NCBI GenBank assembly: GCA_020353235.1
Contig: CP070693.1
Location: 109,015-149,963 of the forward strand
Length of the DNA: 40,949 bases
Source: Dehalococcoidia bacterium
GTDB taxonomy: Bacteria; Chloroflexota; Dehalococcoidia; Dehalococcoidales; JAUYDJ01
Reading direction: 5' to 3'
Shown here: piece by piece, positions 1-40,949 of the stretch
Layout: each line of letters opens with the position of its first letter
Numbering within the stretch: the first letter of the stretch is position 1
Position numbers and translations under genes: made by a program
The notes under the pieces: model-generated
The model's input: the letters and a program-made list of their open reading frames with translations, nothing else
What the model was told of the DNA's origin: nothing
Database searches by the model: none

Positions 1-892
1 CCACCTCGCTGGCGATGACGGTCTCACCATCCATGACACCCTCAACCTCAGCCTCAAGCCCTTCATCCGGCTCACCGTCAATCTCGGCTTCGCTCACATC
101 TACCCTCATGGTCTCATCATCAACGGTCATCGTCCAGATGTCGCCGTCAATGGTCTCAATCGTGCCCTCAAACTCTACTTCTTCCGGCTCTTCTTCATCA
201 ACTTCTTCACCTTCAGCGGTCTGGCCTGCCTGTTTTCCGGTCTTTATTTCCAGCTTGACCACCGGCTTGACCTGAATCTTGCCGGCACCGGTTACGTTTA
301 CCGACCGGTCGGCGTCAAAATCAATCAGGATTTCGACAGTCTCGCCGCCGACAACATCAAAGGGGCGGACAAACTTGAGCACGCCGCTGGGTAAATTGGC
401 CTCCTGCGGCTTGCCAGCGCCCAGAGTCACCTCGATTTTTTCTATGGTGAGTCTCAGCTGGGTGTATTTCCCGGCCTCAACCTCACCCTCCCCCAGAAAC
501 TCCTCAATGCCCTCGATTTCAAGCAGGTCAAAGGTGCGGTCATCCTCGGCGATATCAATCGTTATCCACTCACCCTCACCCTGCTGGACCTGCTGCTGAG
601 TCTGGGTCTGGTCACCGCCACCGGTCTGCTCCTGCTCCGCCACCGCCCGGTGAATTTCCACCCCTTCCTCAGCGATGGTAACCTCGATGCTGGTCACGTT
701 CTCACCCGGCGGGGCATCAGTAACCAGCAGCTTCACCGTGCCGGTGTTGGGCGCGGCCGGTCCAGCCGGCGCCGGCCCAGCCGGGGCTTCCGGTTCTGGT
801 CCGGTGGTGGGTTCCGATACGCACCCGATACTGGTTATGCCCAGCGCCATAATAAGCGTTACGCCAATCGCGATAGACAATACTCTCTTCAT
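1..892 (-). CDS. DUF4382/DUF5666-like lipoprotein (partial, 3' end cut)
   Basis: A minus-strand reading frame stays open from the ATG at 892 to the window edge, so the C-terminus is missing. The start is MKRVLSIAIGVTLIMALG followed by a lipobox (SIGC, Cys24), so this is a predicted lipoprotein on the outer face of the membrane. A Pro/Ala/Gly-rich linker (about 25-50) leads into a beta-rich region (about 50-220) that looks like DUF4382 (VKLLVTDAPPGENVTSIEVTI). An acidic Glu/Asp linker follows, then the start of a DUF5666-like small barrel (FEGTIETIDGDIWTMTVDD). AGGAG sits 8 nt before the ATG. The function of these domains is unknown. The plus-strand frames over the same bases are Ser/Pro-rich shadows. 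Confidence 0.8.
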   Translation of the reverse strand, partial: MKRVLSIAIGVTLIMALGITSIGCVSEPTTGPEPEAPAGPAPAGPAAPNTGTVKLLVTDAPPGENVTSIEVTIAEEGVEIHRAVAEQEQTGGGDQTQTQQQVQQGEGEWITIDIAEDDRTFDLLEIEGIEEFLGEGEVEAGKYTQLRLTIEKIEVTLGAGKPQEANLPSGVLKFVRPFDVVGGETVEILIDFDADRSVNVTGAGKIQVKPVVKLEIKTGKQAGQTAEGEEVDEEEPEEVEFEGTIETIDGDIWTMTVDDETMRVDVSEAEIDGEPDEGLEAEVEGVMDGETVIASEV

Positions 893-934
893 GACAGTTA
901 CTCCTTTCGTATCACAGACGCGTTCTATATAAAT

Positions 935-953
935 ATTATAACGGCAAATGCCG
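935..953 (-). promoter_or_regulatory. Promoter -10 with adjacent palindrome for the lipoprotein
   Basis: On the minus strand a perfect TATAAT (935-940) lies about 43 bp before the lipoprotein ATG. Directly upstream is a perfect palindrome, CGGCA-AA-TGCCG read on plus (942-953). It falls in the -10/-35 spacer, where a repressor could sit. No good -35 hexamer is visible at 17 bp. Confidence 0.5.
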
Positions 954-984
954 AAAAAAGTTAGTTCAGGCTCAAAATAAAGAA

Positions 985-1024
985 TAGACAGGGTAGCCGG
1001 CGGGGGCGTATAAAAAGTATACGC
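985..1024 (+). promoter_or_regulatory. Promoter with palindromic operator over the -10
   Basis: TAGACA (985-990), an 18-bp spacer and TATAAA (1009-1014) form a good promoter for the small membrane gene at 1056. A perfect 7-bp inverted repeat, GCGTATA-N5-TATACGC (1006-1024), overlaps the -10. That is the geometry of a repressor operator. The binding protein is unknown. Confidence 0.55.
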
Positions 1025-1055
1025 TAAGCATATATTAAGAAAAGGAGGCATGGCA

Positions 1056-1277
1056 ATGAATGGCTTAATGCAGTGCATCACCAAGCCGGGGGTGGTCTGG
1101 TTTTATGGTGGCCTGGGGGACACCCTGCTCATTATCGGCGTTATTACCGCCGCTATGGGGCTCACTCTGGGGGGTTTCGCGCCGGTATACTGGTTTCTGC
1201 TCGCTTTTGCCTGTTATCTGGGCATGCTCTGGGCGGTTGCCATGCGCATACTGGACCGAATCGAAAGCACAACCTAA
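1056..1277 (+). CDS. Small two-helix membrane protein
   Basis: 73 residues starting MNGLMQCITKPGVVWFYGG. An ATG at 1050 also exists, but AAGGAGG (1042-1048) is only one base from it and is 7 nt from the ATG at 1056, so the latter is preferred. Two hydrophobic segments (about 18-40 and 44-63) suggest two transmembrane helices with a short loop; the tail is charged (RILDRIESTT). I do not recognise the family. It has its own promoter with an operator-like palindrome, so it is probably a regulated single gene. Confidence 0.6.
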   Translation: MNGLMQCITKPGVVWFYGGLGDTLLIIGVITAAMGLTLGGFAPVYWFLLAFACYLGMLWAVAMRILDRIESTT

Positions 1278-1324
1278 AAACAGCCCAACGGCATACAGAC
1301 TCGGTTTCTAGCCGTCCCAAGGTA

Positions 1325-1354
1325 TTGACAGCTAGCGAACGGGGGCTTTAACAT
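1325..1354 (+). promoter_or_regulatory. Promoter TTGACA-18-TAACAT
   Basis: Perfect -35 TTGACA (1325-1330), an 18-bp spacer and -10 TAACAT (1349-1354). It sits 36 bp before the GTG at 1390 and probably drives the small gene there and degV behind it. Confidence 0.6.
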
Positions 1355-1389
1355 AGGGGAAGTGTCTAAGGAGCATAGCGAATAATCAC

Positions 1390-1659
1390 GTGAGCATCGG
1401 CAAACTTTACAAAGTTGAGGACGGTCAGTTCATCGCCCGGATTAACTACCGGCTGTTCCGTCACCCCGCCGCCACCAACTGGTGGGGAGAACTTACCCTC
1501 ATTGACTATGCCCCCCTTAGTGAGGGGGATATGTTTATTATTGAACTGGAGAACAAGCACAAAAGCAAGTGTCACCTGAAGAAGATGGTTAACCGACCCG
1601 TGCGGGGCATTCCTCCCCGCTACGTATACCATGTCACCGGATTCAGCCCGATTAAGTAG
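1390..1659 (+). CDS. Conserved-looking hypothetical protein
   Basis: 89 residues, GTG start (MSIGKLYKVEDGQFIARINYRLF). It is a soluble mixed alpha/beta protein with a WWGELTL segment, a basic KHKSKCHLKK stretch and no obvious catalytic motif. The only Shine-Dalgarno candidate, AAGGAG (1368-1373), is 16 nt upstream, which is long, but no nearer in-frame start is visible. It lies 26 bp before degV on the same strand, so co-transcription is likely. A minus-strand frame covers the same bases; I prefer plus because of the promoter and degV linkage. Confidence 0.5.
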   Translation: MSIGKLYKVEDGQFIARINYRLFRHPAATNWWGELTLIDYAPLSEGDMFIIELENKHKSKCHLKKMVNRPVRGIPPRYVYHVTGFSPIK

Positions 1660-1685
1660 CCAAAGGCAGAGATTATCCGGAAATT

Positions 1686-2525
1686 ATGGTAGTAAAGATT
1701 GTAACCGATAGTACCGCCGATATCTCCCCCGAAGTTGCCCGAGATTTAGGCATCAGCATCGTGCCCGTCTATGTCCGGTTTGGTGATAAGGTCTACCGTG
1801 ACGGCGTGGATATTAGCAAAGATGAACTGTATGACCGGCTGGTCAACTCACCAGTTCATCCCGCCACCTCCCAGCCCTCACCCCAGGATTTTGCCAGGGT
1901 CTATACCGATTGCGCCCAAGACGCCGAGAGCATTGTATCCATACACCTCACCGGTAAACTCAGCGGCACCTGTAATTCCGCCCTCCAGGGTAAAGAGATA
2001 AGCAACACCAAATGTCCGATTGAAATTATTGACTCCCGCGTCACCACCGTCGGCCTGGCCATAATAGTTATGGCCGCCGCCAAGCTGGCCAGGGCCAAAA
2101 ATGATTTTTTGGCAGTTATTGATGAAGCCCGGGAAGCCGTCAGCCAGATACGAGTGATGGGCATCTTTGACACCCTGAAGTATCTGGTGCTGGGGGGGCG
2201 GGTCGGTAAAGCCCCGGCAGCGGTAACCAGTGTCCTGCAGATAAAACCCCTGTTTGCCTTCAAGAACGGCGAGCTGGCCCGGGCGGGCATGGCACGCACC
2301 TATGCCAGCGGGCTGGATAAGCTGTACGAGCTTGTCCAAAAGAATGCCGCCCTGCAAGACTTAGCCATCGCCTACACCACGGGGCGGGAACACGCCCACC
2401 AGCTAAAGATACGGTTGGGCGCTCTATTTCCGGTAGAGAAAATTAATGTTACCCAGATTGGCCCGGCGCTGGGGGTTCACGGTGGACCGGGGCTTTTAGC
2501 CCTAGCCCTGAGGCGGAAAAAGTAG
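1686..2525 (+). CDS. DegV family fatty-acid-binding protein
   Basis: 279 residues, the usual DegV length. The N-terminal motif KIVTDSTADISPEVARDLGISIVPVYVRFGD and the HPATSQPSPQDF segment (about 58-70) are diagnostic of DegV. The central LGGRVGKAPA and the terminal GPALGVHGGPGLL match the lipid-binding fold. Family members bind a fatty acid and in Gram-positives feed exogenous fatty acids to the FakA kinase; no fakA is visible here, so the role is inferred. The ATG at 1686 follows a weak CCGGA and is the natural family start. Confidence 0.9.
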   Translation: MVVKIVTDSTADISPEVARDLGISIVPVYVRFGDKVYRDGVDISKDELYDRLVNSPVHPATSQPSPQDFARVYTDCAQDAESIVSIHLTGKLSGTCNSALQGKEISNTKCPIEIIDSRVTTVGLAIIVMAAAKLARAKNDFLAVIDEAREAVSQIRVMGIFDTLKYLVLGGRVGKAPAAVTSVLQIKPLFAFKNGELARAGMARTYASGLDKLYELVQKNAALQDLAIAYTTGREHAHQLKIRLGALFPVEKINVTQIGPALGVHGGPGLLALALRRKK

Positions 2526-2532
2526 TCGTCAA

Positions 2533-3660
2533 CTACTTACCGAATACGGCAACGGCCCGGTTCATGCTGGCGATTATATCCACCCCAAACGGGCAGCGTT
2601 CCACACATTCACCACACTCATTGCATTCCGAAGCCTTTACCGGCAGGGCTTCATAGTAGGCGACCGCCGCTTCATCAAGCCGGTAGCCGGCGGTATCAGC
2701 CAGCCGTATCGTCATGCCGATATCAATGCCCACCGGACAGGGCAAACAGTGGTTGCAGTACACGCAGTTTCCCTTCAGCTTCCACAGGGAGCTGTCGCTG
2801 ATGGCACTGTAGTCTTTTTCCTCATCGCTGGCTTCCAGAAAGGCAAGGGCGGCTTTCATCTCGGCGGCGTTTTTACAGCCGGGTAGCACCGTGGAGACCC
2901 CCGGCTGGGAGAGGGCGTAATTAAGGCACTGCACCGGCGTCAGCACTATAGAACTGGGGTTGGCACTACTAAAAAGCACGCCGCCACCGTAGGGCTTCAT
3001 CGCCACCAGCCCCACCCCCCGAACGGCGCAGGCCTGATACAGCTCTTTCCGCGTCGGACCAAGCCTGTCCCTGGTAACACCCTGCTTGGCTGCCTCAAGC
3101 GTCAACTCGCCGGGCAGGGCATCAAAGGCGGGGTTTACCGGGAACATGAGCACATCTATACGGCCGCTATTCACCGCATCCAGTGCCACCGGCACTCGGT
3201 GACCGCTCATGCCGATGAGGCGAGCCTTACCTTCTTTCTTCAGCTTCAAGGCTAGATCAAGAAGCCCCCCGGAACCGAAGACCACTTTATAATCATCCGG
3301 CTCATCAAGAAAATGCAGCATGAGGACATCAATATAATCAGTCTGGAGTCTGGTCAACAGGTCAGTAAAGAACTCGGTGCTCACAGTTTTATCCCGGCTC
3401 CGGCAGTACTGACCGTGCTTAAGCGCCGCTCCCAGGTGACCGGCAATCATAACCCGGTGCCTTCTATTCTGCAGAGCGATGCCGAAGTTATCACGGACGT
3501 CGGGGGAAGACATGAACAGGTCAATATAGTTCACCCCCCGCGCCACCGCCTCATCAACTACCGAAACAACCGTCTCCCGGGAGACGAACTCCAGGTATTC
3601 GGCGCCCAGTCCGATTATGCCCACCTCGGCACCAGTCCGGCCTAATTTGCGGTATCTCAA
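2533..3660 (-). CDS. Aldo/keto reductase with C-terminal 2x[4Fe-4S] domain
   Basis: I start this at the TTG at 3660 (MRYRKLGRTGAEV, the normal beginning of this family), 10 nt after GGAGGG (3671-3676). A GTG at 3684 would add eight atypical residues. The protein is 375 residues: a TIM barrel to about 290, then two ferredoxin-type motifs, CVYCNHCLPCP and CNECGECVERCP. The barrel keeps the Asp (YIDLF, D47) and His (LMLHF, H116) positions. The catalytic Tyr region reads SSPDVRDN, and the catalytic Lys position reads GH (IAGH). It is therefore probably a redox or electron-transfer member rather than a standard NADPH ketone reductase. The stop lies close to the degV stop; the two genes converge. 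Confidence 0.85.
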   Translation of the reverse strand: MRYRKLGRTGAEVGIIGLGAEYLEFVSRETVVSVVDEAVARGVNYIDLFMSSPDVRDNFGIALQNRRHRVMIAGHLGAALKHGQYCRSRDKTVSTEFFTDLLTRLQTDYIDVLMLHFLDEPDDYKVVFGSGGLLDLALKLKKEGKARLIGMSGHRVPVALDAVNSGRIDVLMFPVNPAFDALPGELTLEAAKQGVTRDRLGPTRKELYQACAVRGVGLVAMKPYGGGVLFSSANPSSIVLTPVQCLNYALSQPGVSTVLPGCKNAAEMKAALAFLEASDEEKDYSAISDSSLWKLKGNCVYCNHCLPCPVGIDIGMTIRLADTAGYRLDEAAVAYYEALPVKASECNECGECVERCPFGVDIIASMNRAVAVFGK

Positions 3661-3687
3661 TATTAACTTGCCCTCCGGCGACACAGT

Positions 3688-3717
3688 AAGAGGCAGGGTC
3701 TGATTGACCTGCCTCTT
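3688..3717. terminator. Perfect 10-bp hairpin between GYD gene and reductase
   Basis: AAGAGGCAGG (3688-3697) pairs perfectly with CCTGCCTCTT (3708-3717) across a 10-nt loop. It lies between two minus-strand genes. There is no long U-tract on either strand, so it may be a weak terminator or a processing/stability hairpin rather than a strong terminator. Confidence 0.5.
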
Positions 3718-3779
3718 CAGTCACCCCCGCCAAGAGAGGTGACACTGACCACAGGGGTAGCGCCTGAGATAATTAAGCC

Positions 3780-4082
3780 CTACCAGGGAGTTTCCTTCTT
3801 GCGCAGCGTCTTGATGAGGTCATCAAGGGTAATGGCGGCCAGGGTCAGGGTCTGCATGGTTCCCTGGGAGCTGAGCCTGATGGCCAGTTTAGCCACCGCC
3901 TCATTGCTGGGCGCTTCCAGTATACTGACAAAGTCATACTGGCCAAGCAGGGCATACTGGTCTATGATTTTGACCCCCAGATGCTCCACCTCTTTATTGA
4001 TGTCCTTCAGGCTCTCCGGGTCATCCTGAATCGCCTTTCTCCCCTCGTCAGTAAGCGTGGTAAGCATCAGATAGATCGGCAT
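3780..4082 (-). CDS. GYD domain protein
   Basis: 100 residues: MPIYLMLTTLTDEGRKAIQDDPESLKDINKEVEHLGVKIIDQYALLGQYDFVSILEAPSN is typical of the GYD family, small ferredoxin-like alpha/beta proteins of unknown biochemical role. The motif G-x-Y-D is at about 47-50. The ATG at 4082 is preceded by AGGAGG at 5 nt; a GTG immediately upstream is too close to the Shine-Dalgarno. It is transcribed divergently from iorAB and has its own promoter with an operator-like palindrome. Confidence 0.85.
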   Translation of the reverse strand: MPIYLMLTTLTDEGRKAIQDDPESLKDINKEVEHLGVKIIDQYALLGQYDFVSILEAPSNEAVAKLAIRLSSQGTMQTLTLAAITLDDLIKTLRKKETPW

Positions 4083-4116
4083 CACTACCTCCTCTTGGTC
4101 AGACTTTACCCTGTAT

Positions 4117-4156
4117 TATGTAGTGATAAGTCACCCTTTTGTCAATACAATGACAA
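4117..4156 (-). promoter_or_regulatory. GYD promoter with palindromic operator
   Basis: Minus-strand TTGACA (4140-4145), a 17-bp spacer and TACATA (4117-4122). A perfect inverted repeat TTGTCA-N6-TGACAA (4139-4156) covers the -35, the expected place for a repressor. It lies 55-75 bp from the iorA promoter, so one regulator could touch both. Confidence 0.55.
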
Positions 4157-4211
4157 GTCCCCCCACCCCATTCAGCGCTGCCGGCGGGACTAGGTAGGCA
4201 CGCCTCAGGTA

Positions 4212-4220
4212 TGCTATAAT
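4212..4220 (+). promoter_or_regulatory. Extended -10 promoter for iorAB
   Basis: TGC-TATAAT: an extended -10 (TG at 4212-4213) with a perfect TATAAT (4215-4220). No TTGACA-like -35 is present, as is usual for extended -10 promoters. Transcription should begin about 7 bp downstream, within a few bases of the iorA ATG at 4230. Confidence 0.65.
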
Positions 4221-4229
4221 GTGCCCAAA

Positions 4230-6053
4230 ATGAAAAAGCTATTATCTGGGAACGAGGCTCTGGCCCTGGGAGCCTATCACGCCGGTGTCACGGTAGCCGC
4301 CGCCTATCCGGGAACCCCGAGCACTGAAATTCTGGAATCTCTGGCCGGCTACGATGACATCCACGCCGAGTGGTCAACCAACGAGAAGGTGGCTACCGAA
4401 GTGGCGCTGGGGGCATCCTATGCCGGTGCCCGGTCACTGGTGTCAATGAAACAGGTCGGCCTGAACGTGGCCAGCGACCCGTTCATGGCGGCTTCGACCA
4501 CCGGCGTCAATGCCGGGCTGGTGGTAGTCAGCGTCGATGACCCTGGCATCCACAGCTCCCAGAACGAGCAGGACAACCGCCACTACGCCAAGTTCGCCAA
4601 GGTCCCCCTGCTGGAGCCGAGCGACAGCCAGGAAGCCTATGACTTTATGGCTTACGCCTATGACATCAGCGAAAGATTCGATACCCCGGTGCTGGTACGC
4701 TCCACCACCCACATCTCCCACTCCAAATCAGTGGTTAAGGTAACCGGCCGCCGCGCCGTGCCCGGCCGGGAGCCGAATTTCCCCCCCGACGTGGAGAAGT
4801 TTGTCATGCTGCCGGTCTATGCCCGGCTCAGGCGCCCGCTGGTGGAGGAACGCCTGGCCCAGCTAGCCGGCTATGCCGAGACCTTCCCCTTCAACCAGAT
4901 ACTAGCAAGGGAGCGCCAGCTAGGCATAATCACCAGCGGGGCTGCCTATCAGTATGCCCGCGAGGTCTTCCCGCAGGCTTCCTTTCTCAAGCTGGGGATG
5001 ACCCAGCCCCTCCCCCAAGACTTAATCCGCCGCTTTGTTGCCGAAGTGGATAGGGTAATCGTTATCGAGGAGCTCGGTTCTTTTCTCCAGGAGAATATTC
5101 AGGCGATGGGGATAGCCGTCAGCGGCAAGGAATTCATACCCCGCTTTGGCGAGCTAAGCCCGGAGATAATTGCCCAGAGCTGTCGTGCTGCCGGTTTGCT
5201 TGCTGAATCACCGACCCCGCCCACCAAGCCCGCCCCGGAGCTACCCCAACGCCCGCCCCTGCTCTGTGCCGGCTGCCCCTATACCGGCCTGTTCTTCACC
5301 CTGAGCACTATGGGGCAGCGCTCCGCACTGGTGAAATCCAGGGTTAAAAAAGTGGCCAAATCAAACCTGATTATTACCGGCGACATCGGCTGCTACACCC
5401 TAGGCGCCTATCCCCCGTTCTTCGCCATGGACACATGCGCCTGTATGGGGGCCGGCATCGGTCAGGCACTGGGTATGGAGAAGGCAGGGGTTAGTAATAA
5501 AGTAGTTGCCGTCATCGGTGATTCTACTTTTCTGCACTCCGGCATAACCGGCGTGGTCAACGGCGTCTATAATAAAGGCGAAATAACCATCGTAATCTTG
5601 GACAACCGCACCACCGCCATGACCGGCCACCAGAGCCACCCCGGCACCGGTGTTACCGCCCGCGGCGAAAAGACCAGCATAGTTGAGCTGGAACGGCTGG
5701 TGCGAGGCATCGGCGTCAATGATGTTAAAGTAGTTAATGCCTTCGACCTGAAGGCATTAAGAACCAGCGTAAGGGCGGCGCTGGATAACCCGGAGCTTTC
5801 TGTGATTATCGCCCGCGGCGACTGCCCCGACCCGGCCGCAGCACGCCCCAGGCCCCTAGTTATTGCTACCGAAAAGTGCGACCAGTGCAATATCTGTCTC
5901 CGCCTCGGCTGCCCGGCCATTCAGATTGACGACGGGCAGGTCTTTATTGAGGCTACTCTGTGCGCCGGCGACACCTGCTATCTGTGCCAGCAAGTATGCC
6001 CGCGACAGGCCATAGTTTTTCAGTCCGAGAGCAGCACCCAGGAATCAAAGTGA
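4230..6053 (+). CDS. iorA: Indolepyruvate:ferredoxin oxidoreductase, alpha subunit
   Basis: 607 residues. IorAB oxidatively decarboxylates arylpyruvates (indole-, phenyl-, hydroxyphenylpyruvate) to aryl-acetyl-CoA and passes electrons to ferredoxin in the cytoplasm. The N-terminal half has the pyruvate-oxidoreductase fold (LLSGNEALALGAYHAGVTVAAAYPGTPSTEI; STNEKVATEVALGASYAG). The middle carries the thiamine diphosphate site (GDIGCYTLG, then GDSTFLHSG...ILDNRTTAMTG). The C-terminus has two 4Fe-4S motifs (CDQCNICLRLGCP and CYLCQQVCP). I choose the ATG at 4230 over the GTG at 4221 because the promoter -10 ends at 4220. No Shine-Dalgarno can then exist, which implies leaderless translation. The stop overlaps the iorB start. 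Confidence 0.93.
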   Translation: MKKLLSGNEALALGAYHAGVTVAAAYPGTPSTEILESLAGYDDIHAEWSTNEKVATEVALGASYAGARSLVSMKQVGLNVASDPFMAASTTGVNAGLVVVSVDDPGIHSSQNEQDNRHYAKFAKVPLLEPSDSQEAYDFMAYAYDISERFDTPVLVRSTTHISHSKSVVKVTGRRAVPGREPNFPPDVEKFVMLPVYARLRRPLVEERLAQLAGYAETFPFNQILARERQLGIITSGAAYQYAREVFPQASFLKLGMTQPLPQDLIRRFVAEVDRVIVIEELGSFLQENIQAMGIAVSGKEFIPRFGELSPEIIAQSCRAAGLLAESPTPPTKPAPELPQRPPLLCAGCPYTGLFFTLSTMGQRSALVKSRVKKVAKSNLIITGDIGCYTLGAYPPFFAMDTCACMGAGIGQALGMEKAGVSNKVVAVIGDSTFLHSGITGVVNGVYNKGEITIVILDNRTTAMTGHQSHPGTGVTARGEKTSIVELERLVRGIGVNDVKVVNAFDLKALRTSVRAALDNPELSVIIARGDCPDPAAARPRPLVIATEKCDQCNICLRLGCPAIQIDDGQVFIEATLCAGDTCYLCQQVCPRQAIVFQSESSTQESK

Positions 6054-6655
6054 AAAAGCTAGACTTGCTTATTGCCGGGATGGGAGGCCAGGGGATTATC
6101 CTGGCCAGCGATATCATCGCTGAGGTAGCCCTGGCCAGCGGCTATGATATCAAGAAGACCGACACCAGAGGCATGGCGCAGCGGGGCGGCAGTGTGGTCA
6201 GTCAGGTGCGTATCGCCGAGCAGGTCTTTTCCCCCCTAATCAGGTCGGGGGAGGCCGATATGCTGCTCGCCTTTGAGAAATTAGAGGCGGCGCGGTGGGC
6301 TTACTACCTCGGTGGCTGGGGGACAGTCATTGCCAATAATCTCGCCCTGCCCCCGCTCACGGTTACCCTCGGTTATGAAACTTATCCCAGTGATGCCGAG
6401 ATAACCAGACTGGTCAAGCGCCAGAAGAATCATTTCTATCTGGTCAACGGCACCGAGCGGGTCAAAGAACTGGGCAATATCCGTACACTCAACATATTCA
6501 TGCTGGGCTGTGCCTCGCTTTTACTGCCCTTCAGCATTGATACCTGGGAGGAGGTTATCGCCCAGCGCCTGCCCGCCAAAATCAGGCAAATCAATCTGAG
6601 CGCCTTCAAACAGGGCAGAAAGGAAATGCCGGCCATCCATCTCAGGGAAGGTTAG
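6050..6655 (+). CDS. iorB: Indolepyruvate:ferredoxin oxidoreductase, beta subunit
   Basis: 201 residues from a GTG at 6050 that overlaps the iorA stop by 4 bp (GTGA), with CAGGA about 7 nt upstream. MKKLDLLIAGMGGQGIILASDIIAEVAL is the family N-terminus, and the KKTDTRGMAQRGGSVVSQVRI segment is conserved in the gamma-type domain of 2-oxoacid:ferredoxin oxidoreductases. It forms the heteromer with IorA. Longer upstream extension of the frame lies entirely inside iorA and is rejected. Confidence 0.92.
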   Translation: MKKLDLLIAGMGGQGIILASDIIAEVALASGYDIKKTDTRGMAQRGGSVVSQVRIAEQVFSPLIRSGEADMLLAFEKLEAARWAYYLGGWGTVIANNLALPPLTVTLGYETYPSDAEITRLVKRQKNHFYLVNGTERVKELGNIRTLNIFMLGCASLLLPFSIDTWEEVIAQRLPAKIRQINLSAFKQGRKEMPAIHLREG

Positions 6656-6671
6656 CAAGATATGAGGGGGG

Positions 6672-7109
6672 ATGAATAAAATGTCAGGACAGGAAAACAG
6701 TGCCGCTGATAATCTGGCGGAATTAAAAGCCAAAGCCAAAGCCGAGCCGATTGCCTCTTTCCTCAACATGCACCTGATAGAGCTGTCGCCCGGCTATGCC
6801 AGGATAGCCATGAAGCTAAGTCCCGAATACCAGAACTTCAACGGTCTGGTCTTCGGCGGCATCGTTATGGCGGTGGCTGACCAGGCCTTTGCCTATGCTT
6901 CTAATTCCCTGGCTTATCCCAGCATCGCCTCCCAGTTCAATATCCACTTTATTGCCGGTGCCGGTAAAGACGACGAGCTCACCGCCGAGGGACGGGTGGT
7001 GAAAAGCGGCCGGCGCGCCGGCCTCTCCGAGATGACGGTGACCAACCAGGAGGGCAAGCTCATCGCCAAAGCCACCGGCACCACCATTCCAGTAGGCTCC
7101 AGCCGGTAG
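6672..7109 (+). CDS. PaaI-like hotdog thioesterase
   Basis: 145 residues with the hotdog-fold signature YQNFNGLVFGGIVMAVADQAFAYASNS (about 56-82). Family members hydrolyse acyl- or aryl-CoA thioesters such as phenylacetyl-CoA. The usual HGG motif reads FGG here, so the His at the family's active-site entrance is replaced by Phe, while the downstream Asp (VADQA) is kept. It sits 16 bp after iorB with a G-rich Shine-Dalgarno (6664-6671), so it is likely in the iorAB operon, where it could release aryl-acetate from the CoA product. An alternative ATG at 6681 is possible. Confidence 0.8.
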   Translation: MNKMSGQENSAADNLAELKAKAKAEPIASFLNMHLIELSPGYARIAMKLSPEYQNFNGLVFGGIVMAVADQAFAYASNSLAYPSIASQFNIHFIAGAGKDDELTAEGRVVKSGRRAGLSEMTVTNQEGKLIAKATGTTIPVGSSR

Positions 7110-7124
7110 CCGGGTGCCCCGATA

Positions 7125-7154
7125 TTGACAGGGAATTTTTAATTGTGCTAAACT
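7125..7154 (+). promoter_or_regulatory. Strong promoter of the acyl-CoA/Liv operon
   Basis: TTGACA (7125-7130), an 18-bp spacer, TAAACT (7149-7154) with an extended TG (7146-7147). The predicted start point near 7161 leaves a leader of about 200 nt before the acyl-CoA synthetase. Confidence 0.75.
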
Positions 7155-7160
7155 ATCCCA

Positions 7161-7340
7161 TCTTTGAAGCGGGCCGAAGGTCGAGAGTAATGTTAACTGC
7201 CGAGCACTATTTGGAGAGAGCCAAATTCGTCTTTACCGAGCGCACTGGGGTGCGCTTGGGAGGGCTTTTGCGATAAACTGAAACAGGTCTAGTTAGTAAA
7301 TATATGCCTAAAATGCCTCCCAGGCGGGAGGCATTTTTGT
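7161..7340 (+). ncRNA. Structured leader RNA, candidate riboswitch/attenuator
   Basis: No reading frame fits this stretch, which lies between a strong promoter and a terminator. Visible helices are GGCC-GAA-GGTC, ATTTGG-AGAGAG-CCAAAT (7209-7226) and a GCGCAC/GTGCGC stem near 7240-7256. A GGGAGG run (7258-7263) can pair with the CCTCCC 5' arm of the terminator (7316-7321), giving an antiterminator-like alternative. That arrangement is typical of transcription-attenuating leaders. It lacks the UGGNACCGCG of a T-box, and I could not match it to cobalamin, SAM, TPP, FMN, lysine, glycine or c-di-GMP riboswitches from memory. An independent small RNA (for example 6S-like) is the alternative. Confidence 0.55.
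7311..7335 (+). terminator. Intrinsic terminator in the leader
   Basis: Perfect 11-bp stem AAATGCCTCCC (7311-7321) / GGGAGGCATTT (7326-7336), 4-nt loop, with T residues to 7338. It lies before the gene it would control, so it is a regulated or leaky terminator, or the end of a separate small RNA. Confidence 0.75.
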
Positions 7341-7363
7341 ATCAAGAGACAGGGGCTAGCCTT

Positions 7364-9268
7364 ATGGAAAAGTGTGATACTATCCCAAAGCTCATCCAGC
7401 ATAACTTTGGAAAATGGGGCGACCGCCCGGCCATGTGCATGAAGCAATTCGGCGTCTGGCAGAGGTACAGCTGGCAGGAGTACTACCAGAAGGTAAAGCA
7501 CTTCTCCCTGGGCTTAATCAGCCTGGGGTTGAAACCGAGGGATGTGGTCTGCATCATCGGGGATAACGAGCCGGAATGGTTCTGGGGGGAGTTCGCCGTC
7601 CAGGCCGCTGGCGGTATCGTCACCGGCATCTTCGTTGACTCGATTCCATCTGAGGTAAAATACATCGCCACTCACTCCGACGCCAAATTTGCCATCGTTA
7701 ATGACCAGGAACAGACCGATAAATTCCTCCAGATTAAAGACGAGCTACCTTCACTGAAGAAGGTCATCTACTGGGACCCCAAGGGGCTGCGCAATTATGA
7801 TGACCCCATTCTTATCAATTTTATCGAAGTAATCGAACTGGGCAAAAAATACGAGGCAGCCCACCAGGATTTGTTTGAACAGAACGTAGCTCAGGGTAGC
7901 GGGGAAAACACCGCTTTTATCTACTACACCTCGGGCACTACCGGCCTGCCCAAGGGAGCCATACTGACCCATCAGTCCCTGATAACCACTGCCAAGGGAT
8001 TTACCAGCCGCTACCCCCTGAATGAGAATGATGACCTGATTTCCAACTTTCCGGCGGCCTGGGTGGGTGACAGCTACTTTGCCACCATCCCCCATCTGCT
8101 AACCGGAGCCAGGCTCAACTTTCCCGAAGAGGCGGAAACCCTGGCCCAGGATACCCGTGAGGTCGGCCCCAACTTCGCCATCTACGGCCCCCGACAGTGG
8201 GAAGGGCTGGTCAGTGAGATTCAGGTAAAGATGATTGATGCCCACCCCCTGAAGCGCTTTGTCTATCACCTATTTATGCCCATCGGCCACAAGATTGCAG
8301 ATATTAATTTCAAGGCCAAGACCCCCAACCTGTTCTGGCGAGCCCTTTACCGGTTAGCCTATCTCTTACTGTTCCGGCCGCTCAAAGACCAGCTGGGGCT
8401 GGGCAAGGTCAGGTTTGCCGTCACTGGGAGCTCGGTGCTGAGCCTAGATACCTTCCGGCTAATCCATGCCATCGGTATTGAGCTGAGGCAGAACTATGCC
8501 AGCACCGAAGCCGGCTTTATCTCCTCACACGGCAAGGGTGAAATCAGCTTTGAGAGCGTCGGGCGACCGGCGCTGGGCACCGAGGTCAGAATAACCGATG
8601 CCGGCGAGCTTCTGGTCAGAAGTGACTGCATGTTCAAGGGGTATCACAAAGACCCTGAAAAAACGAAACAGGCCCTGATCAACGGCTGGTGCCATACCGG
8701 GGACGCCGTCCATATTAATGAGAAGGGGCACCTCATCTTCATGGACCGGCTGGAGCACCTGGGTGAGCTGAGTTCGGGGGTGAAGTATGCCCCGCAGTAT
8801 ATCGAGGGGCGGCTCAGGTTCAGCCCCTACATCAAGGATGCTATGGTTATCGGCGGCAAAGACAAAGAATTTGTCTCCGCCATATTGAACATAGACTTCA
8901 CCATGGTCGGCAAGTGGGCGGAACGCAACCACATCCCCTACACCACCTTTGTTGATTTATCCCAGAAGAAAGAGGTTGCCGATTTAGTGCAGAAAGACAT
9001 GGTCCGGGTCAACAGCTACCTGCCCGAGCCAGCCAGAGTCAGAAAATTCGTGCTGCTACACAAAGAGTTTGACCCTGATGAAGCCGAACTCACCCGGACT
9101 AGAAAGCTGAGAAGGGACTTTATGGAAGAACGCTACCGCGAATTAATCAGTGCCATGTATCAGGACGGCAAGAGCGTCACCGTTAAGGCTCCGGTAACCT
9201 ACCGCGACGGACGGAAAGGGGTGGTCAGCACCGATATTAATGTCAGGGAGGTGGCGGCAGAGACATAA
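7364..9268 (+). CDS. Long-chain-type acyl-CoA synthetase (AMP-forming)
   Basis: 634 residues from the ATG at 7364 (AGGGG at 7351-7355). The frame continues upstream but would run back through the terminator hairpin, so that part is rejected. The adenylate-forming P-loop YYTSGTTGLPKGA (about 187-199) is intact. Further motifs are YASTEAG, a HTGD-type ATP/ribose motif (GWCHTGDAVHINEKGHLIFMDR) and a C-terminal lid. It activates a carboxylic acid with ATP and joins it to CoA; the overall form resembles long-chain fatty acid or AMP-binding-protein FadD15-like enzymes. It overlaps livH by 1 bp (TAATG). Pairing with an ABC importer suggests trapping of an imported acid as its CoA ester (inference). 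Confidence 0.9.
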   Translation: MEKCDTIPKLIQHNFGKWGDRPAMCMKQFGVWQRYSWQEYYQKVKHFSLGLISLGLKPRDVVCIIGDNEPEWFWGEFAVQAAGGIVTGIFVDSIPSEVKYIATHSDAKFAIVNDQEQTDKFLQIKDELPSLKKVIYWDPKGLRNYDDPILINFIEVIELGKKYEAAHQDLFEQNVAQGSGENTAFIYYTSGTTGLPKGAILTHQSLITTAKGFTSRYPLNENDDLISNFPAAWVGDSYFATIPHLLTGARLNFPEEAETLAQDTREVGPNFAIYGPRQWEGLVSEIQVKMIDAHPLKRFVYHLFMPIGHKIADINFKAKTPNLFWRALYRLAYLLLFRPLKDQLGLGKVRFAVTGSSVLSLDTFRLIHAIGIELRQNYASTEAGFISSHGKGEISFESVGRPALGTEVRITDAGELLVRSDCMFKGYHKDPEKTKQALINGWCHTGDAVHINEKGHLIFMDRLEHLGELSSGVKYAPQYIEGRLRFSPYIKDAMVIGGKDKEFVSAILNIDFTMVGKWAERNHIPYTTFVDLSQKKEVADLVQKDMVRVNSYLPEPARVRKFVLLHKEFDPDEAELTRTRKLRRDFMEERYRELISAMYQDGKSVTVKAPVTYRDGRKGVVSTDINVREVAAET

Positions 9269-10155
9269 TGGCTGAGTTACTGCAATACCTGATTAGCGGT
9301 CTGGCGGTAGGGATGATTTATGCCCTGATTGCCCTCGGCTTTGTCGTCGTCTGGAAGTCGAGCAGTGTCGCCAATCTGGCGCTTGGCCAGCTGGTGCTAT
9401 TCTCTGCCTGGTTTACCTACGGAATGCTGGTTCAGGCCAATTTCCCCCTGTGGCTGGCTTTTCCTCTGGTTATCCTGTTCTCGCTAGCGTTGGGCTGGGT
9501 AATCGAGCGACTCGCCCTGCGTCCTCTGATTGCCCAGCCTATTTTATCTCTGATTACGATAACACTGGGCGTGGCCTACTTTATTGAAGGCGTGGTAACC
9601 CTTATCTGGCCCAAGAGTGTGGCTGCCCTGCCCCGCTTCTTCCCGACCCAGCCCATCCGTATCGGCCCGGCGGTGGTCTCTCAAGAATATGTCTGGGTAG
9701 CCGGCATCTCGCTGATAGTATTCGTCCTGCTCACCCTCTTCTTCCGCTATCACCGCATGGGTATCGCCATGAGGGCAACCGCTGATGACCAGCTTGCCGT
9801 TCAGGCCTGTGGTATCCCGGTAACCCGAATTTTCTCCCGGTCATGGATGTTCGCCTGCCTCGTCGCCGCCATCGGCGGTATTCTGGTCTCCAGTATCGGC
9901 GGCATTACCTACGGTCTAGTGGAAACCGGACTCAAGGCTTTCTCGGTGGTAATACTGGGCGGGCTTGACTCGTTCATCGGCGCCATTATCGCCGGACCGA
10001 TTATCGGGCTCTGCGAGAACCTGGGCGGGGGCTACCTTACCCCGATTATTGGCTGGGCGGGGGTGAAAGATATCATACCCTTTATCATTATCATCATTGT
10101 TATGATTATCAAGCCCTACGGGCTATTTGGCGAGGTTCGTATCGAGAGGATATAG
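9268..10155 (+). CDS. livH: Branched-chain-type ABC permease LivH
   Basis: 295 residues, very hydrophobic, with the LivH N-terminus (LLQYLISGLAVGMIYALIALGFVVVWKSSSVANLALGQLVLF) and the C-terminal region VILGGLDSFIGAIIAGPIIGLCENL typical of this permease. About eight membrane helices. It pairs with LivM to form the membrane channel of a HAAT-family importer. Many systems of this family carry aromatic or other carboxylates rather than leucine. It starts within the stop of the acyl-CoA synthetase, so the two are translationally coupled. Confidence 0.92.
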   Translation: MAELLQYLISGLAVGMIYALIALGFVVVWKSSSVANLALGQLVLFSAWFTYGMLVQANFPLWLAFPLVILFSLALGWVIERLALRPLIAQPILSLITITLGVAYFIEGVVTLIWPKSVAALPRFFPTQPIRIGPAVVSQEYVWVAGISLIVFVLLTLFFRYHRMGIAMRATADDQLAVQACGIPVTRIFSRSWMFACLVAAIGGILVSSIGGITYGLVETGLKAFSVVILGGLDSFIGAIIAGPIIGLCENLGGGYLTPIIGWAGVKDIIPFIIIIIVMIIKPYGLFGEVRIERI

Positions 10156-10158
10156 TCT

Positions 10159-11214
10159 ATGACGCTACCGAGTGGAACACGCAATTATACCTATGCCCAG
10201 GACATGGCCATTCTGCGCACCAAAACCCAGTGGGTATTAATGGCTGTCTTTCTGGTTCTCCTGCTCACCGCCCCCCTCTACCTCGGCAACTACCTGCTGA
10301 GCGTGGCTAACCTGATTGGCATCACCCTTATTGCCGCCACCGGACTGAATATTCTGACCGGCTACTGCGGGCAGCTATCGGTCGGTCACGCCGGCTTTAT
10401 CGCCGTGGGTGCCTACACCTCAGCGGTGCTGACCAACCGGCTGGAGCTCCCCTTCCTGGTCGGCTTAATCTGTGCCGGCTTAATGGCGGGGCTGGTCGGG
10501 CTTATCTTCGGCATTCCCTCAATCCGGGTCAAGGGCTTCTATCTGGCGATTACTACTATTGCCGCCCAGTTCATCATTATCTGGGTCATCAACCACTGGT
10601 CTTCCGTAACCGGCGGCTTCGTCGGCATACCGGTGCCCGAGGCTTCCATCGGGGGTTTTACCTTTCGCGGCGAGGCAAGCCAGTTCTACCTCATCTTCGG
10701 CATCGTGATGCTGGTTATTTTCTTTGCCAAGAACCTGGCACGAACCAGAGTGGGCCGAGCCTTCATTGCCATACGGGATAACGACTTAGCCGCCCAGGTG
10801 ATGGGCATCAATATTTTCTACTACAAACTGCTGGCCTTCTTTATCGGCTGTTTTCTGGCCGGGATAGCCGGCTCACTGATGGCTCACTGGATTGGCTTCA
10901 TGAACGCCGAGCACTTTTCCCTGACCGAGTCAATACTCTATATCGGCATGATAATCATCGGTGGTCTGGGCACCACATTGGGACCCATTTTCGGGGTGGT
11001 CTTTATCCGTCTCCTCCAGCAGGTGTTAACCGTGATGGTGGTTCCCTCGCTGGAGTCGACCTTCACCGCCCTGCCCTCCGGATTTGCCACCGGTGTTGCC
11101 CCGATGCTGTTCGGCCTAATAATCGTGCTCTTCCTGATACTTGAGCCACGGGGACTTGCCCACCGCTGGTCACTATTTAAGTCTGCTTATCGCCTATGGC
11201 CATTCTCATACTAG
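10159..11214 (+). CDS. livM: Branched-chain-type ABC permease LivM
   Basis: 351 residues. LivM hallmarks include NILTGYCGQLSVGHAGFIAVGAYTSAVL (about 65-93), AIRDNDLAAQVMGINIFYYKLLAFFIGCFLAGIAGSL and IIGGLGTTLGPIFGVVFIRLL. It is a multi-pass membrane protein that partners LivH. It begins 3 bp after the livH stop. About 90 bp follow before the binding-protein gene. Confidence 0.92.
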   Translation: MTLPSGTRNYTYAQDMAILRTKTQWVLMAVFLVLLLTAPLYLGNYLLSVANLIGITLIAATGLNILTGYCGQLSVGHAGFIAVGAYTSAVLTNRLELPFLVGLICAGLMAGLVGLIFGIPSIRVKGFYLAITTIAAQFIIIWVINHWSSVTGGFVGIPVPEASIGGFTFRGEASQFYLIFGIVMLVIFFAKNLARTRVGRAFIAIRDNDLAAQVMGINIFYYKLLAFFIGCFLAGIAGSLMAHWIGFMNAEHFSLTESILYIGMIIIGGLGTTLGPIFGVVFIRLLQQVLTVMVVPSLESTFTALPSGFATGVAPMLFGLIIVLFLILEPRGLAHRWSLFKSAYRLWPFSY

Positions 11215-11232
11215 TCAAACACTAGCCAAAAA

Positions 11233-11255
11233 AGGAGGTATATATTACAATGTAA
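11233..11255 (+). promoter_or_regulatory. Shine-Dalgarno plus AUG-UAA minimal frame
   Basis: AGGAGG (11233-11238), 11 nt, then ATG directly followed by TAA (11250-11255). A further AGGAGG (11271-11276) has no start codon at normal distance. The true Shine-Dalgarno of the binding protein is AGGAGG at 11293-11298. The same AGGAGG-N11-ATG-stop arrangement precedes the second binding-protein gene at 16003-16025. Confidence 0.45.
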
Positions 11256-11305
11256 CGCATTAAATCAGAAAGGAGGCTGACTTAAATCTTCAAGGAGGAA
11301 TCAAG

Positions 11306-12568
11306 ATGAAAAACCGAAAATTTGTCATATTTGCTGGACTCATCTGCCTCGCCTTGATGGTAGCCCTGCTGCCTTTGGGCAGCGCCTGTGGCCCCGAAGA
11401 AGCCAAGACACTGAAGATAGGCATAACCACACCATCAAGCGGCAAGGCAGCGGAGAAGGGAGCCCCGATGGGAAACGCCAATCGGGACGCCATTGAATAT
11501 GTCAATGCCGAACTCGGTGGCGCCGCCGGCTACCCGATTGAGCTGATGTGGCTGGACAATGGCTATGATGCGGCTAAAGTGGTTACCAACGTCAATAGAT
11601 TCATGGACGAAGGCTGCCTCATGTTCGCCACCGCTTCTTCGGCGATGATGTCGGCGAGTATGGAAATCGCCAACCGGGCTGAGTTTCCCGGGCTGGCTTC
11701 TTTTACCGCGCCCAGTCTGTACCGTCCCCCCAAGCACATCTACGGCCAGATGCCGGACTACGGTGACGATGCCCTCGCCTTTGCCAGCTATTTCATGGAC
11801 AATATCTGGCAGGAGTCGCGAAAACCAAAGTTTGCTCTGCACCTCCTGAATAACCCCACCGGCTACGGTGCCCGCGATGCCTTCAAGGCCAAGGCTGACG
11901 AGCTGGGTATTGAGATTATCTCGGTTGATGAGCACGCCGCAACCACCACCTCGGAGATGGAGTCCCTGACCCGAATCAAGGCATCAAACCCCGATGTGCT
12001 CTATATCTCCAGCACACCGGCACCGACGGCGGTCATCATCAAGAATGCCTATGACCTGGGCCTGTATCCAGGAGTGACCATCGGCCTGGGGCATGCCGGT
12101 ATTACCAAGGCACTGGTTGACATCGCTGGCGCCGATATTGTCGAGGGTGTCTACGGGGTGTTCCCCACCGTGAACTGGGGCGATGATGTACCCGGCATGG
12201 CTAAGATGACCGAGTACTGCCGCAACCTTCACCCCGAAGATGAGGGCAATATGGACTACATCACATCTTGGGCACAGAGCCTGATTATGGTTGAGATTCT
12301 GCGGGTAGCCGTGGGCAATGTCGGCTATGACGCCCTGGCCAAAGGAGATGTAGATGCCTGGCGAGCCCTAGAGACCCAAGGTATTCAGAAGCTCAAGGAC
12401 TATGACGTCGGCGGTCTCCATGGTCCGGTCAACTACACCGCCGGGGACAACCGACTTTCCAAGTCAGTCAGGGTCTTCCAGATACAGAACGGGGTAATCA
12501 CCCCCATCAGTGGCTGGGTGGAAGCACCCGTGGTCAAATACGAGGACTTTGACTGGTTCGGCAAGTAG
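11306..12568 (+). CDS. ABC importer substrate-binding lipoprotein (Peripla_BP_6 type)
   Basis: 420 residues. A lipoprotein signal with lipobox LGSAC (Cys28) is followed by KTLKIGITTPSSGKAAEKGAPMGNANRDAIEYVNAELGG, the start of a two-lobed Leu/Ile/Val-type binding protein. Later segments such as GVYGVFPTVNWGDDVPGMAKMTEYCRN fit the family. It is anchored outside the membrane and delivers ligand to LivHM. The ligand cannot be told from sequence; neighbouring CoA ligases make an organic or aromatic acid plausible. The ATG has AGGAGG 7 nt upstream. It probably needs more protein than the permeases, consistent with its own strong ribosome site and the hairpin behind it. Confidence 0.9.
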   Translation: MKNRKFVIFAGLICLALMVALLPLGSACGPEEAKTLKIGITTPSSGKAAEKGAPMGNANRDAIEYVNAELGGAAGYPIELMWLDNGYDAAKVVTNVNRFMDEGCLMFATASSAMMSASMEIANRAEFPGLASFTAPSLYRPPKHIYGQMPDYGDDALAFASYFMDNIWQESRKPKFALHLLNNPTGYGARDAFKAKADELGIEIISVDEHAATTTSEMESLTRIKASNPDVLYISSTPAPTAVIIKNAYDLGLYPGVTIGLGHAGITKALVDIAGADIVEGVYGVFPTVNWGDDVPGMAKMTEYCRNLHPEDEGNMDYITSWAQSLIMVEILRVAVGNVGYDALAKGDVDAWRALETQGIQKLKDYDVGGLHGPVNYTAGDNRLSKSVRVFQIQNGVITPISGWVEAPVVKYEDFDWFGK

Positions 12569-12581
12569 TCATAATTACTAA

Positions 12582-12611
12582 GTGGGGGCTCTATAGTCAT
12601 GGAGCCCCCAC
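12582..12611 (+). terminator. Hairpin after binding-protein gene
   Basis: Perfect 10-bp stem GTGGGGGCTC (12582-12591) / GAGCCCCCAC (12602-12611), 10-nt loop, no U-tract. It lies between the binding protein and livF. Such intercistronic hairpins often protect the upstream binding-protein mRNA and reduce downstream expression. Confidence 0.6.
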
Positions 12612-12634
12612 CTGAATAAGAATAAGAGGTAGAC

Positions 12635-13426
12635 ATGCTCAAATTAAATAACATTGAGGTGACATACCTCAATGTTATCCGGGTGCTGCACGGTGTCTCG
12701 CTGGATGTAGAGGACGGGGCGATTGTGGCTCTGCTCGGCGCCAACGGCGCCGGCAAAAGCACCACCCTCAAGGCAATATCCGGCCTGCTTCACGTTGAGG
12801 AAGGCGAGGTAACCGATGGCAGTATTGAGTGGAACGGCGCCCGAATAGACAGAAAAAGCGCCGAAGAAATCGGCAAGCTGGGCATTATTCAGGCCCTAGA
12901 GGGGCGTCGCGTCTTCGAGCACCTGACTACCGAAGAAAACCTGCTGGTGGGAGCGTTTAACCGCAGCGACCGCAGTGGGGTGAAGCCGGACCTGGAGATG
13001 GTCTATAACTACTTCCCCCGGCTGAAGGAGCTGCGGCGCAACACCGCCGGCTATCTCTCCGGAGGCGAGCAGCAGATGCTGGTCATCGGCCGGGCTATGA
13101 TGGCTACCCCCAAGCTCATGATGCTGGATGAGCCATCGCTCGGTCTGGCACCGCTGCTGGTGGAGGAAATATACGATATCATCCGGCGCTTTAACACCGA
13201 GCACAAGACCTCGGTGCTGCTGGTGGAGCAGAACGTCAGAATTGCGCTCAGTATCGCCGACTACGGCTATGTGATGGAAAACGGGCGCGTTGTCCTTGAC
13301 GGCACCACCGATTTCCTGAGCAACAACGAGGACGTCAAGGAGTTCTATATGGGGCTTTCCGCCATGGGCACCAAGAAGAGCTACCGGGAAGTAAAGCACT
13401 ATAAGAGGCGCAAGCGATGGCTCTAA
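12635..13426 (+). CDS. livF: Branched-chain-type ABC ATPase LivF
   Basis: 263 residues. Walker A GANGAGKS (35-42), Q-loop QALEGRRVF (LivF-specific, about 86-94), signature LSGGEQQ (141-147), Walker B LMMLDEP (161-167) and the switch His region LLVEQN. The C-terminal tail is unusually basic (KKSYREVKHYKRRKRWL). It energises LivHM together with LivG. The start is an ATG behind GAGG; the 3' end overlaps the next gene by 10 bp. Confidence 0.92.
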   Translation: MLKLNNIEVTYLNVIRVLHGVSLDVEDGAIVALLGANGAGKSTTLKAISGLLHVEEGEVTDGSIEWNGARIDRKSAEEIGKLGIIQALEGRRVFEHLTTEENLLVGAFNRSDRSGVKPDLEMVYNYFPRLKELRRNTAGYLSGGEQQMLVIGRAMMATPKLMMLDEPSLGLAPLLVEEIYDIIRRFNTEHKTSVLLVEQNVRIALSIADYGYVMENGRVVLDGTTDFLSNNEDVKEFYMGLSAMGTKKSYREVKHYKRRKRWL

Positions 13427-14703
13427 AAGCTAGGCCAGACGAATACTTTGATGAACTGGAGACAATGCCGGCGCAGGCCAGGCAGAAATACCAGAACCAG
13501 CAACTGTCCTGGACGGTAGCTAACGCCTACCGCCATGCCCCGACGGTAAAGAAGATGTTTGATGAGGCCGGGGTCAGCCCCGCCCAGATTGGCACCGTAA
13601 AGGACCTGGAAAAGCTGCCCATCATCAGAAAGACCGACCTGATTGAGTGGCAGAAGCAAAATCCCCCCTACGGCGGGTTTCTGGCCGTTCCCGTGCCGGA
13701 TGTGGAACGCGTCTTTATCTCACCGGGGCCGGTCTATGAGCCCATCCAGCACTCCGGCATCAAGTGGTTCGCCAAATCCTTCTGGGCAGCCGGCTTCAGA
13801 AAGGGCGACATTGTCATCAATACCTTCACCTATCATATGTCGCCGGGGGGTATTCTGTTTCACGAAGCGCTGAAGCACTGCGGGGCAACCGCCATACCGA
13901 TGGGCATCGGCAACACCGAGACCCAGATACAGACCATGCTTGACCTCGGGGTTAGCGGCTTCGTGGGCACCCCCTCGTTTCTGATGACCATCATCAAACG
14001 CGCCGAAGAGCTGGGCTATAACTTCAGTCAGGACTTTGGCCTGCGCCTTGCCTGGTTCACCGGTGAGATGCTGCCCCCCTCAATGAGGGTAACCCTTGAG
14101 GAGGACTATCACATCGCCACCGCCCAGGCCTATGCAGTTACCGAGCCGGGTGGCGCCATCGCCTACGAGTGCCGCCAGAAATCGGGCATGCACCTGATGG
14201 ACGAATATGTCGTCGAAATAGCTGACCACGAGACCGGGAAACAGCTGGGCCCCAACCAGACCGGTGAAATCGTATTAACCCCCATCCACAACCGGACCTG
14301 GGGGCTTATCCGTTTCGGCACCGGTGACCTGTCTTCATATATTACCGAAGCTTGCCCCTGCGGACGCACCGCCAACCGGCTGACCGGCATCGTGGGCCGG
14401 ACCAGCGATGCGGTTAAAGTCAGGGGGATGTTCGTCGTTGCCCGACAGGCGGAACATGCTGTGGCCGGCTTTAGCTCCATCTCCCGATTTCAGATAATCG
14501 TCGGACGCAGTGCCTATCGAGACGTGATGACCCTCAAGGCTGAGCTGAAGGGCGAAGCCGTCGATAAAAAGAAGCTGGCTGATGACCTGGGCCGAAAATT
14601 CCAGGAAATATGCCGCATGAAGCTGGATAAGATTGAGCTGGTGGCGGCGGGGAGTATACCCGAAGAGCACCAGGCAATCGTGGATGAAAGAAGCTGGGAA
14701 TAG
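13417..14703 (+). CDS. PaaK-like adenylate-forming protein without canonical P-loop
   Basis: 428 residues, the length of phenylacetate-CoA ligases. PaaK-like features are the N-terminal QLSWTVANAYRHAPTVKKMFDEAGVSPAQI, KDLEKLPIIRKTDL, TGEMLPPSMRVTLEEDY, AYAVTEPGGAIAYEC and IRFGTGDLSSYI plus CPCGRT. Where PaaK has an SSGTTGKP ATP loop, this protein reads ISPGPVYEP (101-109). Adenylation by the standard mechanism is therefore doubtful; it could bind nucleotide differently or act as an accessory. It overlaps livF by 10 bp, so translation is coupled to the importer. A role in activating or sensing an imported aryl acid is inference. Confidence 0.82.
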   Translation: MALKARPDEYFDELETMPAQARQKYQNQQLSWTVANAYRHAPTVKKMFDEAGVSPAQIGTVKDLEKLPIIRKTDLIEWQKQNPPYGGFLAVPVPDVERVFISPGPVYEPIQHSGIKWFAKSFWAAGFRKGDIVINTFTYHMSPGGILFHEALKHCGATAIPMGIGNTETQIQTMLDLGVSGFVGTPSFLMTIIKRAEELGYNFSQDFGLRLAWFTGEMLPPSMRVTLEEDYHIATAQAYAVTEPGGAIAYECRQKSGMHLMDEYVVEIADHETGKQLGPNQTGEIVLTPIHNRTWGLIRFGTGDLSSYITEACPCGRTANRLTGIVGRTSDAVKVRGMFVVARQAEHAVAGFSSISRFQIIVGRSAYRDVMTLKAELKGEAVDKKKLADDLGRKFQEICRMKLDKIELVAAGSIPEEHQAIVDERSWE

Positions 14704-14704
14704 G

Positions 14705-15577
14705 CTATTTCTCTTGGCCCAGATAGGCGGCGATAACCTCAGGGTTAGTTCTAATTTGGTCAGGGGTACCTTCGGCGATTTTGCGCCCGAAATCAAGCAC
14801 CACCACCCGGTCGGCGATATCCATCACCACCCCCATGTCATGCTCCACTAGGATGATGCAATTGACCCCATCCCTTAACACCGGCGTTTCGGGATAAGTA
14901 ACCCCCTGCCCTTCAAAGATATCAATGATGAAGCGGGCGATGTCCTCTTTCTCTTCTAGATTCATGCCCGCCATCGGTTCATCAAGGAGCAGCACGGTCG
15001 GTTCCAGAGCCAGGGCGCGGCCCAGCTCAACCCGCTTGCGCATGCCATAGGGCAGGACGCCGACCACCCTTTTTCTAATCGGCTCTATCTCCAGAAAATC
15101 GATAATATCCTCCACCGTTCGGCGGTGCTCAATCTCCTCACTGTGCGCCCAACCGAAATAGAGGGAACTGGCCAGGAAGTTCTGCTTCATGAGCACGTGG
15201 CGTGCGGCCATAATGTTGTCCAGGGTGCTCAGCCCGGTATAAAGCTCAATATTCTGGAAGGTGCGCGCCAGACCGAGACGGGCAGCCCGGTCGGGGCGGA
15301 TGCGGGTGATGCGCTTGGCATCATAATATATCTCGCCCTTTTGCGGCTTGTAGAAGCCGCTGATGCAATTCAGCAGGCAGGTCTTGCCGGCACCATTGGG
15401 GCCGATAATAGCCAGAATTTCGTTTTCCCTTATCTCCAGGCTGACATCATCCAGCGCTTTTACCCCGCCAAAGGCAAGGGACAGGTTTTCAATGCGTATC
15501 TTTACCCGGTTCTGGCTCTCTTTGCCGGGTGGGGAGCTGGTTGACGGTTTCAGCGCCGGTTTCTCTTTATCACTCAA
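14705..15577 (-). CDS. livG: Branched-chain-type ABC ATPase LivG
   Basis: 290 residues. Walker A GPNGAGKT (59-66), LivG-type LARTFQNIELYTGLSTLDNIM, signature region VLPYGMRKRVELGRAL, Walker B VLLLDEPMAGMN and switch VEHDMGVVMDIADRV. An extra segment of about 17 residues (EGQGVTYPETPVLRDGV) sits before the switch His, and the N-terminus has a 25-residue polar tail. It lies on the strand opposite the rest of the liv genes and converges on the PaaK-like gene with one base between the stops. It is presumably the partner of LivF, expressed from a separate promoter. Confidence 0.92.
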   Translation of the reverse strand: MSDKEKPALKPSTSSPPGKESQNRVKIRIENLSLAFGGVKALDDVSLEIRENEILAIIGPNGAGKTCLLNCISGFYKPQKGEIYYDAKRITRIRPDRAARLGLARTFQNIELYTGLSTLDNIMAARHVLMKQNFLASSLYFGWAHSEEIEHRRTVEDIIDFLEIEPIRKRVVGVLPYGMRKRVELGRALALEPTVLLLDEPMAGMNLEEKEDIARFIIDIFEGQGVTYPETPVLRDGVNCIILVEHDMGVVMDIADRVVVLDFGRKIAEGTPDQIRTNPEVIAAYLGQEK

Positions 15578-15839
15578 CTTTAGTCCCTCTTCTGGCTTCC
15601 TCAGCGAACAGCTTGTCGCGGTACTGAGTCAGCCGGTAGCACTCCGGACCCTCACAGGCCAGGTGCCGCTTCAGCTGACTCTCTTTCTTCTTCATCAGCT
15701 TGACCGTTTCTTTATCCGGCTCACCATAACGCTGGTAGGAAATACACTGCGCCGAGCCGTCTTTATTCACCAGCAGGGTCACTTCATCATCCACCGCATC
15801 ACAGTAAATCGTGGTCGCGGTTACCTGCCAATCTACCAT
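15570..15839 (-). CDS. Small Cys-containing hypothetical protein
   Basis: 89 residues (MVDWQVTATTIYCDAVDDEVTLLVNKDGSAQCISYQRYG). The N-terminal half looks like a short beta sheet with Cys at 13 and about 32. The C-terminal half is charged and carries ACEGPECYRLTQYRDK, giving a C-x4-C pair. Four cysteines suggest possible metal binding, but I do not recognise the family. It overlaps the livG start by 8 bp, so it is translated with livG and is probably the first gene of that unit. AGGAGG lies about 15 nt upstream of the ATG, with AGAGGG closer. Confidence 0.6.
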   Translation of the reverse strand: MVDWQVTATTIYCDAVDDEVTLLVNKDGSAQCISYQRYGEPDKETVKLMKKKESQLKRHLACEGPECYRLTQYRDKLFAEEARRGTKVE

Positions 15840-15931
15840 CGGGAAAACCCTCTACCTCCTGATATCGCTACTCATATTACTATTCTCCAGCTCGGAATTC
15901 AATTTATGTCTGGAAATAGAAACAAATTAGT

Positions 15932-15960
15932 TTGCCCACACCTGTGAAACGTGCTATATT
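15932..15960 (+). promoter_or_regulatory. Promoter TTGCCC-17-TATATT of second ABC operon
   Basis: -35 TTGCCC (15932-15937), a 17-bp spacer and -10 TATATT (15955-15960) with extended TG (15952-15953). It leaves a leader of roughly 108 nt before the binding-protein gene at 16075. Confidence 0.65.
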
Positions 15961-16002
15961 GGGTGAGTATTAACTTTAAGGGAAAGTCAGCATCATTCAG
16001 AG

Positions 16003-16025
16003 AGGAGGCGACCAAAGAAATGTGA
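16003..16025 (+). promoter_or_regulatory. Shine-Dalgarno plus AUG-UGA minimal frame
   Basis: AGGAGG (16003-16008), 11 nt, ATG (16020-16022) directly followed by TGA (16023-16025). It lies in the leader of the second binding-protein gene, whose own AGGAGG is at 16063-16068. The layout matches 11233-11255. Confidence 0.45.
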
Positions 16026-16074
16026 GCACTACCCATCATCCGGATGGATAATATCACAATACAGGAGGTTTCAA

Positions 16075-17073
16075 ATGAGAAAGAATGTGTTAAAGGTACT
16101 AATCAGCGTAACTTGTTTGCTAATGGTATTAGCCGTTGCCTTGCCGATGATGACCGGATGTGGACCAGGCACGATGAAGATTGGCATCACCCAGATTGTT
16201 ACTCACCCAGCGCTGGATGCCAATCGCCAGGGCTTCATTGACCAGATGGCGGAAGAAGGCTTCGTGGAAGGGGAAAATGTGGAATATGATTACCGCACCC
16301 CTGAGGGCGATATGACGATAGCCGCATCTATCGCTCAGAAGTTCGTCACCGATAAGGTTGACCTGATTCTGGCCATAGCTACCCCCACTGCGCAGGCTTG
16401 TGTCCAGGCAACCGAAGGCACTGATATTGAGATAGTTTTCGGTTCGGTAACCGACCCGGTAGCCGCGGGCCTGGTGGATAGTTGGGACAAACCCGGTGGC
16501 AGCGTCACCGGCATCAGCGATTGGGCTGATGTAGGCACCCAGATACAGCTGGTGGTCGATATTGTGCCCGATGTTAAGAAGCTGGGCGTCATCTACAATG
16601 CCGGTGAAGTAAACTCCAAAGTGCAGGTAGATGAACTGAAGAAAGTAGCCCCCGCTATGGGCATCACCGAAATCGTGGAGGCTACTGCGGCTACATCAGC
16701 CGATGTGCTGGCGGCAGCTCAATCACTGGTCGGCAGAGTTGATGCCATCTGGATTCCCACCGACAACACCGTGGTATCCGCCTTTGAGTCGGTGGTGAAG
16801 ATCAGCGAAGAGAACCAGATACCGCTCTTTGCTGCTGATGTTGCCACCGTGGAGAGAGGCGCCATCGGCACTCCCGGCATCGACTACTATCAATTAGGCC
16901 GAGAATGTGGTCAGGTAGCCGCCCGTATTCTGCAGGGCGAGAGTCCGGCTGACATCCCAGTGAAGAAAGTGGATATGACCGACCTATTTTTGAACCCGTC
17001 AGCGGCCGAGCGGATGGGCTTAACCATCCCTCAGTCGGTGCTGGACAAAGCCACCGAGATCGTCGGAGAATAA
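16075..17073 (+). CDS. ABC_sub_bind (TrpX-like) substrate-binding lipoprotein
   Basis: 332 residues. Lipoprotein signal with lipobox MTGC (Cys29), then MKIGITQIVTHPALDANRQGFIDQMAEEGFVEGENVEYDYRTPEGD, the hallmark of the ABC_sub_bind family (YNT/TrpX type). IVFGSVTDPVAAGLVDSWDKPGGSVTGISDW is also diagnostic. TrpX homologues in Firmicutes serve tryptophan uptake; others carry unknown ligands, so tryptophan is a hypothesis here. It is the first gene of a three-gene importer with its own promoter; ATG with AGGAGG 6 nt upstream. Confidence 0.9.
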   Translation: MRKNVLKVLISVTCLLMVLAVALPMMTGCGPGTMKIGITQIVTHPALDANRQGFIDQMAEEGFVEGENVEYDYRTPEGDMTIAASIAQKFVTDKVDLILAIATPTAQACVQATEGTDIEIVFGSVTDPVAAGLVDSWDKPGGSVTGISDWADVGTQIQLVVDIVPDVKKLGVIYNAGEVNSKVQVDELKKVAPAMGITEIVEATAATSADVLAAAQSLVGRVDAIWIPTDNTVVSAFESVVKISEENQIPLFAADVATVERGAIGTPGIDYYQLGRECGQVAARILQGESPADIPVKKVDMTDLFLNPSAAERMGLTIPQSVLDKATEIVGE

Positions 17074-17155
17074 GGCTACTATATTAAGCAAGCTTAGTGC
17101 CAGGCACAAACAATAAAATATTTGTTGATTTCCAAACCTGACACCGGAGACAAAA

Positions 17156-18064
17156 TTGGATATCTTCGGAAACATCCTTGGCGTAGCCTGCTACGAAGGG
17201 TTAGTCTTTGGTCTGGTCACTATCGGTGTTTATATCACCTTTCGGGTTCTGGCCTTTCCTGACCTCAGCGTAGACGGCACTTTTCCTCTGGGTGGCGCCA
17301 TCGCGGCGGTGCTGATTGTGGCTGGTGTCAACCCCTTTCTGGCCACGCTGGCGGCTCTGGGCGGCGGACTGGTCGCCGGGCTAGTAACCGGACTGCTCAA
17401 CACCAAACTCAGAATCAGTGCCCTGCTCGCCGGCATCTTGATGATGGTCGGGCTTTATTCCATCAATTTGAGGATAATGAGCGGGGCTAATGTCCCTCTG
17501 CTGCGCGAGGTGACCAGCTTTGATGTCATCGCCGAGCTCTTTGGCTTGCACGGAGGGCTAGCCGTATCCATTACTCTGGTATCGGTAGTGGTCACCCTCT
17601 TTTTCGTGGTACTGAACTGGTTTTTACGCACCGAAATTGGCTTAGCCTTAAGAGCCACCGGCGATAATGAGGAAATGGTGCGCGGCTTCGGCATTGACAC
17701 TGACAAGACAGTACTGCTGGGTTGCTCTGTTTCCAACGGGCTGGTGGCTCTGGCTGGTGCCCTGGTGGCCCAAAACCAAGGGTTCAGCGATGTCGGTATG
17801 GGCATCGGTATGATTGTGCTGGGGCTGGCGGCAGTGATAATCGGCGAAGGGCTGTTTCATCCTAAGGGAATCGCGCCAATATTACTCGCCTGCCTAGGCG
17901 GTACCTTTGTCTATCGCTTATTTATAACAATCGCCCTCCGGCTGGGTATGGCTCCCGGTGACCTGAAGCTTATAACCGCTCTATTAGTGGTGATGGTGCT
18001 GGCGGTACCCTATCTGCAAAAGAGAATGCGGAAGGAGTGGCTGGAACCAGCTAAAAGGTGGTAA
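17156..18064 (+). CDS. ABC permease, TrpY-like
   Basis: 302 residues with about eight to nine hydrophobic segments. FRVLAFPDLSVDGTFPLGGAIAAVLI and LRISALLAGILMMVGLYSINLRIMSG are typical of the permease that travels with ABC_sub_bind proteins. A conserved permease loop appears at LRATGDNEEMVRGFGID. The start is a TTG at 17156 (MDIFGNILGVACYEG), with GGAGA about 7 nt upstream; no ATG is better placed. It overlaps the upstream part of the ATPase frame and is followed immediately by it. Confidence 0.9.
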   Translation: MDIFGNILGVACYEGLVFGLVTIGVYITFRVLAFPDLSVDGTFPLGGAIAAVLIVAGVNPFLATLAALGGGLVAGLVTGLLNTKLRISALLAGILMMVGLYSINLRIMSGANVPLLREVTSFDVIAELFGLHGGLAVSITLVSVVVTLFFVVLNWFLRTEIGLALRATGDNEEMVRGFGIDTDKTVLLGCSVSNGLVALAGALVAQNQGFSDVGMGIGMIVLGLAAVIIGEGLFHPKGIAPILLACLGGTFVYRLFITIALRLGMAPGDLKLITALLVVMVLAVPYLQKRMRKEWLEPAKRW

Positions 18065-18069
18065 TCAAG

Positions 18070-18906
18070 ATGACCACGAAGGCAACCGGAAATCACCGCC
18101 TGCTGCAACTGAAGAGTATTAAGAAAGTATTTGCCCGCGGCACGATTGACGAGGTAACCGCGCTGGCGAGCATAAAGCTGGACATCTATGACCAGGACTT
18201 TGTGACCGTTATCGGCAGCAACGGCGCCGGCAAAACCACCCTGCTCAACATTATCGCCGGAGTCTACCCTCCGGAAAGAGGTGGCAGCGTTACCATAAGT
18301 GATGAGGATGTTACCCATCTTCTAGGATACCGACGGGCGGTCTATATCGGCCGGGTATGGCAGCAACCGGAAACGGGAACCGCCGGCAAGCTGACCATTG
18401 AGGAGAACCTTTCTCTGGCGCTGTTGCGTGGTCAGTCAAGAGGACTGAAGGGGGCCACCAACAAGCAGCGCCGGCAGCTGTTCCGCGAAGAACTAGCCGT
18501 GCTCGGGCTGGGGCTAGAAAACAGGCTGAACACACCGGTCTACACTCTCTCCGGGGGACAGAGGCAGGCTTTATCCCTGGTGATGGCGACCATCTCCAAG
18601 CCGGCGATATTACTGCTTGATGAGCACATCGCCACCCTGGACCCGAAGACAGCTAAAACCGTGCTCGATTTAACCGATAAGATTGTGCGCCTGGAGCAGA
18701 TGACCACCATAATGGTGACCCATAACATGGAGATTGCCCTAAATTACGGCAATCGGCTGATTATGATGCACAAAGGCAGAATTATCGTTGATATGGGTGA
18801 GGCAAAAAAGAAGGCACTCAAGGTCAGTGACCTGGTATCTGCCTTTGAGCGAGCCGCCGGGGAGGAGTTTGATGATGATACCATCCTCCTCAGCCGCGGG
18901 GAGTGA
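18070..18906 (+). CDS. ABC ATPase, TrpZ-like
   Basis: 278 residues from the ATG at 18070, with AGGTGG 9 nt upstream; a GTG at 18058 overlaps the permease stop and is less likely. Walker A GSNGAGKTT (49-57), signature LSGGQRQ, Walker B ILLLDEHIATLDP (His where DEP is usual, as commonly seen in this subfamily) and switch MVTHNME. It energises the adjacent permease. The last gene of the unit; a convergent acetyltransferase follows. Confidence 0.9.
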   Translation: MTTKATGNHRLLQLKSIKKVFARGTIDEVTALASIKLDIYDQDFVTVIGSNGAGKTTLLNIIAGVYPPERGGSVTISDEDVTHLLGYRRAVYIGRVWQQPETGTAGKLTIEENLSLALLRGQSRGLKGATNKQRRQLFREELAVLGLGLENRLNTPVYTLSGGQRQALSLVMATISKPAILLLDEHIATLDPKTAKTVLDLTDKIVRLEQMTTIMVTHNMEIALNYGNRLIMMHKGRIIVDMGEAKKKALKVSDLVSAFERAAGEEFDDDTILLSRGE

Positions 18907-18914
18907 AGGCTGGC

Positions 18915-19349
18915 TCAGACTATTCTCTCCATCTTTTGATGTTTAATACCGGCTTCCACAAACGGCCGCCCCACCGGCTTAAAACCACAGGTCTGATAGA
19001 ATTCAACAACCTGGTGCTGGGCATGAAGAATTAGCTTTTTGATTCCCTCCCCCCTCAACTCCCCCACCAGAAAGTCAACCATTTCTTGGCCTATGCCCAG
19101 ATGACGGAAGGCGAATAAAACCGCCATTCTTTCCAGCTTGGCCTGTCCAGCCGCTAAAAACCTGACCCGGGCAGCGCCGATAACCCTTTGGCCTTCTTTA
19201 ACCACCAGATGCCTGGCGGCACGGTCATTGCCATCGTAAACCAGATTTTCCGGGATGCCCTGCTCCGCCACAAAAACCTGCCGCCACACCACAAAGGCGC
19301 CCTCCAGTTCACCCTCACTGTCGGCAAATTTATAGCTAACTTCCTTCAT
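18915..19349 (-). CDS. GNAT acetyltransferase
   Basis: 144 residues. The acetyl-CoA pyrophosphate loop is present in degenerate form (AVLFAFRHLGIGQEMVDFLVGEL, about 75-97; R/Q-x-x-G-x-G/A class). The later motif VEFYQTCGFKPVGRPF is typical of the ElaA-like branch, as is the N-terminal VWRQVFVAEQGIP. The substrate is unknown. The ATG at 19349 follows a GTG; either could start. It converges with the ABC ATPase gene (8 bp between stops). Confidence 0.85.
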   Translation of the reverse strand: MKEVSYKFADSEGELEGAFVVWRQVFVAEQGIPENLVYDGNDRAARHLVVKEGQRVIGAARVRFLAAGQAKLERMAVLFAFRHLGIGQEMVDFLVGELRGEGIKKLILHAQHQVVEFYQTCGFKPVGRPFVEAGIKHQKMERIV

Positions 19350-19410
19350 CACCGCTAAACCAGTCTAATTATAGCGCAGATAGTGAGTATAAATCCTAGC
19401 CCAGTGAATT

Positions 19411-19445
19411 AAAAAAATAAAACCGACCCGAAAGGCCGGTTTTTA
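19411..19445 (-). terminator. Intrinsic terminator for the RRM gene
   Basis: Stem AAACCG-CC / GG-CGGTTT with one mismatch and a CGAAA-type loop (about 19420-19443). On the minus strand it is followed by a T-rich run (TTTTATTTTTTT). It lies 100 bp after the RRM protein gene and stops transcription before the acetyltransferase; a T run on plus makes it partly bidirectional. Confidence 0.65.
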
Positions 19446-19543
19446 AGTCATTTATTAAAAGGGGGAAAGCCGGAAATTAAAAATTGTCACCGCAAAAGAC
19501 AGCCGCAGTGTTATACCCCAAGCACATAGGGGAGCTGAGTAAT

Positions 19544-19837
19544 CTAGTATTTTCTCCGCTCTCCCCTTCGACCAAAGCCACCGCCACGGTTGTCGGAACG
19601 AGGACGGGCGGCATTAACCACGAGTATGGAGTCCTTCACTGTCTTACCGTTGAGGCCATTAATGGCAGCCTGGCCTTCGGATACCGCCGGCATTTCAACA
19701 AAGCCAAATCCCCGCGACTGCCCGGTATACTTGTCAGTAATAATCTTTACCGAACTCACCTGACCAAAGGCTTCAAATTCCTGTCGCAATTCATCTTCGG
19801 TGACTTCAAAGGACAAATTACCTACATATATATTCAT
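19544..19837 (-). CDS. RRM RNA-binding protein
   Basis: 97 residues: a single RNA recognition motif. RNP2 is IYVGNLSF (3-10) and RNP1 is RGFGFVEM (42-49). Linking elements (TEDELRQEFEAFGQVSSVKIITDKYTGQS) match the canonical fold. A short Arg/Gly-rich tail (RPRSDNRGGGFGRRGERRKY) adds RNA affinity. Bacterial proteins of this kind in cyanobacteria and Chloroflexota are often cold-induced RNA chaperones; that role is inferred here. The leader upstream of the ATG is strongly structured. Confidence 0.93.
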   Translation of the reverse strand: MNIYVGNLSFEVTEDELRQEFEAFGQVSSVKIITDKYTGQSRGFGFVEMPAVSEGQAAINGLNGKTVKDSILVVNAARPRSDNRGGGFGRRGERRKY

Positions 19838-19854
19838 AATTTATACACCTACCA

Positions 19855-19919
19855 AATTTAGTTAAACACACCGGCTGACTATCTTCAGCCCGGGTATGTT
19901 GCTAAGATTAAACTAAATT
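19855..19919 (-). promoter_or_regulatory. Nested hairpin in the leader of the RRM gene
   Basis: Outer arms 19855-19863 and 19911-19919 are perfectly complementary over 9 bp. Inside is a second stem, CCGGCTGA (19871-19878) / TCAGCCCGG (19885-19893), with one bulged base. The structure begins at the stop of the zinc-ribbon gene and ends 18 bp before the RRM ATG, so it can affect both mRNAs. Confidence 0.55.
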
Positions 19920-20223
19920 AGTCCTGTCCCCTCGTTTTAATTTTACTGTAGCACTCGCTACAGTAAACCGGTCTACCTTCACGTGGCTCAAAAGGCACTT
20001 CAGTCTCCTTGCCACACTCAGCGCATACTGCCGGGAAGGTTTGTCGGCGAGACTGGTAGCTATCACCCCTGCCCCGGGATGATCTCCTGGCCTGGCGGCA
20101 TTCGGGGCAGCGCTTGGGCTCGTTGGTATAGCCCTTAGTTTGGAAGAACTGCTGCTCCTCAGCACTGAAGGTGAAGGTGGCTCCGCAATCGGAACACACC
20201 AGTGATTTATCCTGGAAAACCAC
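19918..20223 (-). CDS. Zinc-ribbon protein with two Cys4 motifs
   Basis: 101 residues. The first ribbon uses CSDCG (10-13) and CPEC (39-42); the second uses CAEC (68-71) and CSEC (89-92). A basic Arg/Ser-rich linker (RQARRSSRGRGDSYQSRRQ) joins them. Similar zinc-binding proteins are common in Chloroflexota and clostridia and are of unknown role; nucleic-acid binding is plausible from the charge. The GTG at 20223 has GAGGAGG about 8 nt upstream. It lies 80 bp upstream of the RRM gene on the same strand. Confidence 0.85.
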   Translation of the reverse strand: MVFQDKSLVCSDCGATFTFSAEEQQFFQTKGYTNEPKRCPECRQARRSSRGRGDSYQSRRQTFPAVCAECGKETEVPFEPREGRPVYCSECYSKIKTRGQD

Positions 20224-20505
20224 TAGATGACCTCCTCTCTTTGATTAGTTGGTTCGAGTCTCGGTCACCCAGTACTATTGAGTTTACCTGAAGCATGTGC
20301 AAATAACCTAAACCTAAACCACCACCACTATGATAGCGTAAGGTCAAGCTTTTTACAAGGCAGGCTAAGAACCTTATTTCCCAGCCTAGAATTGTATTCT
20401 AGAACATTGACACTTTACATTAGACCATTTAGTAGTAATGCTATTAGCCAAAAGTGGCAAATATAAGAAAGACCGCAGTTCTTACCCCTAGCCGACGACT
20501 ATCTG
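20224..20505. other. Intergenic stretch without a gene
   Basis: About 280 bp, AT-richer than its neighbours. It has no convincing start, Shine-Dalgarno or terminator. A sequence resembling a tRNA T-loop (TTCGAGT, 20253-20259) is present but its flanks do not pair. Confidence 0.4.
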
Positions 20506-20712
20506 GTGGAGTTTACCCGATATAAGCCAGAACAGGGGCTGTCCCAGGAGGAGAGCACCAGTCTCGCCATCAGTTTTACCAAGAAGCTAAAACGCTTCGA
20601 GCACCCGCTGAACCAAATCATGGATATTGAATCACTGACGCTGTTCCTTCTAGCACAGATGGCTAAGGGTATTACACCGGATAAAGTAAGCAAAATAGGC
20701 TTGAAAAGATAA
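20506..20712 (+). pseudogene. Possible gene remnant
   Basis: The frame reads on from a TAA about 36 nt upstream without an ATG (ERPQFLPLADDYLVEFTRYKPEQGLSQEES...), so the GTG at 20506 is only nominal. The 68 residues are well formed: amphipathic helices, FTKKLKRFEHPLNQIMDIESLTLFLLAQMAKGITPDKVSKIGLKR. There is no Shine-Dalgarno. This looks like the C-terminal end of a lost longer gene. I do not recognise the family. Confidence 0.3.
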
Positions 20713-20728
20713 ACGCCTGGCCGAATGG

Positions 20729-21556
20729 CTAACGGGCACCTCGCCGCCGGAACAAAGACATTAGCCACAGGAAGAAAATGATGCCAAAAAAAGGAAAGGG
20801 CTGAGCGGAAGAAGTCCCCCCGCTTTCCGCCACGGCAGTCACCGTTTCCCCCGGTATTTGTGCCGGCCTCAGCACCTCATCAGTTATCTCGTAAGAAGCC
20901 AGGTTAACATCTATAAACTCCTTTGATGTCCAGCCGAAGGGGTTGTTTTTGCCAGTTGCCTCCGCCCAGACCCACCCCGGCTCACCGTCAAGCTCAAATA
21001 CGGAGCTTGCCTTGTCGTAGCCGGGCAGGGAGACCAGGCAAGCGGTATGCCCCTTACCGGCCACCAGTGCGGAACGGTAACCGGCCGCCCGATACATCAC
21101 CGCCAGCAGTACGGCGCTGTCCTCACAATCGCCGTTGCCGGTACCACTTTCTTGAATTACCGCCGCCATCTCGTCAGCATTCTGGGCAAATTCTTTATAA
21201 TTAAACTGGTCTTCATCAGGGGTATAATTCACCCTGTCCCGCACAAAGTAAAAGATGGCTTCCGCCCGCTGAAACTCATCAGGGTAGTTTCGGGCAATCT
21301 CTTTACCCAGAGCGTGAGCTTCAGCTATTTCCTCACCCAAGCTCTCAAAGGCGATAATCGGCCTGAAACCGGTCTCGGATACCTGGTAGTAACCATTGTC
21401 CCCGTGGGGGGTGGTGCGGCATACCCCCCAGTCGTCATAGACACCATCCGGTTTTTCATAGAAGCCGCTGGAAGAGCTGGCCGAGGCATAGCCGGTGGTG
21501 GCTAACCCGGCCAAAAACAGCCCCAATAAAACCGCCAGAATTCTAACCCGGTGCAT
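20729..21556 (-). CDS. Secreted transglutaminase-like protein with C-terminal anchor
   Basis: 275 residues. A signal peptide (1 to about 26) leads into a transglutaminase/cysteine-protease-like core. The likely catalytic triad is Cys144 (GNGDCEDSAVLLAVMYRAAGY), His170 (GKGHTACLV) and an acidic residue near 199 (WAEATG). The C-terminus is a Ser/Thr-rich linker, one hydrophobic helix (FPFFGIIFFLWLMSLF) and RRRGAR, so the enzyme should be membrane-anchored and face outward. The substrate is unknown. The ATG follows AGAGGG. It starts 10 bp after the DUF350-like gene stops, forming a two-gene operon. Confidence 0.85.
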   Translation of the reverse strand: MHRVRILAVLLGLFLAGLATTGYASASSSSGFYEKPDGVYDDWGVCRTTPHGDNGYYQVSETGFRPIIAFESLGEEIAEAHALGKEIARNYPDEFQRAEAIFYFVRDRVNYTPDEDQFNYKEFAQNADEMAAVIQESGTGNGDCEDSAVLLAVMYRAAGYRSALVAGKGHTACLVSLPGYDKASSVFELDGEPGWVWAEATGKNNPFGWTSKEFIDVNLASYEITDEVLRPAQIPGETVTAVAESGGTSSAQPFPFFGIIFFLWLMSLFRRRGAR

Positions 21557-21566
21557 CTAAATCCCT

Positions 21567-22055
21567 CTACAGCGGCGTAGTCAGCGCGGCGTGGAGTATC
21601 AGCCCCAGAAAGAGCAGATAGCCGAAGACATAGATACCGACCGCAATCGGGTGCTGGTTAATATTGGTGAACGGTATCTTGGGAGTCAGCTTATTCACCA
21701 GGTGAAACAGACCGACACCGAGAAGCAGGCTGACCACAAAACCTACCGCCAGCAGCCCTAGCAGCCTGAAATTGAAGAAGTAATCAAGTAGCGGGCCACC
21801 GATTACGGTGGGGGCAGTGGTGACGCCGTGAATAACCAGACCGACCAGTATTAAAAAACCGCTGGCGAACAGCCCGGTGGCAATCGGGTCCTCTCCAATT
21901 CGCTGGCGCTTGTGAATATGGGGGTTGAGCACATCCAGCGCCCTTATACCCAGCCAAGCAAGGAAAACGCAGACCAGAGACAAGAACAGGGTTCTGCCCA
22001 CCCACAAGAGCACCATAACCCAATAAGGCGCCGCCAAACCGATTCCTTCCATCAT
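21567..22055 (-). CDS. DUF350-like membrane protein with two repeats
   Basis: 162 residues from the ATG at 22055, which has AGGAGG 5 nt upstream; the frame extends to a GTG that overlaps this ribosome site and is rejected. It has about four membrane helices. Two similar units are visible, IRALDVLNPHIHKRQRIGEDPIATGLFASGFLILVGLVIHG and FHLVNKLTPKIPFTNINQHPIAVGIYVFGYLLFLGLILHA. Each has the helix, polar loop (P-x-A-x-G), helix layout of DUF350. The role is unknown; it shares an operon with the transglutaminase-like protein. Confidence 0.7.
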   Translation of the reverse strand: MMEGIGLAAPYWVMVLLWVGRTLFLSLVCVFLAWLGIRALDVLNPHIHKRQRIGEDPIATGLFASGFLILVGLVIHGVTTAPTVIGGPLLDYFFNFRLLGLLAVGFVVSLLLGVGLFHLVNKLTPKIPFTNINQHPIAVGIYVFGYLLFLGLILHAALTTPL

Positions 22056-22155
22056 ATTTACCTCCTCAGGCACACTTTAAGGGCACCAGCCAGCACTTTA
22101 AATTAGCAGTTTCTGGTGCCCTGAGTTACGACCCCGAACCCTTATATCAGTTTGG

Positions 22156-22184
22156 AGTCTAGCCCCCCATAGTGTTATTGTCAA
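22156..22184 (-). promoter_or_regulatory. Promoter TTGACA-17-TAGACT
   Basis: On minus: TTGACA (22179-22184), a 17-bp spacer and TAGACT (22156-22161). It lies about 100 bp before the DUF350-like gene and drives the two-gene operon. Confidence 0.65.
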
Positions 22185-22354
22185 TACCCATATGGCGGCG
22201 CTTTCCCCGGCTCACCAGAAGGCTAAATTCGGCCCCTGTCCCGTCATATGACTAAAGTATCAACCGTTTTCAGGACTTTTTGGTCTTGTGCCTGTCCCCC
22301 CAGCCCTTTCATAATGAACAATACACGATTACAGATTTAATAATGGGGCGGCAA

Positions 22355-22738
22355 ATGGACAAGCTATATAAAACACTACTGATTAAAGCATTTACCCCCT
22401 TCAAAAGGCATCTGGGTGAGAATGACGGCAAACACTGGCCGGCCCGGGTGCTGGACACCCTGGAAACAAAATACCACCTGCTGCCCAAAGATATGCGGCG
22501 CCTGTGGTACCTGCAGCGCCGCATTTCCGCCGGCAATTCGAAAACCGACTACATCTATATTTATGACCGGATGCGCTCACAGGAGCAGAATACACCGATA
22601 AGTGCCTACCGCGACCTGTCCCAAAACCACCGGCTGCTACTTTTCAAGGGCAATGTCTTCCCCAATGGCTCCGTCCACCTAGAAAGGCTTTACTCCACCC
22701 TCCCCCCCACCGTTGCTGCCCCCTTCCCCTCAAATTAA
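22355..22738 (+). CDS. Hypothetical basic protein
   Basis: 127 residues from MDKLYKTLLIKAFTPFKRHLGEND. Upstream in-frame starts exist (22280, 22343), but the extension looks like intergenic sequence. It is soluble, with many Lys/Arg/Tyr (YHLLPKDMRRLWYLQRRISAGNSKTDYIYIYDRMRSQEQ) and no recognised motif. The segment SKTDYIYIYDRM recalls a nucleic-acid or nuclease fold but is not diagnostic. It is probably a single gene; no terminator is clear. Confidence 0.5.
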   Translation: MDKLYKTLLIKAFTPFKRHLGENDGKHWPARVLDTLETKYHLLPKDMRRLWYLQRRISAGNSKTDYIYIYDRMRSQEQNTPISAYRDLSQNHRLLLFKGNVFPNGSVHLERLYSTLPPTVAAPFPSN

Positions 22739-22980
22739 GCCCCCTGATTATCAGCCCCACCTGAATCCGAGACCGGGAAGCCCTGCGCATTACGCTATTA
22801 CGCTAATTCAGCTAGGCATATCTGCCTAATCCCGGCTAAGTAGCGGTAAGCAGAAAGTATAAGTTGACGGTATAAATTTTAGGTATTTTCAGAGGCTGGA
22901 ATTAGGCATCACGACGGAAGCTGGCTCATACCGCGGTGCGGTAAGATTACAGTGGAAATAAAGAGAAAGGAGGTATCACG

Positions 22981-23139
22981 ATGGACGTAATGATTATTTT
23001 AACCCTAGCAGTCCTGATACCGGTGATCCTCTTCCCCGCGGCTCTGGTCTGGTATATAAACATAGATGGCATTGTGCAGGCTGTTCGTGAAGCCAGGGCT
23101 GTCCGCGAGAAGAAAGTAGCCGCCAAGACGCTGGACTAA
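22981..23139 (+). CDS. 52-residue single-helix membrane protein
   Basis: MDVMIILTLAVLIPVILFPAALVWYINIDGIVQAVREARAVREKKVAAKTLD. One transmembrane helix (about 3-25) and a charged amphipathic tail. A strong AAAGGAGGT precedes the ATG by 8 nt, and a good terminator follows at 23210-23245, which supports a real expressed gene. The family is not recognised. Confidence 0.65.
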   Translation: MDVMIILTLAVLIPVILFPAALVWYINIDGIVQAVREARAVREKKVAAKTLD

Positions 23140-23209
23140 CCCTGAAAAGACGTGCTACCAGGAGGTGAAGACCTGAAACCAATAAAGACCGTATCACCGA
23201 CGAAAAGAT

Positions 23210-23245
23210 AAGGCTGGATATTCAGGAAAGGGGATATCCAGCCTT
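23210..23245 (+). terminator. Terminator hairpin, 12-bp stem
   Basis: AAGGCTGGATAT (23210-23221) pairs perfectly with ATATCCAGCCTT (23234-23245); loop 12 nt; followed by ACTGTTTT. It ends the small gene at 22981. Confidence 0.7.
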
Positions 23246-23302
23246 ACTGTTTTAAACTATCCGACCTTTACCTTAAACACGGTAACCGCACCCCGCCCCA
23301 CC

Positions 23303-23536
23303 CTAATCTTCACTGATTAACTCAGCCCTAGCCAGCAAGGCGCCCAGCACCACCAGCCACAGAGACAGGGCTATCTCTATGCCCAGTATCCAGCGGCTGA
23401 GCAGAGAGGCAGTGCGGTCGATATCGGTCATCATGCCATTTACAATGATGCAAAGAAAGGCTATCCCGCATGCCGCCAGCAGGCAGTGGGATACCAGCCG
23501 CCACCCCTTGCGTGTCAACAGCTTATCTATCAGCAT
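23303..23536 (-). CDS. Small two-helix membrane protein
   Basis: 77 residues from MLIDKLLTRKGWRLVSHCLLAACG. The frame reaches farther upstream, but a TATAAT on minus (23567-23572) lies inside that extension, so the ATG at 23536 (AGGAG about 11 nt upstream) is chosen. Two hydrophobic helices, RLVSHCLLAACGIAFLCIIVNG and LLSRWILGIEIALSLWLVVLGALLA, and the tail RAELISED. The layout resembles a DUF1634-like small membrane protein (weak). Function unknown. Confidence 0.6.
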   Translation of the reverse strand: MLIDKLLTRKGWRLVSHCLLAACGIAFLCIIVNGMMTDIDRTASLLSRWILGIEIALSLWLVVLGALLARAELISED

Positions 23537-23608
23537 CTTTATCTGTTCTCCTGGCCTCCTGGGCACATTATAACCCATTCTGCCAATACATTTTAATACC
23601 CGCTACTA

Positions 23609-23743
23609 TTATTTCGCTTTGTTGACCGCACCCGGCACCGCTTCACACTGGGGACACATAACGACCAGGATTTCAAATTTTTCGAATTTTATCGGTTTGG
23701 CGTTTATCTTCTCAATTTTTTTGTCGCAATCAGGACACTTCAT
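23609..23743 (-). CDS. 44-residue zinc-ribbon protein
   Basis: MKCPDCDKKIEKINAKPIKFEKFEILVVMCPQCEAVPGAVNKAK. Two CxxC pairs (C3/C6 and C30/C33) form a compact zinc ribbon. AAGGGG lies 6-7 nt before the ATG. Lysine-rich and soluble. Mini-ribbons of this type are common in Dehalococcoidia-like genomes, but I cannot name the family. A plus-strand frame over the same bases lacks these features. Confidence 0.65.
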   Translation of the reverse strand: MKCPDCDKKIEKINAKPIKFEKFEILVVMCPQCEAVPGAVNKAK

Positions 23744-23836
23744 ACTGAACCCCTTTTTACCTGAATTATATCACAAGACTAAAGCGGGAAATCGGGCAAA
23801 ACGCCTTAAGCTAGTATAAAAAGAGGCATTTTAAAG

Positions 23837-23845
23837 TGCTATACT
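23837..23845 (+). promoter_or_regulatory. Extended -10 promoter for the acetyltransferase
   Basis: TGC-TATACT (TG 23837-23838; TATACT 23840-23845), no clear -35, 53 bp before the ATG at 23898. Confidence 0.5.
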
Positions 23846-23897
23846 TAACCGGGTAATTCTATTACCCTCAGCAGCTAAGGCAATCCGGAGGCGTTAC

Positions 23898-24404
23898 ATG
23901 TCAGATGTGGAAATAGTGAGCGGCTATATCCCCGGTGCCATCGGGCGAGTGGTCGAACTTCACGGCATCTACTACCACCAGCAGTGGGGTTTCGGCCACT
24001 TCTTTGAGAGAAGGATAGCCACTGAGCTTGCCGAGTTCATCGGACGCTATGACGAGAAACGTGACGGCTTCTGGACGGCATCGCTGGGGGGACGCATTGA
24101 AGGCTCCATTACCGTTGATGGGCTCCATGCCGAAGACAAGGGAGCCCATATCCGGTGGTTTATTAACTCGGATGCCCTGCGCGGCAGAGGCATCGGCAAT
24201 CGGCTGGTCAACACCGCTATCGACTTCTGCCGGAACCGGGGCTACCAGCGGCTGTTTCTGTGGAGCTTTGAGGGCCTCCACGCCGCCAAACACCTCTACG
24301 ACAAGAACGGCTTCACACTGGTAGAGCAGCACTGGGGAAACCACTGGGGTACCGAGGTCAACGAACAGAAATTTGAGCTCTGGCTCACCCCCTCTACGGA
24401 ATAA
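23898..24404 (+). CDS. GNAT N-acetyltransferase
   Basis: 168 residues. The acetyl-CoA loop is RWFINSDALRGRGIGNRLVNTAIDFC (R-G-R-G-I-G at about 96-101). It is followed by RLFLWSFEGLHAAKHLYDKNGFTLVEQ, a classical GNAT strand-helix pair. It starts MSDVEIVSGYIPGAIGRVVELHGIYYHQQWGFGHFFE, a beginning also found in MarR-GNAT fusions, but there is no MarR domain here. CCGGAGG precedes the ATG. The substrate is unknown. Confidence 0.9.
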   Translation: MSDVEIVSGYIPGAIGRVVELHGIYYHQQWGFGHFFERRIATELAEFIGRYDEKRDGFWTASLGGRIEGSITVDGLHAEDKGAHIRWFINSDALRGRGIGNRLVNTAIDFCRNRGYQRLFLWSFEGLHAAKHLYDKNGFTLVEQHWGNHWGTEVNEQKFELWLTPSTE

Positions 24405-24491
24405 GCCATGCTTAAAAATGGCTGGCTTTACCCAGCAAAACTGGAGTTAAATGCGGTAAAATAGGAGAAAGCAACTAAAGGAGGAGACATC

Positions 24492-24704
24492 GTGATAGTA
24501 GATGCCATGATAAGCTCAACACTGACGACAATATTAAAAAGCGGGGTCAGGTCATACAGCATCGAGGAATTACAGGATAGAGCATCTATTATGTTAAGTC
24601 AGCAAATCAGGCGAAGCGATATTGAAAGGGTAATCAAGCAAAATCGCAATCGCTTTGTAATATCAACCGAGTCCGGGGTAGCACGGGTAAAATACCGGTT
24701 CTAA
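24492..24704 (+). CDS. Small hypothetical protein
   Basis: 70 residues with a GTG start at 24492 behind AAAGGAGGAGACATC. It is helical with alternating charges (YSIEELQDRASIMLSQQIRRSDIERVIKQNRNRFVISTESGVARVKYRF). The helix-helix-beta-hairpin pattern could be a winged-helix-like DNA-binding or toxin-antitoxin-type fold, but no motif is diagnostic. It stands alone between the acetyltransferase and the kinase. Confidence 0.5.
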   Translation: MIVDAMISSTLTTILKSGVRSYSIEELQDRASIMLSQQIRRSDIERVIKQNRNRFVISTESGVARVKYRF

Positions 24705-24750
24705 TTAGTAATCAGACAGTATAGTCTGCCAGGAACATTGGTGCCCTACT

Positions 24751-26208
24751 TCAGACTTCGTCACTCATCTCTACTGCCACTTTGGTTCCCTGACCAACTA
24801 CTGACCTAACTGAGAACTTGCCGTTGAACAAGCGGGTACGTTCCTGCATACCTAAAAGGCCCAGCTTGCCCTCAGTAGCCAGGTCACCCAGCACTTCCGG
24901 TAATCGGAAGCCCCTGCCGTTATCAAAGATAGTTAGTTTGACCTTCCGGTTGGTAAATAGCAGTTTCACGGCCGCCTTTTTAGCTTCGGAGTGCCGCCTG
25001 ACATTGCTCAGTGCTTCTTGAGCGATACGGAACAGGGCCAGTTCCGCCTCAGGCTCCAGGCGTCGCTCAGGGCCACTTATCTCAAGGCCGGTACTGATAT
25101 TCTGCTCACTGCTCAGCTCTTCAGCTAAAAGCTCCAGTGCTGAAACTAAACCTACCTGGTCCAAAACCCCGGGGCGTAATCCATGGCTAAAGCGCCGCAA
25201 CCCGTTCATTATGCCCTTAGTCTCAGCGCAAAGTCCTCCCAGATACTTAACAACATCCTCGGGTAACCTTCTCTTCTTGGCGGCTAGAGCTTCAATTTTA
25301 TGTGTCAGGGAAGCCAGGGACTGAACTGACTCGTCGTGTATCGCGCGAGCGATGCGCTTTCGCTCTTCTTCCTGAGCCCGGGTAATCTGGTGCAGGTAGA
25401 AACGGAGGTTCTCTTGCATCCGTTTTTGCTCGGTAATATCCCGGGCAATATGTTGAAAACCCACCACTTGCCCGTTACTAAAAACAGGATTGGTCGACAA
25501 CTGGACATGTGCCTCACTCTTGCCTTTCCTTATCATCTTTACCTCGGAGAGATGGCCAGGCACCTTGTTCTTAAGGGGCAAGTCTCTTGCGTGATTAATA
25601 TCATCTAAACAGCTCTTGGTGAACAAGTTTTGCGACTTTATGGTGGATAATTCCTTCAGACTATATCCGGTAAGAGCGGCACAGGCTTTATTAGCGACGA
25701 CAATATTTCCCGCCAAATTATGAATCCAGATGGCATCGTTGGCGCTTTCAAATAGCTCCCGGTACTTCTCTTCGAATAACCGTTGTTCCTGCTGGGCCAC
25801 TTCTAGCCGGACACGGTATTCCCGCTCCCTGCGGAGCGAGGCGAAACTAATGGATACGGCATTGCCAACGGTGAAAACGGCGCCGGTTTCCAGAAGGGCA
25901 TCTAGGGGGTGCGGCGAAATAAAGATGGCACGAGGTAACAGGCAGGCAAGGGCGATTAATGAAGTGACGAAGGCTCCTCGCCAGCTAAATACAAAGCCCG
26001 CCAAGACTATGGGTACTAGATAGAGAATTCTCTCAAAGGCATGTCGGTCTAAGCCGAGGTCGGCCATTATTGGGGCGTGGAACACAGAGAACCCTAAGTC
26101 TTGCCCATAGTGAAGAAGCGTGATAAGCACGAGTAAAGCGAAAATAAACCAGAAGCTTGGCCGGCGAATGTTCCTTGTCAGCTGACTTAACGATAAATAG
26201 CGCACCAA
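24751..26208 (-). CDS. NarL-type sensor histidine kinase with PAS domain
   Basis: 485 residues. Several membrane helices (about 18-38, 60-95, 108-125) form the sensor. A short coiled coil leads to a PAS domain (about 148-262, ANDAIWIHNLAGNIVVANKACAALTGYSLKEL). Then comes a HisKA_3 domain with phospho-acceptor His291 (KRIARAIHDESVQSL) and a HATPase (ALFRIAQEALSNVRRHSEAK, IFDNGRGF, GLLGMQERTRLFNGK). It phosphorylates the response regulator encoded just upstream in the same operon (32 bp apart). The TTG at 26208 or GTG at 26205 is used, with GAGG upstream. The signal is unknown. Confidence 0.93.
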   Translation of the reverse strand: MVRYLSLSQLTRNIRRPSFWFIFALLVLITLLHYGQDLGFSVFHAPIMADLGLDRHAFERILYLVPIVLAGFVFSWRGAFVTSLIALACLLPRAIFISPHPLDALLETGAVFTVGNAVSISFASLRREREYRVRLEVAQQEQRLFEEKYRELFESANDAIWIHNLAGNIVVANKACAALTGYSLKELSTIKSQNLFTKSCLDDINHARDLPLKNKVPGHLSEVKMIRKGKSEAHVQLSTNPVFSNGQVVGFQHIARDITEQKRMQENLRFYLHQITRAQEEERKRIARAIHDESVQSLASLTHKIEALAAKKRRLPEDVVKYLGGLCAETKGIMNGLRRFSHGLRPGVLDQVGLVSALELLAEELSSEQNISTGLEISGPERRLEPEAELALFRIAQEALSNVRRHSEAKKAAVKLLFTNRKVKLTIFDNGRGFRLPEVLGDLATEGKLGLLGMQERTRLFNGKFSVRSVVGQGTKVAVEMSDEV

Positions 26209-26240
26209 ATCATACCTCAGGAAACACGGATTACCGGAGC

Positions 26241-26933
26241 TTAAATAACCGGTGTCTCCGTGATAACTTCAAACAAATAGACTGCGGAGAGGGTGATCCA
26301 GCCTTTCCTCAGGGCATAGAGCACGGCCTGAGTGCGTGAATTGACGCCCAGCTTGCGGAAGATGTTGATTAAGTGAGTCTGGACCGTGCGTTCGCTGATA
26401 AAAAGCTCCTCGGCAATATCTTTATTGCTCATTCCCTTGGCGGTTAGTTTGATTACATCCAGCTCGCGAGACTGCAACTCATCAAAACCGGTCTTACCAC
26501 CACGCTCGCTATCAATCAGACACTGCACAATGGTATCGGTAGCTTTAAGGTCAAGGATACTGTCCCCGCCACGTACCAGGCGGATAGCGCTGATCAGTTC
26601 CTGCAGGGGCCTGTCTTTAGACATATAGCCTGATGCCCCCGCTTTGAGAGAAGCCAGCACATATGACTGATAGTCAAAGGCACTTATCATGAGGACAGCC
26701 GTGTTGGGGCAGGCCGCTTTAATCTTCTCGGTGGCTTTAATGCCGTCGAGATTGGGCATGCTGACATCAATTACGGCGACATCCGGGTGCAGCTCCTCAA
26801 CCATCCTGACGGCTTCTTCGCCGTCGGCTGATATGCCGACGCACTCCAGGTCCTCTTCCTCCTCCAGGAGCCGTGATAATCCTTCTCGAAATGCGGGGTG
26901 GTCATCAGCAATCAGCAACCTCGTCTTCTCCAT
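26241..26933 (-). CDS. NarL/LuxR-type response regulator
   Basis: 230 residues. The receiver has acidic pair D10/D11 (LIADDHPAF), phospho-acceptor D56 (VIDVSMP) and K near 107 (MSKDRP). The LuxR-type helix-turn-helix is at about 150-215 (LQSRELDVIKLTAKGMSNKDIAEELFISERTVQTHLINIFRKLGVNSRTQAV). First gene of the operon with the kinase. A possible operator is in its leader. The C-terminal extension (TLSAVYLFEVITETPVI) is longer than usual. Confidence 0.93.
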   Translation of the reverse strand: MEKTRLLIADDHPAFREGLSRLLEEEEDLECVGISADGEEAVRMVEELHPDVAVIDVSMPNLDGIKATEKIKAACPNTAVLMISAFDYQSYVLASLKAGASGYMSKDRPLQELISAIRLVRGGDSILDLKATDTIVQCLIDSERGGKTGFDELQSRELDVIKLTAKGMSNKDIAEELFISERTVQTHLINIFRKLGVNSRTQAVLYALRKGWITLSAVYLFEVITETPVI

Positions 26934-27253
26934 AGCACGCCCACCCGATAAGTATTTATATCACGCCGATGTGATATCTCCACCTACCTATATGGTATCC
27001 TCCCCTAAATGATACTGTCAATCAATATCCCCCTATTTGGTCAAATTTACGTGATTTTGCGTAGTTCACCGATAGAATCACTTAGTGCCTATCCGCCAAA
27101 TTTACCTATCTGAAATGTCCAATACGGCTAGGCGTTTTTTCACCAAATTCCACATTCTGGCGGATTGAAGCAAGCCTGAGAAGATAAGACAATTAGATAG
27201 GCTGGTTAGCAGCCCAAAATGAGTGAGTAAGCGACAGCAGGGAGGCCAGAGTG
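26934..27253. promoter_or_regulatory. Divergent control region between two response regulators
   Basis: 320 bp, no gene. Minus-strand promoter TTGACA (27016-27021), 18-bp spacer, TACCAT (26992-26997). A perfect ATATCAC-N6-GTGATAT palindrome (26958-26977) lies between this -10 and the kinase-operon start, within the 5' leader. The motif CAAATTTAC occurs at 27042-27050 and again at 27097-27105, with a partial copy near 27144. ATCCGCCA (27091-27098) is perfectly inverted at 27158-27165. A weak plus-strand candidate is TTGAAG (27165-27170), 17-bp spacer, GACAAT. Confidence 0.55.
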
Positions 27254-27952
27254 ATGGTTCGTATATTTATGATAGATAATAGTGCGCTGTCCCGCCATGG
27301 TTTGCTATCGGCTCTGGGGGAGTACCCGGAGTTCCAGATGGTGGGTGATGCCGCTAATGTTTCGGAAGCATTTATCAAATTAGGCGAGCTCAAGCCGGAT
27401 ATCGTCATCACCGATGTCTTTATGCCCGGCGGCGGGGGAGTGGATGACATTACCCGGCTACGGCAGGCGTTTCCCAATATCAAGGTGCTCGTCTTCACCG
27501 TGTCCAACAGTAAAGATGATGTCTTTAAATCAATCATAGCCGGGGCCTGTGGCTATATGATGAAAACCGCCGAACTGACCGAGGTCATTGAGTCCATCCG
27601 GCTGGTGGCCAGCGGCAACGCCATTGTCTTCCCCCAGATGACAACCGGGGTACTGACGCAGCTCAAGAATACCAGCCTGCAGAGTATAGACGGTTTCAAA
27701 AGCCTCAGCCCGCATGAGAAAGAGACCCTGGTGTTGGTCGCCCAGGGTGCCACCAACCGTGAGATTGCCGAGTGTTGCCAGGTTAGCGAGACCATGGTCA
27801 AGGCCCGCTTGACCCGGATTCTGGACAAGCTCAACGCCAAGAACCGGACCCAAGCGGTAGCGCTGGCAACTACCCGGGGCTTGCTGAATAGCTATAACCC
27901 GAATAATGAAAGGAAAGGCGACCTGCGGCAACAGGCCTTTTCCCAACCATAG
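27254..27952 (+). CDS. Orphan LuxR-type response regulator
   Basis: 232 residues from the ATG at 27254 (GGAGG 8 nt upstream; a GTG immediately before is closer than usual). Receiver with D8 followed by Asn9 instead of a second acid (FMIDNSALSRHG), phospho-site D54 (VITDVFMPGG) and Lys in MMKTAEL. A LuxR helix-turn-helix is at about 155-215 (LSPHEKETLVLVAQGATNREIAECCQVSETMVKARLTRILDKLNAKNRTQAV). No kinase is next to it; the one 300 bp away on the other strand has its own partner. It precedes the c-subunit micro-cluster by 50 bp. Confidence 0.92.
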   Translation: MVRIFMIDNSALSRHGLLSALGEYPEFQMVGDAANVSEAFIKLGELKPDIVITDVFMPGGGGVDDITRLRQAFPNIKVLVFTVSNSKDDVFKSIIAGACGYMMKTAELTEVIESIRLVASGNAIVFPQMTTGVLTQLKNTSLQSIDGFKSLSPHEKETLVLVAQGATNREIAECCQVSETMVKARLTRILDKLNAKNRTQAVALATTRGLLNSYNPNNERKGDLRQQAFSQP

Positions 27953-27953
27953 G

Positions 27954-27983
27954 CAATATGGTAATCGCCGGCAAACCATATTG
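27954..27983. promoter_or_regulatory. Palindrome before the c-subunit cluster
   Basis: Perfect 9-bp arms CAATATGGT (27954-27962) and ACCATATTG (27975-27983), 12-nt centre. It starts 2 bp after the regulator stop and ends 19 bp before the next ATG. It could be an operator or an mRNA hairpin. Confidence 0.5.
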
Positions 27984-28002
27984 AATGGAAAGGAGGTCTG
28001 AG

Positions 28003-28245
28003 ATGAATCTAAAAGATGTGGACATGGACTCGCGAGAGCGGGCCGTTAAGTCAGGGATAATATTCATCTTTGTGCTGATACTTATTATTCTCGGTATAGG
28101 CATGGGGATATGGGTTGGTCGTCTGTGCGGCATGGTTCTGGAATGCGCCGTGACCGGGATCGTTCTCAGCCAGATACTGGTCGTATTCGGCATCCGCGAG
28201 ATTATCTTATTTGGACATAATCATAAAAAAAAGGAGAGGGTATAA
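28003..28245 (+). CDS. Two-helix membrane protein beside c subunit
   Basis: 80 residues from the ATG at 28003 with AAAGGAGGT 7 nt upstream. MNLKDVDMDSRERAVKSG is a soluble head, followed by two helices (GIIFIFVLILIILGIGMGIWVG and CGMVLECAVTGIVLSQILVVFGI) and a basic tail HNHKKKERV. In size and topology it recalls AtpI/AtpR assembly helpers encoded before atpE, but I see no diagnostic motif. The gap to the c-subunit gene is 2 bp, so the two are translated together. Confidence 0.6.
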   Translation: MNLKDVDMDSRERAVKSGIIFIFVLILIILGIGMGIWVGRLCGMVLECAVTGIVLSQILVVFGIREIILFGHNHKKKERV

Positions 28246-28247
28246 AA

Positions 28248-28478
28248 ATGGAAGTTGAAGTAGTGAAAATGTTGGCAGTGGCAATAATCGGTAGCCTGGG
28301 GCTGGCTGGACCAGCAATGGCTATCGGACTCATTGGTTTCTCGGCTATGGGGGGGATAGCCCGTAACCCCGAGGCAAAGCAGGCAATTATGACCAACATG
28401 ATACTGTCGACTGCCTTTGCTGAGGCTATCGGCATCTATGCCCTCATTATAGCCATTGTCCTGGCTATGATTATATAG
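28248..28478 (+). CDS. atpE: Orphan F-type ATP synthase c subunit
   Basis: 76 residues, two helices with the polar loop ARNPEA (about 38-43) and the ion-binding Glu in helix 2 (TAFAEAIGIYAL). This is a full-length proteolipid of F-type ATP synthases (c ring). Compared with the Na+-binding Ilyobacter protein, the helix 1 Gln position is Ile and the Ser/Thr after the Glu are Ala/Ile, so H+ rather than Na+ is expected. No other ATP synthase gene is in the window. It therefore sits away from any atp operon, or is a second copy with another role. AAGGAGAGGG lies upstream. Confidence 0.85.
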   Translation: MEVEVVKMLAVAIIGSLGLAGPAMAIGLIGFSAMGGIARNPEAKQAIMTNMILSTAFAEAIGIYALIIAIVLAMII

Positions 28479-28507
28479 TAGCAGAAGGGAGAACAGGAGG
28501 CAGAATT

Positions 28508-28618
28508 ATGGAAGAAAAGGGTGTTCCATCTTTGATCATGTTTGGCTTTGTGACACTATTTTCGACGTTGGCGATTCTGGCTTTGCTGATAAGCTACCTG
28601 GTCCTCTTTGGAAGCTAA
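28508..28618 (+). CDS. 36-residue single-helix protein in c-subunit cluster
   Basis: MEEKGVPSLIMFGFVTLFSTLAILALLISYLVLFGS. One transmembrane helix (about 9-33). AGGAGG lies 8 nt before the ATG, 29 bp after the c-subunit stop. It is likely the last gene of the micro-cluster. Not recognised. Convergent with trpA. Confidence 0.55.
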   Translation: MEEKGVPSLIMFGFVTLFSTLAILALLISYLVLFGS

Positions 28619-28667
28619 CCGCGAATTAAATTCCGAATCATTAGCATTCAATCAGGTCCAGGTAAGC

Positions 28668-29456
28668 TTAAGCTCCATCTGGCCGGTCAAGGGCACGCCT
28701 TAACTCTTGGATAAATCTGGCAACCTCTGCCATTGACCGGTCAGCTTCCATCAGCTGAATAATGCGGCTGCCCACAATCACCCCGTCTGCGATGCGGGCT
28801 AACTCTTTGGCCTGCTCCGGGGTAGATATGCCAAAGCCAACGCAGAGCGGCTGGGTAGCTATCTTTCTTACCCTGGCGACAAACTCGGACAGGTTCCGGG
28901 GCAACTTGTCCCTGGCCCCGGTCACCCCGGTTACCGAGACCAGATAGATGAACCCCCTACCCCTCCCCGCCACCAGCTTGATGCGCGCTTCGGTACTGGT
29001 CGGCGCCAGCAAGTAAACCAGGTCAAGGCCTTGTTTTCGGGCCATCGCCTCTATCGCATCACCTTCCTCCGGGGGCAGGTCAGGGATAATCAAGCCGCTC
29101 ACTCCCACCTGAGCACAGTCACGGCAAAATCTGTCCAGCCCGTAGCTGAGCACCGGGTTAAAATAGGTCATAAACACCAGGGGCGTTTTCACCTTCTGGC
29201 TGAGCTGCCCGGCTACCTCAAAACAGTGCTGGAGGGTAATCCCGTTCTGCAAAGCCTGAAAGCTCGCCTTCTGTATCGTCGTCCCATCCGCCAGCGGGTC
29301 GGAGAAGGGTATCCCCAGCTCCACGATGTCGCTACCGCCAGCAGCCAGCCGCGGGACTACCTCCAGAGTGGCTTCCAGGCTGGGGTAACCGACGGTAATA
29401 TAAGGGATAAGCGCCTTATGCCCTGGCCGGCTGAAAACAGAGGCAATACTACTCAC
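28668..29456 (-). CDS. trpA: Tryptophan synthase alpha subunit
   Basis: 262 residues. It splits indole-3-glycerol phosphate into indole and glyceraldehyde 3-phosphate. [14 protein letters not shown] holds the catalytic Glu47 and Asp57. Other family marks are [35 protein letters not shown] and [10 protein letters not shown]. Its ATG overlaps the trpB stop (ATGA), so the subunits are translated in coupled fashion. Last gene of the trp operon; no strong terminator is visible in the 50 bp before the convergent small gene. Confidence 0.97.
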
Positions 29457-30667
29457 CGCTCCACCCCCAGTGCTCCAGCCACGATATCCATGTCCTTGTC
29501 ACCCCGCCCCGACAAATTGACCATAATAATCTGCTTTTTAGCCAGCGAACCGGCCATCTTAGCGGCATAGAATATGGCATGCGCCGGTTCCAGGGCAGGG
29601 GTAATGCCCTCGGTCTGGCAGAGCAGCTGAAAGCCCTCCAGGGCTTCACTATCGTCCACGGCAACATAGCTGGCCCGCCCGGTATCCTTGAGGTAGCTGT
29701 GCTCCGGGCCGACGCCGGGATAGTCCAGCCCTGCCGAGACGCTGTGCGTCTCCCGAATCTGGCCATCCCCGTCCTGAAGCACATAGGACTTGGTGCCGTG
29801 GAGCACACCTACCCTGCCCGCCCCCAGGGAAGCGGCATGCGCGCCGGTCTCAAGCCCCCTCCCGGCTGCCTCCACCCCAACCAGCTTGACCTCTTTATCA
29901 TTTAAGAAAGAGTAGAAAATGCCGATGGCGTTGCTGCCGCCACCGACACAGGCAACGATACAGTCGGGCAGGCGCCCGGCAATATCCAGTATCTGCTGCC
30001 TGGCCTCCCGGCCGATTATGGACTGGAAGTCACGCACCATCTCGGGATAGGGGTGAGGGCCGACCACCGAGCCGAGCAGATAGTGGGTATCGCCGACATT
30101 ACTCACCCAGTCCCTTATTGCCTCGTTAATGGCATCCTTCAGTGTGCGGCTGCCGCTGGCCACCGGCCTGACCTCGGCACCCATCAGCCTCATCCGGAAG
30201 ACATTGAGCGCCTGACGGTGCATATCCTCCTCACCCATATAGACAATGCACTCCAGCCCGAACATGGCACAGACCGCCGCCGTAGCCACCCCGTGCTGAC
30301 CGGCGCCGGTCTCGGCGATAATTCGCTTCTTGCCCATTCTCTTGGCCAGCAGCCCCTGCCCCAGGGCATTGTTAATCTTGTGGGCACCGGTATGGGCTAA
30401 ATCTTCTCTTTTCAGGAAAATGCGGGCGCCCCCGCCCCGCTCGGTCAGTCTCTCCGCCAGGTAGAGCGGGGTTGGCCTTCCCGAGTAACTGTGGGAGAGC
30501 GAGTTGAACTCGTCCCAGAAGGCAGAGCTGGCCTTGGCCTCTTTATAGGCAGCCGCCAGCTCGTCCAGGGCCGGCACCAGCGTCTCGGGGACAAACCGCC
30601 CTCCGTAGCCGCCAAAGTATCCCCTATTATCGGGCAGCCGGGCTGCCTCTCTTTGATTTAAAATCAT
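29453..30667 (-). CDS. trpB: Tryptophan synthase beta subunit
   Basis: 404 residues, TrpB1 type. The PLP Lys97 is in [35 protein letters not shown] and the phosphate-binding [10 protein letters not shown] are present. [19 protein letters not shown] is the family C-terminal signature. It condenses indole with serine. It overlaps both neighbours by 4 bp. Confidence 0.98.
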
Positions 30668-31323
30668 CCCGCCTCCTTATCGGCTCTTTTTACCATCTCT
30701 ACAAAGGCACTGATTTTGGCAGTATCTTTTTGCCCGTTAGTCTCGACACCGCTGGAGACATCAACCCCCCACGGTCGGGCGACCCTGACCAACTGACCGA
30801 CATTATCCGGGGTGAGTCCCCCGGCGACAATCACCGGAAAGCGGGCCGATACCTCTCTGGCCAGCTGCCAGTCAAAGACCTGGCCAGTGCCACCATACGC
30901 ATTTTTGACCGGCGCATCAAGCAGGCAGATAAGCTCACCCTCCGGGCAGAGACGGTAGCCCATATCTATCTTATTTATCACTGGCTCCGCCTTCCTGCCG
31001 GCGGGCACATGGACTACTTTGATAATCGGGCGCTTAATCTTACGGCAGTAGCGCCAGGTCTCATCGCCGCTGAGCTGCACCCGGTCCAGCCAGCAATAGT
31101 CGGCAATGGCATTTACATCCTGAGCCGGGGCATTGACAAAAACGCCCACCAGCGTCGGGCGGGGTTTTAGCTCATGAATTGCGGCCACTATAGGCAACGC
31201 CTCTTCCGGAGAGAGCTGACGCCGGCTGGGGGCGAAGACCAGCCCCAGAAAATCGGCGCCCGTCCTGGCCGCCGCCAGAGCCATCTCCACCCCGGTCAGG
31301 CCACAGATTTTAATTCTGGTCAT
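30664..31323 (-). CDS. trpF: Phosphoribosylanthranilate isomerase
   Basis: 219 residues from the ATG at 31323 ([11 protein letters not shown], with the catalytic Cys7). The frame extends 26 codons upstream into trpC, but the ATGA overlap with the trpC stop and the family start favour 31323. [42 protein letters not shown] and [11 protein letters not shown] are conserved. TIM barrel. Confidence 0.96.
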
Positions 31324-32096
31324 AGCAGCTCCCCCATTTTGGCGGCAATGTCCGCCGCTGACATTAAGGACTCGCCCACCAGGACCGCATCCACCCCCCA
31401 CCCTCGCACTTTTTCAATATCGCTACGGTCTTTCAGGCCGCTTTCGCTGACCACGATTCTATCCCGGGGGATGAGGGGACGGAGACGCCCGGTAACCATC
31501 AGGTCAACGGTAAAAGCCTTTAAATCCCGATTATTGATGCCGATAATCCTGGCTTCGCTTTTCAGGGCAATTTCCAGTTCGGCTTCATCATGCACCTCTA
31601 CCAGACAGCTCATCCCTAATTCATGGCTCAGTGCCAGCAGTTCGCCGAGCTTCGCCGGCGTCAGGATAGCCACGATAAGAAGCAGGCTATCGGCGCCGTA
31701 AGCGCGGGACTGGTAGACCTGATAGGGGTCAAAGATAAAGTCCTTGCGCAGCAGGGGCAGCCCCCTATCCGCCAGCCCGTCCCTGATGTCTTTTAAGTCA
31801 TTGAGGCTACCCTGAAAGTACGTACTCTCCGTCAGCACTGATATCGCCGCTGCCCCGCTAGCGGCATAAACCCGGGCAATCGCCACCGGGTCAAAATCGG
31901 CACGGATAACGCCCCTTGAGGGCGATGCCTTTTTAATTTCGGCAATAAGCCCAATGCCGTCGCCACGCAGCGCCGAAGCCAGATCCAGCGGCAGCGGTTG
32001 CGCCCGCGCCATCTCTTTCAGCTCCGCCAGAGGCAAGCGGCGCTTGGTCTCCGCCAGCTCAAGCTGGCTATCGGCTACAATCCGGTCTAAAATCAC
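31320..32096 (-). CDS. trpC: Indole-3-glycerol phosphate synthase
   Basis: 258 residues. [59 protein letters not shown] and [13 protein letters not shown] are all standard TrpC motifs with the catalytic Lys and Glu residues in place. The ATG overlaps the trpD stop by 4 bp. TIM barrel, monofunctional (not fused to TrpF). Confidence 0.97.
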
Positions 32097-33118
32097 TCCC
32101 CCTCCTGAAATAAACTCTGGCTAAACTCGATTAGCTGTTCCAGCTTGGCCGTAGCCTGGCCACTGTCTATTATCTCTCCCGCCCGGGCTATCCCCTGCTG
32201 GAGGGTGTCCACCCCGCCGCCAACCATCAGCGCCGCCGCCGCATTCAGCAGCACCACGTCCCGCTGGGGGCCGGTAGCACCGGCCAGGATGTTACGCAGA
32301 CAGGCAGCATTTTCGGCAGCGGTGCCCCCCCGCAGGCAGTCCAACTCAGCCCGGGGCAACCCGAAGTCCTCCGGGCTGATGAAATAGCCCTCGATATAGT
32401 TGTTTTTTACCTCGTAGACCTCTGTTTTACCGGTTACGGTAACCTCATCCAGTCCGTCGTCACCATGAACCACCAGGGCATGCTTACAGCCCAGACCATA
32501 AAGCACGGAAGCCATCTTCTCGGCGAGCAAGCTATCAGCCACCCCCAGCACCTGGGCTTGAGCACCGGCCGGATTGGTCAGCGGGCCAAGAATATTGAAC
32601 ACGGTGCGGATGCCTATCTCGCGTCGGGGCGCCACCGCATATTTCATTGCCGGATGAAACATCGGGGCGAACATGAAACCCATCCCCACCCCCTCCAGAC
32701 ACTTCTTCACCTGCTCCGCATTAAGGTCAATTTTGACGCCCAGTGCCTCCAGCACATCGGCACTGCCGCACTGGCTACTCATCGCCCGGTTGCCGTGCTT
32801 GGCTACCTTAAGCCCGGCGCCGGCGGCAACAAAGGCAGCCGCTGTCGAGATGTTAAAAGTACACGAGCCGTCACCACCAGTGCCGCAGGTATCCACCACC
32901 GCTTCAGCGGTAACTACAGGCACCGCCTTAGACCTCATCGTCTTAGCCAAGCCAACGATTTCGTCAACCGTTTCCCCCTTCAGCCTGAGGGCGGTGACAA
33001 AGGCACCAAATTGAGCCTGAGTAGCCTCCCCCTGCATTATCTCTTCCATTACTAGAGCAGCTTCGTCCATAGTCAGAGAACGCCCTGAAACCAGAGAGCT
33101 AATCGCTTCTTTAATCAT
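32093..33118 (-). CDS. trpD: Anthranilate phosphoribosyltransferase
   Basis: 341 residues. VDTCGTGGDGSCTFNISTAAAFVAAGAG is the phosphoribosyl-pyrophosphate site. KHGNRAMSSQCGSADVLEALGVKIDL and NILGPLTNPAGA are conserved. VVHGDDGLDEVTVTGKTEVYEV is the typical acidic metal region. It follows trpG by 3 bp. Confidence 0.97.
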   Translation of the reverse strand: MIKEAISSLVSGRSLTMDEAALVMEEIMQGEATQAQFGAFVTALRLKGETVDEIVGLAKTMRSKAVPVVTAEAVVDTCGTGGDGSCTFNISTAAAFVAAGAGLKVAKHGNRAMSSQCGSADVLEALGVKIDLNAEQVKKCLEGVGMGFMFAPMFHPAMKYAVAPRREIGIRTVFNILGPLTNPAGAQAQVLGVADSLLAEKMASVLYGLGCKHALVVHGDDGLDEVTVTGKTEVYEVKNNYIEGYFISPEDFGLPRAELDCLRGGTAAENAACLRNILAGATGPQRDVVLLNAAAALMVGGGVDTLQQGIARAGEIIDSGQATAKLEQLIEFSQSLFQEGE

Positions 33119-33121
33119 GCT

Positions 33122-33694
33122 TTATTCCCTCCTTCCCAGTAAGAAGTTTTGCAATATATCCTTACCGGCCTCAGTCATAAACGATTCGGGGTGAAACTGG
33201 ACACCCTCCACCGGGTACCGGCGGTGGCGCAAGCCCATAATTTCACCATCAGTGGTCCAAGCGGTCACTTCAAGGCAGTCGGGAAGCCCATCGCGTTGCA
33301 CTACCAGCGAATGATAGCGGATGGCCGAGAAAGGCTCGGGGAGACCGGCCATTATCCCCCGACCGTGGTGATATATCAGCGAAGACTTGCCGTGCTTAAT
33401 CTCGCCGGCCGGCCCGATTATGCCGCCATAGCTGTAACCGATGCATTGATGCCCCAGGCAGACGCCGAGTATCGGCAGCCGGGCACCGAAATAGCGGATG
33501 ACATCGTTAGAGATACCCGCCCGCTGGGGGACAGATGGCCCCGGCGAGATGACGATGCGCGCCGGTTTCAGCCTCTCAATCTCCTTGAGATTTGTCCTAT
33601 CATTACGCCTCACCACCACCTCTTCACCCAACTCGCTCAGGTACTGAAAGAGGTTATAGGTAAAGCTATCATAGTTATCAATCAGTAGCAGCAT
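33122..33694 (-). CDS. trpG: Anthranilate synthase glutamine amidotransferase
   Basis: 190 residues, class I amidotransferase. Nucleophile Cys79 (ILGVCLGHQCIG), the His/Glu pair in VQFHPES, and the oxyanion segment ISPGPSVPQRAG. It supplies ammonia to TrpE; the same subunit often also serves PabB, and no separate pabA is visible here. It overlaps trpE by 13 bp. Confidence 0.96.
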   Translation of the reverse strand: MLLLIDNYDSFTYNLFQYLSELGEEVVVRRNDRTNLKEIERLKPARIVISPGPSVPQRAGISNDVIRYFGARLPILGVCLGHQCIGYSYGGIIGPAGEIKHGKSSLIYHHGRGIMAGLPEPFSAIRYHSLVVQRDGLPDCLEVTAWTTDGEIMGLRHRRYPVEGVQFHPESFMTEAGKDILQNFLLGRRE

Positions 33695-35151
33695 GACTCC
33701 CCCCCACCAGCTAAATTAGTACTCTCCGCCTGGTCAACCGCCTTAAGCAGTGCCCGCGCCTTATTCAGGCTCTCTTCATACTCACGCGCAGGCACACTGT
33801 CATAAACAATCCCCCCACCCGCCTGGATATAGGCAACGCCCTTACTCATTACCATGGTTCTGATGGCAATCGCCATATCCATATTGCCCGAGAAAGAGAA
33901 GTAGCCCACCGCCCCGGCGTAGGGGCCCCTTCGCTCCGGCTCAAACTCAGCGATTATCTCCATCGCCCGAATCTTGGGGGCGCCGGATACGGTGCCGGCC
34001 GGGAAGCAGGCCCGCAGGGCATCAAAGGCAGTCATATCACGCCGCAGCTTGCCCTGAACATGAGTAACCAAGTGCATAACATGGGAGTAACGCTCCACTT
34101 CCATCAGGTCACTGACCTTAACCGTGCCCGGCTCGCTCACCCGCCCGATGTCATTACGCCCCAGGTCGACCAGCATGATATGCTCGGCACACTCCTTCTC
34201 ATCGCCACGGAGCTCTTTTTCCAACCTCAGGTCTTCATCCGGGCTTTTCCCCCTCGGCCTGGTCCCGGCCAGGGGACGGGTCATCACCAGTCCGTCTTCC
34301 ACCCTGACCAGAATCTCCGGGGAAGCCCCGATGATGTGAAAATCATTAAAATCGAGAAAGAACATGTACGGGGAGGGGTTTATGGTGCGCAGCGCCCGAT
34401 ATATCTCAAAAGGGGCCACCTCAGTGGGCCGGGCCAGGCGCTGGGAAAGCACCACCTGAATCGCCTCGCCGGCGGTGATGTACTGCTTTATCTTAAGCAC
34501 GCTAGCTTCAAAGTCTTCCCGGGTAAAGTTGGAGGCAAGCTGGCCGTTATTGCCGGGATGAGCCGCCGGTCCGGTGCGTTGATTGGTCTCCAGCGGTTGT
34601 TTCAGCCTCTCAACCAGACTATCAATCCGGGCTATGGCTTCCTGATAAGCTTTATCTATATCTCCGTCGAGATAAACATGGCTCAAGATCTTAATTTTAT
34701 GAGTAACATGGTCAAAGACGAGCATGGTATCGACAAACATAAACAGTGATTCCGGTAAGCCCAGAGGGTTGCTGACCGGAGAGGATAGCTCCTCAAAGCA
34801 GGTTACCGCCTCATAGGCAAGATAACCGACGGCACCACCGCAGAAGCGGGGCAGTCTACTATCTGGCACCAGCTTGTATCTGTTTAACTCCTCAGCAATG
34901 AGGGGCAACGGGTCAGCTTTGTCCTCACCCCGAGTGGTTATTATCTTGTAGGGCTCGGTGCCGATGAAGCTGTAGCGGGCCAGCCGCTGACCGCCCTCAA
35001 CACTTTCCAGCAGGAAGGAATAACCACCCCGATTCACCTTGAGGAAAGCCGACACCGGTGTCTCCAAGTCAGCCACGATTTCGCGGTAAATGGGGACACG
35101 GTTACCGTCCTGCTTATGCTTTTTAACTTCGGCCAATGTCGGATAATACAT
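33682..35151 (-). CDS. trpE: Anthranilate synthase component I
   Basis: 489 residues. The N-terminal domain contains the Trp feedback site region (YSFLLESVEGGQRLARYSFIG). The chorismate-binding domain has AIQVVLSQRL, TRPLAGTRPRGKSPDEDLRLEKELRGDEKECAEHIMLVDLGRNDIGRV and AGAVGYFSFSGNMDMAIAIRTM, which contain the Mg2+/chorismate residues. The ATG follows GGGGAGG. First gene of the trp operon, behind a T-box leader, so control is expected at both transcript and enzyme level. Confidence 0.97.
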   Translation of the reverse strand: MYYPTLAEVKKHKQDGNRVPIYREIVADLETPVSAFLKVNRGGYSFLLESVEGGQRLARYSFIGTEPYKIITTRGEDKADPLPLIAEELNRYKLVPDSRLPRFCGGAVGYLAYEAVTCFEELSSPVSNPLGLPESLFMFVDTMLVFDHVTHKIKILSHVYLDGDIDKAYQEAIARIDSLVERLKQPLETNQRTGPAAHPGNNGQLASNFTREDFEASVLKIKQYITAGEAIQVVLSQRLARPTEVAPFEIYRALRTINPSPYMFFLDFNDFHIIGASPEILVRVEDGLVMTRPLAGTRPRGKSPDEDLRLEKELRGDEKECAEHIMLVDLGRNDIGRVSEPGTVKVSDLMEVERYSHVMHLVTHVQGKLRRDMTAFDALRACFPAGTVSGAPKIRAMEIIAEFEPERRGPYAGAVGYFSFSGNMDMAIAIRTMVMSKGVAYIQAGGGIVYDSVPAREYEESLNKARALLKAVDQAESTNLAGGGESCCY

Positions 35152-35174
35152 CTAACCTCCCCCAATAAGGCAAT

Positions 35175-35203
35175 AAAAAACCTCTCGCCATAGGGGCGAG
35201 AGG
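35175..35203 (-). terminator. T-box regulated terminator
   Basis: On minus: CCTCTCGCC (35195-35203) pairs with GGCGAGAGG (35181-35189), a perfect 9-bp stem with a short loop, followed by six T residues (35175-35180). It lies 24 bp before the trpE ATG. Confidence 0.93.
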
Positions 35204-35458
35204 TTAATCCTTCGCGGTGCCACCCTAATTAATCGCTAGTTTAGCAACCATCTCTTTCAGGTACAGCTCTTAAAGCGATACCCTGGGCTCTGATAACGGT
35301 GCCCGCTCCGTCAACACCTAATCGGTCCAACCCTTTCGGCTTGCGGCTCCCGAGTCCATTCACTCCTAACACTGGCCCCGGCTCACACCTCACCCGGTTC
35401 TCTGAGCCTCGCTTAAGAGCTACTACTCTCGTTCGCAGCCTTTAGCATTATTCAATTG
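35175..35458 (-). promoter_or_regulatory. T-box leader (tRNA-Trp specific) of the trp operon
   Basis: The minus-strand leader has every T-box part. Stem I starts near GAACGAGAGTAGTAGC, has an AGAG and GGTGTGAG distal region, and a specifier loop with UGG-A (UGG at 35356-35358). The T-box core UGGCACCGCG is at 35213-35222, followed by a terminator. UGG is the only Trp codon. The C after UGG in the T-box matches the G73 discriminator base of bacterial tRNA-Trp. Uncharged tRNA-Trp should stabilise the antiterminator and switch on trpEGDCFBA. The antisense frame is non-coding. Confidence 0.93.
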
Positions 35459-35464
35459 TTCTAG

Positions 35465-35493
35465 ATTATAAAAGAAGGGGCCACCTTTGTCAA
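35465..35493 (-). promoter_or_regulatory. Consensus promoter of the trp operon
   Basis: TTGACA (35488-35493), exactly 17 bp, TATAAT (35465-35470) on minus. Both hexamers match the sigma-70 consensus perfectly. This is the best promoter in the window and leaves a roughly 300-nt leader. Confidence 0.9.
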
Positions 35494-35604
35494 GCGACAC
35501 CGCCCGAAAACGGAGATTAGGCGGGCTTGACAGCAACTGCTGAATTAGGCAATGATGCTATTACTCTGACAAATGAAATCTGGCTTGAGATAAAAGGCGT
35601 ATAG

Positions 35605-36948
35605 ATGCAAGATATTGCTCCGGTAATAGCCTTCGTTGGTATCCTGGTTTTTCTGGCCCACCTTTTTACGGCGATATTCCGCCGCACCCGAGTCCCTGAC
35701 GTTCTGTTATTGATTATCATCGGTATCTGTGTCGGCCCCGTTCTGGGGCTGGTATCGCCGGAAGACTTCGGCACCGCCGGCATGATTCTGACCACCCTCA
35801 CCCTGATTATCCTCCTATTTGAAAACGGCACCGCCCTTGAAATTGGCCCGCTTATCTCCGCCATGGGTGGTGCCATGCTGCTGACCATGGCTACCTTCTT
35901 CCTTACCATGGGGGCTACCGCCGGCATTGCCCTGTGGCTCACCGACCTGGAATTAATACCCGCCTTTATCTTGGGGGCTATCGTGGGCTCAATCTCGGAA
36001 GCCATCGTTGTCCCCATGGCGCGCCAGCTCAGAATACGCAAAGACAGCCAGACGATGCTATCCATAGAATCATCAGTGACCGATGTCCTCAGCATTATCA
36101 TCACCATTGCCCTGATTGAAGCCTACCGGCTGGGCAAATTCGAGGTCGCCCCGGTTACCGGTAACCTGATTTCTTCGTTTCTGATTGCCATTATTTTCGG
36201 CATCGTCGGGGCGTTTATCTGGTCCAGGCTGCTCAACAAAATACACGCCATCAAAAACTCCATGTTTACCACGGCGGCTTTTGTCTTCATCATGTTCGGC
36301 ATTGTGGAGCTGCTTAATTTCAGCGGGCCGATTTCGGCACTGGCTTTTGGCGTTACCATCGGCAATTTAGAATCAATCCGGTTCCATGTCTTCAAAAAGC
36401 CCCAAACCAAAGAGGCCGCCGGTCTGAGCGAAGCGGAGAGGGCTTTCTTCAGCGAGGTCGCCTTTCTGCTGAAAACCTTCTTCTTCGTTTTCCTGGGCAT
36501 ATCCCTCGAGTTGATAAGCGGCTGGTTGATTCAGCTGGCCCTGATTTTCACCCTGCTCGCTTTCATCCTGCGCCTGCCAGTGGTGAAACTGACGGTCAGT
36601 AAATCAATACCGGTAAGAGACGCCTCCATAATAGCCATCATGGTGCCCAAAGGGCTGGCGGCGGCGGTGCTGGCTTCAATCCCGTTGCAACAGGGGATTC
36701 TGGGCGGGGAACTAATAATGAATGTGATCTACGGTATCGTTCTCACCAGCATCGTGATGACTTCGCTACTGATAATACTCATCGAAAAGACAAAGCTGGC
36801 CGATTTATATCAGTGGTTCTTTTCCCCAGGGATACCCAAGCTGGGCTTCAAGATTACCCTACCGGCCGGTATCATGCGGAAATCAAAGGCGAAATCAGCC
36901 AAAGTAACCCCTATCGGCAGCAAACTGTTCACCAGCGACAAAAAGTGA
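35605..36948 (+). CDS. Cation/proton antiporter (Na_H_Exchanger family)
   Basis: 447 residues with about 12 membrane helices. The start PVIAFVGILVFLAHLFTAIFRRTRVPDVLLLIIIGICVGPVLGLV is typical of CPA-family exchangers. The transport site in the middle reads ESSVTD (Glu155 to Asp160), resembling the N/T-D pattern. VPKGLAAAVLASIPLQQ near the end is also typical. It should exchange Na+ or K+ for H+; ion choice cannot be told. The charged C-terminal tail (about 60 residues) lacks a TrkA-type regulator. The Shine-Dalgarno AAAGG is weak. Divergent from the trp leader, 112 bp away. Confidence 0.9.
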   Translation: MQDIAPVIAFVGILVFLAHLFTAIFRRTRVPDVLLLIIIGICVGPVLGLVSPEDFGTAGMILTTLTLIILLFENGTALEIGPLISAMGGAMLLTMATFFLTMGATAGIALWLTDLELIPAFILGAIVGSISEAIVVPMARQLRIRKDSQTMLSIESSVTDVLSIIITIALIEAYRLGKFEVAPVTGNLISSFLIAIIFGIVGAFIWSRLLNKIHAIKNSMFTTAAFVFIMFGIVELLNFSGPISALAFGVTIGNLESIRFHVFKKPQTKEAAGLSEAERAFFSEVAFLLKTFFFVFLGISLELISGWLIQLALIFTLLAFILRLPVVKLTVSKSIPVRDASIIAIMVPKGLAAAVLASIPLQQGILGGELIMNVIYGIVLTSIVMTSLLIILIEKTKLADLYQWFFSPGIPKLGFKITLPAGIMRKSKAKSAKVTPIGSKLFTSDKK

Positions 36949-36959
36949 ACCGAGGCGGT

Positions 36960-37847
36960 CTATTTATAGCCGGAGGATATCAAACCCTTGGCCTTAGTCA
37001 AAACACCCTGAACCTCGGTAGAAATGGGGCGTTTGCCGTGCCCGGTCTCATCAAAATGCCTTTTGATAGCATTTAACGCTTTGCGCTGGAATTCGCTGAT
37101 TTCCATGTAGCTCATAATGAGGCTGTCGGCATCCCGGGAATAGAGAATGCACCCCGCCCGGCCACTCTTCTTCTTCCAGTCCCTTAGCTTTCTTTCCGTC
37201 GTGCCCAGTATGTCCCGGGGTACCCTGATAATACCCAGGTCCCCCTCATTGTCCAAAATCAGGACCCGCTGCATATCTTTCTGGGCAGCTTCGCCGGAGG
37301 CAAGCCGCTTCAGAATAACCAGGGGGTAATGATACTGCGCCTTGTAGATGGGCACCGCCACCGCAATGCCCTCCTCGGGATAATCGGCCAGCCTCTTTAA
37401 TACCTCGGGCATCCCCTTAGCCTCGGTCTCTAGCCTTGACTGTTCGTACCGCTTTCTTATCTCTTTTAGCTCGTCTTTACCCAGCTTGATGATCTCTTTG
37501 GGATATTTTTTCAGGACATAAGGCACAATGCCCCGGGTAATGGCGTGCTCAAAGATTCTTTCCAGGGCGCGAGCCTGCTCCGAGCTAATCTCAACCGCAA
37601 AGGGCACATAATTACCGGAAATAACCTCAACCCCCAAAATGACCCCGTATTTATGGTCACTTTCCAGTTTCTGGATATAGTTTCGGGCCAGCCGGTAAAC
37701 CGAATCCTCGGTAACGGTGGAGTCTATATTGCCCTTGGCATCGCAATACAATATTCTGATTTTATTCCGGGGCAGCTGGTCGCTCAGCGCCTTTACCGGC
37801 GCCAAAAACACCACTTCCTTCAGCCGGTTACGGGTTAAAAAATCCAT
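36960..37847 (-). CDS. Soluble hypothetical protein
   Basis: 295 residues, basic, no membrane helix or signal. It begins MDFLTRNRLKEVVFLAPVKALSDQLPRNKIRILYCDAKGNIDSTVTEDSVYRLARNYIQKL. The middle has charged helices (KKYPKEIIKLGKDELKEIRKRYEQSRLETEAKG). A second alpha/beta part (YPLVILKRLASGEAAQKDMQRVLILDNEGDLGIIRVPRDIL) and a possible helical tail follow. GAGGGGAG is upstream of the ATG. I recognise no family. The stop is 12 bp from the antiporter stop (convergent). Confidence 0.7.
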   Translation of the reverse strand: MDFLTRNRLKEVVFLAPVKALSDQLPRNKIRILYCDAKGNIDSTVTEDSVYRLARNYIQKLESDHKYGVILGVEVISGNYVPFAVEISSEQARALERIFEHAITRGIVPYVLKKYPKEIIKLGKDELKEIRKRYEQSRLETEAKGMPEVLKRLADYPEEGIAVAVPIYKAQYHYPLVILKRLASGEAAQKDMQRVLILDNEGDLGIIRVPRDILGTTERKLRDWKKKSGRAGCILYSRDADSLIMSYMEISEFQRKALNAIKRHFDETGHGKRPISTEVQGVLTKAKGLISSGYK

Positions 37848-37938
37848 GCTTCGCTCCCCTCGTTGGGCAACGACTTAAGCCTACCCCCTACCCCGCTAAT
37901 TGTCAATCCAGTTCCAGGATGGGGTAGGCACGAAACGG

Positions 37939-38508
37939 CTAAGATTTCAGTACGCCCACCCACCTCGGTGTCTTTTTCAGATATTCACGGTAGGCTTTGC
38001 CGTATCTCTTCAGGCAATACCTCTCTTCAAGCCTTGCCTCCGGCTGCAACAGGACAACGGCCGCAATGGCCAGCAGGAAAAAGAGCCATGAGGCAGAGGC
38101 AAGGCTGGTGCCGATATATATCAGGAGCATGGCCAGATACATCGGGTGCCGCGAGTAGCGGTAGAAGCCAGTGGTAATCGGCTTATACGGTGGTGCGGTA
38201 GCAAAGTTCAGGGTGGCGCCGATAAGTATAGTCAGTCCGGCCAGAAAAACACCGAGTCCGATATAGAACCACGACGTCCCCAGCTGCAGGGGCAGAAAAA
38301 TCGAGTAGATAGTCGCCACCACCCAGGTTAGAGTGGTGGCCAGGGCGGTTCGCCGCTCTGATTTGCTCCGCTGCATATCTGGGGGATGCCCGGTTCTCTG
38401 ATATACCCTGCCGCCAGCCAGCATTACCGCCAGCCACTGCAGCAGGAAAACGCCCATAAAGAGCCAGGCATTCCACAAGCCGATTTCAAAAGCCGGTATC
38501 AGCGACAT
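37939..38508 (-). CDS. Isoprenylcysteine-methyltransferase-like membrane protein
   Basis: 189 residues with about five helices. The C-terminal signature GFYRYSRHPMYLAMLLIYIGTSLASASW, then EARLEERYCLKRYGKAYREYLKKTPRWVG, is that of the ICMT/PEMT family (RHPxY and E-x-x-L). These bind S-adenosylmethionine and methylate carboxyl or amine groups of lipid-like substrates. Bacterial members are mostly of unknown substrate. There is only a weak ribosome site upstream of the ATG. Confidence 0.85.
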   Translation of the reverse strand: MSLIPAFEIGLWNAWLFMGVFLLQWLAVMLAGGRVYQRTGHPPDMQRSKSERRTALATTLTWVVATIYSIFLPLQLGTSWFYIGLGVFLAGLTILIGATLNFATAPPYKPITTGFYRYSRHPMYLAMLLIYIGTSLASASWLFFLLAIAAVVLLQPEARLEERYCLKRYGKAYREYLKKTPRWVGVLKS

Positions 38509-38601
38509 CGTCTTACTTTAATTATTAACTTTCCGGGTGGCAATGGGTTACGAGCCCGGAACTCTGGAGCGTGATTTGTAATAACCCAGGAACAGAAAAA
38601 G

Positions 38602-38778
38602 TCATCCCAGTACCAAGAATACCATAACGTGCATCGGGTTAGCGAGAGCCTGTCCTTCAAAGGCCTTCAGGAAAGGCTGGCTAGCTATTCCGCAGATGAA
38701 CCAGGCGGCAATTAACATGAACACGTAGCCAACTAGTTTAAAATCAGCGACGGTTTTGGACGAACCCTTCAGAGCCAT
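38602..38778 (-). CDS. Small membrane protein
   Basis: 58 residues from the ATG at 38778 with AAGGA just upstream (MALKGSSKTVADFKLVGYVFMLIAAWFICGIASQPFL). Two hydrophobic stretches (VGYVFMLIAAWFICGI and MHVMVFLVLG). The frame extends upstream, but that part lies antisense to the small gene at 38825, and it has no start near a ribosome site, so I reject it. Function unknown. Confidence 0.45.
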   Translation of the reverse strand: MALKGSSKTVADFKLVGYVFMLIAAWFICGIASQPFLKAFEGQALANPMHVMVFLVLG

Positions 38779-38824
38779 ACGTTCCTTAGCCCATAACCAT
38801 ACTATCCCTATGAAGGACAGTAAA

Positions 38825-38950
38825 ATGAGGGTTCCACATATTGGCTTTGCGCTATGGCTGGCGACGGTACTATTCGGCATCGGAGCCATCGTAATGTCCG
38901 GCAAAACGCTGCACGCCAAGGCCGAACCGCCGGAGGCAGCTTCACCCTAG
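38825..38950 (+). CDS. 41-residue single-helix protein
   Basis: MRVPHIGFALWLATVLFGIGAIVMSGKTLHAKAEPPEAASP. One N-terminal helix (about 6-24), then a short polar outer or inner tail. AAGGA lies about 6 nt before the ATG; a terminator follows at 38975. A longer upstream start at 38756 has no ribosome site. Divergent from the small membrane gene on minus. Confidence 0.45.
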   Translation: MRVPHIGFALWLATVLFGIGAIVMSGKTLHAKAEPPEAASP

Positions 38951-38974
38951 CCAAACCTGGGGTCGCTAAAACAA

Positions 38975-39004
38975 AAAAGGCACAGCTTAAAACCTGTGCC
39001 TTTT
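38975..39004. terminator. Bidirectional terminator
   Basis: AAAAGGCACAG (38975-38985) pairs perfectly with CTGTGCCTTTT (38994-39004), 8-nt loop. A-rich before and T-rich after, so it can work both ways. It follows the 41-residue gene. Confidence 0.75.
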
Positions 39005-39055
39005 GCTTTCTGGCATATGGTATATTGGAAAAAGCGAACTGCGATTGTCTGAGCC

Positions 39056-40246
39056 ATGAGAGCGAAAGTCCTGGGAGTAAGTGTAAACGTCGCCATTCTG
39101 GGGGCGGTGAGCTTCATCACCGACCTCAGCAGCGAAATGATAATGCCCCTGCTGCCCTTCTTCATCACTGCGCTCGGTGGGGCCGGGGTAGCCATCGGGT
39201 TAATCGGCGGACTGGGTGACGGTCTGGCCAGCCTGCTCCAGGTCTTCTCCGGCTACTGGTCGGATAAACTGCCCCGCCGGAAGCCGCTCGTCTTTATCGG
39301 CTATGTTGCTTCCAGCCTTTTCAAGCTCTTCCTGGCCCTGTCTTTAGTATGGCAGCACGTTCTGGCCGCCCGTGTGCTGGAAAGAGTAGGCAAGGGCTTA
39401 AGAACGGCACCCAGAGACGCCCTTATTGCCGATTTTTCCAACGAAAGCATGAGAGGCAAAGCCTTTGGTCTGCATCGGGCACTTGACACCGCCGGGGCTG
39501 TCGCCGGCTCCGTTGCCACCCTGCTACTGTTCTGGTTTCTTGCCCTTGAGATAAGGCCAATACTGATAGCAGCGGCGGTGATTGCCTTTGCCGCCCTACC
39601 CTTCTTCTGGTGGCTAAAAGAACCACAGCGAGCACCACAGAAAGCGACCATGACCATTACTCTCCGCGGTTTTTCGAGCCGTTTTAGACTCTTTCTCTTC
39701 GCCAGCACCACTTTTGGCCTAGCCAACTTCACCTACATGTTCTTCATACTCAGAGCCCGCGACTTCTTCACCACCGGCTATAGCGAAAAAGAAGCCATCG
39801 TGTCTGCCATCGGACTCTACGTGTTGTATAACATAGTCTATTCGGTACTCGCCCTCCCTGTGGGCAGCCTCTCTGACCGACTCGGCAGAGGTAAGGTACT
39901 GGCGGCGGGCTATTTCCTGTTCTGCCTCACCTGCTTCGGCTTTGCCCAGGCAGACTCATGGGTATTGTTACTGATCCTGTTCGGGCTATATGGGGTGGTC
40001 TCTGCCATCGTTGAAACGACGCAAAGGGCCTTTGGCTGTGACCTAGCACCAGTGGAGAGCCGGGGGTCGGCCCTGGGGCTGATGCATACCTGTACCGGCC
40101 TGGCCGTCATACTCGGTAGCCTGATTGCCGGTCAGCTCTGGGACCTGATGGGACCGGCGACCACCTTTTTCTACGGGGCGACGGCAGCGCTGGTGGCGGG
40201 CGCGGTACTGCTCTTCCTGTGCGGGCAAAGTAATATTCAACGCTAG
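39056..40246 (+). CDS. MFS transporter
   Basis: 396 residues, about 12 helices. Motif A appears in both halves (GYWSDKLPRRKPLVF near 67-80 and GSLSDRLGRGKVLAAG). The segment RVLERVGKGLRTAPRDALIADFSNESMRGKAFGLHRALDTAGAVAG is typical of a bacterial MFS subgroup often annotated as a multidrug or unknown exporter. The promoter -10 may be TATATT at 39021-39026; there is no Shine-Dalgarno before the ATG, so the start is uncertain by a few codons. Confidence 0.88.
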   Translation: MRAKVLGVSVNVAILGAVSFITDLSSEMIMPLLPFFITALGGAGVAIGLIGGLGDGLASLLQVFSGYWSDKLPRRKPLVFIGYVASSLFKLFLALSLVWQHVLAARVLERVGKGLRTAPRDALIADFSNESMRGKAFGLHRALDTAGAVAGSVATLLLFWFLALEIRPILIAAAVIAFAALPFFWWLKEPQRAPQKATMTITLRGFSSRFRLFLFASTTFGLANFTYMFFILRARDFFTTGYSEKEAIVSAIGLYVLYNIVYSVLALPVGSLSDRLGRGKVLAAGYFLFCLTCFGFAQADSWVLLLILFGLYGVVSAIVETTQRAFGCDLAPVESRGSALGLMHTCTGLAVILGSLIAGQLWDLMGPATTFFYGATAALVAGAVLLFLCGQSNIQR

Positions 40247-40249
40247 TCT

Positions 40250-40270
40250 GTTGGATTCAAACCAGCGACC
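40250..40270 (-). repeat. tRNA 3'-end-like repeat, copy 1
   Basis: On minus this reads as the T-arm of a tRNA with a TTTGAAT loop and one C/A mismatch in the stem. No matching 5' half or acceptor stem is present. 19 of 21 positions match the second copy at 40664-40684. It starts 4 bp after the MFS stop. Confidence 0.5.
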
Positions 40271-40284
40271 TTCGGTTCGTGGGA

Positions 40285-40313
40285 TTGACAAAGGACTTCA
40301 TGGAGCTTAAGCT
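40285..40313 (+). promoter_or_regulatory. Possible promoter of the Met-rich gene
   Basis: TTGACA (40285-40290), 17-bp spacer, TAAGCT (40308-40313). The -35 is perfect; the -10 is weak. Confidence 0.35.
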
Positions 40314-40360
40314 AAATTTCAATAGTAGATTGGCTAAGATAGTACACAGGAGCAACAACG

Positions 40361-40537
40361 ATGGGAAACACCGGCTCTAGCGCCAAGAAGTACATGCTTG
40401 CCTTCGCCATCGGTATAATTGGTGGCGGAATTGCCATTGCCTGGGCCACAAGAGCTATGCCCAAGATGATGTCAGGCATGATGCAGAGCATGATGGCTAG
40501 GATGAGAGAAGAGGGCTGTGACCCGCAAGAGATGTGA
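40361..40537 (+). CDS. 58-residue Met-rich membrane-anchored protein
   Basis: MGNTGSSAKKYMLAFAIGIIGGGIAIAWATRAMPKMMSGMMQSMMARMREEGCDPQEM. One helix (about 11-30) is followed by a tail with methionines at 33, 36, 37, 40, 41, 44, 45, 48 and 58 plus one Cys. CAGGAG precedes the ATG by 9 nt. Met-rich tails can bind Cu(I)/Ag(I), but this could also be a simple amphipathic helix. Not recognised as a named family. It lies between two tRNA-like repeats. Confidence 0.6.
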   Translation: MGNTGSSAKKYMLAFAIGIIGGGIAIAWATRAMPKMMSGMMQSMMARMREEGCDPQEM

Positions 40538-40663
40538 CAGCGGATGATGAGGGCTTCGGGCAAGCCCGATACTAAATCAGATTAACTGCCACCCCTATAG
40601 AGGTAGTATTACTAAACAAAAAAGGAAGCATCTCTACTCCCTTCCAACTCTTACTAGCGGGGG

Positions 40664-40684
40664 GTTGGATTCGAACCAACGACC
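40664..40684 (-). repeat. tRNA 3'-end-like repeat, copy 2
   Basis: On minus, a perfect T-arm (GTTGG-TTCGAAT-CCAAC) followed by CCCCCGCTA, which looks like the 3' acceptor strand. The upstream 5' half (D-arm, acceptor 5' strand) is absent: the sequence that should pair with CCCCCGC is AT-rich. The anticodon-like region contains CAT but its stem does not pair. So this is a fragment, not a working tRNA. Confidence 0.55.
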
Positions 40685-40761
40685 CCACGTAATGAACCCG
40701 ATATTCGTCACCACGGATTCTAGATTTTATAAAAGTACGATACTTCAGACTAGATTTATTT

Positions 40762-40949
40762 CTATGGAGTATAGATAACAGTTATGGTTTCTGTGACCGT
40801 CTCGCTACCACGCGTGGCAGTTATAGTAATGGTATTTTCACCTTCGGTGAGATCAACATGAAATTCAAAACCATACTCCCCAACTGGCGCTACAATACCA
40901 TTAACGGTCACTGTAGCCTTTGGGTCTGAAACAGAGCCGTTTACCCTAA
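40762..40949 (-). CDS. C-terminal end of Ig-like (Glucodextranase_B-type) repeat protein (partial)
   Basis: The minus-strand frame is open from the window edge to a TAG at 40762. It reads VNGSVSDPKATVTVNGIVAPVGEYGFEFHVDLTEGENTITITATRGSETVTETITVIYTP. This is a typical extracellular beta-sandwich repeat found in tandem in large surface proteins (GxVSDPxATVTVNG...LTEGENTITITAT). The N-terminal part lies outside the window, so neither total length nor any anchor can be seen. Confidence 0.75.
   Translation of the reverse strand, partial: RVNGSVSDPKATVTVNGIVAPVGEYGFEFHVDLTEGENTITITATRGSETVTETITVIYTP

Follow-up and report, generated by a model that had tools for sequence, protein, structure and literature searches.

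Which signal does the leader RNA ahead of an acyl-CoA synthetase operon of a Dehalococcoidia bacterium respond to? The window studied here, a stretch of 40,949 nucleotides, is part of a 1.12-Mb single-contig genome whose nearest relatives by synthetase protein are Dehalococcoidia. An earlier note, made from the sequence alone, had described a promoter, a non-coding leader with two possible, mutually exclusive structures and a terminator before the gene, and had proposed either a riboswitch, with an amino acid among the guessed ligands, or a stand-alone small RNA.

Results

The elements of the strong extended -10 promoter proposed earlier could be located (Table 1), and a similar TTGACA...TATGnTAnaCT lies 5' of the element in relatives. 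The terminator is perfect and precedes the gene as described, but its stem comprises 12 bp instead of 11 (7310-7321/7326-7337, loop AGGC, five T, computed energy -19.1 kcal/mol). From the promoter and terminator positions, a terminated transcript of ~175 nt is predicted. The leader folds more stably than shuffled sequences (z -2.75). The proposed pairing of GGGAGG (7258-7263) with CCTCCC of the terminator stem (7316-7321) was recovered at exactly these positions within a longer helix of 11 bp. A start at 7304, giving a synthetase of 654 aa, was rejected because of its overlap with the terminator and because the match to relatives begins at about ATG 7364.

Table 1 Features of the leader and the surrounding genes in the window.
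Feature	Positions	Strand	Basis or remark
IorA/IorB indolepyruvate ferredoxin oxidoreductase (IOR)	4221-6655	+	5' of leader, outside its control
PaaI-like thioesterase	6672-7109	+	5' of leader, context; PF03061, PaaI model below cut-off
Extended -10 promoter	7125-7154	+	TTGACA 7125-7130, 18-nt spacer, TG 7146-7147, TAAACT 7149-7154
Weak Shine-Dalgarno-like AAGG	7177-7180	+	9 nt 5' of leader ATG; sequence
Leader peptide ORF (uORF), 28 aa, MLTAEHYLERAKFVFTERTGVRLGGLLR	7190-7276	+	ATG 7190 to TAA 7276, frame open in relatives
Phe-Val-Phe control codons UUC-GUC-UUU	7226-7234	+	F-x-F kept in 50/51 leaders, x variable
Protector hairpin P1 (1:2)	7236-7259	+	7236-7245 with 7250-7259, extends to 7229-7265; covariation
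Antiterminator 5' strand CGCTTGGGAGG	7253-7263	+	P1 3' arm plus GGAGG; pairing, covariation
Rho-independent terminator ahead of first gene	7310-7338	+	12 bp, loop AGGC, T-tract
Antiterminator 3' strand CCTCCCAGGCG	7316-7326	+	Terminator 5' arm plus loop; pairing, covariation
AMP-binding acyl/aryl-CoA synthetase, first regulated gene	7364-9268	+	PF00501
LivH-type permease	9268-10155	+	PF02653; 40/40 relatives
LivM-type permease	10159-11214	+	PF02653; 40/40 relatives
LivK-type substrate-binding protein	11306-12568	+	PF13458; 40/40 relatives
LivF-type ATPase	12635-13426	+	PF00005; best NCBIfam match LivF, below cut-off
PaaK-like phenylacetate-CoA ligase family protein	13417-14703	+	Best NCBIfam matches PaaK models, below cut-offs

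A DNA search of 101 relatives revealed a conserved block around positions 7211-7271. Scanning with the synthetase protein yielded 80 loci, mostly from Dehalococcoidia, and most of the closer orthologues carry a similar block at most ~250 nt upstream, with a terminator behind it whose stem reads CCTCCC...GGGAGG. Conservation in relatives, named earlier as a check, is thus present: dozens of Dehalococcoidia have the element 5' of their orthologous acyl-CoA synthetase gene. BLASTN against plasmids gave no match.

The description of the leader as non-coding is contradicted by a short open reading frame within it. When a start was sought 4-25 codons upstream with the frame open in between, this frame offered one in 48 of 49 leaders and the other two in 14 and 5; the start was ATG in 45 leaders, and the other frames contained 0 and 0 ATG. 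Across a 12-codon window the uORF frame is stop-free in 49 leaders, the other two showing 20 and 37 stops. The short leader ORF with start and stop that leader-peptide attenuation calls for is therefore found in 48/49 leaders. Its AAGG forms a Shine-Dalgarno duplex of -4.9 kcal/mol, which is not strong against background, and the signal across leaders is likewise weak (mean -3.8 kcal/mol, in comparison to -2.8 at random positions).

The F-x-F motif is in frame in 50 of 51 leaders, the remaining one being cut by a contig end. In all 50 it begins 25-33 nt 5' of the antiterminator strand, and in relatives it lies directly 5' of P1; by these positions and by the state folding described below, the control codons are placed where a stalled ribosome would block the protector hairpin. 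The first Phe codon is UUC in 45 leaders and UUU in 5, the middle codon is highly variable and the second Phe codon is UUU in all 50, an invariance that may partly stem from RNA pairing (UUU with GAGG). F-x-F-T-x-R-T is fairly conserved among leaders. 3' of the control codons the protein frame is lost in relatives (VRLGG, GARGRF or immediate stops), indicating that conservation there concerns the RNA; in a few (L046, L049, L074, L096) the stop codon lies within P1. The peptide of the window genome has two Phe codons only. Six relatives that form a divergent group (L045, L056, L060, L062, L094, L095) contain runs of Phe, such as FNFFFFFFST, and MHTQARSFNFFFFFFSTPAGEPGRALT in L045.

P1 has a computed energy of -17.0 kcal/mol (-22.7 in its extended form), and the antiterminator helix of 11 bp (7253-7263 with 7316-7326) one of -20.9 kcal/mol as a duplex. 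P1, antiterminator and terminator are mutually exclusive. In an alignment of 46 sequences with a mean pairwise identity of 55% (A1), P1 and terminator together showed 57 cells changed on both sides, compared to 22 in shuffles, and the antiterminator 22 compared to 5.3; these shuffles ignore relatedness, and the counts are to be read as support, not as probabilities. Both structures outscored versions slid by 1-3 columns in pairing and covariation score. Each leader strand paired better with its own terminator than with those swapped in from other loci in all 20000 permutations. Compensated antiterminator pairs occur in L039 and L063 (TTAGAGG/CCTCTAA) and in L082-L084 (GCCGGGGG/TCCCCGGC). The two exclusive structures considered possible from the sequence are thus backed by covariation in both alternative helices.

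To represent ribosome states, footprints were masked during folding, which makes them assumptions; the result for a ribosome at the stop codon follows from the mask, as the strand is covered by construction. For a ribosome halted at UUU and a transcript that extends just beyond the terminator loop, the window forms the antiterminator (-26.8 kcal/mol). The same stalled-ribosome folding gave the antiterminator in all 44 loci, with a mean of ~10 pairs compared to ~4 without ribosome. At equilibrium, the terminator still wins in the stalled full-length window RNA, with mixed outcomes among relatives, and full-transcript equilibrium folding did not discriminate between ribosome states. An attenuator model hence needs co-transcriptional kinetics, on which known attenuators likewise rely.

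When run against genomes, a covariance model built from the Phe leaders of synthetase loci had matches in 76 of 101 from the order and in 59 of 393 sampled across the class. As it was trained on Phe leaders, Phe close to the anchor is in part expected in its matches; this does not apply to runs of Tyr or Ile/Leu/Val. With this model, another copy was found in the genome of the window (C1:1076226-1076459, L112:4227-4460); it encodes the Tyr/Trp/Phe-rich peptide MSIYFAPYWYYYFFSERIGCAGGALV, including YFAPYWYYYFF, and precedes an aro-pheA-tyrA operon with the order DAHP synthase-aroB-aroD-aroE-aroK-aroA-aroC-pheA-tyrA, in which the DAHP synthase is assigned by Pfam and NCBIfam and the other aro names by reading of translations.

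With the frame set by the covariance model we read 118 distinct leaders; this fixed frame misplaces two ilvE matches and a few others (L233, L250, L211), which were kept in the counts. The control codons follow the target gene. Before DAHP synthase (58/118), 56 leaders contain Tyr, with a mean of 3.5 Tyr in 11 codons; the 35 preceding acyl-CoA synthetase have means of 0.6 Tyr and 3.1 Phe. None of 100000 label permutations reached this Tyr difference, and since one genome can hold both kinds of leader, it is not explained by taxonomy. Three leaders before acetolactate synthase carry Ile/Leu/Val codons (SPGLILISIII), and a leader with MIAPVVLVTIVVAAAILIVRT in L180 precedes a gene named by reading as branched-chain-aminotransferase-like. 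The codons thus fit the regulated pathway, clearly so for aro (Tyr) and ilvB/ilvE (Ile/Leu/Val); in the synthetase-liv operon they are Phe codons for a putative pathway.

Further targets were found. Six leaders with Tyr runs, e.g., HYYYYYYYYAF, in many cases alongside one or two His codons, stand before HisC-type aminotransferase genes (L191, L192, L194, L200, L203, L215), which suggests dual histidinol-phosphate/aromatic aminotransferases. The Ile/Leu/Val leaders of ilvB and ilvE-like genes (L180:988-1107, L180:8992-9103, L244, L246) have a similar GUGCGCAC hairpin scaffold. Phe/Tyr leaders also precede CoA-transferase III and 2-hydroxyacyl-CoA dehydratase genes (L135:1501-1632 on the minus strand, L150, L153, L190:547, L152), loci that resemble aryl-lactate (Fld-like) chemistry. 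At octopine/nopaline dehydrogenase-family genes (PF02317) in L137 and L193, the leaders read VYYTNFTF and VYYTAFIF.

Where a leader-bearing locus had sufficient sequence downstream (40 loci), LivH, LivM and LivK genes always follow the synthetase gene. Within the fetched upstream flank, a PaaI-like thioesterase was found in 31 of 38 relatives and IorB in 20 of 38. IorA of the window scored 690 bits with TIGR03336, over the cut-off, and the IorB models remained below theirs. A LivG-type ATPase gene (14705-15577, minus strand) is convergent to the liv operon, so that the two ATPases of the transporter would be under different control. Further on, the window encodes an ABC transporter like the TrpXYZ type, with binding protein, permease and ATPase (16075-18906, plus strand), before which the covariance model found no attenuator; a permease related to it in L145 has a YYMNFIF leader.

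No Rfam family reached its threshold at the leader; at gathering and permissive settings the only matches were weak and terminator-driven. Phe_leader (RF01859) scored 25.7 bits against a threshold of 55 with a match that rests on the terminator, which places the leader outside that family. The named Rfam check hence bears out the earlier view that neither a T-box nor a known riboswitch class is present, and it gave no match to 6S RNA. The only T-box (RF00230) match in the window is a 98-bit leader at 35189-35445 (minus strand), directly 5' of a trpE-led operon running from 35151 down to 28668 on that strand; the genome thus uses a T-box for trp and leader peptides for aro and the synthetase-liv operon.

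Discussion

Comparison among relatives establishes the uORF, its Phe codons, the three helices and their position. On this basis, we consider it very probable that the leader is a ribosome-mediated transcription attenuator of the trp/pheA type sensing Phe supply, and not a riboswitch. From this arrangement we infer ribosome stalling, its timing and the direction of the response, in which a shortage of Phe-tRNA most likely switches the operon on. During transcription of the leader by RNA polymerase, a ribosome would already be translating the 28-codon peptide. Under a shortage of Phe-tRNA(Phe) this ribosome would stall at UUC7226/UUU7232 and cover the 5' arm of P1, leaving 7253-7263 free to pair with 7316-7326 once made; the terminator would be blocked and the acyl-CoA synthetase-liv operon transcribed. 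With plentiful Phe, the ribosome would reach the stop at 7274-7276 and cover 7253-7263, or P1 would re-form, so that the terminator could form and transcription end near 7338.

Terminator/antiterminator control, as proposed earlier, is strongly supported, and an amino acid was among the guesses, but the sensor appears to be a translated uORF and not an aptamer. A riboswitch whose ligand is an acyl/aryl acid, a CoA ester or an amino acid would account for a conserved leader with exclusive structures and no Rfam match. However, conservation tracks a reading frame, no conserved aptamer core exists besides control codons, P1 and terminator, and the scaffold recurs before different pathways, each time with codons that suit the pathway, which leaves this explanation extremely improbable. 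We likewise see very little chance for a TnaC-like arrest peptide that senses free Phe or an aryl acid, such that abundance and not shortage induces the operon. The fair conservation of F-x-F-T-x-R-T would suit such a peptide, as would the resemblance of the operon to aryl-acid/amino-acid utilisation genes, possibly substrate-induced. Yet relatives have lost the residues 3' of F-x-F or carry them frameshifted (RTGGARGRF, RT-stop, STPAGEPGR), a pattern expected when conservation acts on the RNA hairpin, and Phe runs together with Tyr or Ile/Leu/Val versions of the scaffold favour codon counting. The short predicted transcript could also be a stand-alone small RNA that ends at the terminator and has no role in the downstream operon, but the element is conserved just 5' of the synthetase gene and in its direction, the antiterminator strand covaries and a coding signature is present; the probability of this reading is close to negligible.

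The attenuator is therefore the preferred reading of the leader; the role of the operon is a weaker inference, either Phe acquisition through amino-acid uptake or import and CoA activation of aryl acids. The genes for IorA, the PaaI-like and PaaK-like proteins and the acyl-CoA synthetase hint at aryl-CoA chemistry. Imported, CoA-activated aryl acids could be carboxylated by the neighbouring IOR to the 2-oxo acid; in methanogens, aryl acids are known to be turned into aromatic amino acids by way of reverse IOR. An operon induced by Phe shortage would suit salvage of this kind and, equally well, plain amino-acid uptake; we hold aryl-acid salvage to be possible, at clearly less than even odds. 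Phe auxotrophy as an explanation is ruled out by the pheA-type (prephenate dehydratase-type) gene in the aro-pheA-tyrA run, and the operon is thus not a replacement for lost Phe synthesis. There is an even chance that the attenuator holds and serves a general starvation response or branched-chain/aromatic amino-acid uptake instead of salvage, a reading that can coexist with the attenuator and concerns the operon role alone. The constant presence of Liv-type transporter genes (40/40 relatives) and the ability to make Phe with its own pheA/tyrA speak for it, whereas IOR and PaaI-like genes upstream in many relatives and the PaaK-like and synthetase genes pointing to aryl-CoA chemistry speak against it.

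A more tentative idea, which we rate as rather unlikely in its joint form, is that the Dehalococcoidia scaffold is homologous throughout, was copied between operons and re-aimed by its block of Phe, Tyr or Ile/Leu/Val codons, including the Tyr-codon attenuators of the aromatic pathway, the Phe version supplying Phe from imported aryl acids via reverse IOR.

The mechanism is of a known kind, and by score the leader is not a member of Rfam Phe_leader. Like the enterobacterial pheA leader (pheL), it combines a short Phe-codon peptide, exclusive hairpins and a rho-independent terminator before the gene, but convincing sequence homology is lacking, the phylum differs and the target is acyl-CoA synthetase-liv, not pheA. 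With E. coli trp attenuation it shares the 1:2, 2:3, 3:4 layout, control codons just 5' of the protector hairpin and a strand 2 near the stop codon; here, however, the codons are Phe, Tyr or Ile/Leu/Val, and within one class of Chloroflexota a similar scaffold is found on operons of several kinds. T-box leaders, one of which precedes trpE in the window, also respond to uncharged tRNA and control a terminator, whereas the present leader would sense via a translating ribosome. Leader-peptide attenuation outside Proteobacteria is known from Actinobacteria and Firmicutes (PMC1262725, PMC2965389), phyla other than the one studied here. A 2010 survey stated that leader-peptide systems had previously been shown, to its authors' knowledge, only in Proteobacteria and Actinobacteria, and added its own Firmicute cases; its main text does not mention Chloroflexi or Dehalococcoides (PMC2965389). 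For the Rfam leaders, a study from 2013 suggested an origin in gamma-Proteobacteria (PMC3766115). We found no report of leader-peptide attenuation in Chloroflexi in the open-access literature, and no Tyr-codon attenuator was described in the literature searched.

Leader-peptide attenuation is now indicated for the mostly uncultured class Dehalococcoidia, and the Phe codons link a widespread acyl-CoA synthetase-liv operon to the supply of phenylalanine. The amino acid concerned can be read from the control codons, so that such leaders give a functional clue to operons of no assigned role. With the covariance model and the codon rule, amino-acid regulons become readable straight from metagenome-assembled genomes.
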